Both the position numbers and the translations under genes were made by a program. The notes under the pieces were generated by a model. The model had not been told where the DNA came from. It saw only the letters and a program-made list of their open reading frames with translations, and did not search any database. A DNA stretch of 64,000 bases from Porphyromonas circumdentaria (GTDB lineage: Bacteria > Bacteroidota > Bacteroidia > Bacteroidales > Porphyromonadaceae): the NCBI RefSeq assembly GCF_900167105.1, contig NZ_FUXE01000004.1:70051-134050 (forward strand). The letters are read 5' to 3'. Below, piece by piece: positions 1-64,000 of the stretch. Position 1 is the first letter of the stretch. Every line of letters starts with the position of its first letter.

Positions 1-90
1 ACGGTAAATGATACACTTGATGCGACAGTTGCGACAGTCAATGACACGGTAAATGATACAGTTGATGCGACAGTTATTAAAAGCATATAA
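1..90 (+). CDS. C-terminal end of a repeat-containing protein (partial)
   Basis: Frame 1 is open from the window edge to a TAA at 88-90 and encodes a 29-residue tail built of T-V-N-D-T and D-A-T-V units. The DNA repeats too: the start of the unit recurs 45 bases on (position 1 and position 46), so each full unit is about 15 residues. The tail looks like a low-complexity or coiled C-terminus. It ends 5 bases before the next start, so the two genes are probably co-transcribed. The protein cannot be identified from this fragment. Confidence 0.55.
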   Translation, partial: TVNDTLDATVATVNDTVNDTVDATVIKSI

Positions 91-95
91 AGGCT

Positions 96-548
96 ATGGA
101 CTACGATAGTTGCTACACCCCCCAATGCCCTAAGCGAGAAGCTTGCACCCTATGGCACAACGCTCTGCAAAGCCTCCAAGAGGGGGCTACCCAACTCAAT
201 ATCACCAACCCCAAGCTCATCGAAGAGGCTGGTGGCTATGAGTATTGTCCGCTCCATCAAGAGCACAAACTCAGAAGTTTTGCCCGTGCCTTAGTTTGGA
301 CTTATCGGGAGATGACCCTTGACCAATTAGAGCGTGTTCATGCTGCTCTCATCAGTCACTTTGGGTATAGCAAGGTGGTGCGTATGCGCTGTGGTTACGA
401 AGCGATTAGTCCAGAGGAGCAAGCCACCATTACGGGTATCTTTGAAACAGTGGCTCCTGGCAATAAACCTCAATACAAGGGGTTCGAAGAGCATTATACC
501 AAGCCTCGGAGAGTAGAGGGTAAAGCAGCGCATAAACTACTCAAATAG
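96..548 (+). CDS. Small cysteine-containing protein of unknown function (possibly DUF6078-like)
   Basis: This 150-residue soluble protein has no signal peptide or membrane segment. Three cysteines cluster at its start (C6, C11, C17), and a C-P-L-H segment near residue 51 could complete a metal site. The length and the N-terminal cysteine pattern recall small Bacteroidales proteins of the DUF6078 type, but that link is from memory and weak. It follows the upstream gene by 5 bases and is followed by a palindromic repeat array and the type III restriction genes. Function unknown. Confidence 0.7.
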   Translation: MDYDSCYTPQCPKREACTLWHNALQSLQEGATQLNITNPKLIEEAGGYEYCPLHQEHKLRSFARALVWTYREMTLDQLERVHAALISHFGYSKVVRMRCGYEAISPEEQATITGIFETVAPGNKPQYKGFEEHYTKPRRVEGKAAHKLLK

Positions 549-557
549 GGAGTGAAG

Positions 558-619
558 TTTTCCATTGTTGGAAAAATGTTTTTCCCTTCTTGGAAAATAG
601 GTTTTCCTATAATGGAAAA
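558..619. repeat. Three tandem 18-bp palindromes, exact 22-bp period
   Basis: The pattern TTTTCC-N6-GGAAAA occurs at 558-575, 580-597 and 602-619. The arms are identical in all three copies, the six-base centres all differ, and the start-to-start distance is exactly 22 bp. The array lies in the 127-bp gap before the type III methyltransferase gene (start 676). Constant arms, variable centres and about two helical turns of spacing are what cooperative operator sites for a dimeric regulator look like. A repeat of mobile origin is the alternative. Confidence 0.8.
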
Positions 620-675
620 GGAACAGAAGCCTTTAGTAAAAGAATAGATGATTAGGACAACGTAGTACTTACGAT

Positions 676-2259
676 ATGAAACAAAAACTCGAACTCACGT
701 GGATAGGCAAAGGCGAAGAGGACGTCCTTGAGCCACGTATCCTTATAGAGAACCCCGAATACAGTTATGGAGACCCCAACACGGGCAACCTTCTCATACA
801 TGGCGACAATCTCCTCGCCCTCAAATCGCTCGTGGCCTCGGGCTATGCGGGCAAGGTCAAGTGCATCTACATCGACCCGCCTTACAATACTGGCTCGGCT
901 TTTGAGCATTACGATGACAATGTAGAGCACTCCATTTGGCTATCGCTGATGAAGCAACGCTTAGAACTACTCCGCGAATTGCTCTCGACCGATGGTAGCA
1001 TTTGGATAAGTATTGATGCCTACGAGTGCCACTATCTCAAAGTATTGTGTGATGAAGTCTTTGGACGCAACAACTTTGTGGACGAAATAATTTGGCAACG
1101 TTCGTATGCTCCCATCAATCTTAAGAAGACCGTATCTCGTGCGCACGATGCTATCCTCATCTATGCTCGCAACGCAGAGGGCTTCACACTGAATAAACTC
1201 CCTCGTAGTGAAGAAGCCAACAGCCGCTACAAGAATCCCGACAACGACCCAAGAGGTCCGTGGACTTCAGGACCTATACAAGTCGGTCCCCGGGTTGAAT
1301 CTAATGTTTATCCAATAGTTACACCTTCGGGAAGAGTTGTTCTTCCTCCAGAAGAATTTAGTTGGAGATACAGCGAAAGTCGCTTGCAAGAGTTAATTGA
1401 GGACAATCGGATTTATTTCGGTGAAAACGGGGACAATGTACCTCGAATAAAGCGATTCTTATCAGAGGTTAAAGAGGGGGTTGTTGCTTTGAGCTTGTGG
1501 CTTCGTACCGAAGTAGGCGATACGCAGGAAGCCAAGCGAGAAGTCAAGGCTCTTAATGCTCAAGATGTTTTTTCTACTCCCAAGCCCGAACGCTTACTGG
1601 AACGAGTACTCACCCTCGCCAGCAAAGAGGGCGACCTCGTGCTGGATAGCTTCCTCGGTAGCGGTACCACGGCAGCCGTAGCACACAAGATGGGCAGACG
1701 ATATATAGGGGTTGAGCTGGGTGACCATGCCTACACCCATTGCGTGCCACGTCTTCGGAAAGTAATCGACGGTACGGACAAGGGTGGTATTACCACTTCG
1801 GTGGGGTGGACTGGAGGCGGAGGTTACCGCTTCTGTGAGCTTGCCCCTACGCTACTCAACGAAGACGAAAACGGAGTGATGGTGATCAGTCCCGAATACA
1901 ATGCCGATATGCTTGCCGCAGCCATGGCGTTGCACGAGGGCTTTCGTTATGCCCCCGACCCCGAAGTCTTTTGGAAGCAGGGACACAGTACAGAGAAGGA
2001 TTATATCTATACCACTACACAGCATCTGACCGTGGAAACGCTGGAGTATATCGACTCGCTCCTCGCCGATGGCGAAACCTTGCTCATCTGCTGTACTTCG
2101 CACACGGCAGGTTTGGGTAGTCGCTTCCCTCGTATCTCTGTGAAGCGCATTCCCCGTATGCTCCTCGGTCGATGTGTATTTGAGCCTAAGCAAGATTATA
2201 GCCTCAATATCATAACCCTGCCCGAAGTAGAACCCCAAGACGAAGAAGACAATGAATAA
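676..2259 (+). CDS. mod: Type III restriction-modification methyltransferase subunit (Mod)
   Basis: This 527-residue protein is an adenine-N6 DNA methyltransferase of the beta class: catalytic D-P-P-Y (67-70) comes first and the SAM-binding F-L-G-S-G (326-330) comes later, with the target-recognition stretch between them (about 130-290). It is somewhat shorter than many Mod proteins. In the family, Mod methylates an asymmetric site on one strand and supplies specificity to the Mod-Res complex. The stop overlaps the start of the res gene by 8 bases, so translation is probably coupled. A palindromic array sits 57 bases upstream. No frameshift or repeat suggesting phase variation was seen inside the gene. 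Confidence 0.93.
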   Translation: MKQKLELTWIGKGEEDVLEPRILIENPEYSYGDPNTGNLLIHGDNLLALKSLVASGYAGKVKCIYIDPPYNTGSAFEHYDDNVEHSIWLSLMKQRLELLRELLSTDGSIWISIDAYECHYLKVLCDEVFGRNNFVDEIIWQRSYAPINLKKTVSRAHDAILIYARNAEGFTLNKLPRSEEANSRYKNPDNDPRGPWTSGPIQVGPRVESNVYPIVTPSGRVVLPPEEFSWRYSESRLQELIEDNRIYFGENGDNVPRIKRFLSEVKEGVVALSLWLRTEVGDTQEAKREVKALNAQDVFSTPKPERLLERVLTLASKEGDLVLDSFLGSGTTAAVAHKMGRRYIGVELGDHAYTHCVPRLRKVIDGTDKGGITTSVGWTGGGGYRFCELAPTLLNEDENGVMVISPEYNADMLAAAMALHEGFRYAPDPEVFWKQGHSTEKDYIYTTTQHLTVETLEYIDSLLADGETLLICCTSHTAGLGSRFPRISVKRIPRMLLGRCVFEPKQDYSLNIITLPEVEPQDEEDNE

Positions 2260-4993
2260 GCGAGACAAAAACGAAACACTACGACAGGTGAAAAGTCGCC
2301 TCTCGATGCGAGAGCCTTTGGGCAAATGCTTAGACGTAATAGCCAACATCACGGAACGACTTACGCTCACGAAACGTCCCAGTGACCCAGCAGAGCAAAA
2401 AGACTTCCTAAGCGACGAGTTGGCAAAAGCACGCGAAGTAGTCCCCTCGCTCAAAGGTTTCGGACGTAGTTTCCCCTCGTTTACCTGCTCCATCGCCACA
2501 GGTATTGGCAAGACACGCCTCATGGCTGCCACCATTTATTACCTACATCAAGTGCATGGTATCAAGCACTTCTTTATCCTCGCTCCCAATCTCACCCTCT
2601 ACAACAAATTGTTGCGTGATTTTGGTGATTCTGGTTATGATAAGTATGTATTCAAAGGCTTGGCGGAATATGTGACCCATCCTCCTATAGTCATTACGGG
2701 AGAAAATTATCTCACCCTTCGTCCCGATACGAGTGGGCCACAGCTTTTTGACTTTAAGAATATAGAAATTAATATCTTCAACATTGCCAAGTTTAACTCC
2801 GACAACAAGACCTCTAAGAAAGGAGGTGAGGTGTTGGCTCCACGGATGAAGCGTTTGTCGGAGTATCTCGGTACGAGCTATTATGACTACCTTGCCTCCC
2901 TGCCCGACCTTGTGGTGCTTATGGATGAGGCACATCGCTACTATGCCGATGCTTCCCGCTTGGCTATTGATGAGCTTGCCCCAGTCCTCGGGATAGAGAT
3001 GACAGCCACTCCTCTCAAAAATAATAAGCCCGTAGAAAACATCATCTATGAGTACAATCTGGCAGAAGCTCTTCAAGAGGGCTTATATGTAAAGATCCCT
3101 GCCATTGCCAAACGAGCTAACTTCCGTAGCGAAAGACTTACACCCGCCGAGGTAGAGCGTATCAAACTGGAAGATGGTCTCTCGGTGCATCAGCACACTA
3201 TGGCAAGTCTGGAGATCTATGCACGTACTTACGATAAACCTCATATAAAGCCCTTTGTGTTGGTAGCTTGCCGAGATATTGTGCATGCTCGAGAAACAGC
3301 TGAATACTTAGAAAGTGATAACTTCTACGGAGGACGATACAAGGGAAAAGTGCTACAAGTAGATAGCTCTACCAAGGGCGAAGATGACCTCGCACAGCTT
3401 TTCCTAACCATTGAGGAGACAGGGAACCCCATTGAGATTGTTGTACACGTAAATATGCTGGGCGAAGGATGGGATGTGCGCAACCTTTACACCATTATCC
3501 CCCTCCGTGCCGCGAACGCCCACACCCTCATTGAGCAAACCATCGGCAGGGGGTTACGTCTACCTTTTGGAGGTAAGCGCACGGGAGTGGACCATATCGA
3601 TAAACTTACCATCATTGCCCACGACAACTTTCAAAAGATAGTGGATGCTGCCAATGAAGAGAACAGTATCTTGCGTCGCTGTCAATATGTAGAACTGGAT
3701 GCAGAGGAGTTGGATGCCGAACCCGTAAACATCGTAACTGTCGAACCCAAAGTGAACGAATCTGTTGTGCAATATCAGGCTCAAGTCGCTACTGCCACAA
3801 CAGATCAAGAGCGAGAGAAGGCTCAGGCTCTATGCGATGCTACGGAGGCAATACAAGCGGTACTCAGTGAAGTGGCAATAGAAACGCAATCGGCATCGAT
3901 AGAGGAAATCGCAAAGAATGAAGAGAAATTGGAAGTGCTTGTGAATAGAGCCAAAGAAGCAGTGGCAAGGAAGGTTACGATTTTTACCCCTCTTATCCAA
4001 GAGGAGCTTAGCCCTGCTTTTGTGAAGGAAACCATCACTCGCTTCAAACGTAATTTGATAGAGATCCCTCGTATTAGCATCTTGCCTAAGGAGATACATT
4101 ATGGCTTGGAACACTTCGACGTCGATTTTTCCAAAGGGCAATTCGATTTTATAGAGCGCAAAGAGCGTATCGTACGCCGAGACCTTGTCGATAACAAGCA
4201 GGAACTACTGGAGGTCGTGGAGAGTGGTCGCACGCAAAATATCAAGCACAAACTATTAATGCTACTTCTTGATGAGCCAGAGATAGACTACTCAGAGATG
4301 AGAGAGGAATTGCTCTATATCCTCGGTCAAGTATTAGAGTATATACGTATCTATAGTACAGATGATGAAGTTGCTATCCGTACGATTGACCAGAATTGTC
4401 AACTCATTGCCTCTCGTCTGTACGAGCAGATACGAGAGCACTTTATTCAGGAAGTAATAAGCTATGGAGAGGCAAAAGTCCTCCCCTTTGTTCGGATCGA
4501 GCCTATTCATCTTGGAGAGCGAACTGGTTACCCTCGCAAGACGCTCTATGAGGCCTTACCTTCTTTGCATCAAATCCGCCGCTTCATCTTCCATGGCTTT
4601 ACAAAAGCTTGCCATGAATGTTATGCTTTCGACAGTGGTACAGAACGCAACTTTGCTCAGATCTTGGAGCAAGACGGCGAGGTGATCACATGGTTGCGCC
4701 CAGCAGCAACGCAGTTCAATATCCACTGGGGCAGAGAGAGTCGTCGCTATGAACCTGATTTCGTAGTGGAGACTACCGATGGTATTTACTTGGTAGAGAC
4801 GAAAGCGAACACGCAATTGAGCAATGAAGAGGTGCAAGCCAAAGCCGAAGCCGCAAGGCAATACTGCCTCTTGGCAACGGATTACACCACAAAACACGGT
4901 GGTAAACCATGGACTTATCTTCTCGTTTCACATCTCGACATAGAGCCAACGTTTAGCTTCAAGTATGTTTGCGACTTAAGTAAAGGAAATTGA
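2252..4993 (+). CDS. res: Type III restriction endonuclease subunit (Res)
   Basis: This 913-residue protein is a superfamily 2 helicase-nuclease that cuts DNA together with Mod. Visible motifs are Walker A A-T-G-I-G-K-T (82-88), D-E-A-H (225-228), a motif VI-like Q-T-I-G-R-G-L-R, and a C-terminal PD-(D/E)xK nuclease site with P-D near 835 and E-T-K near 849-851. All key residues are present, so the enzyme should be active. It overlaps mod by 8 bases and clearly forms a two-gene unit with it. A region between the helicase and nuclease parts (about 490-570) is rich in E, A and K and probably helical. Confidence 0.94.
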   Translation: MNKRDKNETLRQVKSRLSMREPLGKCLDVIANITERLTLTKRPSDPAEQKDFLSDELAKAREVVPSLKGFGRSFPSFTCSIATGIGKTRLMAATIYYLHQVHGIKHFFILAPNLTLYNKLLRDFGDSGYDKYVFKGLAEYVTHPPIVITGENYLTLRPDTSGPQLFDFKNIEINIFNIAKFNSDNKTSKKGGEVLAPRMKRLSEYLGTSYYDYLASLPDLVVLMDEAHRYYADASRLAIDELAPVLGIEMTATPLKNNKPVENIIYEYNLAEALQEGLYVKIPAIAKRANFRSERLTPAEVERIKLEDGLSVHQHTMASLEIYARTYDKPHIKPFVLVACRDIVHARETAEYLESDNFYGGRYKGKVLQVDSSTKGEDDLAQLFLTIEETGNPIEIVVHVNMLGEGWDVRNLYTIIPLRAANAHTLIEQTIGRGLRLPFGGKRTGVDHIDKLTIIAHDNFQKIVDAANEENSILRRCQYVELDAEELDAEPVNIVTVEPKVNESVVQYQAQVATATTDQEREKAQALCDATEAIQAVLSEVAIETQSASIEEIAKNEEKLEVLVNRAKEAVARKVTIFTPLIQEELSPAFVKETITRFKRNLIEIPRISILPKEIHYGLEHFDVDFSKGQFDFIERKERIVRRDLVDNKQELLEVVESGRTQNIKHKLLMLLLDEPEIDYSEMREELLYILGQVLEYIRIYSTDDEVAIRTIDQNCQLIASRLYEQIREHFIQEVISYGEAKVLPFVRIEPIHLGERTGYPRKTLYEALPSLHQIRRFIFHGFTKACHECYAFDSGTERNFAQILEQDGEVITWLRPAATQFNIHWGRESRRYEPDFVVETTDGIYLVETKANTQLSNEEVQAKAEAARQYCLLATDYTTKHGGKPWTYLLVSHLDIEPTFSFKYVCDLSKGN

Positions 4994-5382
4994 CAACTCA
5001 ATGATAAGGGTAGACTTTATAAGTCTCCTTCTCAGCTGATAGCATGGCAACAGACTATTTCTATATGTGCTCCTCCCTCCTTGTCTTCTGCGATGAGAGG
5101 GGGCAAGTCGCTACGGAAGAGGAACCGAAGGGTTGATGACAAAAGGACGAGGCATTGCTCTACAATGGACAGGGTGCTACAAAAGAAAACCCGAAGGCCG
5201 TAGTATCAGCTCTCGGGTTGTTGTCTGCTTTTGTTCTTTCTACTTTGCAAGAGGAAACCTGTGTCTGCGAGAGAAGCGAGCAAGCGAAACCCCACCTTGA
5301 ACAGAGGATAGCACTGCTCAAGATGGAGGCGCGGAATAGAAGCGGAGTGAGGATTCCCGAAGGAACCCTATTCCGTTTAATG
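4994..5382. other. Intergenic region between res and the convergent gene
   Basis: No credible gene is seen. An inverted repeat AACCCGA (5188-5194) / TCGGGTT (5213-5219) with an 18-base loop could be a weak terminator for the mod-res transcript. A 79-codon reading frame from 5155 runs into the convergent gene and lacks family features, so it is not called. Confidence 0.5.
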
Positions 5383-6093
5383 TTACCACTGTAAGAATTG
5401 GTAGCTAAGACCGACCCCTACGTAGGGACCTACACCCCAAGAGAAGTCTTTTTGCTTGAAGTTATAGCTCATTGTTGCGCCCACACCTGCCTGTAGGCCA
5501 AGTCCCCAGCGTTTGGGTTTGCGGCGTTTCAGTACAGAGGGGTCTACGAAACTGTTGAGTTTGCTAAATGTCACGTTACTGTTCGGACTGCGAGCAATCA
5601 CCTCATAGTTCTCGGTAAAGTAGACTTCAAGAGGTACATCTATTTGATAGGTAAATTGCTTTAGGTGGAGATTATCGGCATCAATGCGTATGAGGCTATT
5701 GGCATCGATCGTCTCGTCGGCAAAGTGAATATTCACTAAGTCTCCTAATGTGTACTTTAGACTACTCTCTTGATAGATGGTATCACGTATTACAATGCTC
5801 GCATCTACCGCAGAAACAGGTCTTTTTCGTACCCGCTTTTTGAGGTCTTCAACCTTGTCGTAGAGTTCTTTATTCAAATCTCTCAGCTCTTTGATGGTAG
5901 AGATAAAAGATTTCTTCTCGGCATACAAACTGCCATTGGCAGCTTTGAAATAGCGAATGCTGTCTTGTACAGCCTCAATGTTGTGCCTTGCTGTACGTAG
6001 TTTGCGACGGGTATCTATATTCCAAGCGAATGAAAACAGAAGTGCCACAACGAGTAGAGCTAAGACTGAGCCCAAGATGATTTTCTTTTTCAT
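5383..6093 (-). CDS. Membrane-anchored coiled-coil protein, DUF6808-like
   Basis: This 236-residue protein has one N-terminal membrane helix (about 5-25, after M-K-K-K), a charged probable coiled coil (about 30-95), then a beta-rich domain. It ends in a glycine-rich segment with G-V-G-P-Y-V-G-V-G-L-S-Y, which resembles the end of small Bacteroidales phage and transposon proteins of the DUF6808/DUF6549 kind. Those are common in prophages, but no other phage gene is seen here. Function unknown. It stands alone between mod-res and rpmH. Confidence 0.75.
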   Translation of the reverse strand: MKKKIILGSVLALLVVALLFSFAWNIDTRRKLRTARHNIEAVQDSIRYFKAANGSLYAEKKSFISTIKELRDLNKELYDKVEDLKKRVRKRPVSAVDASIVIRDTIYQESSLKYTLGDLVNIHFADETIDANSLIRIDADNLHLKQFTYQIDVPLEVYFTENYEVIARSPNSNVTFSKLNSFVDPSVLKRRKPKRWGLGLQAGVGATMSYNFKQKDFSWGVGPYVGVGLSYQFLQW

Positions 6094-6552
6094 ACCAGTT
6101 TTGTTTTTTTTATTGAATATACATCAGAAAGTAAACACTCCATCTACAAGGGGGAAACAACTACACTCTCAATCCGTTAGATAGCCCGCTTTTTCAGAGA
6201 GAGTATTTGTTTATATTTCCTATTTGTAGATGTATTTATGGCGCGAATATACAAAAAAGATTGAAAAGGTGGATAAAAATATTTGTTTTTATTTTGATGA
6301 ATGTTAGAAAGTTACTTGAGGTAGGAGGAGTAAATCCCTTCCTTTAGGCAGTATAGCTTGGGTTTCGGGAGGGCTAACTTTACCTCTTCTAAAACAGTAT
6401 TAGCTTTGCCTTCATCTCACATTTTGGGTAGTAGGAGGGGGGGGGGAATGCTACGCTATCTGCTGTTGGGAAATTATGTTTGGAGACTTCTATGACGCTC
6501 TCTCTTGATTTCCCCCGAGAGTTTGCACCGAAAAAGGCTGAGAAAAGAGAAC
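6094..6552. other. Non-coding region with a run of ten G
   Basis: No convincing gene lies between the DUF6808-like gene and the rpmH terminator. The stretch 6190-6310 is AT-rich and probably carries the promoter of the gene at 5383-6093. A G10 run at 6437-6446 stands out, since homopolymers of this length mutate by slippage. It belongs to no gene that can be supported. Confidence 0.5.
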
Positions 6553-6587
6553 AAAAAAGAGTGTAGCTCCACGGAGGAACTACACTC
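6553..6587 (-). terminator. Rho-independent terminator after rpmH
   Basis: A 12-bp hairpin with one mismatch pairs 6559-6570 with 6576-6587. On the minus strand it is followed by six T (A-run at 6553-6558). It lies about 100 bases past the rpmH stop. Confidence 0.85.
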
Positions 6588-6685
6588 ATCGATTTTTGTA
6601 AGAGAATTATTTTGCTACCCTACGCAAAGGAACAAATCACTTGCAGGGTTCTTTTTAGGAAAGATGAAAGAAGCTAAGCCTCTTT

Positions 6686-6832
6686 TTAATATTCGTCCGA
6701 AACAGTTAGTTTGGCACGACCCTTAGCACGGCGTGCAGCCAAAACGCGACGACCATTAGCGGTAGCCATGCGAGAGCGGAAGCCATGCTTGTTCTTTCTC
6801 TTTCTGTTGGAGGGTTGAAACGTTCTTTTCAT
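6686..6832 (-). CDS. rpmH: Large ribosomal subunit protein bL34
   Basis: This 48-residue, very basic protein starts [12 protein letters not shown] and continues with H-G-F-R-S-R-M and G-R-R-V-L-A-A-R-R, the signature of ribosomal protein L34. It binds 23S rRNA in the large subunit. The acidic C-terminal extension (V-S-D-E-Y) fits the slightly long form seen in Bacteroidota. The ATG at 6832 is fixed by the family's invariant M-K-R-T-F start. A strong terminator follows. Confidence 0.96.
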
Positions 6833-6859
6833 CGTTGTATGTAACTTATGTAAACTCTA

Positions 6860-7489
6860 TTATACAATGCAATCAGGGTGCAAAGGTACTAATTCTTTTT
6901 CTTTTTGCAACCAATTACTCAACTCTTTGTACACAAGATGTACGGGAAGCCCCATAATATTATAGAAAGAACCCTCTATTCGAGCTATCGCCACGTAGCC
7001 AATCCACTCCTGTATTCCATAGGAGCCAGCCTTGTCGTAGGGCTTGTAGTGCGAGAGGTAGTATTCGATCTCTTCCTCGCTGAGTGGCGCGAACCAAACC
7101 TTACTCTCTGCCGAAAAAGAGTACCCCTTACCTAAGGGACTCATTAAGGCTACCCCTGTTATGACCCGATGCATTACACCGCTTAGCGTTTGGAGCATGT
7201 GGCGTGCCTCTTCGGGCGAGTGTGGTTTGCCGAGTAGCTCCCCCTCTTCGGTGAGAACCACCGTATCTGCCGTGATGAGTAGTTCGTCCGATGCGAGATG
7301 TTCTCGATAGGCCTGAGCTTTGCGGCAGGCAAGATGACGGGCTACTTCATGGGGCGGAATGTGTGTAGGTGGCGTCTCGTCGATGTTGGGCATGGTGCGT
7401 ACTTCGAAAGGGATATCTAACCCTGCGAGTAATTCTTTCCGTCGGGGCGACTGTGAACCCAATATGATTTTATAGGGAAGTTGTATCAT
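6860..7489 (-). CDS. maf: Maf family nucleoside triphosphate pyrophosphatase
   Basis: This 209-residue protein has the Maf signature near its start (I-L-G-S-Q-S-P-R-R-K-E-L-L, about 9-21) and the later T-A-D-T-V-V segment that helps bind the nucleotide. Maf proteins hydrolyse dTTP/UTP or modified nucleotides to the monophosphate and are linked to nucleotide-pool cleaning and septum arrest. Substrate preference cannot be fixed here. It lies on the same strand as kdsC, 69 bases downstream; a maf-kdsC pairing is common in this phylum. Confidence 0.93.
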   Translation of the reverse strand: MIQLPYKIILGSQSPRRKELLAGLDIPFEVRTMPNIDETPPTHIPPHEVARHLACRKAQAYREHLASDELLITADTVVLTEEGELLGKPHSPEEARHMLQTLSGVMHRVITGVALMSPLGKGYSFSAESKVWFAPLSEEEIEYYLSHYKPYDKAGSYGIQEWIGYVAIARIEGSFYNIMGLPVHLVYKELSNWLQKEKELVPLHPDCIV

Positions 7490-7558
7490 TGAATGTTGTT
7501 TGTTGTGTTGTTTTTATCATGTTGTATTGTTGGCTTCGAGGTAGTTTAGGGAGAAAGC

Positions 7559-8083
7559 TTACCAGTTGAGCCCCTCGCCTTGGGTAGCCCACTCGCCTTT
7601 AGCTCTTAGGGTCTGCTCTATGACGTCCCGAGCCACTCCCTCGCCGCTTTTGACGGGAGAGATGTAGCTCGCCACATTGAGGGCTTCCACCGAGGCATCG
7701 GCAGGAGCTACTGCCAAGCCTACGTAGCGCATCACTTCCATATCGGGTATATCGTCGCCTACATAGAGTATCTCGTGGGGTGCAAGCCGATACTTCTCGA
7801 TAATCTTCTGTAAATCTCGCATCTTATTGCGTGACTGTTGGTAGTACTCGGTTACACCCAAATGCGCCATTCGCACCTCCATGGGGGGCATATATCCGCC
7901 CGTAATGATGCCTACTACATAGCCTCTTTTTACGGCATATTGCAGGGCATAGCCGTCCCGTACATTCACCGTGCGTATTGGGTTGCCATCTTCACCCAGT
8001 AGGGTTGTGGTGCGGCTCAGTACGCCATCTATGTCGAAAAGGAAAGCTCTTATTTGGGTTAGGTCGTAAGCTATACGGCTCAT
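7559..8083 (-). CDS. kdsC: KdsC-type 3-deoxy-D-manno-octulosonate 8-phosphate phosphatase (HAD family)
   Basis: The 174-residue form from the ATG at 8083 begins M-S-R-I-A-Y-D-L and has HAD motif I as F-L-F-D-I-D-G-V-L, motif II as I-I-T-G-G and motif IV as Y-V-G-D-D-I-P-D-M-E. It lacks a cap domain, as expected for the tetrameric KdsC type. The enzyme makes Kdo for lipopolysaccharide core synthesis. A longer frame to 8149 adds 22 residues with no family match, so the internal start is preferred. A 22-bp repeat array lies about 100 bp upstream. Confidence 0.9.
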   Translation of the reverse strand: MSRIAYDLTQIRAFLFDIDGVLSRTTTLLGEDGNPIRTVNVRDGYALQYAVKRGYVVGIITGGYMPPMEVRMAHLGVTEYYQQSRNKMRDLQKIIEKYRLAPHEILYVGDDIPDMEVMRYVGLAVAPADASVEALNVASYISPVKSGEGVARDVIEQTLRAKGEWATQGEGLNW

Positions 8084-8182
8084 AATGAGTGTTATTGGTG
8101 GGTAGAAATAGATAACTTCTGATTTTTTTATGTATGCCTTTACTCTCAAATGAAAAAGGGTCTCTATCCCAGCGTTTTATAT

Positions 8183-8305
8183 CTCCTGTGCAAACTCCAG
8201 TTTTCTCCTATGCAAACTCCAGTTATCACCTATGCAAACTTTACTTATGACCTGTCTAAACAAATGCAAGGGTCTATCTAAACGTTCAAAACCTATAATC
8301 CAAAA
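8183..8305. repeat. 22-bp tandem repeat array, core TGCAAACT (locus 1)
   Basis: The AAAC core recurs at 8192, 8214, 8236, 8258 and 8280, exactly 22 bp apart each time, with a degenerate copy (AAAA) at 8302. The first three units share CTCCTATGCAAACTCCAGTT-like sequence; later ones drift. No reading frame runs through it. The same core and period occur at 38755-38846 and 53924-54015. It lies between divergent kdsC and the cupin gene. Confidence 0.85.
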
Positions 8306-8684
8306 GGTGATTTGAATTACAGGTAGGGAAGCAACCCATTATTTCCTTTGCAAAGATATAGAAATCAGGCGAATAGCCAGTCTGATAAGATGTAAAAATA
8401 GGAATATACTACATAAGAGAGCAACTTTTGAGCTTATAATCCTCACGGCTTATTAAAATTCTTAAGGAGATGATGGGAGCTACTCCAAGGCCTTGATGGG
8501 TGTCGTGATTGCTTTGTTCTGTGAGAGATGGGAATTTTGGGAACCTTCCAATGGGTCTGTATGCGACACTCTTAGACAATTTTGTGATTCTGTTTTTCTC
8601 CCTACAATTGGGTATTTCCTCTCTTCGGTGGTTATTGTACCTTTAGCCCGACTAATAAAGTATAAACTATAAAACAACGAGAAT
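8306..8684. other. Intergenic region between kdsC and the cupin gene
   Basis: No supported gene. A minus-strand promoter element TATCTTTG (CAAAGATA at 8351-8358) could drive kdsC through a leader that contains the 22-bp array. A 65-codon minus-strand frame (8480-8677) has no family features and was not called. Confidence 0.4.
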
Positions 8685-8969
8685 ATGCTGGGAACAATTC
8701 ATACAAAAAGAGGAATCTTGGTCAATAACGCACTCCTACAACTGGTACACTTGCAGCTGGCTGCGGGCGAGAAGGTACCTGCGCACGATCATAAAGGACA
8801 GGAAGTATTCTTCACTCTGGTAAAAGGCGAGGTGGAAGTTACCCTTCAAGGCGAGGAGGTACACCACTTAAGCGTGGGGCAGGTGCTGCACTTTGCTGGG
8901 GAGGCAACGATAGGCGTAGAGGCAAAAGTCGATAGCGAGTTTTTCGTCTACTTGATTCACCGCCACTAA
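8685..8969 (+). CDS. Small cupin-domain protein
   Basis: This 94-residue protein is one cupin barrel. The first cupin motif is recognisable as P-A-H-D-H-K-G-Q-E-V-F-F-T-L-V-K-G, with two histidines and a glutamate able to bind a metal, and G-E-V-E-V-T-L-Q-G-E follows. Such stand-alone cupins bind small ligands or serve as isomerases and sensors; the substrate cannot be told. It sits alone between kdsC (divergent) and a small membrane protein. Confidence 0.85.
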   Translation: MLGTIHTKRGILVNNALLQLVHLQLAAGEKVPAHDHKGQEVFFTLVKGEVEVTLQGEEVHHLSVGQVLHFAGEATIGVEAKVDSEFFVYLIHRH

Positions 8970-9063
8970 CGTCGGTCGAATGCGAATTTTTAGAGGGAGG
9001 CCATTGTTAGGGTCTCTCTCTGTTTCTGTAGGCTACGTTCTTTCTTGCTCTCGATATAAATCG

Positions 9064-9071
9064 TATCTTTG
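9064..9071 (+). promoter_or_regulatory. Bacteroidota -7 promoter element (TATCTTTG)
   Basis: TATCTTTG lies 31 bases before the ATG at 9103 and matches the TAnnTTTG consensus. The best -33 candidate (TTG at 9045-9047) is spaced 16 bases, shorter than the usual 19. The position supports 9103 rather than the upstream start at 8980. Confidence 0.55.
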
Positions 9072-9102
9072 CCAGCGACAAGCATCAAAAACAAAAGGCA
9101 CT

Positions 9103-9306
9103 ATGAAAAGAATGTACTGGATTATCATGTTGATTGCTATCGTGCTGATTATCGCGGTCGTGGTGGGGGCTGTAATCGCTTTTCTATATCTTCCCGAGAG
9201 TATGCAGGGGGTGGTATTGGGCGTTGGAGCCTTGGCACTCTTCAACTTGGTATTGGTGTTGGGCTTTACCCGCTATAATGGCAGGCGTCGTAATCGTCGC
9301 AGGTAA
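9103..9306 (+). CDS. Small two-helix membrane protein
   Basis: This 67-residue protein has two hydrophobic helices (about 4-28 and 37-56) joined by a short L-P-E-S-M turn and ends in a basic tail (G-R-R-R-N-R-R-R), placing the tail in the cytoplasm. The ATG at 9103 is chosen because a promoter element lies just upstream and because an upstream start at 8980 would add unrelated residues. A terminator follows. Function unknown. Confidence 0.7.
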   Translation: MKRMYWIIMLIAIVLIIAVVVGAVIAFLYLPESMQGVVLGVGALALFNLVLVLGFTRYNGRRRNRRR

Positions 9307-9386
9307 TGGCGATGAGTGTTTGAGGCAACTTTTTTTGTCGCAGGGGGAGCTTTCTCCTCCCTTAACTTCAAAGGAGGTTTTTGAGA

Positions 9387-9407
9387 GGAGCGTTAGGCTC
9401 CTTTTTT
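9387..9407 (+). terminator. Rho-independent terminator
   Basis: GGAGC (9387-9391) pairs with GCTCC (9397-9401) across a five-base loop and is followed by six T. It ends the transcript of the small membrane protein gene. Confidence 0.75.
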
Positions 9408-9456
9408 ATTGTGCCTAATTGCTTTTTCATTCGCTGTGATATTTTTTTGCAATAAA

Positions 9457-9487
9457 TTGTTCTATTGTATAAAAATGTATACATTTG
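9457..9487 (+). promoter_or_regulatory. Promoter for the type IX secreted protein gene
   Basis: TTG (9457-9459), 20 bases, then TACATTTG (9480-9487) fit the Bacteroidota consensus. This implies a leader of about 200 bases before the ATG at 9693, which holds no supported gene. Confidence 0.65.
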
Positions 9488-9692
9488 CGGTGAGGATAGA
9501 GTGGATTGTTGCCTCGGTACTGTTAAGGTTTGTTGTTCTCTGCTCTATGTTGTCCTAAAGATGCACAATATAGACCCTATCCTCGGGAGAGCAGACAGTG
9601 CGCTATGTATCTCTATGACCTATGTGAGGGATGTATCTGCTCCATAGTGTTTCTTTTAAGTGTAAAAAGTTTTGTTTAATGCAGGTGTATTT

Positions 9693-10877
9693 ATGACTCA
9701 GAAAATTAAATCTTTTATAACGTTCGCGCTCTCTATATTGGTGCTCTTTAGCACGATGGGAGCTTCTGCACAGCAGAATGATGATCGCAGATTAGTTAAT
9801 GTCTGGTTCGACAAAGCTCCCGAGGGAGGTACGGTTGTCGTTAAGCAGGGTAGTCGCATACTTCGCGATGGAGATATGGTGAGGAATGGCTCTACCATCA
9901 CAATCCAAGCATCCGTAGCTGTGAGGGACTACTCTTTGGCGGTGCTAAGAGTGGGTGAAAAGCATTATGTAAACCATCCCGTGCAGAGCGTTTCTGTAAA
10001 GTATAGGGTAGAGGGAGAAACTTTCATCAAGGCAATTTTTACAGTGATTCAAGAAAACGCAAAATCTCGTGTGAATATTCAGAGCACGCAAGGGGGTATT
10101 ATGGGAGTGTCTGTAGGAGATAGAAAAATATTTTCTGGTCAAGAGGTTCCTGTAGGTACTATATTGCGCATTGGGGCACAATCAGCTAAGAGCTACCTTC
10201 TTACTGCTATAAAAGTGCAGGGCGGTCAATCTTTGCTTGATGTGCCTTACACCAATGAACCTGTTGAAGTATTTTATCAAGTTCAAGATAGGAGTACCTC
10301 TGTAAATGTATTGTTTGAGCATTATAATTCCATCCCACAGAAGACGGTACCTCTCTGTATAAATACTTATGGAGACGGAGGTCGCCTATACGTATTCTTG
10401 GGAGATAAGCAGGTGCATAATAACGATCAAGTGCCCCTAAAGGGTATTTTAACTCTGAAGACCATTCCCGAAAGACACGGTTGGCTAACTAAACTTACGG
10501 TAGGACGCTTAGGTGTTGTGTGTGAGCCTATGGCAACTCCTTTTACCTATCGTCATGAGATTGGCGAAGCTGTTATTATAGCGGCAACATTTTCTACTGA
10601 TCCATTTTCTCAAGAGAAGGGTAACCAACCTCGCAGTAATGAGGGTATTGAAGGAGCAAATACTGCTATTCTTTCGGTATTGAAAGATGGAAGAGAGATT
10701 TTAATAGAGCGTGCAGAACCCAACGTAGCTGTACAACTCTACAATATGAGAGGAGAGGTGGTATGTCAAGATCGCACCAACGCAGAGGGTTATTGCAAGC
10801 TTGTAGCTGAGGGAGTGCCCGCAGGGGCTTATCTATTCAATGCAGGCGTTGTAAGGCAAAAGGTTTTTGTCCATTAA
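9693..10877 (+). CDS. Secreted beta-rich protein with a type IX secretion C-terminal domain
   Basis: From the ATG at 9693 the protein has 394 residues. It starts with a clear signal peptide (M-T-Q-K-I-K, hydrophobic core, A-S-A-Q cleavage). The body holds about three similar beta-rich segments of roughly 90 residues, each with phrases such as V-K-Q-G-S-R-I-L-R-D-G-D and G-D-R-K-I-F-S-G-Q-E. The last 65 residues (V-Q-L-Y-N-M-R-G-E-V to K-V-F-V-H) match the type A sorting domain used by the type IX secretion system. The protein is therefore likely exported and fixed to the cell surface. An upstream start at 9672 would add seven residues before the signal and is less likely. Confidence 0.85.
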   Translation: MTQKIKSFITFALSILVLFSTMGASAQQNDDRRLVNVWFDKAPEGGTVVVKQGSRILRDGDMVRNGSTITIQASVAVRDYSLAVLRVGEKHYVNHPVQSVSVKYRVEGETFIKAIFTVIQENAKSRVNIQSTQGGIMGVSVGDRKIFSGQEVPVGTILRIGAQSAKSYLLTAIKVQGGQSLLDVPYTNEPVEVFYQVQDRSTSVNVLFEHYNSIPQKTVPLCINTYGDGGRLYVFLGDKQVHNNDQVPLKGILTLKTIPERHGWLTKLTVGRLGVVCEPMATPFTYRHEIGEAVIIAATFSTDPFSQEKGNQPRSNEGIEGANTAILSVLKDGREILIERAEPNVAVQLYNMRGEVVCQDRTNAEGYCKLVAEGVPAGAYLFNAGVVRQKVFVH

Positions 10878-10940
10878 AGCACTGCAGAGGAAAAAGCCCA
10901 ATGGTTTGAAATAGTTAGTAATAATTAAGTTGTGATAGAT

Positions 10941-10977
10941 GGGGAGGATTCCTATTTTTGGGGTCTTCCCTGTTTTG
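10941..10977 (+). terminator. Probable terminator between convergent genes
   Basis: GGGAGGA and TCTTCCC (about 10942-10969) pair with one G-T wobble and are followed by a T-rich stretch. It lies between the convergent type IX cargo gene and the dipeptidase gene. Confidence 0.5.
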
Positions 10978-11000
10978 TTCTCGGGAGGAGAGTTGGGACT

Positions 11001-11720
11001 TTAGAAGTTGAGTAGGGAGTAGCGACGGCGTACCTCTTTCATATCAATTCGTTCCTGAAAGTGCCACCACTCTCGATGGTAGCAACGTAGCCCCACTTCT
11101 GCCATAATTTGGCGTAAAAACTCTCTATTGGCTTTTGCTTGGGGCGATATACGTCCCGCCTTTACCAACTGTTCCTCTTTGTCGGTATGTGCCTCCTCGC
11201 CGAAGTGGTCAAAAGGTGTACCCATATCAAGTAAATTGCCTTTTTCGTCTACTATACTGAGGTCTACCGCTACACCGTAGTTGTGTCTTCCGCCTCTGTC
11301 TCCATTGGCAACGTAGATTTTGAGCGGAGTATTGGCCACCAAAGCATACATTTTGCGCTGTACACTGATGGGGCGTGCGGCATCGAATATGACAAGACGA
11401 TAGCCAGGGCGACGTCGGGAAAGAATAGTTTGCGCCTTGGCAATTCGCTGGGCAAATCCTTTTTCTAAGTAGGCTTTGTTGAGGTCGGTATAGAGTTGTT
11501 GTCCTGTGAAGTTGTCGGTTGTTGCGTAGCGCAGATCAATTACTATCTCGGGGGCGAGGGTGGTTACTTCTACCATTCCATGGCGGAGCATAAGGGCGTC
11601 TAAGGAGTGCTTCGAGCCTGCTTGTTGTACTGTTGGGTACGATAGAGAAGCCGTGTAAGATGTCTCGGCGGGAGAGAATAGTGTGCAGGCGCAGGATAAA
11701 AGGAGGGTGTGAAGTATCAT
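11001..11720 (-). CDS. ddpX: D-alanyl-D-alanine dipeptidase, VanX/DdpX type (peptidase M15D)
   Basis: From the ATG at 11720 the protein has 239 residues. It shows the VanX pattern: D-A-A-R-P, then the zinc ligands in G-R-H-N-Y-G-V-A-V-D and E-W-W-H-F. The N-terminus is hydrophobic with L-L-L-S-C, so it may be an exported lipoprotein. In commensals such enzymes usually recycle D-Ala-D-Ala from the wall rather than give vancomycin resistance; no vanHA genes are near. A GTG at 11744 overlaps the promoter -7 element, so the start at 11720 is preferred. Confidence 0.9.
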   Translation of the reverse strand: MILHTLLLSCACTLFSPAETSYTASLSYPTVQQAGSKHSLDALMLRHGMVEVTTLAPEIVIDLRYATTDNFTGQQLYTDLNKAYLEKGFAQRIAKAQTILSRRRPGYRLVIFDAARPISVQRKMYALVANTPLKIYVANGDRGGRHNYGVAVDLSIVDEKGNLLDMGTPFDHFGEEAHTDKEEQLVKAGRISPQAKANREFLRQIMAEVGLRCYHREWWHFQERIDMKEVRRRYSLLNF

Positions 11721-11743
11721 ATAGTTGTCTTTTGCGTTTGCCA

Positions 11744-11751
11744 CAAAGGTA
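11744..11751 (-). promoter_or_regulatory. Promoter -7 element for the dipeptidase gene
   Basis: On the minus strand this reads TACCTTTG, matching TAnnTTTG, 24 bases before the ATG at 11720. It decides the start: a GTG at 11744 would lie inside the promoter. Confidence 0.6.
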
Positions 11752-11927
11752 GGGAGTATTTGAGACTCTTACGCCTCCTCATCGGGTCAAGCCCCCGAGG
11801 TAAAAATACGGAGCTTATACTTTTTAGCATACTACCTTAGCTAAAGCATAAGAGGCTTATTGGAATTTCTGTTGAAGTCTGATATTCTTAGGGTCAAAAC
11901 TGAATATATCTTTATCCCTGTTATTGC

Positions 11928-13252
11928 CCAGGGCTCACGCATTTGAAAATTCATAGATAGTCGATGTTGACAATATGGGAGGGGTCTTTCGTGGCATTAA
12001 TCTTTTGTATGGCAGCAAGTGCTTTTTTCTTCTTTTTCTTCAATCTTTCGAGAAAGAACAGTGCCATTTTATAGATGATATTGACATTCTTGGCAGCATT
12101 CCCCTTACGTCTTAAAGATTTATCTTCTCCCATAATCACATCCAAACAATAATGTAGGTTATTCTCTATGGCCCAATGGTTTCTGATAAGGTGAAACACT
12201 TTGTCGGGCTCTGAAAGAGAGGAGATAAAGTAAGAGATTTCGACACTCTCCGAGCTGTCCCTTTTATTGTGTCTAGTCCTTGTCATCTTGTGAATGGAAT
12301 GCAGTGCCACCCACTTGTCCAAATCTTTATACTGCTCAATCTCTTTAAATCTCTGTGGTTCAACGAACGACTCCATCACACGGCTCTCTATGCGACCATG
12401 ACTGGCATTGACTTCTTCTATCTTAGTGATTTTGTCTTTGTAAAAAGGACTGAAAAAATCCTCTACCTCCAAGAGGGTCCCCTACTGATTGCCCTTTACA
12501 TTCAGGATGTAATCCCCTGAGCTGTCCACAATCTTATTTACGATCTCTTTTTGTGTACCAATAGCATCTATGGTAACCACATTGCCTTCCAAGTCTATCA
12601 AATCAAGCAGCTTTTTGATGGCATTATTTCATTAGACTTTTGAGAGATATAGACCTGATTGAAAGAAGCTCTAAGTCCGGCAATATAGGCAGTAACAGAG
12701 TGTGCCTCTGCATCGGGACTGAGTTTTTTTACTCCCCGCATAGTCTTACCATCTATGCAGATATGCTGCCCCATCATTTCAAAAACCGAGGAGAGCCAAG
12801 CAGTAAAAGCTTCGATAAACTTTTCAGGATTTAGGAGAGCACAAGCATAACTGAAAGTGTCATGCGAAGGGGTGTATCGTTTTAACTTTCTCCAGGTTAT
12901 TCTTGTGTATAGCTCTTTAAGGTCATCTTCATGCAGCTCTGCGTATAATTCGAAGTCAGCCCAAGTTGTATAGCCAGACATAATTGCACAGAACATGATT
13001 AGAAGCAGGTAGTCTATGGGGTATGTCAAATGATTCCCATGACGAGGGTCTGGAATAGTGGAAAGGATAGAGAAGATATTATCCATGATTCTATATCTGA
13101 TATGACATTAATTGGTTGATAATCAGATATAAAGATACTGAAAAGTGTCGATATGGACAAGAAAAAACAAAGCTAATATGCTGAATATTAATGATTTATC
13201 ATATACTTCTGTTCGGATGAAGACATTCAGATTTCAAATGCGTGAGCCCTGG
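11928..13252. mobile_element. Insertion sequence of the ISAs1 type, degenerate
   Basis: Perfect 21-bp terminal inverted repeats (11928-11948 and 13232-13252, core GGGCTCACGCATTTGAAA) bound a 1325-bp element with one broken transposase gene. No clear target-site duplication is seen: the left flank ends TTATTGCC and the right flank begins CGGTTGCC. The left flank is chromosomal (after ddpX) and the right flank is conjugative-transposon debris, which fits an IS-mediated deletion. Confidence 0.88.
11951..13086 (-). pseudogene. ISAs1-family transposase, frameshifted and with an internal stop
   Basis: The N-terminal part (start 13086) has the family opening I-P-D-P-R-H-G and the segment I-D-G-K-T-M-R-G-V. 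The frame breaks near 12625 after K-S-N-E-I; homology continues in another frame (D-L-E-G-N-V-V-T-I-D-A-I-G-T-Q-K-E-I) up to a TAG at 12482-12484, and then resumes in M-E-V-E-D-F-F-S through N-H-W-A-I-E-N-N-L-H-Y-C-L-D-V to the end. At least two lesions make it inactive in cis, though intact ends could be moved by a related transposase. Confidence 0.9.
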
Positions 13253-13263
13253 CGGTTGCCCTG

Positions 13264-13692
13264 ATGACAGAGAAGAAAATCGGCACGATTGATCCCGTTG
13301 CCATTCGGGAACTTATTTCGCAAGGTATTCCCATGAAAAGAAAAGAGAGTGAGATGAAACGCTCTTAATCAGAAGAGCGGTGTATCGAACTGGAACGTCC
13401 AAATGACGAACCAATATCAAAGGATTTTTCAAGAGCCCCAAGAAGAGAAAGGCGAAAGGCTGACAAGGGTGATTATGAGTTGCTTTTCATCTGTCGCAAT
13501 ACTTTGAAAAATCGCAAGACCATCTATATTGCCAAAGAGTTGCAAGACACATTGGCAGAGATAGTCATGTCTATGAGAAACAGGGATATGACCATCGGCA
13601 TCTATGTGGAGAACATCATTCTCCATCACTTTGAAGTCTATAAGGACGAAATAAACAGATTAAATGAACTCAAATTCAAAAAGCTATTGTAA
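13264..13692 (+). pseudogene. DUF3408 (conjugative transposon TraB/TraC-like) gene with a nonsense codon
   Basis: The frame from ATG 13264 encodes M-T-E-K-K-I-G and A-I-R-E-L-I-S-Q-G-I-P, stops at a TAA (13366-13368), and continues in the same frame to 13692 with N-R-K-T-I-Y-I-A-K-E-L-Q, I-G-I-Y-V-E-N-I-I-L-H-H-F-E. This is the layout of DUF3408 proteins found just after traA in Bacteroidales conjugative transposons. The IS end lies 11 bases upstream and has removed or cut the preceding gene, whose last codons may read R-L-P-stop, overlapping this ATG. Confidence 0.7.
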
Positions 13693-13693
13693 G

Positions 13694-13930
13694 ATGAAAA
13701 AACAAAACGCAAGACAAAATGTAAGGCAGGCAGCCCGAACGGAAAACAAGAGTGTATCATCCAAAGTGACTATCCACAACTCTACTACGCTTATAGAGCG
13801 TTCGGAAACAGGACAGAAAAGCCGAAACAAGAGGTCGGTGATTACGAGGAGACTTTTCGAAAACGGTATATCATGAAAAAGGGAGTGTCCGTCTATGTTT
13901 CCCAACAGATGATGCAAATACTTAGCTTTA
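13694..13930 (+). pseudogene. Second DUF3408 gene, frameshifted and truncated
   Basis: Starting at ATG 13694, 1 base after the previous stop, the frame gives M-K-K-Q-N-A-R-Q-N-V-R and S-K-V-T-I-H-N-S-T-T-L-I-E. Near 13800-13820 homology moves to another frame: K-P-K-Q-E-V-G-D-Y-E-E-T-F and then V-S-V-Y-V-S-Q-Q-M-M-Q-I-L-S-F. The usual C-terminal helices are missing after about 13925. Together with the preceding pseudogene it is a remnant of a conjugative transposon's tra region. Confidence 0.6.
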
Positions 13931-14160
13931 TGAATTATTTAGCATTGATGATAAAAATTAATACTATGATATTAGAGAGGTTTATGTTTCAAAAGAATAA
14001 TATAATAAGGTGGTCTCCGTATTTTATATAACGTATAACTACCTTGATTATATCTTCATCAAATCTATGATAAAACCAATGTGACAAATTAAGAGTAAAA
14101 TTGAAACGAAGAGCAATTATGCAGTAGTTTCACGAAACACGAAATCTATCGCATCTACTC

Positions 14161-15429
14161 TTAAATATCTTCGTCAATTTCTGCATGAATGGCTTTCAGA
14201 TATGCATTAATATCTATAGCGGGAATAGTGCCAATAAACTTTAAATAGTTTACAAGCTGAAGAAAGAATGTAAAGAGAGACACGTCTTTGTCGCTAAACA
14301 TAACCTCTTTTACTTTGCGGCTTTCATACACTTGTCTTATATACTTGCGATTATCCTCGATACTGCAGGTTGGAGCTATACCTTCAGGTTCTGTTTCGTT
14401 ATAATCAACATAAAAACTGCCTGTATCACAGAGACATCCTAAATCTAATGTCTGTAGCCCTTTCAATTCCTTTAACTTCTTTTTTACCGTATCGTTCCCA
14501 CTATATGAACTAGTCGTAGTTAAAATACCGCCAATTATCTTAGTTAGTGGTCTAGCGACCGCAGTTTTTCCTGAGGCAACCATACCAATACTTGTTCTTT
14601 TCAGCGTACGAACGCTCTCAACTTTCTGGGCTGCATATTCTATATACCCTTTTACATCCTGTTTCACTTCAAACACGGCATACACGCTTTCTGCCGGTAT
14701 ATACATAAAACTATCCTGCTTGAATATGAAGGGTGTATAAATGGCATCATAAATGACTACGTCCATCTGTTCGCTAACATTGCCTGTCGAATCTATCACT
14801 ATAGCCTTATCCACTTTATATCTGTCAGGAAGATAGGTCCGTAGAAACTCAATCCAATGTTGCTCCGTAGCATCACCTTTGCTGCCAGGATGTTCAATAA
14901 ATTCCCTGTTTACATTCAGGCTAGCCAACATCTGGTTCTGCAAGCCATGAAATAAATCCCTTAAATCTATCATTTTCTTGTATTCCAACAATTGATTATT
15001 CATATAACAATAAAAGTTATGAGCACTAAGTCCATTACTTCTAACACTGACTATCAGTAGTAACGGATTCTTAATGGCCACTTCTTTCTCAATATCTATC
15101 ATAGCCGCCAAGTCAGTGCTGCTATATTGTGTGGAACCATTTGGATGACTATGCCATTCGCCCACATATTGCAACCCCTCCTTGGCTAATTGTTCCCATA
15201 CATTTTCCAAACCCTTGGTAATGCGCATAAACTTTGTCCTGCCAGTCAATTTTTCCACAGGCACCACAACTTTTTCTATATACACCGTATGCCTATCTGT
15301 AGAATATCGTCCTGCGAGCATTCCTCCGTTCTCGTTAGGATATTCGCCCTCAGCCTGCAACTTTATTTGGTTGAATACTAAGGTTGGTATCTCTATATAC
15401 AAATCATTACTTGCCAAATAATACTTCAT
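14161..15429 (-). CDS. Cap3-like JAB/JAMM isopeptidase fused to a DUF6602-like PD-(D/E)xK domain
   Basis: This 422-residue protein has two domains. Residues 1-165 form a JAB protease: E33 with G-G (33-36), then H93-S-H95-P, S103 and D106, a perfect JAMM zinc site. In type II CBASS this protein (Cap3) removes the CD-NTase from its conjugates. Residues 170-420 look like a DUF6602 domain: H-P-G-S-K-G, L-P-D-R-Y-K-V, Q-M-D223-V-V-I-Y-D and F-E254-V-K256, which reads as a PD-(D/E)xK nuclease site. The usual Cap3 is only the protease, so the fusion is unusual and supplies a candidate effector. The start overlaps the end of the E2-E1 gene by 4 bases (ATGA). Confidence 0.85.
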   Translation of the reverse strand: MKYYLASNDLYIEIPTLVFNQIKLQAEGEYPNENGGMLAGRYSTDRHTVYIEKVVVPVEKLTGRTKFMRITKGLENVWEQLAKEGLQYVGEWHSHPNGSTQYSSTDLAAMIDIEKEVAIKNPLLLIVSVRSNGLSAHNFYCYMNNQLLEYKKMIDLRDLFHGLQNQMLASLNVNREFIEHPGSKGDATEQHWIEFLRTYLPDRYKVDKAIVIDSTGNVSEQMDVVIYDAIYTPFIFKQDSFMYIPAESVYAVFEVKQDVKGYIEYAAQKVESVRTLKRTSIGMVASGKTAVARPLTKIIGGILTTTSSYSGNDTVKKKLKELKGLQTLDLGCLCDTGSFYVDYNETEPEGIAPTCSIEDNRKYIRQVYESRKVKEVMFSDKDVSLFTFFLQLVNYLKFIGTIPAIDINAYLKAIHAEIDEDI

Positions 15430-17084
15430 AACTTGTTTATCTTTAAATTCAAGTCGTCTTCTGTTATATAAAAATTACTTAAGGCTTCCTGCTTGCTCAA
15501 CATCTTGATAATATGCTTCACGGCGACTTGCACTTTGCATTCTATGTCATTATACGAAGCCTTAAAGGTTGGATTCCAACATCCCGTGGGGTTATACATG
15601 TCGGTTTCCGCATCGTGCTTAAGCAAGCCATATATCAACAAAACTGTTTCTGTCACATTGGGCGAAAAGGCACATATCAAATCCTGTGCATGATTTGTTA
15701 TAGATAGATTAACCAGCAGAGCTTTCGTACCCACGGAATCCATTATCCTCATTAACTGATTATCCGTAGTACAATCAAATATCACATCAAACCCGTCAAA
15801 GAACTCTGCAAGAGCACTTTTTTCTTCATGCCCTGCCGCATATGTTTTTATCACTAAGTCAGCAATAGACTTCAAACTGGAACATTCAACATGAGGCGAA
15901 ATCTGCGTCAGTAAATTCGTTATATCCAAGGTTTTCTCAATTATACCTGTATAAAAAGGATATGCAGACCGGCAAACATTACCCGGTTCCTTGTTGTCTA
16001 TGTCATATAGAGTCAGGTTTTTCGCACCACATCTTGTTAGAGTTTCAGCCAAAATACTTCCTATAGCCCCGACACCCATAATCAGCATTTTTTTGTTAGC
16101 CAGTTCTTCTGGCATAGCTCCACGCCCAAAGAAATACTTATAGGAAATATCCACGGTTTCTGCCCATTGGATTTGCCCTTGCCTAAAATCAGTGAACCAA
16201 AACCTGTTCTTACCAGTGCCCACCCGCACAGGTTCTATCGGCAGATCATCCATGAAGAGCATCATTGCCTGCCAGTGAACGCCGCCTTCAGGTATTCTAT
16301 ATCCACAAAACAACGGGAAGAAATCACACTTGTCTCTATGCGATACCACAAAACTATGGATATAGTTTTTCTGACTCTGCGAGAAAAGTCCCTTGATAGA
16401 ATCGTAATTCTCAACAATAAACTTGTTGTACACCGATGGGATGTTGTTCAACAGACAATATACTCCCTCAAACGAAATTAATTCTTGGTAGGACTTGCTA
16501 ATCCTACAGAACAATTCCTTCTTCTTTACCTGCACGCACGACACAAATTTTTGTGCCACATGGTTGATGACTGGCTTGTCATTTTTTCGACCTATTGGTA
16601 ATGCCGCATAGTGTACCTCTCCATAATCTCCTTCAGTAAAATCCTCTTGAGTCTCTGCGAAGCAAAAAGTATAATACTGCTCGCGAATCAGATCATGGTT
16701 TACCACCAGATGCTCATAGTGTGCATCTTTTTCTCCCCTTACATAGTATTTCTCCACCCATTCCTTCAGCTGTTTCAAGTCGTTCACAAACTGACTTTCA
16801 GCATTCTCATATTCCGCAGGATGCATACAAAGATTCCCACCCTGCATAATGTGCGGATAGTCTAGCAGATTCTTATTTTGAAAATGGATAGGTTCACTGC
16901 CCATAGCTTTAAACGGGTAGGTAGGGCTGATTTCTACATTCCATTCCAAATTTGTATTGTCTTGGCCTGTAGCCACAGCAATACGACCTTTCAACGAGCC
17001 AGCCTCATCGATGGTAAAATCATCAACAAGGCTAACTCCAGAAAGGGTACCTATCAATTTCTTTATTTTATCTGCCGTCATCAT
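15426..17084 (-). CDS. cap2: Cap2-like E2-E1 fusion, ubiquitin-like conjugation enzyme of CBASS
   Basis: This 552-residue protein begins with an E2-like domain (about 1-130) whose active-site cysteine is C86 in G-G-N-L-C-M-H-P. A linker leads to a ThiF/E1 adenylation domain (about 315-530) with the nucleotide loop G-V-G-A-I-G-S (337-343) and the E1 cysteine C502 in G-C-W-N-P-T-F. All catalytic residues are present. In type II CBASS, Cap2 adenylates the C-terminus of the CD-NTase and attaches it to a target, priming signal synthesis. It lies 8 bases after the CD-NTase gene and overlaps the JAB gene. Confidence 0.92.
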   Translation of the reverse strand: MMTADKIKKLIGTLSGVSLVDDFTIDEAGSLKGRIAVATGQDNTNLEWNVEISPTYPFKAMGSEPIHFQNKNLLDYPHIMQGGNLCMHPAEYENAESQFVNDLKQLKEWVEKYYVRGEKDAHYEHLVVNHDLIREQYYTFCFAETQEDFTEGDYGEVHYAALPIGRKNDKPVINHVAQKFVSCVQVKKKELFCRISKSYQELISFEGVYCLLNNIPSVYNKFIVENYDSIKGLFSQSQKNYIHSFVVSHRDKCDFFPLFCGYRIPEGGVHWQAMMLFMDDLPIEPVRVGTGKNRFWFTDFRQGQIQWAETVDISYKYFFGRGAMPEELANKKMLIMGVGAIGSILAETLTRCGAKNLTLYDIDNKEPGNVCRSAYPFYTGIIEKTLDITNLLTQISPHVECSSLKSIADLVIKTYAAGHEEKSALAEFFDGFDVIFDCTTDNQLMRIMDSVGTKALLVNLSITNHAQDLICAFSPNVTETVLLIYGLLKHDAETDMYNPTGCWNPTFKASYNDIECKVQVAVKHIIKMLSKQEALSNFYITEDDLNLKINKL

Positions 17085-17092
17085 ATTCTATA

Positions 17093-18034
17093 CTACCCGA
17101 ATCGTTTTGTACTTGTAGGGTAAGCCGTGCCCGCATCCTTCTCTTTATATCCGCTATACCTCTCGTTTACTTTGAAGTAGTAAGGCAAGTACACATTGGG
17201 ATTACTGTCTATGTTGTTGAGCATACTTTCCATATCCGATTTAAACGATTGTCTATCGTAGTCCAGCATAGCCTCCATTACATCGTTGTTCGTGTTACCT
17301 GGGTCAGAAAGGTGGAAACTGCTTTCTGCGATGTGGTCACGTAGATACTCCATCGTGTATTTTAATCTTGGCCAAAGACCCATATCACCAACATAGCCGT
17401 CTAAAGCTCTTATTACGGCCAGTTCAATAACGAACGACTTGTATTTCTTATCTTTCTGCTTTTTCCATATTTTAAGCAGACGGATAATTTGGCGCTCACT
17501 CGACTTACCTTCGATATGTGAAATCTGCTTCTGGATGTTCGTTTTCTGGCTTGATCCCTTCTTGAATCCCCAATGGTCTTCATTAAAACATAGGTTCAGA
17601 TCGTGCGAATTAGAATAGTCACCATCGCTTAGTTCCCTGCCAGGTACCACATCAAGTTCAACCGGTTTTTCATCCCCCTCTTCAATAGGGAAACTTACGC
17701 CAATAGAAACCTTTTGCTTGCGAATAGTTACATTGCTGTTTTTATATTCTTCTGCAAGAAAATCGTGTATACTGTCAAACATTTCCTGTAATGTTCCAAA
17801 GGCATTATGCTTGAATGGCTCAACCAAATCAAGGTCGAATTTAACATTAGTGGCGGTATGCTTGGCAAAACTGCCAGAGCCAAACGATGAATACTTGTTG
17901 CTACCATAGTGATTATTCATCTTGGCCTTTATCTCCTCTCTACGTTTTTTGACTTTATTCACGAACTCTTGCACGTGACACATTTTGTGGGTGTCTAATA
18001 CTTCTCTTAAATGTTTGTTCTCATCAAAGCTCAT
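17093..18034 (-). CDS. CBASS CD-NTase (cGAS/DncV-like nucleotidyltransferase)
   Basis: This 313-residue protein has the nucleotidyltransferase pattern F-G-S-G-S-F (51-56) with catalytic D67 and D69 (F-D-L-D-L) and a third aspartate, D128, in V-E-L-D-V-V-P-G. The rest is helical and ends T-S-T-K-R-F-G. Such enzymes make cyclic di- or trinucleotides after phage attack. The terminal glycine fits conjugation by a Cap2 enzyme, whose gene follows by 8 bases. The product nucleotide cannot be predicted here, and no SAVED, NucC, patatin or membrane effector is encoded nearby. Confidence 0.9.
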   Translation of the reverse strand: MSFDENKHLREVLDTHKMCHVQEFVNKVKKRREEIKAKMNNHYGSNKYSSFGSGSFAKHTATNVKFDLDLVEPFKHNAFGTLQEMFDSIHDFLAEEYKNSNVTIRKQKVSIGVSFPIEEGDEKPVELDVVPGRELSDGDYSNSHDLNLCFNEDHWGFKKGSSQKTNIQKQISHIEGKSSERQIIRLLKIWKKQKDKKYKSFVIELAVIRALDGYVGDMGLWPRLKYTMEYLRDHIAESSFHLSDPGNTNNDVMEAMLDYDRQSFKSDMESMLNNIDSNPNVYLPYYFKVNERYSGYKEKDAGTAYPTSTKRFG

Positions 18035-18057
18035 ATTCTTTAAAAATTTGATTATGT

Positions 18058-18660
18058 TTACACGCCGTTTAGCAACTCTATCACTCTATGCACCTCAGAA
18101 TACGCTATCAAATCCTCTGGTGATTCTTGACAGAGTTGGCACAACTTTTCGGAATTTGACATCGCACGTTCTAAATCACCATTCTCTGTCAGATATTTGT
18201 AAAGATTGGTGCGTATGAAATACCGTTTTGTCTTCTCGTACCCTGGCATATACTTCCGCAATTCAGGAAGCAGTTGGTTGTAATTCTCATATCTCCGACA
18301 AACAATATTAGGCAAGAAATGTAGCAGGAACCAGAACTCTGTGCAAGGATTAGTTTCTACAAACATCACCTTTCCAGCATATTTCTTTGCAGCATATTTC
18401 TTCTTTGCTCGCTGATACAATTGCATTTCCGATGGAAACTGAAATAGTCTGTCCATATCAAACAGACATACGATAAAATCATATTGTTTGCTCAAATAGG
18501 ATTCAACCAATTTTAGAATATGTTTGATGTCGCTATGCTGCGGAAAGTCTGGCGCAACCTTGAAAGAGTAGTGACATGCAACTCTCAAAGAGTCGAAATA
18601 GAACCACTCGGTCTCTCCTTCGCCTATGATGGCGATACTTTTTGTTACTGTTCGTCCCAT
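18058..18660 (-). CDS. rloB: RloB family protein (Toprim-like nuclease)
   Basis: This 200-residue protein has the RloB pattern: I-I-G-E-G-E-T-E (11-18), D-M-D at 68-70, and T-N-P-C-T-E-F-W-F-L-L-H-F near 103-115. The acidic residues fit a Toprim-like metal site. RloB genes usually follow a RloA ATPase gene, as here, where the gap is 4 bases. In related AAA-Toprim pairs such as PARIS the Toprim protein is the toxic nuclease. Here the pair precedes CBASS genes on the same transcript (23 bases to the CD-NTase), so it may be an extra effector. Confidence 0.85.
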   Translation of the reverse strand: MGRTVTKSIAIIGEGETEWFYFDSLRVACHYSFKVAPDFPQHSDIKHILKLVESYLSKQYDFIVCLFDMDRLFQFPSEMQLYQRAKKKYAAKKYAGKVMFVETNPCTEFWFLLHFLPNIVCRRYENYNQLLPELRKYMPGYEKTKRYFIRTNLYKYLTENGDLERAMSNSEKLCQLCQESPEDLIAYSEVHRVIELLNGV

Positions 18661-18664
18661 ATTG

Positions 18665-19963
18665 TCAGTCGTTTAAGTTGATATACTGACTGCCAAGGAA
18701 CGGCAGTTTTACTAATTTACCTTGTTTATAGGCATTATATGGAGAGAGATTCTTATGTAGCCCCAAAGAGGACAAACGCACTATTTTAGTTTTGCCCAAT
18801 TCGTCTTTGTCAGTAAACCATATCGTATCACGGCGAATGAAATCCTCATTGAGAAGATTAATGTCGTGCGTTGTCAACAGCATTTGCGATGTTCCTTCAC
18901 TATTCGCTAAAAAGACTTTTATAAAATAAGCCAGCAGTTCGTAATGGATGCTTGTTTCAACTTCATCAATAGGAACAAACCGATTGGTCTTTAGCAAGAA
19001 ATTCAAAATTACGGCCATACCCAAAAACCTCATTGTACCGTTGGATTCGTATTCTTCCGACAAGTCATAAAGTTTGTCGCCAGCTTTATGTTTGAATGTC
19101 AATTCGGTATTTGTGATTTTTCCCTTTCTAAGTATGTCGGCTTTTGCTTCATCACCAATAGGGGCATTCTGAATCAGCTGCTCTAGTTCAGGGGTAATCA
19201 ATTCCTCCTCCTCGTGTAATGCAACATCTTCTATGTTAAAGTCAGAGGCTTTCAGGAAGTTTAGGATGAACTTCTTCAAGTCGCCCGATTCGTCTTTGTC
19301 CAATCGTGATTTGACATAACCCGATAGCAACATACCCGGTGCCAGCACTTCTTTTACTTGTTTGGCAAAGTAATCGTACACATCATTTAGTTTCGTCCGC
19401 TCGACATTACTTTTACCAAATGCAGCAAGCACACTGCAATTATTAATAGTGTTGCCAGAAATCACATCTTGACTTTTCTTTGTCATTTTCAGATTTACAC
19501 CGAAATCTATTGTCGTGGAATCTGTTGCTGCATCATAACTGCGGCTATACAATTTGGTAGGTCGGATAGAATCATAAACAATCAGCGTCTCAGAATGGAT
19601 ATATTTTGCATCCAATTCAAAAGCAAGGATATACTTCGACTGACCGATATAGAATACCATTGACATCTTAGTCTTTTCATCCCTTGATATATCATCCAGC
19701 ATGAAAGGAACAACCCCAGTTTTCTCGTTTCGGTCTTTGGGCATCCTAAGCACAAGCATCCTGAAAAATTCAACAGCATTCAAGATGTTGGTTTTGCCGG
19801 AAGCGTTAGCACCATATATGATGCCTACTTTTAGCAACTTTATCCCATCCTTAACTTCATACGAATATTCGTCAGACATAAAAGTATCTGACGAAGGCTC
19901 AAAGCTTATCTTTTGTGGAGACTTTATTGAGAAAAAATTTTCAATGTTGAATTCTGCTATCAT
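18665..19963 (-). CDS. AAA15/RloA-like ABC-type ATPase
   Basis: This 432-residue protein carries Walker A G-A-N-A-S-G-K-T at 51-58, an ABC/OLD-type Walker B near 335 (V-P-I-D-E-V-E-T-S-I-H) and a switch histidine in L-L-T-T-H-D-I-N. It has no signal or membrane segment. Family members (COG1106, RloA, PARIS AriA) act as sensors that hold or release a partner nuclease. It is the first gene of a five-gene operon, 22 bases after the likely transcription start. Base composition is AT-richer than the housekeeping genes, suggesting transfer. Confidence 0.88.
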   Translation of the reverse strand: MIAEFNIENFFSIKSPQKISFEPSSDTFMSDEYSYEVKDGIKLLKVGIIYGANASGKTNILNAVEFFRMLVLRMPKDRNEKTGVVPFMLDDISRDEKTKMSMVFYIGQSKYILAFELDAKYIHSETLIVYDSIRPTKLYSRSYDAATDSTTIDFGVNLKMTKKSQDVISGNTINNCSVLAAFGKSNVERTKLNDVYDYFAKQVKEVLAPGMLLSGYVKSRLDKDESGDLKKFILNFLKASDFNIEDVALHEEEELITPELEQLIQNAPIGDEAKADILRKGKITNTELTFKHKAGDKLYDLSEEYESNGTMRFLGMAVILNFLLKTNRFVPIDEVETSIHYELLAYFIKVFLANSEGTSQMLLTTHDINLLNEDFIRRDTIWFTDKDELGKTKIVRLSSLGLHKNLSPYNAYKQGKLVKLPFLGSQYINLND

Positions 19964-19991
19964 ATTCGTTGAATTTATCTATTACACGGTG

Positions 19992-20022
19992 CAAATGTAC
20001 AAATAAAATCTTACACGGCAAA
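19992..20022 (-). promoter_or_regulatory. Promoter of the ATPase-RloB-CBASS operon
   Basis: On the minus strand TTTG (20019-20022), exactly 19 bases, then TACATTTG (19992-19999) match the Bacteroidota consensus fully. The ATG at 19963 lies about 22 bases past the predicted start of transcription. No other good promoter was found inside the operon, so all five genes probably depend on this one. Confidence 0.8.
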
Positions 20023-20385
20023 CTATGATTCGTGTTTTAGTAGAAAAATTACGAAATATGGTCGCAAGATGTATTTTATGTGATTTTTAGAAGTAAATTC
20101 AAATCAAGCCCATTCCCAATCCTATGATAGAATTTGTTTTGTTGTTTAGATTGTTGCAGTGGCTGAATAATAGTGCTAAAATGATACTAAATTGAAAGTC
20201 ATCTGCTTTTATGTTACTGCAATATCGTAAATATCAGTATGTTAAAATATTACATCTTATTCCCCAAAGGCGGAGATATTTCCGTTGAGGAAAACCGATA
20301 CCATATACTCAAAGATGTTGTCCACCTCATAGTATTTGCATTGCTATGCGATTGTCTTGCTTCTTCTTTTCATATATGAGCGTAT
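20023..20385. other. AT-rich spacer upstream of the CBASS operon
   Basis: Mostly non-coding. A 46-codon plus-strand frame at 20239-20379 (begins M-L-K-Y-Y-I-L-F-P-K-G-G) ends just short of the membrane-protein gene on the other strand. It may be a fragment of a lost gene, but nothing identifies it. Confidence 0.4.
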
Positions 20386-20595
20386 TTAAGAAATGAGTAA
20401 CCAAAATATTCCCCCAATGATGAGGGCATAAGCCAAGATGTACACTGCGATTGCCAAAACGATGGTGAGGAGCAGCCGAAAGAGAAGTTTTCCCACACAT
20501 ATCCCTGTCAGCCAAAGCCAGACACTTCCACCCCAAAGGAGAGAGCCTGCGAGTGCAAGTGCCACCCAAATTGATATTCTGTATCTCAGTTTCAT
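20386..20595 (-). CDS. Small membrane protein of conjugative-transposon type
   Basis: This 69-residue protein is almost wholly hydrophobic, with two to three membrane helices, and begins M-K-L-R-Y-R-I-S-I-W-V. Proteins of this appearance are common in Bacteroidales conjugative transposons, but the role is unknown. It lies beside a non-coding stretch that also looks transposon-derived, and may be a leftover cargo gene. Confidence 0.6.
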   Translation of the reverse strand: MKLRYRISIWVALALAGSLLWGGSVWLWLTGICVGKLLFRLLLTIVLAIAVYILAYALIIGGIFWLLIS

Positions 20596-21210
20596 CTTGT
20601 CTGATTTTTTTGATTTTATGCGGATTCCAGAGGTGAGGGAGTTGAGTTTCCATTTTTCATTTTCTCTGTCCTCGTGTTTCCGACATTTTTTTATGCGTCT
20701 TTCCGTCGGGTCGGTCGTTTTCGTTTCAGTGGCGTAAAAAGGTAGGGCTCAGGACAAACAAGGTTTTACGGCGAGAATACTACCTGCAATGAAATGGAAG
20801 TGTGGAGATTGTCGTCGTAACGGCTTGCCGCTCCGACCTTTTTTGTCCGTGAAAGCCCGAAACTACCTTTGCCGCTGACAACGAACAACCGATCCCGATG
20901 CGAATACATAGAATGGAACGTGGAGAGGAACACCGGAGAGGACAGAGCGAAAAAAATGAAAGGCAGTCTTCACAAGAAAGACTGACATAACAATGAATAA
21001 TGAGACGAAAAGAATAAAGCTGTTTGAACAGAGAATTATTAGAAAAGAAAAACGGAGAAAGTTTCGTCTTTCTCCACAGATAATATTACCTTTGTCGTAT
21101 TCAAAAGCGATTCTTTGAAAATGCAAAACAGGGAAGAATCTAGAACTTCGCTGGTTTCCTTATCGTTACCAACTTTTCTTTTTTTGTTGTTTCAATTCGC
21201 TGGAATATAG
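20596..21210. other. Non-coding stretch of probable conjugative-transposon origin
   Basis: The part 20725-20890 has repeated GC-rich short motifs (GGTAG, GGCTCAGGAC, CGGCTTGCCGCTCCGACC) in the style of the non-coding regions near mobilisation genes of Bacteroidales conjugative transposons; this comparison is from memory. An 87-codon minus-strand frame (20863-21126) lacks protein-like features and was not called. The rest is AT-rich with nothing recognisable. Confidence 0.45.
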
Positions 21211-21989
21211 CTACTTGTGAGTTTTGCTATGTTTACTGGTATGAAAGGTTATAGGGGGTATCTGAAGTCTTTTGAGTAGTCGGGCAAAGTTGTCTCTATA
21301 AGATCGTGGGTCGACAGCGTGTGCCAATGAACCAACAACAAAAGCCGATGATGATTGTTTTTTAACAACTCTCAATGCTTCGAATAGCTGTTTTGAGATG
21401 GGTATCTCTCTAAAAGAATGTTTGGTCTTAGGGGTGGAGAGAACAAACTCCGTCGCTCTCAAGTCACAGTTGTATATGCGTCCTACTGTCTGAGACACTC
21501 GAAGCATTCGATGGGCAAGTCCACATCTGTCCATTGCAAGGCACAGACTTCTCCTATTCTCATTCCCGTACAGAGAGCAAGGAGTATTCCGATATTTTGG
21601 GAGTTAGGCTCTTTGAGTAGATGGGCCATCAGCTTTCTTTGATGGTTAATAGAGAGAACAGACAACCTATTATCTGTTTCCACCGTGGGGTAATAGAGTT
21701 GCCAATCTTCTCCGTCAAAAAGGCCGTGTCTCGCACCATACTTGATTATTGAGCGGAGAATCGCTATAATATCTCTGATACTTTTCTTGGCTAAACCTAA
21801 CTCTACTTTGTGAATAATAAAGCGTTGTACTTCATCTTCATCGATTTTGTTTTTTTGTCCGAAGTGAGGTAGTAGATGAGTCTGGAGTGCAAGCCGATAA
21901 GCACACATTGTAGAGTACTTGACGAGAGGTCGCTTGGTCTCGCTCCATATTTGCGAGAGCTCTTCGAAAGTCTTTTGCATCTTGTACAT
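21211..21989 (-). pseudogene. Tyrosine recombinase (integrase), frameshifted and truncated
   Basis: The N-terminal part (21483-21989) has a SAM-like core-binding domain and the box I arginine in C-T-G-M-R-I-G-E-V-C-A-L-Q-W-T-D. The frame breaks near 21520, and homology continues in another frame (T-V-G-R-I-Y to P-P-I-T-F-H). The product stops at T-F-H-T-S-K-H-S-K-T-H-K, where a functional enzyme would have the H-x-x-R box and then the catalytic tyrosine. Both are missing, so it is inactive. It was probably the integrase of the element that brought part of this island. Confidence 0.85.
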
Positions 21990-22047
21990 ATTTTAAAGTT
22001 CATAGACATATAAACTCTTTAATTATGTACCGAGATGGAGCGAACAA

Positions 22048-23220
22048 CTATCTGTTGCCTTTGGAGCGGTTGTGTGTCTTGCAGAGCATTTCGCAGTTTT
22101 CGAGTGTCGTACTTCCCCCTTTATTCCATGCTGTTACATGGTCTGCATCCATCTCTGAGATTTTATAAATACGATCTTTATTAGCATTCTCTCCTATGGC
22201 ACATAGGGGGCAATTCGATTTACCCTCTTTCTCGGCTTCCTCCGTCTGTCTATTGTAGGCAGTTTTCTTGTCTTTTTCATTAAATAAGCGTACATCTAGC
22301 AAGCTGGGGTTCTGCTCTCCTCCAAGTACATATTCGTAGATATTGCGAGGACATCTAATGGTCTCGTCTGCAAGTAATGCTTCGACGCGCTGAGTGATGT
22401 GGTCAATACTGTAGGATGAATTATGGTATGTCTCGTATAAGCGTCCCCATTCGACTCCACACATATTCTTTTCTATCATTGTAAACATTGTGGTAACCCA
22501 ATCAATTACCGAACGGAAATAGTTCTCTAATTCTATAATATCACTATCGAGGCGGTGCATACTCATGTAAGCATCTATGCTCATCTGCTTGCTAGCACAG
22601 ACCCACTGAAGGGCTTGTTCTAGATAGCCTTGTCGCTTAACCTCTCCCTTGATGTAGTGGCTCCACTTCTGTACCTCTGCATTCTGTGAATTACTAAATA
22701 CACGCTTCGCGGCATTGACAAAGGGGCCCGAATAGATGGCGTTGCGTAACTCTTGCTCGTTGAGTGGTATACCTACTATATTGATGGTCTTGAACCACTC
22801 CTTTACTTCTCGCTCTTCGCCCTCACAGACATAAACCAATAGTTTTGAGTCTAAGATGAGTTTCTGCTGCTCCGCGGGAAGCCCCGAAAAGTATTGGATA
22901 TTTCCATTCGCATCTTCGATAGCGAATTTCCCCGTTACGAAGCGACCTATGGAGGTGATGCGTTGCTGTCCGTCTAAGACTTCATATTGCCCCTCTGGGG
23001 TACGGTTGAAGTAAATCAAACCTAGAGGATAACGACTCAAAATGGACTTGATTACCGCAACCTCTTTCTTGCCCTCCTTGTAGATATAATGTCGCTGATA
23101 CTCGGGCTGTATTGTCAACTGACCATTAAGACCGAAGAGCCCCTTACCCTCTAGTTCATTATAGACAAAGCCTTTGCAGATGTCTGCAACGCTCCATTCT
23201 GTATGTAATTCTGTTTGCAT
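22048..23220 (-). CDS. DUF262-HNH nuclease (GmrSD-like)
   Basis: This 390-residue protein has an N-terminal DUF262 domain with I-Q-P-E-Y-Q-R-H near residue 37 and V-L-D-G-Q-Q-R-I-T-S near 80, a ParB/GmrS-like nucleotide-binding fold. At the C-terminus is an HNH nuclease: C-P-L-C, D-A-D-H-V-T-A-W-N-K-G-G-S and N-C-E-M-L-C-K-T-H-N-R-S-K-G-N. All HNH residues are present. The EcoRI-family methylase gene lies 149 bases upstream on the same strand, so it is probably the cutting half of a two-gene restriction-modification system. Confidence 0.9.
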   Translation of the reverse strand: MQTELHTEWSVADICKGFVYNELEGKGLFGLNGQLTIQPEYQRHYIYKEGKKEVAVIKSILSRYPLGLIYFNRTPEGQYEVLDGQQRITSIGRFVTGKFAIEDANGNIQYFSGLPAEQQKLILDSKLLVYVCEGEEREVKEWFKTINIVGIPLNEQELRNAIYSGPFVNAAKRVFSNSQNAEVQKWSHYIKGEVKRQGYLEQALQWVCASKQMSIDAYMSMHRLDSDIIELENYFRSVIDWVTTMFTMIEKNMCGVEWGRLYETYHNSSYSIDHITQRVEALLADETIRCPRNIYEYVLGGEQNPSLLDVRLFNEKDKKTAYNRQTEEAEKEGKSNCPLCAIGENANKDRIYKISEMDADHVTAWNKGGSTTLENCEMLCKTHNRSKGNR

Positions 23221-23369
23221 TGTATTACGTTTTTTTGTTAGTTACTTAGTTGAAATCTTAGGGTGTACAGAGAGTGAAGGAAAAGGATTTTCTAATGGGC
23301 TTTGGCATATAGAAAGCGGTATAGCACAAGCCCTTGTACAAAGGAAAAAGGTGTATAAGCGTATTTTTA

Positions 23370-24416
23370 TCAAAGCAACCGTTTAATAAATATACGGCTA
23401 TACATTCGTTTCCCTCTGATGTAGCCACGTCCACGCTCTAAGTTTAGGTCATATTCATTCCCTAAGATTTCAAATTGCTCTGGACAGTATTTGTCCAAAA
23501 AGGAGATAGGAACCCCCATTGCTCCCTCGTAATCTGAGGGTATTGCATCGGTAAAAGGAACTTCTATCGCATCATAATTATCATAGCGGTCATAAGCCTC
23601 TTTTTCTTTCATCTTCTTATTGTAGCGCAGATTGTCCGCCATTGTCATAAGAGTCAATGGTTGGTGGCGACGACCATGCTCAAGATTGGTTAGCCAAATA
23701 CAGTTTCTGAATTTTACTAAGTTGGTCTTCGGATCATATACTCCTGTTGCATAGTTCCCTTGGAGGGCTGGGCGAAAGTATGCATTACCATTTGGAAATG
23801 GAATTCCCAACCACATCTTATTTTTCTTAATCAGAGGAAATACCTCCTTATAGGTGATGGCATTCATATTGCCGATAATGGCAAACTGCTTGCTGCCCTC
23901 GACAATCCAGGCTAAAAACTCACGGAAGAGAGAGAAGGGGGGATTTGTAATAATGATGTCGGCTTCGTCTCTCAGAGCCGTTACCTCGAGACTGCGGAAG
24001 TCGCCCGTCCCCTCGAGATATTCCCACTCTAAGTCATCTATTTCGATTTTGCCGTTACGATTGGTGTCGTGTGTGAGCGTAAAAATCTTGCCACAGATAG
24101 CCGTTTTTTCGGCCCTAAAGCGTGGATTTTCGGTTTCGAAGAGCGTCGGTTGCCAATCCGATTTGTAGTTCTTACTCTCCTGGGCAAAGCTCGTGCTGAT
24201 GAGTTTCTTGAGGCCAAGCTCCTCAAACTTGGCGACAAAAAAGCGCGTGAAGTTACTCCACTCAGGGTCATCGCAGGGCAGGAGAACGGTTTTGCCCCGA
24301 AAAACGTCTGGGTCGTATTCTAGGTAGGCATTCATTTCTATTTCAATGTCGTGATACTGCGTATAGAACTCATCATTCTTGGCAGCTTTTGCCTCTTTCA
24401 AGTTGTTGTTTGCCAT
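23370..24416 (-). CDS. Adenine-specific DNA methyltransferase, EcoRI methylase family
   Basis: From the ATG at 24416 the protein has 348 residues beginning M-A-N-N-N-L-K-E-A-K. The family's opening (N-D-E-F-Y-T-Q) and the catalytic N-P-P-F in I-I-I-T-N-P-P-F-S-L-F-R-E-F are present. It would methylate adenine N6. A longer frame to 24443 begins within a few bases of a TATTTTTG promoter element (24446-24453), so the internal start is preferred. No EcoRI-type endonuclease gene is adjacent; the DUF262-HNH gene is in its place. Confidence 0.9.
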   Translation of the reverse strand: MANNNLKEAKAAKNDEFYTQYHDIEIEMNAYLEYDPDVFRGKTVLLPCDDPEWSNFTRFFVAKFEELGLKKLISTSFAQESKNYKSDWQPTLFETENPRFRAEKTAICGKIFTLTHDTNRNGKIEIDDLEWEYLEGTGDFRSLEVTALRDEADIIITNPPFSLFREFLAWIVEGSKQFAIIGNMNAITYKEVFPLIKKNKMWLGIPFPNGNAYFRPALQGNYATGVYDPKTNLVKFRNCIWLTNLEHGRRHQPLTLMTMADNLRYNKKMKEKEAYDRYDNYDAIEVPFTDAIPSDYEGAMGVPISFLDKYCPEQFEILGNEYDLNLERGRGYIRGKRMYSRIFIKRLL

Positions 24417-24981
24417 ATTTAACCTTAGAAGTCTTATTAACATTGCAAAAATATGAAGTTATGAGGAGAGGTGAAGAAGGGAAACCACTATTTAGTACAA
24501 AAAAGTATCGGTTGGTGGAAAAAAGCAGAGTTTTTTAACTCTTTTCTTGTTGTGTCGTGTTTATTAGGGTCCGTTACAACGCTACTTTACACGTGTCTCA
24601 ACCTCAGTTATAACGTGTGCTAACTTTCAATGCCGCTCCGTAATAGAAGGAGTTCGAAGAGTAGAAGGAGGATATCTGATTTATCCTAAAAAAGGGAGCA
24701 GCGTTCGTGTCTGTCGATAGCTTAGGAGGGAGCCATTCACAATGCTCTAAAGTAAATCTGCTTAGAGGAGAGCATGGGCTCTTTTCCCTTTAACGCCTGC
24801 TCCCTATGATGCCTTTAAGGAAATCGGAAAGAAAAGAAAGGAGAGGTTGATGAAACGAGTTGTTGGGCATGTAGGTACAAAAAAGGAGATGGCTTCGGCT
24901 TTGTGCAACGAACAGTGCGATTCGGAGCCAAAATCATCTCCACGAGAGGGACGTTGCCCTCGGACGGTTAGCGAGTGTTTT
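24417..24981. other. Intergenic region upstream of the EcoRI-family methylase gene
   Basis: A promoter element TATTTTTG (minus strand, 24446-24453) probably serves the methylase gene. The remainder, 24480-24980, has no supported gene. A 68-codon minus-strand frame from 25010 overlaps the next gene's end and was rejected. Confidence 0.45.
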
Positions 24982-25422
24982 TTAACGCTTCTTTTGGGGC
25001 TTTTGGGCATCTAAAAGCCATGGGAAAGGAGGGGTGCAAGGGTCGCACTCAGCCCCGATTAATCGACCGACACAGTAGCCCCAACCATCATCGCCTCTGA
25101 CGTGGGCGTAGGCGAGATCCAACTCTTCCGTAACTTTCTCTCCCTTATGGTTGACCCCCTCTACAATGACCTCATAATAGTTTTCTCCACTCGAACTATC
25201 GGTATAACCGACCTCTCTCATATAGATTTTCTTAATCTTAATCAAAGACCAGTAGGAGTACTCGGTATCACAACAAGCGCACCAGACAAGCACTTCGGGA
25301 TACTTCGAGAGGAGTGCTATGGTACGTTGAGCCTCTGCTTTGCTAATGTAGGCCAACTGATCTGCCTTAAGAGAGGGGAGGAGTGTGAAAGCGAGACATA
25401 ATGTAAGGAACAATTTCTTCAT
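24982..25422 (-). CDS. Secreted cysteine-rich protein of unknown function
   Basis: From the ATG at 25422 the protein has 146 residues with a clear signal peptide (M-K-K-L-F-L-T-L-C-L-A, cleaved near S-L-K-A-D). The mature part has cysteine groups W-C-A-C-C-D, G-Y-C and E-C-D-P-C, enough for disulfides in the periplasm or on the surface. A longer frame to 25581 would place 53 unrelated residues before the signal. It lies after the DUF4276 gene on the same strand, 148 bases away, and is probably independent. Confidence 0.7.
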   Translation of the reverse strand: MKKLFLTLCLAFTLLPSLKADQLAYISKAEAQRTIALLSKYPEVLVWCACCDTEYSYWSLIKIKKIYMREVGYTDSSSGENYYEVIVEGVNHKGEKVTEELDLAYAHVRGDDGWGYCVGRLIGAECDPCTPPFPWLLDAQKPQKKR

Positions 25423-25570
25423 CGTACAGTTGTTTTTTGTAATTCTTCCGCTGCAAAGTAATAGAAATAAGCAGAAACCACCAATCCGTAGTGTGATAAA
25501 ATACAAACGCCCCGCTCTAACTAAGAACAAGGCGTTATGCTGTATGAGAAGGTAGTCCTCTATTAGAGAA

Positions 25571-26239
25571 TCATGATGCACATGCTGTTTCGATTTTTTC
25601 TATCCATTGATTGAATCGAGGAGATTTGCTCCTTATCCTCTCAATGCCAATCGCTTCGGCTAAAATATTCCCATAAACTACTTTTGCGTACCCGTCGATT
25701 ATACGCTCTAATCTCTGTGAGGGGTGTGTATTGGGACCATCGTTTATCATTTCGGGATTATCGTACTGTTCCAATACCTCTATTAACTCCCTCCTTCCAA
25801 TCAATTCTTTGGGGGAAAATTGCGTTTCAAAAACCTCAATGTTGTTAAAAAGAAGTCCTTCGAACTCATGTAATTGTAGATAGGGGATGAAATTGTTTTG
25901 GAGGCGTTCGTCAATATCCTCTTTCATAGCTCCTTCTAAGAAGTCCAATCTTTGATTTTTCTCGGTTATCCTATCGGCTTCTTTCCATAGAGGAAAATGT
26001 AGTGAGGGACCGATACCGTAGAAGTCAAGCAATGAGGTGACAACGACATCGGTTTCTCTAAGGTAGGTTTCAATCTCTTTTTTCAATCTTTCCCACGTGA
26101 GGAGGCCTCCTCCTGATCTTTTTATTCGAGGGGTTTGAACGAGGACATACCCCCTTTTAGAGCGGAGGTAGGGGGTTAGCAGCATAGAGCAGAACTCCTG
26201 TTCGGTCTCTCCTTCACAGATAATGATAAGTCTTTTCAT
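25571..26239 (-). CDS. DUF4276 family Toprim-like protein
   Basis: This 222-residue protein begins M-K-R-L-I-I-I-C-E-G-E-T-E-Q-E-F, the Toprim-like opening of the DUF4276 family, with L-L-D-F-Y-G-I near 91 and H-E-F-E-G-L-L-F near 144 as further conserved acidic stretches. It overlaps the ATPase gene by 4 bases. AAA-ATPase/Toprim pairs form anti-phage systems of the PARIS/OLD type; this pair resembles them in layout, though no experiment is known to me for this subfamily. Confidence 0.85.
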   Translation of the reverse strand: MKRLIIICEGETEQEFCSMLLTPYLRSKRGYVLVQTPRIKRSGGGLLTWERLKKEIETYLRETDVVVTSLLDFYGIGPSLHFPLWKEADRITEKNQRLDFLEGAMKEDIDERLQNNFIPYLQLHEFEGLLFNNIEVFETQFSPKELIGRRELIEVLEQYDNPEMINDGPNTHPSQRLERIIDGYAKVVYGNILAEAIGIERIRSKSPRFNQWIEKIETACAS

Positions 26240-27306
26240 GGGATATAATTAGGTTGTCCTCCTTCGAGCATACTTCTTTTCCACAACTCATCTATTGTAT
26301 AGTAGTCATCGAGCCACTTTTGTAGCAATTCTCTGCTTTGGCGTTTGAAAAGACTTTCTCCATTGATTTGGTCTACGGTGATAATCTCTTCTGGTTCAAA
26401 ATGGCTTACTAAATCGGCAGACTGGGTAGCGATAATAACCTGACAGTTGCGTTGAGCAGCTGACTTAATCATACCCGATAGCTTGGCAATAGCAAAGGGG
26501 TGTAAGCCTAATTCGGGTTCATCAATAATGATTGTGTCGGGTAGGTTGGGTTGCAAAAAGAGCACAGAGAGAGCTATGAAGCGAAGCGTACCATCGGACA
26601 AATCATTAACCCCGTATGTCATGTCGCTGAACTTATCTTTCCAAAGTAGTTTGAGGTTGTTTTCAGCGTTGGGGACAAGGTAGAAGTCGGAGAAATAGGG
26701 GGCTACGGATTGAATGTTTTTTATAATCCTATTGTAGACAATGGGCTCTGTTTCGTGGATATGATGCAGAAAAGCGGCAATATTCATTCCATCGGAGTAG
26801 AGGTAATGTATATCTGTCTCTGTATTGCTCGGCTTGGTAAAGGGAGCGTTAGAACTCGTGTCGTGGAAATGATACTTTCGGCAAGCATCTAAGAAGTGGC
26901 GGATGTAAGCAGCCCGATACATATCTGAAGTCTTGAGCTTTGCCTCTTTCTGAAAGTTGATTATGTTCGAGTGAGAGCCCCTGTATATCAAATCTTCTTT
27001 GACAAATATAAAGCCCTCGTCTCCTGACTTTAACGTTGCGGAATAGGCATTGATCCCCTTGCTGAATTGGGTATGAAAGGATAGAGTATCTGTTACCTTA
27101 CGACCTTGAAAGAGAAATTTATCCATTCCTCCTTTTAGAGCAACATATTCAGTAAGTTTTTGATTGTATAGCCTATTGAGAAAATCGAAGAAAGATATAA
27201 AGTTGCTTTTCCCACTCCCGTTGGCACCTATGAGTATGTTGATAGGGGTTAGCGTCAGTTCGACATGCTTTATAGATTTGTACCCACTTATTTCGATGTA
27301 GTCCAT
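26236..27306 (-). CDS. AAA15/OLD-like ATPase paired with DUF4276
   Basis: This 356-residue ABC-type ATPase has Walker A G-A-N-G-S-G-K-S at 27-34, the signature region L-S-D-G-T-L-R-F, Walker B I-I-I-D-E-P-E-L-G-L-H and Q-V-I-I-A-T-Q-S-A-D-L. It reads as intact. The stop codon overlaps the start of the DUF4276 gene, so the two are translationally coupled. A TATATTTG element (27339-27346, minus strand) lies 33 bases upstream but without a good -33 box. Confidence 0.88.
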   Translation of the reverse strand: MDYIEISGYKSIKHVELTLTPINILIGANGSGKSNFISFFDFLNRLYNQKLTEYVALKGGMDKFLFQGRKVTDTLSFHTQFSKGINAYSATLKSGDEGFIFVKEDLIYRGSHSNIINFQKEAKLKTSDMYRAAYIRHFLDACRKYHFHDTSSNAPFTKPSNTETDIHYLYSDGMNIAAFLHHIHETEPIVYNRIIKNIQSVAPYFSDFYLVPNAENNLKLLWKDKFSDMTYGVNDLSDGTLRFIALSVLFLQPNLPDTIIIDEPELGLHPFAIAKLSGMIKSAAQRNCQVIIATQSADLVSHFEPEEIITVDQINGESLFKRQSRELLQKWLDDYYTIDELWKRSMLEGGQPNYIP

Positions 27307-27399
27307 ACTTTCTACATATTTTATCTCCGATGTAGCAACAAATATACTCTTTTTAGATGTACTACCGAAGAGTGTAATAGTCTACTACAATCGGGATAC

Positions 27400-27431
27400 A
27401 AAAAAGCCTCGGTCTGCATCACAGATCGAGG
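27400..27431 (-). terminator. Rho-independent terminator after mcrC
   Basis: CCTCGGTCTG (27407-27416) pairs with CAGATCGAGG (27422-27431) with one mismatch. On the minus strand six T follow. It lies 33 bases past the mcrC stop. Confidence 0.85.
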
Positions 27432-27463
27432 TTGTTTCTTGGGGGGAAAGGAATGCAAGGCGG

Positions 27464-28513
27464 TTAGAGGGGGTAGGTGAGGAGGGTGTCGAGGGAGGTT
27501 TTGATGGTGGCGAAGTCTGCGCTTAGATCTAGCGTTTTGACCATCAAGATGTTGCCATCGGGAGTGACGAAGCGTTCGTCGGGTTGCTCTTCTGCCATCG
27601 TTTGGGCGTAGAGGAGCATACCGTCCACTTTGCCGTTGTGTGCCTTGTCTTCATTGATCACGTAGGCGTGGATTTGGTAGAGGTTGTCCGAGTGGATTGT
27701 CGCTTTGTTGTAATGGCTTTGCAATGTTCGGCTGTAATACTTCGTGTCGATGATGAGGGTGCGCTCGCCCGAAGTCAGGGTAATATCGGACTGCATAGCG
27801 GGGAGGAGCGACCACGATGAAGAGCCGTTTTCACAGAAGTTCCACGTAATCTGTCGGGCAGAGGGGCGACACTCGGGGTGATGCTGTTTGTAGTATTCGA
27901 GGACGAAGCGTTGGAAGAGGAGGGGCATCTGATCGTGCTTAAAGTGCTCCATCTGGGTGCTACCCGCTTTGTTGGAGAGGAGTTCCCGTTGCCAAAGGAA
28001 GTAGCAGAGGTTGTGGAGCATCTGATAGGTGCGACTGTTGCGGTCGTATTGTAGGCGACTCCACGGCACACGGCTTAGTTCGATAGCCTCGATGTCATCG
28101 AAAAAGAAGAGCAACTTTTTGAGGGCATTCCTCCGTTCGCTCCTGACACTTCGCTCGCCGATGAGGCGTGTGAGGCTTGATTTGATAATCCGATTGAACA
28201 AATTATTGGCGGTGAGTTCGTCGTATGTGCAGGCGAGGCGAGCCCTCTGTGCCATCTTCTCTTTGATGGTCTCGGGCAGGGAGAGCTTGCCTCTTAGGGT
28301 GGAGAGGGTATCTTCATAGAGGATATACTCTTTGTGCAACCCCCGTTTTAGGAGATGGGAAACACCCTTGAAGAGGATTTCTGCCAACAAATCATAGATG
28401 TTTTCGAACGCCTCGCCCTCGATATGCTCGTAGTTGTTATGCCTCAATTCCTTGAAAGCATAGGAGAGCATATAGTAGATATTCTTGATGGGTATCTCCC
28501 TATTGATGATCAT
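27464..28513 (-). CDS. mcrC: McrC subunit of a McrBC-type modification-dependent restriction system
   Basis: From the ATG at 28513 the protein has 349 residues and begins M-I-I-N-R-E-I-P-I-K-N-I-Y-Y-M-L-S-Y. It has the nuclease core M-Q-S-D-I-T-L and L-I-I-D-T-K-Y-Y, matching a PD-(D/E)xK site. McrC is the nuclease subunit that works with the McrB GTPase on methylated DNA. The start is fixed by an ATGA overlap with the end of mcrB; a longer frame to 28552 lacks family support. Confidence 0.9.
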   Translation of the reverse strand: MIINREIPIKNIYYMLSYAFKELRHNNYEHIEGEAFENIYDLLAEILFKGVSHLLKRGLHKEYILYEDTLSTLRGKLSLPETIKEKMAQRARLACTYDELTANNLFNRIIKSSLTRLIGERSVRSERRNALKKLLFFFDDIEAIELSRVPWSRLQYDRNSRTYQMLHNLCYFLWQRELLSNKAGSTQMEHFKHDQMPLLFQRFVLEYYKQHHPECRPSARQITWNFCENGSSSWSLLPAMQSDITLTSGERTLIIDTKYYSRTLQSHYNKATIHSDNLYQIHAYVINEDKAHNGKVDGMLLYAQTMAEEQPDERFVTPDGNILMVKTLDLSADFATIKTSLDTLLTYPL

Positions 28514-30117
28514 TTTAGCAACTTTTTCAAGTGGTCGATGTGCATCTCGCATTGGGAGGTGTCGTCAAACCAATACTCTCGTAGCATCGGTTCGATGTCG
28601 TACTCGATAACGTTTTTGAGCCACTCGTCGGAGAAGACCTTTTGGTTGCAGAAGTAGCTGTGTCCGATGCAGAAGCCTCTGCCTAACGAATCGTCGGCAC
28701 TAATCTCTCCATTGAGAGCGATAATCCCTTGAATGATAGCGTCTAATAGCGGGCTATTTAATCCCTCTTGATAATGCTTAAAGCCATCGGTCTCGAAGCC
28801 TGGACGCATCTCGAAGAAGCTAAAGCGACGGCGCAGGGCATAGTCAATCATAGCCAAAGAGCGGTCAGCGGTGTTCATCATACCGATGATATAGAGATTA
28901 TTGGGCACGGCAAAGGGTTCGTCCGTGTAGGCTAACTTAATCTCTTTGCCTCGGTAACTGTTTTCGATGAGCATGAGGAGTTCGCCGAATATCTTGCTCA
29001 AATTGCCACGGTTGATTTCGTCGATGATAAAGAAGAAGTCCTTGTCGGGGCTGTTGTGCGCTTTCATGCAGAACTTGTAGAACAAGCCCTGTCGTAGCTC
29101 GAAACTGCCCTGTACATTGGGTTTGTAGCCTAAGATAAAGTCTTCGTAGGAGTAGTTTTGGTGGAATTGCACCATCTCTATCCGTTGCTTGTCCTTGACT
29201 CCCATGAGCAGATACGCCAACCGTTTTGCCGTAAAAGTTTTACCCACTCCGGGGGCTCCTTGTAGGATGATGTTTTTCTTCTCTTTCAATAGGGCTTTGA
29301 GGCGTTGTAGCTCATGGTCTGACATATAGACCTCTTGCAGAAATTGCTTGTCAGAGTAAGCCTCAAGAGACTCCTCTGAGGTAGGCTGTGGGGAAACTAT
29401 TTGGGGAGAAGGGACTGTTACGTGTTCTTCGGTATCCTTGTCTTCTGTGACCAAAGCCGTATTCTTTTTCTTGTTCTTCTTTTTCTTTTTCTTAGCAAAG
29501 TGGACTCTGTAAATTTCGCATAGTTCGTCGTAGAACTGGAATAGCTTCTTGTCGCCTTTCTTCTCTAATAGAAAATGCTGTATTTCCATTCTGGAGGCTT
29601 TGTCTGCGTTGGGCATTCCAAAGTATTGAGCAAGAGAAGGAAGCCATCCTTCTTTTTTCACAGGATCCATATTATAAATAGGCAGTAGTTGCTTGTTAGA
29701 ATACAAGAAGGCTATTTTCCAAATAATAGCAGGACCTAAGGCTCTTGTCTTGCTCTGCTCAAGTGCCTCGATTGCTTTCCAATCTCCTTTCTGTGCTGCG
29801 AGAGCGATCTGTATAATTTCTTCCTTTACTTTATTAAAAACATCAGAGGCTTTTTTCCCCGACTTTCTTTCCCACGCATATTGTTCATCATGGGTATATT
29901 GACTGTCGTTTTTTGGATTGTCTTTGTATTCGTATATTCCAAACTTGTAAGCAGCACCACCCCATATAGAACCGAGTTTGTCCAATTTTGATTCTAACCA
30001 GTAGCAAAAAGTATCTTTCTCCCCAAGTTTTTTATACTCTTCCAAGGTCATGTTGGGCAAGTACTCAATGGGGAAGCGTTGCAAGAAGGCGTTGTACAAT
30101 TTATCTCTTTCGCCCAT
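28510..30117 (-). CDS. mcrB: McrB AAA+ GTPase subunit of a McrBC-type system
   Basis: This 535-residue protein has an N-terminal domain (1-205) that probably reads modified DNA, a lysine-rich linker (about 209-219), and an AAA+ motor with Walker A G-A-P-G-V-G-K-T (287-294), Walker B F-F-I-I-D-E-I-N-R-G-N, the McrB-type M-N-T-A-D-R-S and an arginine finger in L-R-R-R-F. The motor translocates DNA using GTP in characterised members. It overlaps mcrC by 4 bases. The N-terminal domain did not match a family that I can name, and it defines the target. Confidence 0.92.
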   Translation of the reverse strand: MGERDKLYNAFLQRFPIEYLPNMTLEEYKKLGEKDTFCYWLESKLDKLGSIWGGAAYKFGIYEYKDNPKNDSQYTHDEQYAWERKSGKKASDVFNKVKEEIIQIALAAQKGDWKAIEALEQSKTRALGPAIIWKIAFLYSNKQLLPIYNMDPVKKEGWLPSLAQYFGMPNADKASRMEIQHFLLEKKGDKKLFQFYDELCEIYRVHFAKKKKKKNKKKNTALVTEDKDTEEHVTVPSPQIVSPQPTSEESLEAYSDKQFLQEVYMSDHELQRLKALLKEKKNIILQGAPGVGKTFTAKRLAYLLMGVKDKQRIEMVQFHQNYSYEDFILGYKPNVQGSFELRQGLFYKFCMKAHNSPDKDFFFIIDEINRGNLSKIFGELLMLIENSYRGKEIKLAYTDEPFAVPNNLYIIGMMNTADRSLAMIDYALRRRFSFFEMRPGFETDGFKHYQEGLNSPLLDAIIQGIIALNGEISADDSLGRGFCIGHSYFCNQKVFSDEWLKNVIEYDIEPMLREYWFDDTSQCEMHIDHLKKLLK

Positions 30118-30152
30118 ATTGTTATTGCTGATTTGTGGGATGGTTGGGGGGA

Positions 30153-31379
30153 TTATTCGACGTAGAGGAAGAGGCCTTTGAGGTATTCGCCCTCGGGGTG
30201 ATAGATGCTCACAGGGTGGTCGGTGGACTGTCCCAGTTGTCGCAGGATGCGTACCGATCTGCCTGCCTGCACCGATGCTGTAAGCACTGCCAAGCGGAAG
30301 TCCTCGGGCGAAACGGCTTGCGAACAGCTATACGTGAAGAGGAAACTGCCAGGGGCTAAGCGTTCTAAGGCGAGGGCGTTCAGTTTGCGGTAACCGTTGA
30401 GGGCATTCTTCAGTGCCGAACGCTTCTTAGCAAAGGCAGGAGGGTCCAAGACGATGAGGTCAAAGGCTCCGTAGGCAATCCCTTTGAGGTATTCGAAAGC
30501 ATCGGCTACCACGCCTTCGTGCCGTCCGCCAGCTATGGCATCGCCGAAGTTGAGTGCCACGTTATGCTCTACCAAGCTCAAGGCTCGAGCCGAACTATCT
30601 ACCGAAATTACCTCTTCGGCACCCCCTTGCAGGGCGTAGAGGCTAAATCCGCCCGAGTAGCAAAACATATTGAGCACACGTCTTCCCGAGGCGTATTGAC
30701 CCACCAAGCGACGGTTGTCTCGTTGGTCGATGAAGAAGCCCGTCTTCTGCCCTCTGAGCCAGTCGGGGAGTATCTGCAAACCATTTTCGTAGACGGGTTG
30801 TGCCGTGCTTTTGCCTATGAGGAAGCGATCGCCTACACTGGCTATAGAGGGGTCGGGAAGAGTGGCGGACGATTTGTCGAAAACGGCTGTTACTTCGCCT
30901 TGGCATACCGTTACGATGGCCTGTGCGATGCGTTCGATATGTCGATACACACCTGCACTATGTGCTTGTATTACGGCAGTATCTCCGTAGATGTCTACTA
31001 CCAATCCCGAGAGACCATCGCCCTCGCCATGGATGAGGCGATATACATTGTTGCGTTGGGTGCCTGCTACTTCGTGCGGTTGTATAAGTCCCAAGGCGTG
31101 GCGCAGACGGTAGGCCTTTTCTATTTGCTCCACAAAAAAAGTGTCGAAGTCCGTTATCGAAGAGCCGAAAGAGAGCATACGCACCGCAATACTGCCCCCC
31201 TCGTAGAAGCCGCACCCCAAGAGTGTGCCGTCGTGTGCCAAGAGGTCTACGGGATCGCCCTCACAGACCTTGCCCTCGATGCGTTCGATGGCTCCACTAA
31301 AAATCCATGGGTGAAAGCGGCGCACCGCCTCGTCTCTTCCTTTGCGTAGATATACGGAGGGATATTTTGCTGTCGTCAT
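30153..31379 (-). CDS. rlmI: 23S rRNA (cytosine-C5)-methyltransferase RlmI-like
   Basis: This 408-residue protein has an N-terminal PUA-like domain (H-P-W-I-F-S-G-A-I) and a SAM methyltransferase domain with N-M-F-C-Y-S-G-G-F-S, V-D-S-S and the catalytic L-D-P-P-A-F; a later F-T-Y-S-C-S holds the nucleophilic cysteine. This matches the RlmI/class I rRNA methyltransferase family. It lies at the edge of the defence island and begins the run of core genes on the minus strand. A long antisense frame inside it is only a shadow. Confidence 0.93.
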   Translation of the reverse strand: MTTAKYPSVYLRKGRDEAVRRFHPWIFSGAIERIEGKVCEGDPVDLLAHDGTLLGCGFYEGGSIAVRMLSFGSSITDFDTFFVEQIEKAYRLRHALGLIQPHEVAGTQRNNVYRLIHGEGDGLSGLVVDIYGDTAVIQAHSAGVYRHIERIAQAIVTVCQGEVTAVFDKSSATLPDPSIASVGDRFLIGKSTAQPVYENGLQILPDWLRGQKTGFFIDQRDNRRLVGQYASGRRVLNMFCYSGGFSLYALQGGAEEVISVDSSARALSLVEHNVALNFGDAIAGGRHEGVVADAFEYLKGIAYGAFDLIVLDPPAFAKKRSALKNALNGYRKLNALALERLAPGSFLFTYSCSQAVSPEDFRLAVLTASVQAGRSVRILRQLGQSTDHPVSIYHPEGEYLKGLFLYVE

Positions 31380-31409
31380 TGTCTAAAATTCGTTGTGCTG
31401 TTGGGGAGA

Positions 31410-33383
31410 TTAGGAGCCTAAAATCATGCGTTCGCCCAAATCGTGCGCATAGCTCATCTTTATCTTATTGAGCTCGTTAAGCTCTTTCATTGCCTGCATG
31501 AGAGCCTCGTTGTCGCCTCTGTTTTGTGCCTCCTGCAGTCGTTTGTGGCACTCTTGTATTTGGTGTTGTATGCGTTCGGCTTGGTAGGCTTTGACGCATC
31601 GCTCGGTGTCTTCTATTAGTTGACCGATGCTGGGCATCTCGTCGTCGTTGTCGATGTTGAGTACTTTGCGCGAAGTAGTGCTGAGTTGATAGCGATCGGA
31701 GAGGAGGTCTACCGAGAAGTCGGCTATAATTGGCTCTTCGTGGTTGGCAAAGTAGGTGGCGGGACGGAAGTTGCTGGAGGTTTCCATACGTTCGCCCGCT
31801 TCGTGTAGCATGATGGAGAAGAGCGATGGTTCTCTCTCTTCCAACTCCTCTTCGATACTCGCCTGGATATAGCTCCCGATAGACATCTGGTAGATTGTGC
31901 CGTCGTCATTCTGTACTGGTACCTTTTGCTCGCCATACCGCACCAAGAGGCGGAGCAAATCAGTCTCGCCCTTAGTCAAATCAGTGCGCATCTTAGGGGG
32001 TTGAACAGCGGGTATATTGGGCTCTTCTCGGGTGGGCTCGGAGTGTGTTTGCGGTGCTTTTTGTTGCTGAAAGTGTAGGTTGTTGCGGGTTATCAATACC
32101 TGCTGGAGGAGTGTTTTCTCGTCCAAAAAAAGGTTGCGTGCCATGCTCTGCGTGTATACACTGCGCTCCACTACATCGGGGATGATAGCGATGGTACGTA
32201 CCAGTTCGTTGAGTACAGCCGCCCGCTTCATGGGGCTCTCTGCCATCTCTGTGCGGTATAGCTCGGTTTTGAAGGAGATAAAATCGACCTCGTGCTGTTG
32301 TATGTATTCGTTGAACTCGGTAACGGAGCGTTGGCGTACGAATGAGTCGGGATCTTCACCCTCGGGGAGAAGCAATACTTTGATGTGCATGCCAGCTTCC
32401 AAGAGTAGATCTACCCCTCGAATGGCAGCTTTAATCCCTGCAGCATCGCCATCGAAGAGCAAGGTGATATTCTTCGTAAAGCGTCGGATGAGGCGTATTT
32501 GTTGGGTGGTCAGTGCCGTTCCGCTGGAAGCTACCACATTTTCGATGCCTGCTTGGTGCATGGCGATAACGTCCATATACCCTTCTACGAGGTAGACCTT
32601 GTCGGCTTGCGAGATGCCTTTCTTGGCAAAATAAAGTCCGTATAGTTCTCGGCTTTTGGAGTAGATGATATTCTCGGGCGAGTTGATGTACTTGGCGGTT
32701 TTGTCCTTATTGACCATGATGCGCCCACCAAAGGCGACAATGCGTCCGCTGACCGAGTGAATGGGGAATATGATGCGCTCGCGGAAACGATCGCCTGCCG
32801 TGCGTCCCTCTGACGGTTCGAAGCATAGCCCCGTTTCGTAGAGATATTTGGGATTGTACCCCGCTTGCGTTGCTTTTTGCCATAGCCCGTCTCGTTGCGA
32901 GGTGGCATAGCCCAAGGCAAACTTCTCGATAATGTTTTGCGTAATGCCCCTGTGACGTAGGTAGGGCATTGCTATGGTTTCTCCCTCTTCAGAGCCGAGT
33001 AGTTGTTGCTGAAAGTATTCGGCGGCGAATTTTTGTATAAGGAACATGCTCTCCTGCTCATTGCGACGGCGACGCTCCTCCTCGGTCTCTTCGCGCTCTT
33101 CAATCTCTATATTGTACTTGCGTGCCAGATAGCGAAGAGCCTCGTGAAACGACATCTTTTCGAGCTTCATCAGGAATGAAATGGGTGTTCCACCCTCGTT
33201 GCAGGCAAAGCACTTACAGATATTTTTCGAGGGCGAGACGTGAAACGAGGGGCGGCGGTCGGCATGGAACGGGCAGAGCCCTACGTAGTTTACACCCGAC
33301 TTGCGGAGCGAAACGAAGTCACTCACCACATCGACAATGTTGGCGGCATCTAAAATACGTTGTTTCGTTACCTCATCTATCAT
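31410..33383 (-). CDS. dnaG: DNA primase
   Basis: From the ATG at 33383 the protein has 657 residues. The CHC2 zinc ribbon is C37-P-F-H40 and C58-F-A-C61, followed by the Toprim domain with L-V-E-G-Y-M-D and L-L-F-D-G-D-A-A-G. The C-terminal part is the helicase-binding region. It makes RNA primers at the replication fork. The upstream TTG at 33392 would add only three residues. It lies between rlmI and murF-alr. Confidence 0.95.
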   Translation of the reverse strand: MIDEVTKQRILDAANIVDVVSDFVSLRKSGVNYVGLCPFHADRRPSFHVSPSKNICKCFACNEGGTPISFLMKLEKMSFHEALRYLARKYNIEIEEREETEEERRRRNEQESMFLIQKFAAEYFQQQLLGSEEGETIAMPYLRHRGITQNIIEKFALGYATSQRDGLWQKATQAGYNPKYLYETGLCFEPSEGRTAGDRFRERIIFPIHSVSGRIVAFGGRIMVNKDKTAKYINSPENIIYSKSRELYGLYFAKKGISQADKVYLVEGYMDVIAMHQAGIENVVASSGTALTTQQIRLIRRFTKNITLLFDGDAAGIKAAIRGVDLLLEAGMHIKVLLLPEGEDPDSFVRQRSVTEFNEYIQQHEVDFISFKTELYRTEMAESPMKRAAVLNELVRTIAIIPDVVERSVYTQSMARNLFLDEKTLLQQVLITRNNLHFQQQKAPQTHSEPTREEPNIPAVQPPKMRTDLTKGETDLLRLLVRYGEQKVPVQNDDGTIYQMSIGSYIQASIEEELEEREPSLFSIMLHEAGERMETSSNFRPATYFANHEEPIIADFSVDLLSDRYQLSTTSRKVLNIDNDDEMPSIGQLIEDTERCVKAYQAERIQHQIQECHKRLQEAQNRGDNEALMQAMKELNELNKIKMSYAHDLGERMILGS

Positions 33384-33439
33384 ATTTTGCAAGGGAGAGA
33401 GTATTTTGTAGGGGCGTGCGCTGAAAAGGAGTATTCGCT

Positions 33440-35920
33440 TTAAGCTCGAAAGTAAACGCGCTGGATGCGGGGCGAGAGATCGGCAATCAGTTCGTAGGAT
33501 ATAGTGTCGATAGAGCGTGCCAACTCGCCAATATCTGTGAGGGCATCACCGAAAAGGATTACCTCATCGCCCTCTTCCGCTTCGGGGCAGTGGGTCAAAT
33601 CTATCATGCAGGTATCCATGCAAATATTGCCGATAATGGGGCAACGCTTACCACGTAGGCTGACCCAACCTCTTCCCTGACTAAAGCGACGGTCGTAACC
33701 ATCGGCATAACCGATAGGAATAATACCGATAGTACCTCCCTCGGGGAGAAGTCCCTTGCGACCATAACCAATCGTATCGCCTGGGAGGATATTTTTTTTC
33801 TGCAAAAGGGTGGTGCGCAGGCGGAGGGCGGGTGCCAGGTGCGTATCGCCCGACGAGGAGATGCCGTACAACCCGATACCCAAGCGTACCATATCGGCTG
33901 CTTGCTCGGGAAATCGCTCCGTGCCTGCCGTATTGAGTATGTGGCGCAGTGGGGTATAACCCATAAGTTCGGCAAAGCGTTGGTTCGCTTCGGTGAAGCA
34001 TTCTATCTGTCGTAGGGTAAAAGCATCTTGCTCGGGATCGTCTGCCGCAGCCAGATGAGTAAAGAGGCTCTTAACGTAAACCAGATTGTTGCCCTTAAAG
34101 AAGTCGACAAGCTCGATAAGCTCCTCGGGAGAGAAGCCGAGACGATGCATACCCGTGTCAATCTCTAAGTGAATGGCTATACGGCTGAATCCCTGCTTGC
34201 TGATTTTAGCGCAGAGGCGTTCCAGTAGGGTACGCGAGAAGATAACAGGCTCTAATGTATAGTTGATAAGGGTGTCGAAGGCACTCTCCTCGGGGTTCAT
34301 CACCAGAATGGGCGAGAGAATACCTGCCTTGCGCAGCTCTTTCCCCTCGTCTGCTACGGCCACTGCCAAGGCATCGATGTGTGCCTCGTCGAGCGACTGT
34401 GCCACCTCGTAAGAGCCTACTCCATAGCCGTTGGCTTTGACCATACCGATGCACTGCGTACCCTTGGGCAGGAGCGAACGGTAATAGTTGAGGTTCTGTA
34501 CGATAGCTTCCAGATTGACCTGCAGGGTCGTTTGATGCACTTTGTACGACAAGCGATCTATGATACGCTCGAATTGGAACGAACGCGCTCCCTTGACCAG
34601 TATGCAACTATCCGATAGATCCTCCAGTGCAGCATGCGCCAGAAGGTCGTCCGTGTGAGCAAAGTAGCTGATCTTGTGATCGGGCAGATAGTCCTGTAAG
34701 CGGGTCATCTCCTTGCCGACTACGAAGAGGTGATCTATCGCCAGAGGCTGCATCATATCGGCTACATTGTGGTACAACTGACGTGCCGAGAGCCCGCTCT
34801 GCTGTATCTCTGAGAGCACTACGACGCGCTTAAGCCCCATCTCTTTGGCTCTTCTTTGCTGAAAGTCGAGCGCGATGGCAAGCGAGTTGATGTCGTTGCT
34901 GCACACGTCGTTGATGATAATGTTATTGTTGTTGCCCTTTTTGACCTCCAGACGCATTTCCACGGGTTCGAGGCGTAGGAATATCTCGGGGTACTCTACA
35001 AAGTTGGGTTTGAGCACCATCATTGCCACGATGCAGTGGAGTACATCGTCTACCGAAGCTTGGTCCACAAAGGGTATTTGTATGACCAAATCGGTGCCTA
35101 AAGGGGCTATCGTTATCTCGGTAACTTTCTCTTTGGTTTCTATCTTTTTAACGAAGAGCGTAGCCTCTTTGTTCTCTACACTCCACCCACGGCTCTGCCC
35201 CAGAAGGCCTGCACGGCGCAATCCGTCGGTTATGTCCTTATCGTCCATATTGTAGATAATGCGCTCGCAGTCGGCAAAGAGCTGTAGTTTCTCGTCGATT
35301 TTCTGTGCCAGAGTATTGAAATTCTCCTGATGTGCCGAGCCGATATTGGTGAATATCCCTATCGTGGGGTGTATGATGGGGAAAAGTCGCTCCATCTCGC
35401 CTGGTTTGGAGATGCCCGCCTCAAAGAGTGCGAGCGTATGGCTCTCTCGCATTTGCAGTACCGAGAGCGGCACGCCGAGCTGTGAGTTGTAGCTCTTGGG
35501 AGAGCGCACTATGTTGTAACTATCGCAGAGGAGTTGGTAAAGAAACTCCTTGACCACGGTTTTCCCATTACTCCCTGTTATCCCTACTACTGGTATTTGA
35601 AAGGCGTTGCGCCACTCTATGGCGAGGCGTTGCAGGGCGCGCAGGGTGTCGCTCACGGCTATGAAGTTGGCCTCGGGGCACTTCTCTGCCAGTTCTTCGA
35701 TATGGTTGATGATAACGAAGTTACGCACCCCATGGTGGTAGAGTTGCTCTATGTAGAGGTGCCCATCGCCCGACTCGCCCAGCAGGGCAAAGAAAAGCGT
35801 GTGCTTCGTGTGAGATAGCGAGCGGCTATCGGTGAGGATATGCTCGATGGTGTCGTCGAAGCGTACGATCGACTGCAAAGGGCGTAATCGCTGTACTATT
35901 TTCTCTATCGTGTAGATCAT
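33440..35920 (-). CDS. murF-alr: Bifunctional MurF ligase / alanine racemase
   Basis: This 826-residue fusion has a MurF half (about 1-450) with G-I-T-G-S-N-G-K-T-V-V as the ATP loop and an alanine racemase half (about 460-826) with the PLP lysine in M-V-K-A-N-G-Y-G-V-G and I-G-Y-G-R-K-G near the active-site tyrosine region. It makes D-alanine and adds D-Ala-D-Ala to the muropeptide precursor. The fusion is known in Bacteroidota and supports the phylum call. Confidence 0.95.
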   Translation of the reverse strand: MIYTIEKIVQRLRPLQSIVRFDDTIEHILTDSRSLSHTKHTLFFALLGESGDGHLYIEQLYHHGVRNFVIINHIEELAEKCPEANFIAVSDTLRALQRLAIEWRNAFQIPVVGITGSNGKTVVKEFLYQLLCDSYNIVRSPKSYNSQLGVPLSVLQMRESHTLALFEAGISKPGEMERLFPIIHPTIGIFTNIGSAHQENFNTLAQKIDEKLQLFADCERIIYNMDDKDITDGLRRAGLLGQSRGWSVENKEATLFVKKIETKEKVTEITIAPLGTDLVIQIPFVDQASVDDVLHCIVAMMVLKPNFVEYPEIFLRLEPVEMRLEVKKGNNNNIIINDVCSNDINSLAIALDFQQRRAKEMGLKRVVVLSEIQQSGLSARQLYHNVADMMQPLAIDHLFVVGKEMTRLQDYLPDHKISYFAHTDDLLAHAALEDLSDSCILVKGARSFQFERIIDRLSYKVHQTTLQVNLEAIVQNLNYYRSLLPKGTQCIGMVKANGYGVGSYEVAQSLDEAHIDALAVAVADEGKELRKAGILSPILVMNPEESAFDTLINYTLEPVIFSRTLLERLCAKISKQGFSRIAIHLEIDTGMHRLGFSPEELIELVDFFKGNNLVYVKSLFTHLAAADDPEQDAFTLRQIECFTEANQRFAELMGYTPLRHILNTAGTERFPEQAADMVRLGIGLYGISSSGDTHLAPALRLRTTLLQKKNILPGDTIGYGRKGLLPEGGTIGIIPIGYADGYDRRFSQGRGWVSLRGKRCPIIGNICMDTCMIDLTHCPEAEEGDEVILFGDALTDIGELARSIDTISYELIADLSPRIQRVYFRA

Positions 35921-35963
35921 GCTTTTACTACTTCTGTCGTATCTCGTGTAACTACATTAGGTA

Positions 35964-36959
35964 TTACTCCTCGAGCGTGGGGAGAATGTTACGAAGTACT
36001 AAGTTAGGAAATTTATGGCGGATACGCTTGCCCTCCTGCTCTAAAATCTGCTGCATGGTTCGTTGCTCCTCTTCGGAGGCATGAATAGGGCGGTGCTGGG
36101 TGCGTTGGAAGAGTTTTTCGGCTACCTGCAGCGGCTCTTGCTCGCTCGCGGACAACCAACCGTTCAGAAGACGCTGACGGATCACCTCCACGGCAAGCTC
36201 GGTCGGATGTATCATATCCTCGGCATAGTAGCGATAGTCGCGTAGCTCGTCCATCATGATTTCGTAGGCGGGAAAGTAGTGTACCCTGCCTTTGAATAGA
36301 TCCTCAAGAGCCTCAGCCGTGAGGAGTAGCTCTGCCTTACTGCGCTGACTTGCCGCCGCTCCATAGCGTAGGTAGCGTATGGGACTTACCGTGAGGAGAA
36401 TCTCCAGCTCCCGATTGCGCTCCAAAAGGGTGGCGATTATCGGCTGCAAACGTGCTACGAAAAGCGATTTGTCGCCCTTGGTGTGGGTGAAATGATGCTC
36501 GGGAAGTTTGTGGCAATTAGCTACCACGCTCTGCAACTCTTTGTGGGTGTAGAGGAAAGAGGAACCCAGAGTGAGCAGTAACCACCTGCCCTGCAAGAGT
36601 TGCTCGCGCCCCCGTTGCAGATCCTCCTCTATGCACTTGAGTGCCTCCTCTTGGGTCGCCCTCGAGTAGCGACTGTGATGCATAAAGCTGTGGTATTTGC
36701 CCTGATGCTCAAAGAGCATATTGGGGTCAAAAGCACCTTGCCCCTCTGCCAAACTCTCTAAGGCCTGGGCTATCGAAATCGGGTTGTAAAGTGTGCCGAA
36801 AGGATTGACCACAGTGTCGAACCCCCTCTGGAAAAGCCACGACCCGATACGTTCACTGAAGCAGGAGCCTAACGAGAGAATTTTCTCCCCATAGCGAAGG
36901 CGTCTCGTCTCCGTTATACCGCTCCACGTTACGGGGGTAGAAAGGGCTATTGCTTTCAT
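35964..36959 (-). CDS. GSCFA-domain protein
   Basis: This 331-residue protein shows the naming motif of the family, G-S-C-F-S-E-R-I-G (about 31-39), followed by N-P-F-G-T-L-Y-N-P-I-S-I. A later Y-A-E-D-M-I-H-P-T matches the conserved histidine region. GSCFA proteins look like SGNH-type hydrolases, but the substrate is unknown. It lies 6 bases after the lipoprotein gene at 36966-38126 and 43 bases before murF-alr, so the genes may be co-transcribed. Confidence 0.9.
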   Translation of the reverse strand: MKAIALSTPVTWSGITETRRLRYGEKILSLGSCFSERIGSWLFQRGFDTVVNPFGTLYNPISIAQALESLAEGQGAFDPNMLFEHQGKYHSFMHHSRYSRATQEEALKCIEEDLQRGREQLLQGRWLLLTLGSSFLYTHKELQSVVANCHKLPEHHFTHTKGDKSLFVARLQPIIATLLERNRELEILLTVSPIRYLRYGAAASQRSKAELLLTAEALEDLFKGRVHYFPAYEIMMDELRDYRYYAEDMIHPTELAVEVIRQRLLNGWLSASEQEPLQVAEKLFQRTQHRPIHASEEEQRTMQQILEQEGKRIRHKFPNLVLRNILPTLEE

Positions 36960-36965
36960 GGCAAC

Positions 36966-38126
36966 TTAGCGAAAGCCCTCTTTGAGTGAGCCGATGCGCT
37001 GCATAGAGCCTTGTTGGAGCAGATAGAGCTGGGGGAGCTGCGTTACGTTAAAGGGTACCACACTCGTCTGTTGAGCATCGTACACGTTGAGCCATGGCAG
37101 TTTGCGTGTGGCCTGCATCCACTGACTCATATCCCTGTCGAATGAAACCATATAGACCTCGGTACGAGGCTCCGATTGTTGGGAGTAACGCCTATTCAGT
37201 TCGGCAATGAAGCTCGGCATACCCTCCATGGAGAAGGAGACGAAAGCCAGAAGTACACGAGCGTTTTGGGCAACGACCTGCTCCAAATCTTGCTCCTCGC
37301 CACGGTTGTCGATGAGTTTTAGGGGTGGAAATTCTCGCTCTTCAGCCTGCTCAAGCAGTTTGTCGTAGGGCATGCCTCGGCGTTGTTTGTCTATTTTGAT
37401 TAGTTGCAAGGCTCTGTTTTTCAATCCCTTTGTGTAGGGGTGCTCAGGTTTGAACGCTTCGTATGCAGAGGCTACATAACCGAATGAGTGCAGGTCGATA
37501 GTCGAGGGAGCAAAAAAGTCAATCGGGTAGAGCGTCTGACCGCCATTAAGGGTTTGCAAGAGTACGAAATAGGCCTCGAGCGAACTCGGACGGGGGTAGA
37601 TGTACTTTTCGGAGAGGTGCTTCTTGTGTGCTTCGACCAGTGCTGCTATTTGCTCATTGCCCTCTGCAAGGCTCATTTCGCCTACGCGGCACTGTTGGGT
37701 GATGCGTTCGATCTTATCCTCTACGACTTGAGTGGCCTGCTGTATCTGCATCAGGGCTTCGTTGCTTGCTTTGCCTTTGAGCAGACAGCTCCCCAAGGGG
37801 TTGTCGAGGCGGAAAGAGAGTGTGATCTTATCGGCAGAGTCGGCACGGAACACGACGCCCCGATTGCCTCGTCCTAAGCGGTAGAGTATCGAGTCTTGCT
37901 CTATGGCGTAGCGTAGGCTGAAGTGCCCTTTGCTGTCGGTGCGAACGGAGTCTACAACGCGCAGTGCCTCCAGCACCTCGGTGAGGTATAGCGTGGTATC
38001 TGCGCCATCTTCCACTACTCCCTGTACCTCGAAACTGCGCTGTGAAGAGCGGCTGCACGACCCCAAAAGGAGCCACGCGAGGAGGGGAAGAAGTGAGAAA
38101 ACAAAAGAAAATCTTTTCAATATCAT
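36966..38126 (-). CDS. DUF4369/thioredoxin-fold lipoprotein lacking the CxxC motif
   Basis: From the ATG at 38126 the protein has 386 residues with a lipoprotein signal (L-L-L-G-S-C). A DUF4369-like beta domain is followed by a helical part and a thioredoxin-like domain (about 270-386). Where an active thioredoxin has W-C-x-x-C, this one has F-V-S-F-S-M-E-G-M-P-S, so redox activity through a CxxC is not possible. Homologues with cysteines act as thiol-disulfide exchangers in the periplasm; this copy may bind rather than reduce. The start at 38156 is less likely because it would bury the signal. Confidence 0.82.
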   Translation of the reverse strand: MILKRFSFVFSLLPLLAWLLLGSCSRSSQRSFEVQGVVEDGADTTLYLTEVLEALRVVDSVRTDSKGHFSLRYAIEQDSILYRLGRGNRGVVFRADSADKITLSFRLDNPLGSCLLKGKASNEALMQIQQATQVVEDKIERITQQCRVGEMSLAEGNEQIAALVEAHKKHLSEKYIYPRPSSLEAYFVLLQTLNGGQTLYPIDFFAPSTIDLHSFGYVASAYEAFKPEHPYTKGLKNRALQLIKIDKQRRGMPYDKLLEQAEEREFPPLKLIDNRGEEQDLEQVVAQNARVLLAFVSFSMEGMPSFIAELNRRYSQQSEPRTEVYMVSFDRDMSQWMQATRKLPWLNVYDAQQTSVVPFNVTQLPQLYLLQQGSMQRIGSLKEGFR

Positions 38127-38546
38127 AACGTGTCGATTCAAAATCTCTTTGACCATTTGGGCTCTCGTGGGCTTTCTCGGTTATTCGCTCGGTTCACTGT
38201 TCGCTCCCTCTGCCAACTTTCCCCTCTTGCTTATGGGTCGGGGTCGCCTTTTCTGTGGCAAGAGACGAGGTGGCGATGTCTGCTGGCGGTCATTCGGCAC
38301 AACGCCGTAGGCACACACCTAACGCTCTCCTAAAACTACACCCCTGTGGAGAGAGGACTTCGTGGCGAAGTCCGCGTGCGTCAGCACACCCCAAAAAGCG
38401 CAGGCTTTTTGTAAAACGCGGTTTCATTTTGTGGGGGCAAAGTTATAAAATAACGCCCACACTTCTCTTTTCCTTTTCGACCCACTTTCCCTCTTTAGTG
38501 AGTTTTGTTTTGTTTCTCTTTCCTTTCTTTTCTTTTATATATAGGG

Positions 38547-38621
38547 GATAATTCTGCACATAATTCAAGCGAATTATCTTGTAATTATCGGATAATTATC
38601 TCCGAATTATCTCGAATTATC
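38547..38621. repeat. Array of AATTATC sites on an 11-bp period
   Basis: AATTATC starts at 38572, 38583, 38594, 38605 and 38615 (spacing 11, 11, 11, 10), and the inverted form GATAATT occurs at 38547 and within the palindrome GATAATTATC at 38591-38600. An 11-bp spacing puts all copies on one face of the helix. A promoter-like TATCTTTG follows 28 bases later (38649-38656). Confidence 0.75.
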
Positions 38622-38648
38622 GATTTTACTGGGATCTCTCCACTTTTT

Positions 38649-38656
38649 TATCTTTG
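38649..38656 (+). promoter_or_regulatory. Possible promoter -7 element (TATCTTTG)
   Basis: The element matches TAnnTTTG and lies just after the AATTATC array, but has no clear -33 box and no gene directly after it. The next supported gene starts at 39022. Confidence 0.4.
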
Positions 38657-38750
38657 CGCCCATGGGAAGTTTTTGACCACCCATTTGCTCTTTTAGGAGG
38701 CTTCGAAATGGAAACGCAAAATGCAAGGAAGCAGCACTACATTTCCACTC

Positions 38751-38850
38751 GTGTAAACGCTCCTTTGCACGTAGGATAACGTAAGTTTGCACGGGACTAA
38801 ACTTGACTTTGCTCCTGTCAAAACTCCGCTTTTCATTAGTCTGAACGGCA
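38751..38850. repeat. 22-bp tandem repeat array, core TGCAAAC/TAAAC (locus 2)
   Basis: The AAAC core, or one-base variants of it, starts at 38755, 38777 (TAAC), 38799, 38821 and 38843 (GAAC), each 22 bp apart. Flanking bases such as CTCCTGTCAAAACTCCG resemble the arrays at 8183 and 53924. The array lies about 65 bp before the promoter of the HEPN/SecB-like operon. Confidence 0.75.
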
Positions 38851-38915
38851 CCCCCTTTTTGATTGTTTTTGTTCAAACTTTGTTCGCTGTTTTGTTGTTT
38901 ACATTGTGTTTTAGA

Positions 38916-38945
38916 TTGTCAATTACTTTCTTGTTAATATATTTG
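38916..38945 (+). promoter_or_regulatory. Promoter of the HEPN/SecB-like operon
   Basis: TTG (38916-38918), exactly 19 bases, then TATATTTG (38938-38945) fit the Bacteroidota consensus. The first gene starts at 39022, giving a leader of about 70 bases. Confidence 0.7.
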
Positions 38946-39021
38946 CACTTGTATTTGCAGTGTGAGAGTGAAGTAAATATAAACAATGCAAGAGTAAAGG
39001 GATGTTGTAAACGGCATTAAA

Positions 39022-39423
39022 ATGAAGTCAAAAGCCATCTGTAATCTTGAGGTTGCGCAGTCCCTTATAAACAGTCAGAAATCCCCCTTTTGTACGATTA
39101 GTGTTCATTGTTCTTATTATGCTGTTTTACAGTACATGAAGCACATATTGGCAAATACGGAAAGAACTCCTATACCCTATGAAAAACAAAAAAGCAGGGC
39201 GGAACAACAGTCCTCACACGAGTATATTCTGGGGGAAGTGCGACAGAGGATTTCGGATTGTCGTACAGGAAAAGAGTTTGCTCGACAAGTTCGACTTTTG
39301 AAGCAAAAAAGGATTATTGCAGATTATGAAATAGGCAACTTCTCAGTAGAGGAAAGCCTGGAGTGTAGAAATTTGGCGGAAGGATTGATTGCCAAATTAA
39401 AAAGTTGTTTTGGAAATATATGA
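39022..39423 (+). CDS. HEPN-like protein, possible toxin of a chaperone-linked module
   Basis: This 133-residue helical protein has a HEPN-like opening helix (V-H-C-S-Y-Y-A-V-L-Q-Y-M-K-H-I-L, about 29-44) and a later R-x6-H (R-A-E-Q-Q-S-S-H), which fits the HEPN ribonuclease pattern R-x4-6-H. A final segment with A-D-Y-E-I-G-N-F is common at the end of such proteins. The fold assignment comes from motif reading and is not certain. Its TGA overlaps the next ATG (ATGA), and a SecB-like gene follows. Confidence 0.65.
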   Translation: MKSKAICNLEVAQSLINSQKSPFCTISVHCSYYAVLQYMKHILANTERTPIPYEKQKSRAEQQSSHEYILGEVRQRISDCRTGKEFARQVRLLKQKRIIADYEIGNFSVEESLECRNLAEGLIAKLKSCFGNI

Positions 39424-39821
39424 GAAATCCTGAGTTAGAAATCAGACTGCGAAATCAGTTTGAGGAAATGGTAAATCGCTATAAATGGCTGACTGTAAGA
39501 TTTGAGTACAGTGAAAAGCTATACGTTTATCTCGTTTCTTATGCTCCTGTTGAGGAAATAGAGAAAGACGAAGAGTTTATGAGGGAGGTGATGGCCTTTG
39601 AAGACAAATTGAATCTGCTCTATGGAGATAATGCCCCTTTGTTTTGCGATGAAGAGGCGTATTTCAAACTCTCCCCAGATGCCGAGGAGGTAAGATACCG
39701 CAATTATGAGTACTTTTCGATGGGTTTGATGGAAAACATAGAAAAAGCTTATCAATGTGAGATTGCTCACATATTGCACAAAGTCCAAGAGGAGACTTCC
39801 TTTTATCCATTAGCAGCTTGA
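39420..39821 (+). CDS. Unknown acidic protein of the HEPN/SecB-like operon
   Basis: The ATG at 39420 overlaps the stop of the preceding gene, giving 133 residues. The protein is acidic and has no signal or membrane segment. A segment Y-V-Y-L-V-S-Y-A-P-V-E-E-I is followed by helices rich in E, and a helix near the end has M-E-N-I-E-K-A-Y-Q-C-E-I-A-H-I. No family is recognised. Its place between a HEPN-like protein and a SecB-like chaperone makes antitoxin a fair guess. Four bases separate it from the next gene. Confidence 0.7.
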   Translation: MRNPELEIRLRNQFEEMVNRYKWLTVRFEYSEKLYVYLVSYAPVEEIEKDEEFMREVMAFEDKLNLLYGDNAPLFCDEEAYFKLSPDAEEVRYRNYEYFSMGLMENIEKAYQCEIAHILHKVQEETSFYPLAA

Positions 39822-39825
39822 AATT

Positions 39826-40242
39826 ATGGACAAAAAAAGTGTAAAGCCTGCGAGTTTCCAGTTTAAAAGGTATCTCGTTACTGATACCTCTGTGAGATTG
39901 ACAGGTAGAGAAATTAAGGAGCCAGTACAAATAGGGATTGAACCAGAAGGAGATATAGACGAAGCGAAAAAGACATTTCTTCTTACCCTGAGAGTATTGA
40001 TTCGCGACGAAGAAAAGAACTTAGACTTTAGTATGGTTATAAAGGGCTTTTTTGAATATGAGGTAGATAAAATACAAGATTTGTTGCCTTATATTTCCAC
40101 AAATGCCCCTGCAATTCTATTCCCTTACGTTCGTGCTTATATATCAAATATAACGGCTTTGGGAGGAATGCCTCCGATTATTTTACCGACATGGAATTTG
40201 GAAGGTGTTGGTAAAATGTTAAGAGAAAAATTACTCTCTTGA
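39826..40242 (+). CDS. SecB-like chaperone
   Basis: This 138-residue protein has the SecB signature near its end: L-F-P-Y-V-R-A-Y-I-S-N-I-T-A-L-G-G followed by L-P-T-W-N-L. The first half is beta-rich as in SecB. Classical SecB belongs to Proteobacteria; SecB-like proteins elsewhere often guard an antitoxin in toxin-antitoxin-chaperone systems such as Rv1957 of Mycobacterium. Here it is the third gene of a tight operon with a HEPN-like protein and an unknown protein, which suggests that role rather than general export. Confidence 0.85.
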   Translation: MDKKSVKPASFQFKRYLVTDTSVRLTGREIKEPVQIGIEPEGDIDEAKKTFLLTLRVLIRDEEKNLDFSMVIKGFFEYEVDKIQDLLPYISTNAPAILFPYVRAYISNITALGGMPPIILPTWNLEGVGKMLREKLLS

Positions 40243-40315
40243 CTTTATAGAACGTGTCTTTGGAATAGAAAAGCTTAGGCAGAGAGATTCGAGTACCTCC
40301 CTGCTTTTATTTTCT

Positions 40316-40323
40316 TATATTTG
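40316..40323 (+). promoter_or_regulatory. Promoter -7 element (TATATTTG)
   Basis: It matches TAnnTTTG, 83 bases before the lipoprotein gene at 40406. No clear -33 box was found. Confidence 0.4.
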
Positions 40324-40405
40324 TGTGGCGGTCGTAAAGCGTTCGCAGACGTTTTATTATTTGCAAAACAAAAGATAAAGACATACTAAAATTTAGGAAC
40401 CTCGT

Positions 40406-40978
40406 ATGCAGTCAAAAGTTGTACCCCCCTTTGTGAGGGGAGGCTCTCGCTTTTTAGGTCGTTTGTGCAACTCTCTCTGGTTGTTTTCTACACTTTTCTT
40501 TTTGAGTCTCTTCTTTCTTGTGAGCTGTGTGCGTAGTTCGTCTGGGAGTATTCTCCGTTCGTTTGAGGTTATCCTTGTGCATAACCCAGCTTCGCCCATT
40601 CAATGGAGTAATTACCACTTTTCCCTGCACGATTTGGGAACAGGGCTCTATGCTCCGATTGGGCATCCTGCTTACGATGAGGATAGCGTGATGCTTAGTT
40701 TTGGTAAACCCTCTCTTGCTGAACGTCCGCTGCGCTCTGGTGGAGAGACCAAAAGACAATGGAACGAAGGCTCTTTTTCCGCCCAACTGACCATTTACGA
40801 TATTTCTTTTAAGGAGTGTGGAAAGATACGCTTTCGGGTGAAAGCTACCGAAAAGGGTAATAAGGTGGTGGTTACCGAACTCTTTGGGCACGAGGGATTC
40901 AAAGAGTTTCAGCGTATGGCGCACTGTCGAGATGGTATTTGCTCAGTTTTCTTTATTGATTTTAAGGGGACCGAATAG
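40406..40978 (+). CDS. Small lipoprotein, paralogue 1 of 3
   Basis: This 190-residue protein has a hydrophobic signal ending in the lipobox L-V-S-C near residue 41. The mature part shares with the proteins at 43855 and 44638 the phrases W-S-N-Y-H-F-S-L, L-Y-A-P-I-G-H-P and F-G-K-P-S-L-A-E-R-P-L, so the three are paralogues. The signal is preceded by about 25 residues, so the true start may be further in (no clear ATG decides it). Function unknown; see the C10 peptidase entry for a possible link. Confidence 0.8.
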   Translation: MQSKVVPPFVRGGSRFLGRLCNSLWLFSTLFFLSLFFLVSCVRSSSGSILRSFEVILVHNPASPIQWSNYHFSLHDLGTGLYAPIGHPAYDEDSVMLSFGKPSLAERPLRSGGETKRQWNEGSFSAQLTIYDISFKECGKIRFRVKATEKGNKVVVTELFGHEGFKEFQRMAHCRDGICSVFFIDFKGTE

Positions 40979-41103
40979 TCGGGGTTGCTATCTTTGAGGC
41001 GCGGGCGATTAGCCGATGCCGAGATGTATAAATTAAGAGGAGAAGGGGAAGAAGCTCTTTCTCCTCTTTGTCTTTACCTTATTTTGTGGGAATCATCTCT
41101 CTA

Positions 41104-41133
41104 TTGTTGGTTTTTAGAGTTTTACTACTTTTG
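41104..41133 (+). promoter_or_regulatory. Promoter of the leucine-rich-repeat lipoprotein gene
   Basis: TTG (41104-41106), exactly 19 bases, then TACTTTTG (41126-41133) match the consensus, 30 bases before the ATG at 41163. Confidence 0.7.
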
Positions 41134-41162
41134 TTACACTTCTATTTTCCATATTATATGTT

Positions 41163-42443
41163 ATGAAACACGTGATATTAAAGGGCATTGGAGCTCCTTT
41201 CTTTGCAGGCATTGTGTTTCTTCTGGTAACAACCTCTTGTTGTCTGCGCAGTACTCAAGAGCCTGACCCTATTGTTGACCCCATTCTCATACCTGGAGAG
41301 GAGGAGGTGCGGGACAATATAATAACAATCGTTACGGAAAAGCCTGTCGGTTCGACCCTCGCCTTTACCTATAAAGTGGACGAGAGCGTCAATTTTCCTT
41401 TTGAAGTAGAGGAGGGTTTAAAAGAGGGTGTTTGGACCGAAAAGGGAGGTCGACACTATTGGGTTTATACGGTTACACAGCCCATTATTAAGCTTAAGGG
41501 ACCCATTACTGTGCTTGATTTGTCTACTCGAACCGATGCCGATTTGAACGAACTGGAGGAGAGCAACCGCATAAAATCTATCGTTGTGAGCCCTACAACT
41601 TTCTTGAAGAGCCTTATTTACAACAATTCTCACTTGACGGAAAAGCCTACTTTGGAGTATGTCAATGTTTCTAAGGCTCCCAATCTTGCCTACTTACTCG
41701 TTCCTCACAGCAAACTAACAAGCCTTGATGTAACGCAGAATAGAAAGTTGTATTCGTTCTATTGTAATGATAATCAGCTTACTGATTTGGACCTCTCGCA
41801 AAATGCTCTTCTGAATACGCTCTCTGTGTCGAACAATCCGTTGAAGAGAATTGATGTGCGCCATATGACTCGATTGAACGTTTTGGAGTGCCATAGTTGT
41901 GAATTGGCAGCTCTTGACCTAACACATAATCGTGAGTTGTCTCATATTGATGTGAGGTGGAATGCTTTGACTACCCTTGATGTGCGTAACAATCGCAACC
42001 TACAAACTCTTACTGCCTCTGTTAACAGATTGCAAACGATATACCTCGGAGAGCATCCGCACTTGAGTATTTTGGAACTTGATGATAATCAACTGACGCA
42101 CTTAGATCTCTCGGGACTTCCTGTTTTAAGGTCTCTCTACTGCTATCGTAATCAGCTCTCTAAGTTAGATTTATCACACTCTTCAAAGCTCTTTCATGTA
42201 GCTTGCTTTGAGAATAAAATAGTGGGTAAATCTATGACACAAATGGTTGCGTCGCTCCCTATCCGTGGCGAGAAGTCCAAAATTGCGATAGTTAATCCAC
42301 TCGCTGAGAGAGAGCTCAACTCGTGTCTCAAAAGTGATGTGGCGATAGCTACCGAGCGCAACTGGACCTGCTATCAAGTGGCGAAGACTTTTGATTGGGA
42401 CTTCAATTTTTATACGCATGGTGCCGTGTACGAGGGGAAGTAA
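41163..42443 (+). CDS. Internalin-like leucine-rich-repeat lipoprotein
   Basis: This 426-residue protein has a lipoprotein signal (V-T-T-S-C) and a tandem of about ten leucine-rich repeats of 20-22 residues (about 135-360), with phrases such as L-T-S-L-D-V-T-Q-N and L-Y-C-Y-R-N-Q-L. The repeats form a solenoid for protein binding. Similar surface LRR proteins in Porphyromonas help adhesion and biofilm growth. The N-terminal 60-130 part is a separate beta region. It has its own promoter and is followed by the C10 peptidase group. Confidence 0.88.
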   Translation: MKHVILKGIGAPFFAGIVFLLVTTSCCLRSTQEPDPIVDPILIPGEEEVRDNIITIVTEKPVGSTLAFTYKVDESVNFPFEVEEGLKEGVWTEKGGRHYWVYTVTQPIIKLKGPITVLDLSTRTDADLNELEESNRIKSIVVSPTTFLKSLIYNNSHLTEKPTLEYVNVSKAPNLAYLLVPHSKLTSLDVTQNRKLYSFYCNDNQLTDLDLSQNALLNTLSVSNNPLKRIDVRHMTRLNVLECHSCELAALDLTHNRELSHIDVRWNALTTLDVRNNRNLQTLTASVNRLQTIYLGEHPHLSILELDDNQLTHLDLSGLPVLRSLYCYRNQLSKLDLSHSSKLFHVACFENKIVGKSMTQMVASLPIRGEKSKIAIVNPLAERELNSCLKSDVAIATERNWTCYQVAKTFDWDFNFYTHGAVYEGK

Positions 42444-42539
42444 AGAGCATCTGATTTTTATCTCTTTCCAATAATAGCTAATTGATACTTCTATGTTGTT
42501 TTTTGGGGACAGTTGAGTGTTTGTGTGTGATAAAAAATC

Positions 42540-42547
42540 TACATTTG
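42540..42547 (+). promoter_or_regulatory. Promoter -7 element for the C10 peptidase gene
   Basis: TACATTTG matches TAnnTTTG. The nearest TTTG (42520-42523) is 16 bases away, shorter than usual. It puts the transcription start close to an ATG at 42576. Confidence 0.5.
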
Positions 42548-42595
42548 CCAAGTAGTTATATATTATTATTTTCTCATGAAGGATAGATTTTGTAG

Positions 42596-43858
42596 TTGTA
42601 TCGTTTTTTTGTAGTTCTGCTAGGGGTGTTTCTCTCTTGTTCTCGGAAGGAGGTCTTGGAACAACGGCAGAGTTCTGTCTTTGAAACTCAAGAGTACTTA
42701 GAGGGTAAGGCTCTCTCTTTGCGCTCTTCTTTGTTTGCCTCAGGGTTACGTGCCAAAGAAGATTTGAGGGTTTCAGATTTTTCCTATTTGTCAATGCCGA
42801 GATTGCGTTCAGAGGATTCGAACAGAGGCAATCTTGGTGTTTGTGTGGTTAACTTTGCGGAAGATAAAGGGTTTGCCATTCTTACTACAGGGGATAAAAT
42901 CGCTCCTATAGCGATTGTTGATAAAGGGTATTTTGATGTGCAGAAACAGTCTGATCATCAGGTGGATACTATAATCTATCAAATCCTTAGTTTTGCCATA
43001 GAAGACCTGATTAGTTTCCCTGACAACCCTCTTCAATCACCGATAGAATACACTTATGATCGCCATGTTTTAGATAGTTTGGGGTTTGATGTTGTTGACT
43101 TAATAGAACATAAAGTGCATACTCGATGGAATCAGTCAACTCCCTACTTTTCGAAGAATAATCATAAATATGCTGGCTGTGTCGCCGTTGCTTTATCTCA
43201 GATTTTTACTTTTTATGGCACTATCGAAAATCCTATTGCTGGAAGAAAAATAGATTGGGATGGTTTGTCAGAAGAGTCTATTAGAAACAATGGAGAGTTA
43301 ACTAGGACTTCTCCTAAAAATCTTTTGTCGGATGTGGAGGAAGTTTTGTGGTGGATTGGGCAAAATAGTGATGCTAGTTATGGAGAAAGGGGAACTGGTA
43401 TGTCCTCAAAAAAGGCTTTAGAATTAGCGCAGAGGAATGGATTTATTTGCAATCCTAGAATGCAAGAATACAATCTTCAAGAGGTGGTGAATGCATTACG
43501 AAAAGGCAATTTAACCTATATGGAGGGATTTAGGGGAGAGAAAGATCCTTCAGGGCAAGGTGAAATTACGATTACTTCGGGGCATGCATGGTTATTAGAT
43601 GGTTATGCAAAAGTCAAAGAGAGGACAAAAGAGGAGGAGTATGAATTGGTGCATGTAAATTGGGGATGGGGAAACTCACGTAGTTTGAATGGCTATTATT
43701 ATGCAAATTCTTTTTGTGTTAACACAGATGTAGGGTCTCTATTCCCTACAACTGAAGAATTACGAACAGATAATGATATTCGAAATTATGAATACTTTAT
43801 AAAGATGTCACAGGTTTATCCTAAAAGGAAACGAGTAAAATTAGTGGTAAAAAAATGA
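42596..43858 (+). CDS. C10 (streptopain-type) cysteine peptidase, lipoprotein
   Basis: This 420-residue protein has a lipoprotein signal (V-F-L-S-C15), a propeptide domain (about 55-115), and a C10 peptidase domain with the catalytic cysteine C195 (Y-A-G-C-V-A-V-A-L-S-Q), H330 (S-G-H-A-W-L-L-D-G-Y) and N355-W356 (V-N-W-G-W-G). It resembles SpeB and PrtT. The listed frame begins at a TTG. An ATG at 42576 lies closer to the promoter, but a T7 run (42604-42610) puts it one base out of frame; T8 would join them. The stop overlaps the next lipoprotein gene by 4 bases. Codon use is more AT-rich than in neighbours. Confidence 0.85.
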   Translation: MYRFFVVLLGVFLSCSRKEVLEQRQSSVFETQEYLEGKALSLRSSLFASGLRAKEDLRVSDFSYLSMPRLRSEDSNRGNLGVCVVNFAEDKGFAILTTGDKIAPIAIVDKGYFDVQKQSDHQVDTIIYQILSFAIEDLISFPDNPLQSPIEYTYDRHVLDSLGFDVVDLIEHKVHTRWNQSTPYFSKNNHKYAGCVAVALSQIFTFYGTIENPIAGRKIDWDGLSEESIRNNGELTRTSPKNLLSDVEEVLWWIGQNSDASYGERGTGMSSKKALELAQRNGFICNPRMQEYNLQEVVNALRKGNLTYMEGFRGEKDPSGQGEITITSGHAWLLDGYAKVKERTKEEEYELVHVNWGWGNSRSLNGYYYANSFCVNTDVGSLFPTTEELRTDNDIRNYEYFIKMSQVYPKRKRVKLVVKK

Positions 43859-44445
43859 GAGAAATAAAAACATTGAGCATCTTTTGGCTCTTGATTAGTG
43901 CTTATCTTTTGGTTGCATGTACCTCCAAGGGGGCTGATAAATTTTTGTTGAAAGAAAAAATGAACATGCAAGAGGAGTCTACCCCCTCTTCCTATCCCAG
44001 TGAGCCCTCACCCTCCACGCTACACTTTAGTTTGGTTTATGCACATCACTCAGATTTCGATTGGGATTGCTATCACTTTGCCCTCAAAAATGTAGCGACA
44101 GAGGCTTATGCTCCCTTTGCTATGCCCGTTGTTCATCGTCGAGAGGTAGAGCTTTTCTTCGGTAAGCCCACCTTGACAGAGAAGCCCCTCATTCCTAAGC
44201 CCATAGAGGAGATAAATGCCTTTTGGGGTAGGGATAAATCGACGCCCATGGAGCTTATCGTTTACAAAGACCAAGGGAGCAGAGTGGCGAGTATCTTCTT
44301 CCTACTGAGAGAGGAAGCGGGTGCGCCTATCGTGGGCCCCGTAGCACGAGCCGATGGCTGGTCGCTTTGCCGTTGGGTAGATCAGAAGTCGCCCAACCGA
44401 TTGCCCTACTTTGAGGTGCGTTTTACTTCGGAAGAGGGCTTGTAA
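43855..44445 (+). CDS. Small lipoprotein, paralogue 2 of 3, coupled to the C10 peptidase
   Basis: This 196-residue protein has a lipobox L-L-V-A-C near residue 22. After a linker rich in S and P, the mature part has W-D-C-Y-H-F-A-L-K-N, A-Y-A-P-F-A-M-P and F-F-G-K-P-T-L-T-E-K-P-L, shared with its two paralogues. The ATG overlaps the peptidase stop (ATGA), so translation is coupled. In Bacteroides and streptococci C10 peptidases have inhibitor genes next to them; this protein could be one, but no sequence match proves it. Confidence 0.8.
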   Translation: MREIKTLSIFWLLISAYLLVACTSKGADKFLLKEKMNMQEESTPSSYPSEPSPSTLHFSLVYAHHSDFDWDCYHFALKNVATEAYAPFAMPVVHRREVELFFGKPTLTEKPLIPKPIEEINAFWGRDKSTPMELIVYKDQGSRVASIFFLLREEAGAPIVGPVARADGWSLCRWVDQKSPNRLPYFEVRFTSEEGL

Positions 44446-44637
44446 GGAATAGTTAAAAAGGGGGTCGCAGGACTCTCTTCGATAGAAAATAATTGGAGGA
44501 GGCTTTGTTGCGTGCCGTTGTTGCAGGGTGTTGAGACCGAGAGGAGGAAAAGTGCAGAGAGGTGCGAGCCCCGACCTGAATATCGACAATCGCTGGGTAA
44601 GTGCGGTGTGGGCAAGAGTCTCCATATAGAATAGCGT

Positions 44638-45216
44638 ATGAAACATTATGTAGTAATAGGACTACTGCTCCTCCTTTGGGGCAGTATGGGGTTGGTGAGT
44701 TGCCGACCCAACGGACAGAAAGAACCCATTGTAAGGGAGCAAGATAAGAGAGCACAAGACCCTCTTAACCCCGACCGACCAGCCCCAGCGGCACTCACCT
44801 TGCTTTTCGTCTATGGCGACGAGCCTGAGTACGATTGGAGTGCCTACCACTTTGCACTAAAGAATAGCGAGGCAGGTCTGTATGCCCCCTATGAGAAGCC
44901 CATTCTGGGGAGGAACAGCGTAGAGGTTACTTTTGGTATCCCCTCTCTTACCGAGAAACCTCTCATGCCTGCTAATCAATCTGTTAAGGCGATGTGGGGC
45001 ATTCAGAAAAGTTATGCCGTCCTACTTACCATAGCCGATGCCCAAGGGAAAGAGTGTGGACGTCTCGAGCTTGGCATAACGGAAAACAAAGTGCCCGTTA
45101 TCAACTATATCGATGGGGCAAAGGGCTTCCGCCTCTGTCGCCTCGTGCAGCAGAGTACCCCCTACCGCTTCCCCTACTTCGAGGTGCAGTTTAACACCCC
45201 AAAAGACCCGCAGTAG
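44638..45216 (+). CDS. Small lipoprotein, paralogue 3 of 3
   Basis: This 192-residue protein has a lipobox G-L-V-S-C near residue 22 and the family phrases W-S-A-Y-H-F-A-L-K-N, L-Y-A-P-Y-E-K-P, F-G-I-P-S-L-T-E-K-P-L and a C-terminal P-Y-F-E-V. It is closest to the copy at 43855, with which it also shares R-L-P/R-F-P-Y-F-E-V at the end. A gap of 192 bases and a downstream terminator suggest it ends the group. Function unknown. Confidence 0.8.
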   Translation: MKHYVVIGLLLLLWGSMGLVSCRPNGQKEPIVREQDKRAQDPLNPDRPAPAALTLLFVYGDEPEYDWSAYHFALKNSEAGLYAPYEKPILGRNSVEVTFGIPSLTEKPLMPANQSVKAMWGIQKSYAVLLTIADAQGKECGRLELGITENKVPVINYIDGAKGFRLCRLVQQSTPYRFPYFEVQFNTPKDPQ

Positions 45217-45249
45217 GGCGCATCACAACCTTTTTGCTTTGATAGCAGA

Positions 45250-45283
45250 GGCAGGCTCTTTTCGGTAGGGTCTGCCCTTTTCT
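45250..45283 (+). terminator. Terminator after the lipoprotein group
   Basis: GGCAGGCTC (45250-45258) pairs with GGGTCTGCC (45268-45276), two pairs being G-T, followed by a T-rich tail. Confidence 0.65.
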
Positions 45284-45436
45284 ATTATGTAAGTTAAGAG
45301 TGTTAATAGATTATTTATAGGATTTGTTTTATACTTTTGTCGTCTGTATAGTATGTGGTGTAGTAATTGTCTTCGTAAGCTGAAAACTTGCTAAAATAGC
45401 CACTACTCAAAACTCCAATTATTCGGTATAAATGGT

Positions 45437-46489
45437 ATGAGCAATTTAGAAAATCAACCCGAGGAAGAGAAGAATATAAATCTCAACAAGGTAGAGGAGT
45501 ATTTTCAGTGGGCGATTGAAGCCGACCCTAAGGATGCCGATACTCTTGGCAACTATGCTGTTTTCTTGGACGATATTGTCGAAGATCATGATAGAGCAGA
45601 AGAGTACTATCAGCGCGCGATCGAAGTCGATCCTCAATATGCTAATGCTCTTTACAACTATGCTCTTTTCTTGCAGGATGTACGAAAAGATTACGATAGG
45701 GCAGAGGAGTGCTATCAGCGCGCGATCGAAGTCGATCCTCAATATGCTAATGCTCTTGGTATGTATGCTCTTTTCTTGCAGGATGTACGAAAAGATTACG
45801 ATAAGGCAGAGGGGTACTACAAGTGGGCGATCGAAGTCGATCCTCAATATGCTAATGCTCTTTACAACTATGCTCTTTTCTTGCAGTATGTCCGAGAAGA
45901 TTACGATAGGGCAGAAGAGTACTATCAGCGCGCGATTGAAGTTGAACCGAAGGATGCCAATGCTCTTGGCATCTATGCTCTTTTCTTGCAGAATTTCCGA
46001 GAAGATTATGATAGGGCAGAGGAGTACTACAAGCGAGCAATCGAAGCCAACCCGAAGGATGTCAAGGCTCTTAGCAACTATGCTGTTTTCTTGGACGATA
46101 TTGTCGAAGACCATGATAGAGCAGAAGAGTACTTCCTGCGAGCGATTGAAGTTGACCCGAAGGCTACCAATGCTCTTGGCAACTATGCTGTTTTCTTGCA
46201 GCATGTTCGAAAAGATTATGAAAAGGCAGAAGAGTACTACAAGCGGGCTCTTGAAGCCGACCCTAAGCACGCCAATAATCTGGGCAACTATGCTGTTTTC
46301 TTGGAAGAGGTTCTTGAAGACTATGATGGGGCAGAGACGTATTATCTAAAAGCTCTTGAGATAGCACCTAATCATCCAGATTTTCTTTATAGCTATGCCC
46401 TATTCCTCGAAGATGTTCGCAAGGATGAGGAGCAGGCTAATGAGTATTTCGAACGAGCCGAGGAGGCGGAGCAATCGGAAGGCGTATAG
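45437..46489 (+). CDS. Tetratricopeptide-repeat protein
   Basis: This 350-residue protein is nine tandem TPR units of exactly 35 residues (about 20-340), each like A-L-x-N-Y-A-L-F-L-Q-D-V-R-K-D-Y-D-R-A-E-E. It is acidic and has no signal peptide, so it is a cytoplasmic scaffold for protein contacts. The DNA is also repetitive (105-bp units, some nearly identical, for example 45620-45720 and 45725-45825), so the copy number may change by recombination. No partner is evident from the flanks. Confidence 0.9.
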   Translation: MSNLENQPEEEKNINLNKVEEYFQWAIEADPKDADTLGNYAVFLDDIVEDHDRAEEYYQRAIEVDPQYANALYNYALFLQDVRKDYDRAEECYQRAIEVDPQYANALGMYALFLQDVRKDYDKAEGYYKWAIEVDPQYANALYNYALFLQYVREDYDRAEEYYQRAIEVEPKDANALGIYALFLQNFREDYDRAEEYYKRAIEANPKDVKALSNYAVFLDDIVEDHDRAEEYFLRAIEVDPKATNALGNYAVFLQHVRKDYEKAEEYYKRALEADPKHANNLGNYAVFLEEVLEDYDGAETYYLKALEIAPNHPDFLYSYALFLEDVRKDEEQANEYFERAEEAEQSEGV

Positions 46490-46549
46490 CTTGGAGCGGG
46501 ATGGTGCGTGTGTGGCATTCGTAGGCGAGGCGCATCGCTCGGAAATGTA

Positions 46550-46579
46550 TTGTTATTCAAAAAGGAACTACTATCTTTG
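46550..46579 (+). promoter_or_regulatory. Promoter of gcvH-purE
   Basis: TTG (46550-46552), exactly 19 bases, then TATCTTTG (46572-46579) match the consensus. The gcvH ATG is at 46678, about 90 bases past the predicted start. Confidence 0.7.
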
Positions 46580-46677
46580 CGAGGTGCTTTTGTGGCGCAT
46601 TTTACCCCCTTTTCGCAGAGGGTGGCACAGAATAGACAAATAGTAATTACAACATTATAATCATAGAAAACGGAAAT

Positions 46678-47055
46678 ATGAATATTCCTGCAAATCTTAA
46701 GTACACCACCGATCATGAGTGGGTGAGCCTCGATGGCGATGTAGCAACTATTGGTATCACAGATTACGCTCAAGGCGAGTTGGGCGAAATCGTATTCGTA
46801 GACGTTCCTACCGAAGGTGAAACCGTAGCGCAAGGCGAGGTATTTGGCTCTATCGAAGCTGTGAAGACCGTAGCAGACCTTCTCATGCCCGTAGAGGGAG
46901 AGGTTATCGAGTTGAATGCAGAGTTGGAAGAGCAACCCGAGTTGGTGAACAATGATCCTTACGGTAAGGGTTGGATCGTGAAAGTACGCATTGCAGATGC
47001 GGCTCAAATCGATGCTCTTATGGATGCTGCTGCTTACCAAGCATTCTTGGGATAA
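46678..47055 (+). CDS. gcvH: Glycine cleavage system H protein
   Basis: This 125-residue protein has the family opening Y-T-T-D-H-E-W-V and the lipoylation site K63 in I-E-A-V-K-T-V-A-D. The lipoyl arm carries the aminomethyl group between the P, T and L proteins of glycine cleavage. The other gcv genes are not in the window. It is 39 bases before purE, with its own promoter, so gcvH-purE is probably one unit. Confidence 0.96.
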
Positions 47056-47094
47056 TCGTTAGGTAGTACGTTTTAATAGATTGACCGAAAAAGC

Positions 47095-47604
47095 ATGATG
47101 ACTCCACTCGTTAGCATCATAATGGGTAGCACTTCGGACTTGCCCGTTATGGAGAAAGCGGCACGCCAGTTAGAGGCGTTGCAGATCCCTTTCGAGATGT
47201 TGGCTCTCTCTGCGCACCGTACGCCCGATGAGGTGGCCGAGTTTGCCACTGCAGCCGAGGCGCGTGGCGTGAAGGTGATTATCGCCGCTGCTGGTATGGC
47301 TGCCCATTTGTGTGGCGTGGTGGCTTCGATGACGCCACTACCTGTCATTGGAGTTCCCATTAAAGCTTCGTTGGATGGTATGGACGCTCTCTTGGCTATT
47401 GTGCAGATGCCTCCTGGTATTCCCGTGGCTACTGTGGCGATAGATGGAGCACAGAATGCAGCTTTACTTGCCGCTCAGATGCTCGCTTTGGGCGATGAGG
47501 GCTTGATGAAGCGCATGAAAGAGTTCAAAGAGTCGCTCAAGGAGAAGGTAGTGCGTGCCAATAAAGACCTGAGTGAAATCAAGTTCCAATACAAGGTAAA
47601 CTGA
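47095..47604 (+). CDS. purE: N5-carboxyaminoimidazole ribonucleotide mutase (class I PurE)
   Basis: This 169-residue protein shows I-M-G-S-T-S-D-L-P-V-M, S-A-H-R-T-P and A-A-G-M-A-A-H-L, the PurE active-site loops with the essential histidine. The enzyme rearranges N5-CAIR to CAIR in purine synthesis. Its start is one of two adjacent ATGs (47095 or 47098). It follows gcvH closely. Confidence 0.95.
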   Translation: MMTPLVSIIMGSTSDLPVMEKAARQLEALQIPFEMLALSAHRTPDEVAEFATAAEARGVKVIIAAAGMAAHLCGVVASMTPLPVIGVPIKASLDGMDALLAIVQMPPGIPVATVAIDGAQNAALLAAQMLALGDEGLMKRMKEFKESLKEKVVRANKDLSEIKFQYKVN

Positions 47605-47694
47605 AAAAGCTTTCGTTCTATTTCGGTCAAGTATATAGTCTTTGAATCCCCAATCGGGGGGAGAACATAAATAAATAGAGACTTGTCTAAGAGG

Positions 47695-47749
47695 AAGCAA
47701 CGGTACATACCACCCCAACGGAGGTGAGGTGTACGGTTGCTTTCTTTGT
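47695..47749 (+). terminator. Probable terminator after purE
   Basis: An imperfect long hairpin pairs GCAACGGTACATACC (from about 47697) with GGTGTACGGTTGC (to about 47740), followed by TTTCTTTGTT. Confidence 0.55.
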
Positions 47750-47908
47750 TATACATGGATTGTTTATATGGCATAGGCTCTCTTTGGGATTGTGTGGAAG
47801 TTGTGACGTCAACCTTTTCCACCCTGTATCTTTGTATAAGAATGGGAACGCCGTAAAATCCCATAAAAATCCAAAGCTCACGTTGAAAAAGAGAAGAAAA
47901 AGTTACCC

Positions 47909-49693
47909 ATGCAAAAACAGAAAACAGCAGAGGCATCTCACAGTGCGCTGAATTATTGCCGTCGCGCCACGAAAACGGTTACCATCGGGGGTATTCCTTT
48001 GGGGAGCCTCCACCCCTTACGCATACAGACCATGGCCAATGTTTCGACCAACGACGTGGAGCAGGGTGTGGCGCAGACCTTGCGGGTTTATGCCGTGGGG
48101 TGCGACTATATGCGCTTTACAGCTCAAGGAGTGCGTGAGGCTATAGCTCTGGGCGAGATTCATAGGGTCTTGCGAGAGAAAGGTTGCCCTATTCCCCTGG
48201 TGGCAGATATTCATTTCAATCCGCAAGCGGCGTACGAAGCCCTAAAGCATGTCGAGAAGGTACGCATCAATCCAGGTAACTTTGCCGATCGTAAGGGAGA
48301 TAGAGCCCAGTATCCCTCCGAAGAGGCATGGTATGAGGCGGGAGCACAACGGGTTTCGGAGGTGTTCGGAGCTTTTGTCGAAGAGGCCAAAAGGCTCGGT
48401 CGGGTATTGCGTTTGGGTATTAACCATGGCTCTTTGAGTGAGCGGATGCTCCACCGTTGGGGCAATACGCCCGAGGGAATGGTCGAGAGCTGTTGGGAAT
48501 ATCTCTCTGTGGCACAGGCGCATCAGTTCGACGATATTGTTATTTCGATGAAGAGCTCCAACGTGCAGGTAATGACACAAGCGGTGCGTCTATTGGCAGC
48601 CCGTCTTGATGCGCATGGATGGAACTTTCCCCTCCACTTGGGGGTTACCGAGGCGGGCGAGGGCGAAGATGGACGCATCAAGAGTGCTGTCGGTATCGGC
48701 TCTCTGCTCTTAGATGGTATAGGCGATACACTTCGGGTCTCTCTGAGCGAAGCCCCTGAGGCAGAGTTGCCTGTAGCACAGCGATTGGTGTACCACGTAA
48801 CCCAGCGTGCCGAGGCTCCTCTGCTTAGCTATGCAGGTGCTCTGGAGTACACTCCTGCTATGTTGCCCCGTACGGAGAGCCGTTGTGTAGCAGATTGTTA
48901 CGGAGGAACAACTCTCCCTAAAGTGTTGGTCTGCGGAGAGATAAGAGGGGGGGAGAAACCCCTCATCGCAGGGGATGCCCTCTTGCCCTATGGTGTGGAG
49001 TGGGAGCATCTTTCTGTCGAGGCAGCAGAGGGAGTGCACTTCCGATGCTTTGATGCCGAGCGATTGACTCCTGCCGATATAGTCAAAGTGAAGAGCGACG
49101 CCTGCACAGTACTACTCCTGCACGCTACGGGAGCCAATGCGGTAGGTGCGTGGCGCAGAGCGGTAGCACTTCTGACCGAGGAGAATTGTACGGCACCTCT
49201 TTTTTTGTATCGTAGTTTCGAGGAGGAGGCTTGGGAAGATATCCAACTCTTCGCCTCTGCCGATATCGGGTTACTTCTGTTAGAGGAGGTCGCTTCGGGG
49301 ATTGTCCTATCGTCGCCTTGTTATAGAGCCGAGGAGTTGTACTCTGTCGGCTTGGGTATCTTGCAGGCTACGCGCTTACGCTTCTCTCACACCGAGTTTA
49401 TCAGTTGTCCTGGATGTGGGCGCACCCTGTTCGATTTAGAGGGAACTATCGCGCGCGTTAAAAAGGCTACGGCACACCTGCCCAATTTGAAGATTGGTAT
49501 CATGGGGTGCATCGTAAATGGCCCAGGAGAGATGGCAGATGCCGACTACGGCTATGTGGGAGGAGCACCAGGCAAAATAGACCTCTACAAGGGGCAAGAG
49601 TGTCAAGTGCGAGGCATCCCTGAGACGGAGGCGGTAGAGGCACTCATCGAACTCATCCGCTCGCATGGTGATTGGATTGAGCCTGCCGAATAA
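47909..49693 (+). CDS. ispG: 4-hydroxy-3-methylbut-2-enyl diphosphate synthase, long form (IspG)
   Basis: This 594-residue protein begins the family core at V-T-I-G-G-I-P-L-G and R-I-Q-T-M. Near the end are the iron-sulfur cysteines in I-S-C-P-G-C-G-R-T-L and M-G-C-I-V-N-G-P-G-E. The middle insertion (about 280-480) is the extra domain of the Bacteroidota and plant form; typical bacterial IspG has about 360-400 residues. It catalyses the seventh step of the MEP isoprenoid pathway. It stands alone between purE and rplS. Confidence 0.95.
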   Translation: MQKQKTAEASHSALNYCRRATKTVTIGGIPLGSLHPLRIQTMANVSTNDVEQGVAQTLRVYAVGCDYMRFTAQGVREAIALGEIHRVLREKGCPIPLVADIHFNPQAAYEALKHVEKVRINPGNFADRKGDRAQYPSEEAWYEAGAQRVSEVFGAFVEEAKRLGRVLRLGINHGSLSERMLHRWGNTPEGMVESCWEYLSVAQAHQFDDIVISMKSSNVQVMTQAVRLLAARLDAHGWNFPLHLGVTEAGEGEDGRIKSAVGIGSLLLDGIGDTLRVSLSEAPEAELPVAQRLVYHVTQRAEAPLLSYAGALEYTPAMLPRTESRCVADCYGGTTLPKVLVCGEIRGGEKPLIAGDALLPYGVEWEHLSVEAAEGVHFRCFDAERLTPADIVKVKSDACTVLLLHATGANAVGAWRRAVALLTEENCTAPLFLYRSFEEEAWEDIQLFASADIGLLLLEEVASGIVLSSPCYRAEELYSVGLGILQATRLRFSHTEFISCPGCGRTLFDLEGTIARVKKATAHLPNLKIGIMGCIVNGPGEMADADYGYVGGAPGKIDLYKGQECQVRGIPETEAVEALIELIRSHGDWIEPAE

Positions 49694-49765
49694 GATCTCT
49701 CGACACAAATTCAGACGTTTCAAACGAGCGAAGGTACTCGAACTTGGGGCAAAAAGAGCTAACTC

Positions 49766-49796
49766 TTTGGTATATCGAATGTTTTGGCTAACTTTG
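49766..49796 (+). promoter_or_regulatory. Promoter of rplS
   Basis: TTTG (49766-49769), exactly 19 bases, TAACTTTG (49789-49796): a full match to the consensus. The rplS ATG is 100 bases further. Confidence 0.8.
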
Positions 49797-49895
49797 CCTC
49801 CGCTTTGCGCAATCTCTGTCGAGACATAATCCGTTAGAGCGGCTCGTTACATTGCGTTTGGTAGCATACATACTAATTAAAAAAGAAGAGAAAAT

Positions 49896-50261
49896 ATGGA
49901 TTTCATTAAGTTGGTGCACGAAGAGTTCAAGTCTGGCAAAGAGCACCCCAAGTTTACAGTAGGTGATACTATCACCATCGATTACCGCATCTCAGAAGGT
50001 GGTAAGGAGCGTATTCAGAAGTATCGTGGTACTGTAATTGCTTTTCGTGGTCATGGCGATAAGCGTCGTTTCACTGTACGTAAGGTTTCTGGCGAAGTAG
50101 GTGTAGAGCGTATCTTCCCTTACGATAGCCCATTTATCGAAGCTATTACAGTAGAAAAACATGGTAAGGTACGCCGCGCTAAGCTTTACTACCTCCGTGG
50201 TCGTATGGGTCGTGCTGCTCGTATCAAAGAGCGTCGTTCTCTCTCAAAGAGCGTTAAGTAA
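49896..50261 (+). CDS. rplS: Large ribosomal subunit protein bL19
   Basis: This 121-residue basic protein has F-T-V-G-D-T-I, the [12 protein letters not shown] segment, F-T-V-R-K and [10 protein letters not shown], all typical of L19. It sits at the interface of the two ribosomal subunits. It has its own promoter and terminator. Confidence 0.97.
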
Positions 50262-50326
50262 GAGAGAAACTTGCACGAAAGAGAGGGTAGAACCGATGGG
50301 TGTTGCCTTACTCTGATAACATAAAG

Positions 50327-50358
50327 AGACATCCTAAGCTGTTAGGGTGTCTTTTTTT
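50327..50358 (+). terminator. Rho-independent terminator after rplS
   Basis: AGACATCCTAA (50327-50337) pairs with TTAGGGTGTCT (50342-50352), one G-T pair, followed by a run of T (from 50352). Confidence 0.9.
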
Positions 50359-50488
50359 ATAGATAGATAAAAAAGCATTGTGCCGTGTGCCTCTTAAAAA
50401 GGTGGTGTACAATGCTTTTGATGTATTTCCCGAAGTCAGAAAAGTCTTACTCAGAGGTCTTTCTCTCCGAGAGGCTCAGAAGTACTTC

Positions 50489-51139
50489 TTATTTCGCACG
50501 GTGCGTCCAAAGAGGTATGCTATAAGATATCATAGGCATGAAGGAGTGGAAAGTTCTCCTCCCCTTTTTTCCATTGCTTTGCGTTACACCCCAGAACCCA
50601 TTTATTTGGTACGAAAGACCTACTTCTAAAGTCGATCCTCCCAGTTTGAAAGCGAGATGTGTACCCAAGTCGATGGCTACTCCATGGTTCATCTCTCCCT
50701 TGCCGAGGTTGCCTACCAGTCTTTGATTGGCATATCCGAAGCCCTCGTCTAATACCCAAAAGAGGTTTTTAGTGATGGGGCGATACTGACTTGTTTTGAG
50801 AAGTATGCGGTGCGTGTTAAGCATCCATTGATTTTCTCCACCCGTAGGGATGGGGCTGGCAGCATAGTTGATTTCCTGCATAGAGTAGCTCACCCCGAAA
50901 CGGTTGTATTGCGTACCGTACATTAGAGAAAGTGTACCCTCTTCCAACGCTCTCTTGTCCAGTAATAATTCGGAAGAACGGGTTATTTCGCTACGCATAC
51001 TGCTCTCCGTAACGAGTTTGGTCATACCTATCCGACCATGGAGAGAGAGGAAACGTGTCTCTTTTTTAGTCTCTTGTGCATAGAGGGTACTGCCCAATAT
51101 AAGAAGGGCAAAGGATAGAAAGAATAGGAGCTTCTTCAT
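50489..51139 (-). CDS. Outer-membrane beta-barrel-like protein
   Basis: This 216-residue protein has a signal peptide (M-K-K-L-L-F-F-L, cleaved near L-Y-A-Q) followed by alternating beta strands with aromatic ends, such as F-L-S-L-H-G-R-I-G and V-G-L-S-Y-Q-I-N-G-F. The last strand (M-I-S-Y-S-I-P-L-W) ends close to the C-terminus but without a final aromatic residue. No family is recognised. It is convergent with rplS, and a plus-strand frame overlapping its 3' end was rejected. Confidence 0.78.
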   Translation of the reverse strand: MKKLLFFLSFALLILGSTLYAQETKKETRFLSLHGRIGMTKLVTESSMRSEITRSSELLLDKRALEEGTLSLMYGTQYNRFGVSYSMQEINYAASPIPTGGENQWMLNTHRILLKTSQYRPITKNLFWVLDEGFGYANQRLVGNLGKGEMNHGVAIDLGTHLAFKLGGSTLEVGLSYQINGFWGVTQSNGKKGRRTFHSFMPMISYSIPLWTHRAK

Positions 51140-51629
51140 AGAATCTTGTTTTTTTGAAGTTTTTTACGTGGTAAATATATATAAAAAACTAATTCGTCTG
51201 TTTTTTCTATCGTTACAACAAGAAGATTTTTAGAGAAAACAGGCTATAAGTCTACTCTGTACGCTATTTCCCCTTGTATTCATAGTGTGATTGGGGGGGT
51301 ATATCTCTATGAGGCTTTTTATATAAAAATAGATGTAACGTGTCTTTAGGTGTAAATTGTGAAATAAATTTCTATCTTTGACATGATGAGAGAATAATAG
51401 AGGGGATATTCGTGTAGGCTCCCTTGGGGAGGTGGGCTTCTCTCTCGATTTTAATACTCCAAAAAGAGTTAAACGATGGGTTTGTGCTATCCTCTCTCCG
51501 CATAAAAAGCGACTTTTTTACCTCTTATATATACTTTTATAGATAGTGCCTATAAATCTATAAATACATACAATTAAGAAACGCAACGAGAGCTAATACC
51601 TTTGTCGCAAATAAAAAAGAAAATTAGCT
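51140..51629. other. Intergenic region before the flavodoxin-like gene
   Basis: No gene is supported. TACCTTTG at 51597-51604 lies 26 bases before the flavodoxin-like ATG and is a probable -7 element, though the -33 box is poor. A second match (TATCTTTG, 51373-51380) has no gene after it. The rest is AT-rich and unremarkable. Confidence 0.45.
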
Positions 51630-52076
51630 ATGAAGGCAACTATCCTGTACAGCAGTCGTCGTGGAAAAACGGCACAATACGCTCGAGAGATTGCGATGCA
51701 CCTCTGGAGTCAAGGGCTCAGTGTGAGCCTCTGTTCGACGGCCGACTTTACGCCCGAAAAGATGAACGACTGCGAACTCTTGGTGCTGGGCTGCTGGACC
51801 AGTGGATGGTTCGTTGTCCATCAACATCCCAATCGTCGTTGGGTACAGTTCGCACAGCAGCAACTTACAACTCCCCTGCCTAAGCATCTTTTGCTCTTTA
51901 CGACCTACAAGTTTCGCACAGGGTCGATGTTCAAAAACATGAAGCATCACTTGCCTTTGGGTGGCGTAGAGGCGGTACACACCCTAAAGTCCAAAACGGG
52001 AGCGCTTACCGAAGAGCAAAAAAGTAGCCTGAATTGTATAGCGCAGCAGGTACGTGGTCAGCAAAAGGCTACATAA
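51630..52076 (+). CDS. Flavodoxin-fold protein
   Basis: This 148-residue protein begins [18 protein letters not shown], a flavodoxin-like phosphate-binding loop with S-S-R-R-G-K-T in place of the usual T-G-x-[10 protein letters not shown] follows where the isoalloxazine loop sits. It may carry FMN and electrons. It is 38 bases before the catalase gene and probably co-transcribed, suggesting a link to oxidative stress. Confidence 0.8.
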
Positions 52077-52114
52077 ACTCAAAAGAAAAGCAAGAAATAA
52101 ATAATAAAAAGATT

Positions 52115-53578
52115 ATGGACGAAATCAAAAAATTGACTACCGCAGCGGGTGCTCCCGTTGGAGACAATCAGAACGTTGCGACAGCGGGTAAACGTGGCCC
52201 TATGTTGCTGCAAGATGTATGGTACATTGAAAAAATGTCGCACTTCAATCGTGAGGTAATCCCCGAGCGTCGTATGCACGCTAAGGGCAGTGGAGCGTAC
52301 GGAAAGTTTACCGTAACGCACGACATTACCCAATATACCAAGGCGGCTATTTTCAGCCAAATCGGTAAGGAAACAGAGGTGTTTGCTCGCTTTTCTACTG
52401 TAGCGGGTGAGCGTGGTGCTGCTGACCATGAGCGAGATATTCGTGGCTTTGCGGTTAAGTTCTACACCGAAGAGGGCAACTGGGACTTGGTAGGTAACAA
52501 TACACCTGTGTTCTTTCTGCGCGACCCTCTTAAGTTCCCCGATTTGAACCACGTGGTAAAGCGCGATCCCCGTACGAACATGCGAAGCGCACACAACAAC
52601 TGGGACTTCTGGACGCTCCTCCCTGAGGCACTCCACCAAGTAACCATCACGATGAGTGATAGAGGTATTCCTTACTCTTACCGTCATATGCATGGTTATG
52701 GTAGCCATACATTCTCATTCATCAATGCAGAGGGGGTGCGCCACTGGGTTAAGTTTCACTTCCACACGCATCAGGGTATTAAGAATGTAACCGATGCAGA
52801 AGCAGAGGCAATCATCGGTAAGGATCGTGAGAGTCATCAGCGCGATTTGTATGAAGCTATTGAGCGGGGAGATTTCCCTCGTTGGACTATGAAGGTGCAA
52901 ATTATGACCGAGCAACAGGCTAAGGAGATGCCTTACAATCCTTTCGATCTCACGAAGGTATGGTCTCAAAAGGAGTTCCCTCTTATCGAAGTGGGTGTCT
53001 TGGAGCTCAATCGTAATCCTGAAAACTACTTTGCAGAGGTAGAGCAATCAGCTTTTAACCCTGCCGATGTAGTACCTGGTATCAGTTTCTCGCCCGACCG
53101 TATGCTACAGGGGCGTCTCTTTGCCTATGGCGATGCGCACCGCTACCGCTTGGGAGTGAACCATCACCAGATACCTGTTAATAAGAGCCGTTGTCCCTTC
53201 CTCAATATGTACCATAGAGATGGGGCGATGCGTGTAGATGGTAACTACGGCTCTCGTTTGGGCTACGAACCCAATAGCTACGGACACTGGGCCGATCAGA
53301 ACGAATACAAAGAACCGATGCTCGAGCTTGACGGGGCGGCGTATCAGTGGGATTTCAGAGAGGACGACTGCGACTACTACTCTCAGCCTCGTGCCCTCTT
53401 TAGATTGATGAGCCCTGAACAGCAACAAGTACTTTTTGAAAATACGGCCCGTGCTATGGGAGATATTCCTAAGCATATCAAAATAAGGCACATTGTCAAC
53501 TGCTACCGTGCCGACGAAGAGTACGGAAAAGGGGTTGCTAAGGCCTTGGGCATCAGTATGGACGAAGTAGAGCTGTAA
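52115..53578 (+). CDS. katA: Haem catalase (clade 3, KatA-type)
   Basis: From the ATG at 52115 the protein has 487 residues. The catalytic histidine is H55 ([13 protein letters not shown]), the essential asparagine lies in V-G-N-N-T-P-V-F-F, and the haem-binding tyrosine is in [14 protein letters not shown]. All are present, so it should degrade hydrogen peroxide. The length fits the small-subunit class. Most human oral Porphyromonas lack catalase, so this gene marks a different species. An upstream frame from 52034 overlaps the flavodoxin gene and was not used. Confidence 0.95.
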
Positions 53579-53923
53579 AAGCTCTTGCATTGAGAGACTC
53601 AAAGAGGGACCCGACCCTTCCGAGGCTCGAAGCTGGGGGAAAGCTCTTTCGGCAATGTGTCTCTATCAAATTCTTTTCGGTCAAAAAGGTCGGATGTGTT
53701 CCCATAGGCCTTCTCTTTTGGCAAGAAAAAGTTTGTTGAAACAGACCTTAGGGAGTCTGTACAACCCTCTTGGATATGTGATAAGATTTGTGATTTAGTT
53801 TCTTTTTTAGAGTCTGTCCTCTTTTCTTTCTCCCATAAAGGAAGAATGGGCAGGCTCTCTTTTATTTGTCGGAGGAGGTTTCTGGGGCTTCTGATGGAGG
53901 TTCTCCCAAAAAGGGATATATTC
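53579..53923. other. Intergenic region after katA
   Basis: No supported gene. A short inverted repeat ACAGAC/GTCTGT at 53741-53760 is not followed by a T-run. A minus-strand frame 53599-54273 spans the repeat array and the start of the next gene, and was rejected. Confidence 0.4.
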
Positions 53924-54022
53924 CAACGCACAAAACCACTCGTGCAAACTTCACTTTCCTCCCGAGTAAACTTTACTCCTCTCGGGTATAAACTTTCATT
54001 AGCACCTGTGCAAACTATCAAT
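53924..54022. repeat. 22-bp tandem repeat array, core TGCAAACTT (locus 3)
   Basis: The AAAC core starts at 53946, 53968, 53990 and 54012, exactly 22 bp apart, with a variant CAAC at 53924. Flanking motifs such as CCTGTGCAAACT match locus 1. It ends about 80 bp before the methyltransferase gene at 54102. Confidence 0.85.
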
Positions 54023-54101
54023 GGAAATAATTTGTGATATATTTTTGTGTTAAAAGTAAGTCGTAAGAGGGGGTGTTTGAAAATAAGTGATAGGAGAGGG
54101 T

Positions 54102-54545
54102 ATGAAACTGAAAATTCCGCCAGTGGTTGTATGCGCACTCTTTGCCGTGTTGATGTGGGGTGTTGCATGGAACTTTTCGCTGCTACATTTTCGTTCACTT
54201 TACGTGGCAGGCATCTCAATTCTTCTCGGGGGAGGTGTAGCCCTTGCGGGCGTAGTTGCCTTTCGGAAAGCACAAACTACTGTCCACCCGCAGAAGTTCG
54301 ATGGCTGCAAAGCTCTTGTAGACTCGGGAATCTATGCTCTAAGTCGCAACCCGATGTATTTGGGTATGGCAATAATCCTCTTCGGTTGGGCTTTTTGGTT
54401 GGGCGAGATGCTCGCTTTACTCGGTGTAGTCGGCTTCGTGCTATATATGAACTACTTTCAAATCTGCCCCGAAGAGCAGATGCTCAAGGCTAAGTTTGGG
54501 GCAACTTTCGAGAAGTACTGTCAGAAAACTCGCAGATGGCTCTAA
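54102..54545 (+). CDS. Isoprenylcysteine carboxyl methyltransferase-like (ICMT/PEMT) membrane protein
   Basis: This 147-residue protein has four hydrophobic helices and the ICMT-type motif G-I-Y-A-L-S-R-N-P-M-Y-L-G-M (about 75-88), followed near the end by C-P-E-E-Q-M-L and F-G-A-T-F-E-K-Y-C-Q-K-T-R-R-W. Such proteins methylate lipids or other hydrophobic acceptors using SAM. The start at 54102 is preferred to 54087 because it gives a clean signal-anchor. The 22-bp repeat array lies just upstream. Confidence 0.85.
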   Translation: MKLKIPPVVVCALFAVLMWGVAWNFSLLHFRSLYVAGISILLGGGVALAGVVAFRKAQTTVHPQKFDGCKALVDSGIYALSRNPMYLGMAIILFGWAFWLGEMLALLGVVGFVLYMNYFQICPEEQMLKAKFGATFEKYCQKTRRWL

Positions 54546-54686
54546 TCAGAATAGAGCCTTTCTTTTGAAAAATCCAAAAGAAAGGTGGAGAGATTCTTCT
54601 CAAGCCCATATCTTTCCATACAATGAAATGTACCTCTTTTTGCTTTTTCTCTATAACTTTGTTGTTGTGAGGAGGGTTTTAGTTTT

Positions 54687-55730
54687 ATGTTAGCCCAGAT
54701 AGTAGATGTATCTCAATGGACGGAACAGCAAATTCAGGCCGAGGGGACACGAGATAAGAACGTGTTGATAAGTCCTGAGGATGGGAAGACGTATTACTTT
54801 AAGAAGTCGCTCAATAAAATGGGAAAGAGTTATCCCTTTGAGTTTTGGTCAGAGATTGTAGCAAGCAAAATTGGCAAAGCTTTGGGATTTTCTGTGGCGG
54901 ACTATAATTTAGGTATTATCACTTCCGAGGGTAAGGTGCAAACAGTAGGAGCTTTGGTCGAGTCTGTTCATGCTTTGGATGAAGAGCTGGTCTCTGGGTA
55001 TAGTCTAATTGTACAGTATTACCCACTATTTAGCCATACTTATAAGGAGGAGCATCGTTTAGAACTGATTCTCAGAACCCTCAAATCTCACGGCTTAGAG
55101 AAGGAGTCGAAGCGGGTGTTTGAGTGTATGCTTTTTGATGCCATTATCGGTAATACAGACCGACACTCAGAAAACTGGGCTTTTATCATTACAGATAGTT
55201 TCTCCAGATTTCTAAAAAACTTGGAAGAGGCTTCTGAGGGTGAAAACGCAAAGTCTGGAGAGCAGGAAAAACCATTTTGGGATAAGATTGATTGGGTGAT
55301 AAAGAAACTTATTTCTGCGTTGATGCGTTTCTCTCCTTTATACGACAATGGAAGCTCCTTGGGTAGAGAGATTGTAGAAGATAAAATTGTGCGTATGGTG
55401 CACGATTCGGAGGCAATGGAAAAATATATCCTTTCTGGAAAGCCTGATATTAGAGTAGTGGAAAAGAAGATATCCTTTCTTGAAACGATAAAATACCTTT
55501 TGTCCAACTGTGATTATGAGAAACCTATGAGAGAGGTAATACAAAAGATGAGAAAGGCTTATCACAGAGATACGATTCGATTTATATTGGACAACGTGGA
55601 TAGGAAGTGTATCGATAAAGTCCCAGAGCAATATAGATTGAGCAAGGAGCGAAAGGAGTTTATGTATCGGCTCATTACGGAGCGTATAGAGCGTATCATT
55701 AAAATGGAGGAAACATTATGTGCCATATAG
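54687..55730 (+). CDS. HipA-like protein kinase
   Basis: This 347-residue protein has the HipA kinase core: K39/K40 in a Y-Y-F-K-K loop, catalytic G-N-T-D158-R-H-S-E-N163-W, and the metal-binding Y-D220-N-G-S-S. HipA-type kinases phosphorylate aminoacyl-tRNA synthetases or other targets and cause growth arrest. It lacks an obvious HipB (HTH) antitoxin gene upstream; the following gene overlaps its end by 13 bases and may supply the partner. Confidence 0.82.
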   Translation: MLAQIVDVSQWTEQQIQAEGTRDKNVLISPEDGKTYYFKKSLNKMGKSYPFEFWSEIVASKIGKALGFSVADYNLGIITSEGKVQTVGALVESVHALDEELVSGYSLIVQYYPLFSHTYKEEHRLELILRTLKSHGLEKESKRVFECMLFDAIIGNTDRHSENWAFIITDSFSRFLKNLEEASEGENAKSGEQEKPFWDKIDWVIKKLISALMRFSPLYDNGSSLGREIVEDKIVRMVHDSEAMEKYILSGKPDIRVVEKKISFLETIKYLLSNCDYEKPMREVIQKMRKAYHRDTIRFILDNVDRKCIDKVPEQYRLSKERKEFMYRLITERIERIIKMEETLCAI

Positions 55731-56419
55731 TAGACCCAGCTTGGGTAAAAGATTGTCCCTTTAGAACCATTCTGGTGAGTTGGCGGGCTGGATTAGGCCA
55801 ATGTCGACATATTGTCGGAGAGATTACTTTAGACGAAGAGAGAGGGGCTCTATTCTCTTACCGAGCAGGTGTCTCGGAAATCAAAAAGGAGGGGTTTATG
55901 GGTTTTCACGGACTTCCTTTAGAGAACCCGATTGATCAGAAGACCGCTTTTGATTTATTTCTTAGACGAATTATCAATACAGAACGAGAAGACGCCGAGC
56001 ATAAACTCGCTTTTTGGGGCATAAAGCCCGAGCTAATGCCCAATAAGTTGTACCTTTTGGGGGCAACTCAAGGGCGCAGTGCTAACGATGAATTTGAGTT
56101 TTTGCCTGTCTTACAGCAGATGTCTATTCCTTATACATTTGTTACGGATATTGCAGGTATAAGCTATTCCCAGATAGATCTCAAACAGTTGTCTGTCGGG
56201 GAGAGAGTTATTTGTGAGGCAGAACCCGATAACCAGTACGATGAGATGGCTGTTTGCGTGATGACTCAAGAGCGTAGAAAGATAGGCTACCTAAAGCGGG
56301 GAATTAATTGTTTGTTCTCTCAATTGGCTCCCCTCAAGGTTGATATCGTACACATTATAGATACTGAAAATATCAAGCAGGTATTTATTTCCTGTCAGAT
56401 ACCAGCCGCTTCACGCTAA
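55718..56419 (+). CDS. HIRAN-domain protein paired with the HipA-like kinase
   Basis: This 233-residue protein has a first half (1-125) with W-R-A-G-L-G-Q-C-R-H-I-V-G-E, of unrecognised family, and a HIRAN domain (about 133-215) with D-I-A-G-I-S-Y, G-E-R-V-I-C-E-A-E-P-D-N-Q-Y-D-E-M-A-V and I-G-Y-L-K-R-G. HIRAN domains bind DNA ends or single strands in damage-response enzymes. Its start lies 13 bases inside the kinase gene, so both are translated together. Confidence 0.8.
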   Translation: MCHIVDPAWVKDCPFRTILVSWRAGLGQCRHIVGEITLDEERGALFSYRAGVSEIKKEGFMGFHGLPLENPIDQKTAFDLFLRRIINTEREDAEHKLAFWGIKPELMPNKLYLLGATQGRSANDEFEFLPVLQQMSIPYTFVTDIAGISYSQIDLKQLSVGERVICEAEPDNQYDEMAVCVMTQERRKIGYLKRGINCLFSQLAPLKVDIVHIIDTENIKQVFISCQIPAASR

Positions 56420-56451
56420 GCATCGAGGGCAACGCATGTTATCTATTTTCC

Positions 56452-56480
56452 AGAGGCTATCTATTGGATAGTCTCTTTTT
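56452..56480 (+). terminator. Rho-independent terminator after the HIRAN gene
   Basis: AGAGGCTATC (56452-56461) pairs with GATAGTCTCT (56467-56476) with one G-T pair, followed by TTTT. Confidence 0.85.
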
Positions 56481-56758
56481 GTGAAAAAATGTATAGAGAA
56501 GGATAAACCTCCGAATGTTCTTCTTGTCTAAATAAATAAGAGAGGGGGTGAGTATTCTATCTCCATTTTGTTAGAGGTTTATTATTCTTGTTTTTTTGAA
56601 AGGCTTTTTGCCACACTTGCGGATAATGCAATACCCCCTCTTCCTCGGAAAGTAGTTGAGGGTGTTTCTTTTGGGGACTTGTATCCTCAGCCACTTTCCT
56701 TATTGGGTCTCGTTATGCGAGAGAAAAGTAAAGAGGTTAGCGTAGAAGAATCCTTTTT
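56481..56758. other. Intergenic region before the SDR gene
   Basis: No gene is supported. A 64-codon frame (56568-56762) that overlaps the next start has no protein features. No full promoter was recognised. Confidence 0.4.
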
Positions 56759-57787
56759 ATGAAAAAGAAGAGAGTATTAGTAACAGGAGCATCGGGTACC
56801 GTAGGCTACGAAGTGTTGAAACAGCTTGTGGCGCAGAGTATGTGCTTCGATGTTACGGTTTTTGATATAGAAACACCCAAAAGCAGGCACGCTCTGGAGC
56901 CTTTTAGGGATAGAGTGAGGTTGGTTTATGGCGATGTAACGCAGTCCAATCAATTGGTTACGGTATGTCGGGGTGTGGATTACGTGATTCATTTGGCAGC
57001 GGTAATCCCGCCTTTGGCTTATGAAAATAGGCAGTTGGCACAGCGTGTTAACGTAGAGGGTACGCGTGACCTCATCAGCAACTTGGAGAGCTATTCGCCC
57101 AATGCTTTCTTTGCTTATGGTTCTTCCATCTCTGTTTATGGCGATCGTGTACAGGACCCTTGGATTCGTGTAACAGACCCGTTGAAGCCCTCCGAACGGG
57201 ACTACTATGCAGTCACCAAGGTGGCGGCCGAGAAGATTGTGCGTGGGAGTAAACTACGTTGGACTATCTTTCGTCTTGCGGCCATTATGGGAGCTCAAAA
57301 TCACAAGATGGGTTCACTGATGTATCGCATGCCACTTGGCACCCCCATAGAGATAATTTCGCCCGAAGATACAGCGCGTGCCTTTGTCAATGCGCTACAA
57401 CAGGTTGATTTGCTCGAGGGTAAAATCTTTAATCTCGGTGGAGGAGCAGAGAATAGAATCTTCTTCCGTGACTTGTTGGTCAATAATTTCAGGCTCTTTG
57501 GATTGGGTAAATTCAACCTTCCCGCAAAGGCCTTTGCCGAGAAGAACTTTCACTGCGCCTATTATGCCGATGGAGATGAGCTGGAGAGTATCTTGCACTT
57601 TCGGCGTGATAACCTTGCTTCCTATTGGAAGCGTGTAGAGGATAGCATCCCCGCATGGCAGTATGTTTTGATGCGTTTGGTTGCTCCACTGGTCAAGAAA
57701 GTGTGGCTTTTCAAATCGGAGCCGTGGCAAGCCTACAAAACAGGAAATGTAAAGGAAATAAGGCACTTCTTTAGAGGGGTGTCTTGA
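56759..57787 (+). CDS. NAD(P)-dependent epimerase/dehydratase (extended SDR)
   Basis: This 342-residue protein has the nucleotide loop V-T-G-A-S-G-T-V-G (about 8-16), D-Y-V-I-H-L-A-A-V, an active-site serine in Y-G-S-S-I-S-V-Y-G and the catalytic Y-Y-A-V-T-K. It is an extended short-chain dehydrogenase, probably acting on a nucleotide sugar or a similar substrate that cannot be named. A strong hairpin follows. Confidence 0.88.
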   Translation: MKKKRVLVTGASGTVGYEVLKQLVAQSMCFDVTVFDIETPKSRHALEPFRDRVRLVYGDVTQSNQLVTVCRGVDYVIHLAAVIPPLAYENRQLAQRVNVEGTRDLISNLESYSPNAFFAYGSSISVYGDRVQDPWIRVTDPLKPSERDYYAVTKVAAEKIVRGSKLRWTIFRLAAIMGAQNHKMGSLMYRMPLGTPIEIISPEDTARAFVNALQQVDLLEGKIFNLGGGAENRIFFRDLLVNNFRLFGLGKFNLPAKAFAEKNFHCAYYADGDELESILHFRRDNLASYWKRVEDSIPAWQYVLMRLVAPLVKKVWLFKSEPWQAYKTGNVKEIRHFFRGVS

Positions 57788-57804
57788 TAAGAGAGAAGGA
57801 ACAA

Positions 57805-57845
57805 AGAGAACCCTAAAAGCTTTTGTGAAGCTCTTGGGGTTCTCT
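57805..57845. terminator. Hairpin between convergent genes
   Basis: AGAGAACCC (57805-57813) pairs with GGGTTCTCT (57837-57845), and the inner AGCTT/AAGCT arms add a second stem. It could end transcription from the SDR gene on the plus strand. Confidence 0.65.
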
Positions 57846-57925
57846 CATTGTGCCCCTCTTGGGGAGACTTTGGGGAAAGTGGCGCACAAACTCTTTAGAG
57901 CTGTGCTAATAAGTAAAGCACCACT

Positions 57926-60499
57926 TTATCTACGCACCGATACTTTAACAGCTTCTTCGCTACCCTCTACGTGTACCAGATAGATACCTTCGTGTAGGTT
58001 GAAAACAGCTTGCCCTGCATGGATTGCGCTCTTCTCGATGAGTAGTCCGTTTGTGTCGAATAGATGCACAGATGCCCCTTCTACGCCATAGCTTACTTGT
58101 AGTATGCCCTGCGCTACGGTGCATTGAACGCTACGCCCCTTAGCTATTTGTTCATTGCTCACTATCTTTTTGAAGTTTGCCACGATGCGGTAGTTGGTAT
58201 CCATGGTGATTTGGAGGGTAGGCTCTGTTTGCTCAGATTTCTTACCATTGATTGTCCAAAAGTCAAACGTGTAGTTGTCTTCGGGTTCGGCAGTTATCTC
58301 CACTTCAGTTCCCTCTTTCTGTCTTGAAGAGAGCGGTATTCTACCTCCTCCTACGGTAGCGTACACTCCGCCATTGTTGTCGGAAATAGAGATGCTTAGT
58401 TGGTAGTAAATAATGTCTCTCTCAAATACAGCTTCGACGAGAGTTTGCTTATTGAGGACCACTTCGAGGGTCGATTCGCCCTGTTTGGGAGTTTCTTTAC
58501 CATTTACGAGCCAATGCTTGAGGTGGTAATTTGGGGCAGGATGCGCTGTAAAGGTTACAGTTTGATCGGCTTTTTGCAGAGAGCTAGACTCGATTTCATT
58601 GCCTCCGATGGTAGCAGATACACGTCCCCACTCGGCATTGTTGGCTTGGAAGCTCACTCTGTGGCGTGTGTAAGCCTCTTCAAAGATGGCTTCTACCGTA
58701 GTTTCTTCCTTTATTTCCATCGCATACTCGGCACTTGTTGCCAAAACTTCTTTGTTGTTTATTTTCCACTTCTTAAGTAGATAGACCTCTTCCTTGGGAG
58801 TTGCAACGAAACGTATGGTAGTTCCCTCTTCGATGCTTGCTTCTGTGGGGAGCTCTTCTTCACCTCGGTAAGCCTTTACCGTTCCCTCTTCGTACGCGCT
58901 TTTATAGGTGAGTTTGTAAAATTCTTTTACGACCTCGCCCATCCTCTTGATATTGCCGAAGTTTTTCCACCAGTTAGCTGCCTTGTAAGCTGTAACGGCT
59001 TCGTCGGTAGCGACGTATAGCTCTACTGTGGCGAGCTTAACCTTATCGAAAGTTTTTGCATGCAGGGTAGGAGGTGTTACGTTCAAAGAGGTTACTTTGG
59101 TTAAGCTCTTACAGTTGCCCAACGCTTGTATTTTAAGCTCTGTGATGCTGGCGGGGAGGTATATTTCCTTAAGGTCGGCACAATTAAGAAAGCACATGCG
59201 TTCAATGGTCTGCAATCTTTCGGGAGCTTTGAAGGCAACTAATCCGCTTTCTGTAAAGGCGTTTTGCTCAATAATAGTTACGCTATTGGGAATATCAATG
59301 TTTTTAAGTGCTTTACATTCTTTGAAAGCATCAGAAGATATTTTTATCAATTTGTCGCTTAAGACGATATCTTGGAGACTACGGCTCAGAGCGAAAGCGT
59401 TCATTCCTATGGTTGTAACCTCGTTGCCCATAACTACACGAGTTAGTTTAGGCATATCGCTAAGAGCGGCATCGTCGATTAACGTAAGGTTGGAGGGAAG
59501 TATTACCTCTGCCAAATTGGGGTGCTTAGAGAAAGCTGTCTTAGGGAGTGCATTGCCCTCGATAGTTGCTTGTTGCATATCGAGCTTTTTAAGCCCTCCC
59601 ATATTACTTTGTATGAAAGCGATGTCTGTAGGGGTTATTGACCCTATCACGGTGAGACTTTCGCAAGCAGCCAAGTTGGTAATTGTCTTTAGTTGATTTT
59701 CAATCTTTCCAGCCTCTTTGACCGTAATCACAGGGTTAACGGGGTCGAGTGGGTCATCTATCGGAGTGGGTTCGGGAGTGCGGTAGCTGATTTTGAGTAC
59801 AGCTCGTTGCTTAAGTCCTGAACCATTGGAGTACTCTCCATAGCCCTCGGGGGTTGCCACGTTTTTAGAGTCGTCCGCTTTGTAAATAGTCGTAATGGGT
59901 TTCCCTGACACGTTCTTGGGATAGCAGTAAAAGTCTATGTAAGTTTGGCTTACTTCTCCCAAGGCTTGATTGGCTTCTGCCTCCATGGTCATGAGCATAC
60001 TCTTACCCGTATAGAGGAAAGGCTTGTCGAGCTTAATGACGATTTCGAAGTCTTCTGAAAGTTCGTCCATGAAACTTCCTGAAAAGGTCATGGTGGCGCA
60101 TAGATCTTTCTCTTTGTCTATGTCGTGCCATCTATATTTATTTTCTCCCTCTTTTTTCTTGAATTCGGTTATCTCCGTATTCGTTAGGTAGAGGCGGAGG
60201 TTAACGCTGTAATCATCCACATATATCATACCGTCTTGATTATAGACGCGCATCCGGATTTCGGTAATCTCTTTACCTTCAAGACCATTAAGGTCTTCGG
60301 TAGTGTAGAGCTGTTGTGAGCGACTATACTTGTAGTCAAAATCAAAAGGAGCTTTTTGACCGATACTTCCTTGGAAATGCTCCGTTGTCGTGTCATAGTC
60401 TCCTAAGCTAAAGGTTTGCTGTGCTTGCACCTTTCCTATGGAGAGGAAAGCAATTAGCAAAGCCAGATTACTTAATAGTAACGTAAACTTTTTGTACAT
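57926..60499 (-). CDS. BspA-like leucine-rich-repeat surface protein with a type IX secretion signal
   Basis: This 857-residue protein has a signal peptide (V-Q-A-Q), an N-terminal beta domain (about 30-245), a run of BspA-type LRR_5 repeats (about 270-500; for example L-P-S-N-L-T-L-I-D-D-A-A-L and I-P-N-S-V-T-I-I-E), three InlB-type B repeats (about 525-765; A-T-P-K-E-E-V-Y-L-L-K-K-W), and a type A type IX sorting domain at the end (V-H-L-F-D-T-N-G, I-Y-L-V-H-V). It is exported and fixed to the surface, where BspA proteins bind host matrix and other bacteria. Confidence 0.9.
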   Translation of the reverse strand: MYKKFTLLLSNLALLIAFLSIGKVQAQQTFSLGDYDTTTEHFQGSIGQKAPFDFDYKYSRSQQLYTTEDLNGLEGKEITEIRMRVYNQDGMIYVDDYSVNLRLYLTNTEITEFKKKEGENKYRWHDIDKEKDLCATMTFSGSFMDELSEDFEIVIKLDKPFLYTGKSMLMTMEAEANQALGEVSQTYIDFYCYPKNVSGKPITTIYKADDSKNVATPEGYGEYSNGSGLKQRAVLKISYRTPEPTPIDDPLDPVNPVITVKEAGKIENQLKTITNLAACESLTVIGSITPTDIAFIQSNMGGLKKLDMQQATIEGNALPKTAFSKHPNLAEVILPSNLTLIDDAALSDMPKLTRVVMGNEVTTIGMNAFALSRSLQDIVLSDKLIKISSDAFKECKALKNIDIPNSVTIIEQNAFTESGLVAFKAPERLQTIERMCFLNCADLKEIYLPASITELKIQALGNCKSLTKVTSLNVTPPTLHAKTFDKVKLATVELYVATDEAVTAYKAANWWKNFGNIKRMGEVVKEFYKLTYKSAYEEGTVKAYRGEEELPTEASIEEGTTIRFVATPKEEVYLLKKWKINNKEVLATSAEYAMEIKEETTVEAIFEEAYTRHRVSFQANNAEWGRVSATIGGNEIESSSLQKADQTVTFTAHPAPNYHLKHWLVNGKETPKQGESTLEVVLNKQTLVEAVFERDIIYYQLSISISDNNGGVYATVGGGRIPLSSRQKEGTEVEITAEPEDNYTFDFWTINGKKSEQTEPTLQITMDTNYRIVANFKKIVSNEQIAKGRSVQCTVAQGILQVSYGVEGASVHLFDTNGLLIEKSAIHAGQAVFNLHEGIYLVHVEGSEEAVKVSVRR

Positions 60500-60574
60500 A
60501 ACTTGGTTTTATTTATTTATGAATTGCGTATAAATGTTTGTCTGTTGTGTTGCCCCTCTCTTTGGGCATTGGAG

Positions 60575-62176
60575 TTAGAATAGAATACCCGCTACGGCTG
60601 CCCATCCACTCGGTGCTACCCGTCCCAGCAGGTGTTGAAAGGCTACTCTTGACTCCATACAAATAGCAACACGTGCCGACGGTAGTAGATACTCCCCACG
60701 AAGAGAAGCCTCAATATCGGTTCGGTTTATGGTTTGCAGGTGGTGGTTATGGCTTACGATAGTACGTAGTTTTTTAGAAAAGGGATGGTAGAAAGCATCT
60801 TCGGGTAGGGCACCAAAATGAAGTTGTTCTTTGAGGCAAAATCGGTGTTGTAAGAGGCCTTCTGCTCTCACTACAAGGTTGGGGATATACTTCGGCCGAT
60901 GATGATAGTGCACCCTAAGGCGGGGAGAGAGGTGCAGTAGCTCTTCATGCGCTTTAGATACTTTTCGCTTACTGTACAGGGCTTCAACTCTTACGGCTGG
61001 AAGGAACTCCCAACGATCTCTTTTTGTAGAGAGGGAGAGAAGTCCTTTCAGATCATTGGCAATGAAGTAACGTTGATAATTGCCCCGTTGTACTGCCACT
61101 AAGGGATAGAAGATGCCCTCTTGAAGTCCGTAAACATACTCGTCGCCCCGTCGCCCCTCCAACTCTATACTGTTGCTAATACCCCATGATAGCGGGCAAG
61201 GAGTCGAGAGGTAGCTTCCTGTAAGGTTTATATTGTGCGTTTGTAGATAAGCTAAGCGCAGTTCATTGCGCCCTTTGAGCGTGTATTCTATCCCGAGAGA
61301 GCGGTAGTAAGCAGTGGCAAAAAAGCCTTGTCGGGCTATGGGAGTGTAATCCAATCCTATACTGTAACCATGGCCGTTGAAAGCTTTTGCCTCTGCATTA
61401 CCAGCAAAGCGAAGAGAATACTCATCGAAGCCTAAAACATTAAGCACAAATTGTGTTCCCTTGGGATTGAGAAAGCTCATCTGATGCACCTGCTTATAGA
61501 TGCGTCCGCCTATCTCTAATCCGATTGTATGCGAGTGCCATTTGTATCCGATTCCTGCTTTGAGTAGCAGGTCGCCCACGCTGTTAAGGACACGAGGGTC
61601 TCTGTCTCTGCTCTTTTGGTAAGCACTGTATGCTCCCTCTACGCCCCATCGCCATAGAGGTGAGAAGGAGTGGCTATACCCTCCGCTAAAGGCATATTGT
61701 TCACTATGTAGAAAGCCTCCGATGGTGTCGGCAGAAGTATAGGGAGCAGTAAGCGAGTAGTCTGCACTTTCGCGTCCTGCTACTCTTTCGGCTCGAGACG
61801 TGGTGTAGGAGGCATTGCCCCACACGGAGGTAGCACTGTCCAGATGATAGAGAGAGCGGTACTGTATCGAGAAAGGGGTTTGTCGTGTGCCCTCGGAGAG
61901 GCTCTCTCTTCCCTTATTGTCTCGAGAAGAGAGAGCTATAATAGTTTGAGAAAGCGAACTATCGTATTGCAAGGGGTGCAGTAAAGCTGTCGAGTAGTGT
62001 GGGGCTATCCATAGATGTGTTGCCCGTTGCCGTTCCTCGATAGCCCTTGCCAGAGTATCTCGTTGGGGCATAGCAGGAGTACTCTGTGCCTTAGCCACTG
62101 AGCATAGTACCTCTGCTCCCCCCAAGAGGAGAAGTAGAAGCCCCCATATAGTACGAAATATAGTTCGCCTACTCAT
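60575..62176 (-). CDS. DUF6850-type outer-membrane beta-barrel protein
   Basis: This 533-residue protein has a signal peptide (A-K-A-Q) and many alternating beta strands (G-G-Y-S-H-S-F, G-L-E-I-G-G-R-I-Y, S-I-G-L-D-Y-T-P), ending with A-A-V-A-G-I-L-F, a C-terminal aromatic residue fit for barrel assembly. The layout matches the DUF6850 family. It lies 11 bases after the DUF4876 lipoprotein gene, and that pair commonly follows a TonB-dependent receptor in Bacteroidota. Confidence 0.85.
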   Translation of the reverse strand: MSRRTIFRTIWGLLLLLLGGAEVLCSVAKAQSTPAMPQRDTLARAIEERQRATHLWIAPHYSTALLHPLQYDSSLSQTIIALSSRDNKGRESLSEGTRQTPFSIQYRSLYHLDSATSVWGNASYTTSRAERVAGRESADYSLTAPYTSADTIGGFLHSEQYAFSGGYSHSFSPLWRWGVEGAYSAYQKSRDRDPRVLNSVGDLLLKAGIGYKWHSHTIGLEIGGRIYKQVHQMSFLNPKGTQFVLNVLGFDEYSLRFAGNAEAKAFNGHGYSIGLDYTPIARQGFFATAYYRSLGIEYTLKGRNELRLAYLQTHNINLTGSYLSTPCPLSWGISNSIELEGRRGDEYVYGLQEGIFYPLVAVQRGNYQRYFIANDLKGLLSLSTKRDRWEFLPAVRVEALYSKRKVSKAHEELLHLSPRLRVHYHHRPKYIPNLVVRAEGLLQHRFCLKEQLHFGALPEDAFYHPFSKKLRTIVSHNHHLQTINRTDIEASLRGEYLLPSARVAICMESRVAFQHLLGRVAPSGWAAVAGILF

Positions 62177-62187
62177 CGTACTTGCAA

Positions 62188-63429
62188 TCAGTTAAGCAGC
62201 GAGGGTTTCGCTTGAGGCGTGAAGTCGTTGGTCGAGTTGTTGGTGTCTAGCATCTGTACGATACCTTTTTGGGTCTCTCCTATTTTGCGAACTACGGCTT
62301 TGCCATAACGCTCGGGATCCATGTTTATGGTAGAAACATAAGTAAAACCACGATCGAGAGCGGTGGGCATTACAAGCCATTTGTCCAAAGTCTTGATGCT
62401 CATGTTTACGCCATCTATAATCCACTCTGTGGGGATATAATAGGTCTTTTTCTCAATCTCTCTAACTGTTCCGTCGGGCATGTCAAACTTCCAGATATAA
62501 TCAGCCTCGTAATTGGAGAGGTAGTCCTCTTTAGAGGTCTTCATCTTTGCAATAGCGTAGGAAGAACCTCCTCTGTCGTGAAGACTCCAGATCGTACGTG
62601 TGTAGCAGTAGATCTTCTCAAGATTGGGTACGGCAGGGTTATCCACATCTTTTACTCTGGAGTTGGCAGGTGTTTCATCGTACCACTCAAAATCAGCTTT
62701 GCTCAGGTCGAGAGAGTTGCTGTTGATACTCTTGTGATTGTTTGCTTGGTCGCAAATGGTTAGGTAACGACCAGGTTGTATTGCAACGTCTTTTCCTGTA
62801 CCAGGTATCATATAGACTGCTTGCACGGGGAAGCAAGTCTCGGTGAGTTTAGGCTCGATTTTTTGTACCAAGATAGTGTTGAAAGAGGACTCCAAGATCA
62901 GTAGGCTATCGGCATATACCACTTTGTCGGAGTTGTTGTAGATGCGAAAGTATTGATCGCCTATGTACTTATCTCCATTGGGGGTTAGCGTACCCGAGGG
63001 GAAGATTTCGGAGATGACAAGAGAGCGAATATCCCCCTCCTCAACTACGGGAACTTCTGCAAAAACGAGTTCAAGGCTTATCTGGCTTGTGGCAGTGTTT
63101 ATAGTAACATTCTTACTACTTCCCACTACAGGCGTAGTAACCTCTTGACCATTGGCTGTGTACTTTGCCTTCCCTTTTGCATCGATGTTGTAGAGCCCAA
63201 AGGGCACTTCTGCCTGAGAGGTGCCTTGAGGGAAGTTAAATTGGAGCTTCTGTCCCGTATTAACTTCGTTGAAGGTGAGCTGAGAATCCTCTAACGTATA
63301 GGACTTTTCAAACGATTGCAGGGTTACAGATACGGTAACCTTAGACTTTTGCAGAGGTGCCTCTTTATGACAAGAGCTTATCGCCAAGAGGCCGACAGCT
63401 GCGAGTAGAAATAAAATTTGCTTTTTCAT
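62188..63429 (-). CDS. DUF4876-type lipoprotein
   Basis: This 413-residue protein has a lipoprotein signal (L-A-I-S-S-C20). The first part (about 30-130) is a beta domain; then V-I-S-E-I-F-P-S-G-T, Y-I-G-D-Q-Y-F-R-I-Y-N-N-S-D and W-S-L-H-D-R-G-G-S-S match the DUF4876 family, which has a lamin-tail-like fold. It is between the receptor and the DUF6850 gene on one strand, so the three probably form a transport group. Confidence 0.87.
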   Translation of the reverse strand: MKKQILFLLAAVGLLAISSCHKEAPLQKSKVTVSVTLQSFEKSYTLEDSQLTFNEVNTGQKLQFNFPQGTSQAEVPFGLYNIDAKGKAKYTANGQEVTTPVVGSSKNVTINTATSQISLELVFAEVPVVEEGDIRSLVISEIFPSGTLTPNGDKYIGDQYFRIYNNSDKVVYADSLLILESSFNTILVQKIEPKLTETCFPVQAVYMIPGTGKDVAIQPGRYLTICDQANNHKSINSNSLDLSKADFEWYDETPANSRVKDVDNPAVPNLEKIYCYTRTIWSLHDRGGSSYAIAKMKTSKEDYLSNYEADYIWKFDMPDGTVREIEKKTYYIPTEWIIDGVNMSIKTLDKWLVMPTALDRGFTYVSTINMDPERYGKAVVRKIGETQKGIVQMLDTNNSTNDFTPQAKPSLLN

Positions 63430-63467
63430 TTGTTTAATGGGATTAATTGTTGATACTTAAAGAAAGA

Positions 63468-64000
63468 TTATAGATGTACGTGGAGCTCCATGCCGAAATA
63501 GGGGGTCGAGGCTCTGCGTACGGTACGTCCCGATCTCTCGTAAAGAGGCTCTATCGAAATCAATCTATTGACAAAAAGGGCTACACCGAGCTTGCGAGAG
63601 AAGAATTGCTTGGTTGCCTTGAAGTTTACAAATCCAGCAAAGGGGATATGTGTAGTGGTAGGGGTGCTGCTGCCCGAACGAACCAACTGCTTGAGCATAG
63701 CATCGTTCATAGAGGCTTCGGTGAAAGGATGCTCCACACCCTGCTTATCGATGTATTTCTCGGGGATACGGGCTTGAGGCTGTACGGTGTGTCGGCTAAA
63801 GAACATACTCTCCAACGTAGTAGCAAAGAGCAGGTCGAGACGAGGAATATAGGTATCGATCATTAGCGAAGCTGTCAAGCGCGAGCTGGTATAGCCTGTA
63901 TCGTTCTTGTACACCCCGAAGAGCGGTAGGCTCTCCCCATCGAATATGATGTTGGGTCTGTCTATATAGGAGATGCTATTTTCATAAAGCGTTACGAACC
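63468..64000 (-). CDS. C-terminal end of a probable TonB-dependent receptor (partial)
   Basis: The frame is open to the right window edge and gives the last 177 residues. It has strands typical of a receptor barrel, such as Y-I-P-R-L-D-L-L-F-A-T-T-L-E, F-A-G-F-V-N-F-K-A-T-K and Y-F-G-M-E-L-H-V-H-L at the end. The position before DUF4876 and DUF6850 genes supports the receptor call. The plug domain and TonB box lie outside the window, so the ligand is unknown. An ATG at 63914 inside the frame is not the start. Confidence 0.7.
   Translation of the reverse strand, partial: FVTLYENSISYIDRPNIIFDGESLPLFGVYKNDTGYTSSRLTASLMIDTYIPRLDLLFATTLESMFFSRHTVQPQARIPEKYIDKQGVEHPFTEASMNDAMLKQLVRSGSSTPTTTHIPFAGFVNFKATKQFFSRKLGVALFVNRLISIEPLYERSGRTVRRASTPYFGMELHVHL

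Follow-up and report, generated by a model that had tools for sequence, protein, structure and literature searches.

Dispersed arrays of palindromes with a 22-bp period in Porphyromonas circumdentaria and other Bacteroidales, a probable set of duplex sites for a dimeric protein

The window analyzed here is a 64,000-nt stretch of the Porphyromonas circumdentaria genome (assembly GCF_900167105.1, contig NZ_FUXE01000004.1, positions 70,051 to 134,050), in which three palindromes of the form TTTTCC-N6-GGAAAA lie ahead of the genes of a type III restriction-modification system. In the reading we favor, this triplet belongs, with its three units, to a dispersed intergenic array class found in Porphyromonas-type genomes and scattered other Bacteroidales, and such arrays are probably rows of symmetric sites read in duplex DNA by a candidate dimeric protein. 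The class itself was observed directly, as were its 22-bp period, its two-fold symmetry, the near-independence of the two arms of a unit within the P. circumdentaria genome, its dispersal, and its turnover.

Direct reading confirmed the units described in the first-pass annotation of the window, TTTTCC ATTGTT GGAAAA (558–575), TTTTCC CTTCTT GGAAAA (580–597), and TTTTCC TATAAT GGAAAA (602–619), none of which is assigned a strand. The arms are identical, the centers all differ, and the linkers are ATGT and TAGG. The claimed exact period also stands: unit starts are 22 bp apart, and doubles or triples at this period appeared in none of 200 first-order Markov simulations of the window. When at most one mismatch is allowed, the window has no match to TTTTCC-N6-GGAAAA other than these three, against 0.32 expected, and one of 100 shuffles reached three. 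The triplet occupies the 127-bp gap between two genes. It starts 9 nt past the stop codon of a gene encoding a 150-aa DUF6078 protein (96–548, forward strand; PF19555, Pfam E-value 3.5e-15), whose 3' end it adjoins and whose best relatives are in genomes G005, G001, G023, G025, and G029, and it ends 56 nt ahead of the ATG at 676 of its downstream neighbor. The naming of the downstream genes as mod-res was borne out by the Pfam matches to the mod DNA methylase of the type III system (676–2259, forward strand; PF01555, E-value 1.4e-48) and the res subunit (2252–4993, forward strand; PF04851, E-value 1.9e-19). None of 62 plasmid records covered 80% of the query, and among the matches listed, all were within the methylase. 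Elsewhere in the window, positions 1–75, ahead of the DUF6078 gene, hold the imperfect direct repeats ACGGTAAATGATACA..GTTGATGCGACAGTT with spacings of 33 and 12 nt, and positions 45493–46335 hold a 105-bp unit repeated eight times in tandem, its length being a multiple of three and perhaps indicating a repeat protein.

A search of the P. circumdentaria genome with the exact-arm pattern returned three forward matches, all from the window triplet, and four matches for a backwards control pattern. Because most arrays in this genome have GTTTNC arms, such a search would miss the class, and the impression of a single-copy feature that it gives is misleading. The genome search proposed in the first-pass annotation thus recovered the window sites alone when exact arms were used, and a class of 22-bp arrays with other arms when a covariance model (R2, described below) was used.

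The exact site is present at least once in 15 of the 38 family genomes. Its surroundings were examined for 35 of 47 forward seeds, picked partly after 44-bp spacings had been seen, so that array-rich genomes are over-represented in the neighbor counts. Across the 29 loci around these 35 sites, most sites are accompanied on one or both sides by further palindromes at a distance of 22 bp, with arms that are often different but self-complementary; a lone site without an array was found in five loci (L052, L056, L058, L060, and L064). In this seed set, neighbors with at least five of six arm pairs filled 34 of the 70 positions at ±22 bp, or 29 of 64 distinct sequences, window units included, compared with zero or one at the unrelated offsets tried between 14 and 40 bp. 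The harmonics at 33, 44, and 66 bp gave 24, 24, and 12 neighbors, respectively. Palindromes 23 bp away were found at none of 69 positions, and period-23 arrays were absent from scans that were blind to arm sequence. In 400-kb samples taken at even spacing, those arm-blind scans had their peak at 22 bp for G005 (five arrays, one with quite other arms) and G025 (eight arrays), and in stretches chosen around known matches they found 31 arrays of period 22 in G025 and 26 in G023; periods of 33, 44, and 55 bp came next. The same scan of 333 kb of P. circumdentaria sequence, window included, gave two arrays at period 22, one with other arms, and no clear peak. The arm types were TTTTCC in the window, GTTTNC in most other arrays of this genome, TTTCC types in G005, and both TTTTCC and AGTTCC types in G023 and G025. 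We also noted 22-bp arrays with quite different arms at L097:15019–15102 (AAATAG/CTATTT, four units) and L152:10930–10991 (AAAAGC/GCTTTT, three units).

Copy number was assessed with two covariance models, R1, built from 42 unit triples in the ungapped alignment A1, and R2, built from P. circumdentaria arrays in the 12-row alignment A3. Both contain the window triplet, so the triplet's own match is by construction. The counts are lower bounds, with at most 141 candidates scored per genome in the family, 150 in the single-genome search, and 18 in the order and phylum searches. In P. circumdentaria, where 150 of 949 candidates were scored, R2 gave at least 82 matches in at least 41 places at an E-value of 0.1 or below and at least 40 places at 0.01 or below, 30 of the latter 40 being outside the training set. 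Among these best 150 of 949 candidates, 71 of the 82 matches are exactly 62 nt long, that is, without a net indel. Three of the places are inside the window, at 558, 8178, and 38741. The second array (8178–8261, no strand assigned), with units at 8178, 8200, 8222, and 8244 (for example, GTTTTC TCCTAT GCAAAC), is partly decayed; a tandem repeat finder reported it at period 22, and its R2 E-value of 7.7e-8 is that of a member of the R2 training set. The third (38741–38846, no strand assigned) is decayed, is situated between divergent ORFs, and matched R2 with an E-value of 0.0034 from outside the training set. Both have the GTTTNC form that prevails in this genome, or one close to it.

Within the family, R1 matched at least 20 of the 38 genomes, and the number of matches per genome on both strands ranged from 0 to at least 146, with at least 88 to at least 146 in G001, G021, G023, G024, and G025. 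Under stricter filters, at least 13 of 295 genomes of the order had a match, nine of them outside the family, and six of these nine read as three or more units in register, in a reading that was taken at the wrong place for L159, L178, and L185, where the match is near a contig end. A phylum sample searched under stricter filters yielded at least three of 296 genomes, P. circumdentaria included. When a double site was sought in a genome collection, it was found in 14 stretches, and every title named a Bacteroidales taxon, Mediterranea being a member of that order. In the single-contig genome G001, we grouped at least 92 R1 matches into at least 34 places. A role in marking chromosomal domains was considered for these 34 places and set aside as not convincing (Kuiper test, p = 0.11; 9 versus 25 in the two contig halves, p = 0.009).

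The anatomy of the unit was examined in 170 P. circumdentaria units from 40 readable places; one further place, C11:69305, had no readable unit. The information profile of these units, with the window triplet left out, is two-fold symmetric. It reaches 1.2–1.6 bits at positions 1–3 (GTT) and 16–18 (AAC) and 0.8–1.0 bit at T19, A22, C6, and G13 as well as at positions 7, 8, 11, and 12, and it is below 0.5 bit at positions 4, 5, 9, 10, 14, 15, 20, and 21. At arm positions 1–3 and 16–18, one base is kept in 81–95% of the units, which were picked by arm score, a choice that carries a mild bias against correlation. The left and right halves have similar base frequencies. Agreement between the two halves of a unit was what chance predicts at positions 1, 2, 3, 4, and 6 (68 versus 68%, 84 versus 84%, 87 versus 88%, 46 versus 45%, and 53 versus 55%, observed versus chance) and was below it at position 5 (16 versus 28%). 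Among 141 of these units, without the window triplet, none had identical halves, against 4.0 expected. Complementarity in this set was close to that expected under independence for pairs 4–15 (69 versus 66.5) and 6–13 (72 versus 76.5), and it was depleted for pairs 5–14, 7–12, and 9–10 (p = 0.0002, 0.003, and <0.0001, respectively), a depletion that may come simply from a unit that is asymmetric and occurs in both orientations. No arm pair was among the 20 strongest mutual-information pairs in this set; these comprised two pairs of center partners (9–10 and 7–12, the complementarity of which is depleted), the linker pair 20–21, and otherwise positions one to three apart. Among 39 runs of good half-sites, the first is a left half in 28 and the last is a right half in 26, which makes the palindrome across the center the favored unit. 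In the A3 alignment, whose 12 rows include the deviant window triplet, both sides had changed in nine pairs, against 4.2 after shuffling (none of 500 shuffles as high), and the covariation score was 0.156 against 0.099 after shuffling (9 of 500); a slide of -3 columns, however, gave 11 pairs changed on both sides.

A different picture was obtained from the relatives, in a sample that was chosen by arm pairing and comprises 65 arrays (60 of them in G023 or G025) with 320 units. The level of pairing in this sample and in A1 is therefore partly by construction, and with that proviso pairs 2–6 were complementary in 91–99% of the 320 units, the center being non-complementary (pair 8, only 15%). The arms were identical in 153 of the 320 units of this G023/G025-dominated sample, compared with 75 expected, and A1 held 68 double-change cells against 23.7 after shuffling, a value reached in none of 500 shuffles. 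Descent of sub-families such as TTTTCC and AGTTCC may explain the joint arm change in the relatives and in A3, in the latter together with the deviant window row; structure or a copying mechanism would explain it too. G·T and A·C mismatches in the relatives were about equally frequent, at 31:29 in the direction of the element, 18:16 in the direction of the genes, and 13:12 within pairs 2–6.

Arrays of the relatives sample are oriented elements, as indicated by a fixed center type, C[CT]TNTT, in the terminal (first) unit of 26 of the 65 arrays and by a conserved upstream segment ending in TACGAGTTCCAA, which was matched 37 times in 60 G025/G023 stretches, nearly always just ahead of C[CT]TNTT-type units. 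Of the 18 orientable elements between tandem genes in this sample, 15 run in the same direction as the genes (p = 0.0075). Many arrays of G025 and G023 (L115–L134 and L204–L243) are headed by a conserved inverted repeat, TCGTATCGTGCTG ... TAGCACATACGAGTTCCAA. The 5' arm of this repeat seems to differ from the array arms in that T·G replacements outnumber A·C ones, by eye about 9 to 1 among 37 copies for which the search had prescribed the 3' arm. In G005, four of five array places sampled (L097, L104, L109, and L105) are flanked by the same dispersed GTGTGTCAGGC... sequence, three of them also by GAGTGCCCCTTTGAGACATC on the other side, so the arrays there ride in a larger repeated element.

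Turnover was followed in seven orthologous gaps of G025 and G023, recognized by their flanks, which are mostly about 80–95% identical; six of the gaps were aligned. In one (L208/L237), seven of eight G023 arms are of the AGTTCC type where G025 has the TTTTCC type and one extra unit. The array is missing from one species, with other sequence in its place, in two gaps (L229/L116 and L217/L225), units were gained or lost in two others (L205/L235 and L212/L238), and in L221/L242 the register is common to both species and the centers are strongly changed. Arrays thus change by whole units, and they seem to be exchanged as intergenic modules. These results divide the proposal, made in the first-pass annotation, that the triplet represents selected binding sites on one helix face rather than a duplicated repeat. 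Constant arms, differing centers, the 22-bp spacing, and P. circumdentaria halves that follow one logo all agree with the former part. The exclusion of a duplicated repeat does not hold, as the class is tandem, dispersed over at least 40 places in this genome, and fast-changing, with presence or absence and whole-unit changes at orthologous sites of G025 and G023.

Next to the DUF6078 gene, arrays recur in other genomes. G005 has a two-unit array 11 nt past its DUF6078 relative, with the mod homolog 20 kb away. One insertion sequence (IS) copy adjoins this array and an inverted copy adjoins mod. The flanks on both sides can be aligned to the one gap that separates DUF6078 from mod in the window. 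The two copies (L086 from 2026; L035 about 2038–3120) are 99.6% identical over 1084 bp, have ACGTCAGTTCGA ends, and enclose a segment of about 20 kb. As both flanks align to one gap and the IS copies are inverted, the order DUF6078-array-mod was probably ancestral to P. circumdentaria and G005 and was split by an IS insertion plus inversion. The distant mod of G005 would therefore be wrongly taken as disproof of a link between array and mod. In G029, which belongs to another genus, a five-unit GTTTCC array follows DUF6078 (matched in two frames) with no mod beside it, and in G001 and G025 an array lies about 310–430 nt downstream of DUF6078; none was found downstream of DUF6078 in G023. No mod homolog was found near DUF6078 in G029, G001, or G025, and array and DUF6078 accordingly co-occur more broadly than array and mod.

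The wider gene context was classified from ORFs called by length only, a crude procedure in which the ORFs of about 90–130 aa that overlap arrays are probably spurious. Of 40 arrays in P. circumdentaria, 23 are between tandem genes, 12 between divergent genes, and none between convergent genes, with two overlapping an ORF and three at a contig edge. The count of zero among the 35 classified arrays differs from the 21 convergent gaps among 114 of at least 80 bp (p = 0.004). The 65 arrays of the relatives sample comprised 27 tandem, 21 convergent, 11 divergent, four ORF-overlapping, and two edge cases, and because the two samples disagree, no firm conclusion on gene context can be drawn. Scattered copies unrelated to gene starts, which the first-pass annotation had named as the sign of a mobile repeat, were largely what we found, at 40 or more places, yet none of the 35 classified arrays in this genome is between convergent genes. 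Thirty genes starting beside P. circumdentaria arrays, chosen by us among the flanking ORFs, were scanned with Pfam, mod being scanned separately. A family was assigned to 28 of the 30, with mixed functions that include tRNA synthetases, GidA/MnmG, UvrD helicase, exonuclease VII, AICARFT/IMPCHase, a pterin-binding enzyme, ribonucleotide reductase, NusB, RuvC, polyA polymerase, asparaginase, redoxins, and others. Restriction families were absent from the 30 scanned genes.

In the account we favor, each array consists of 18-bp sites with two-fold symmetry set one after another, each made up of a half-site arm, a 6-bp variable center, and the inverted arm, and 4-bp linkers join the sites so that they recur every 22 bp, about two helical turns. 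The arm sequence drifts between species with the geometry kept. Most likely, a putative dimeric protein reads these sites in duplex DNA and binds neighboring units side by side. Candidates for the binder are a nucleoid-associated protein, a broad regulator, or a recombinase that spreads the arrays; the protein may serve the host or spread the arrays, and both it and the effect of its binding are inferred. Symmetric sites on nearly one helix face, which allow cooperative binding, are also a feature of the tandem operators used by dimeric regulators or ParR-like partition proteins. Judged from sequence, the two-fold symmetric half-sites and fixed spacing of the 22-bp class resemble such regulator operator arrays, and its roughly 40 loci in this genome, species-specific arms, and mobile behavior are unlike them.

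Sites in duplex DNA are preferred over hairpins because the arms in P. circumdentaria vary about independently and G·T and A·C mismatches are equally frequent in the relatives; a hairpin predicts excess pairing, and a dimer on two half-sites predicts roughly the pattern observed in this genome. That each unit is an RNA stem-loop in a 3' UTR, acting as a terminator or stabilizer, is accordingly improbable. The start of the window array 9 nt past a stop codon, the 15 of 18 orientable tandem cases in which the element points with the genes, and the covarying arms of the G023/G025-dominated sample would fit transcribed hairpins. They are set against G·U pairs that are in no excess over A·C in either the element or the gene frame, arm pairs in P. 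circumdentaria that are about independent and in part depleted of complementarity, and the location of 12 of 40 arrays in this genome between divergent genes and none between convergent ones. Rfam, moreover, gave no match in window positions 1–3000 up to an E-value of 1 and tRNA only in four array-bearing loci. Slimmer still is the chance of a private operator, in which a dimeric regulator on the three sites controls mod-res. The array does end 56 nt ahead of the mod start, its intergenic region, already with an array, probably preceded mod in the ancestor shared with G005, and its symmetry is of the binding-site type. Arrays nevertheless occupy at least 40 places in the genome, beside genes for tRNA charging and modification, DNA repair, purine and deoxynucleotide synthesis, and others, and those downstream of DUF6078 in G029, G001, and G025 are without a nearby mod. 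By eye, no clear promoter of the Bacteroidetes consensus was seen in 558–676. The earlier idea that type III restriction is under a dimeric regulator is therefore unsupported; the geometry is site-like, the array is not specific to mod-res, and the type III switch is unproven. As the array is directly upstream of mod, an effect on mod may nonetheless occur.

The alternative to which we give most weight, as a possible though not the favored one, is a selfish or neutral dispersed repeat of the BIME or NIME kind, spread and amplified by recombination or an unknown transposase, its symmetry a copying relic with no host function. Its patchy and uneven abundance agrees with this, from 0 to at least 146 matches within the family and at least 13 of 295 genomes in the order, as do the fixed C[CT]TNTT first-unit center in 26 of 65 arrays with the TACGAGTTCCAA segment (37 matches in 60 stretches) and the presence or absence, whole-unit changes, and arm replacement at orthologous sites. 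Against a mere relic, in units picked by arm score, positions 1–3 and 16–18 keep one base in 81–95% while positions 4, 5, 9, 10, 14, and 15 stay below 0.5 bit, and 71 of 82 R2 matches are without a net indel. The absence of convergent contexts among 35 arrays in P. circumdentaria (p = 0.004) also speaks against it, though 21 of 65 arrays in the relatives sample are convergent.

Several known repeats invite comparison. The dRS3 element, ATTCCC(N8)GGGAAT, occurs almost 700 times in a meningococcal genome, concentrated in intergenic repeat arrays (PMC3898611). The 22-bp class resembles NIME/dRS3 in its intergenic arrays and short palindromes with fixed arms and variable centers, and it differs in its N6 centers, other arms, 22-bp tandem period, and phylum; dRS3 is a known integration target of a filamentous phage. 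BrickBuilt, a minisatellite MITE of P. gingivalis and P. gulae, has a 23-nt unit, a leader and tail, and IS5-type ends (PMC4596501). It shares with our class the intergenic tandem arrangement, a similar unit size, and the genus, but its period is 23 and not 22, and the two are set apart here by the description of BrickBuilt given in that source. The same paper mentions 22-nt tandem repeats noted earlier in P. gingivalis W83. REP and BIME elements are likewise dispersed, high-copy extragenic palindromes, which occur alone, in pairs, or in clusters and in more than one orientation (PMC3733652), and they lack the 22-bp tandem period. We found by eye no regular GTAG/CGTC tag beside the listed palindromes, with a single GTAG linker in L080. 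A RAYT-type Y1_Tnp domain was detected in 7 of 38 family genomes at an E-value of 0.001 or below; it is absent from G000, G005, G021, G024, and G025, present in array-rich G001 and G023, and also present in G016 and G026, neither of which has an array by R1. RAYT was therefore rejected as the partner of the arrays, being absent from array-rich G021, G024, and G025 and present in these two genomes without R1 arrays. CRISPR arrays differ in having identical repeats, which these arrays do not, and the centers here are only 6 nt.

The titles and abstract openings consulted on such repeats describe no Bacteroidales class of 22-bp palindromes, the 22-nt repeats of W83 having been noted earlier, and in the part of PMC5771137 consulted, short repeats (3 to 31 bp) are left unannotated. 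Our impression is that intergenic repeats of Bacteroidales are little catalogued. The triplet serves as a warning that a local group of palindromes is easily misread as a private operator, and the arrays could serve as intergenic markers, as they can evolve faster than the sequence around them. Conservation of the geometry (an 18-bp two-fold site, a 22-bp period) but not of the sequence, at about 40 loci in this genome and with still more matches in some relatives, predicts a trans-acting protein, one that a single DNA bait could catch. More speculatively, the arrays might mark the binding places of a DNA-packaging or broad regulatory protein of Bacteroidales that is as yet undescribed. It would lay down rows of dimers every 22 bp in dozens of intergenic places, with a half-site that shifts between related species though the site geometry stays the same, and protein and arrays would thus co-evolve genome-wide.
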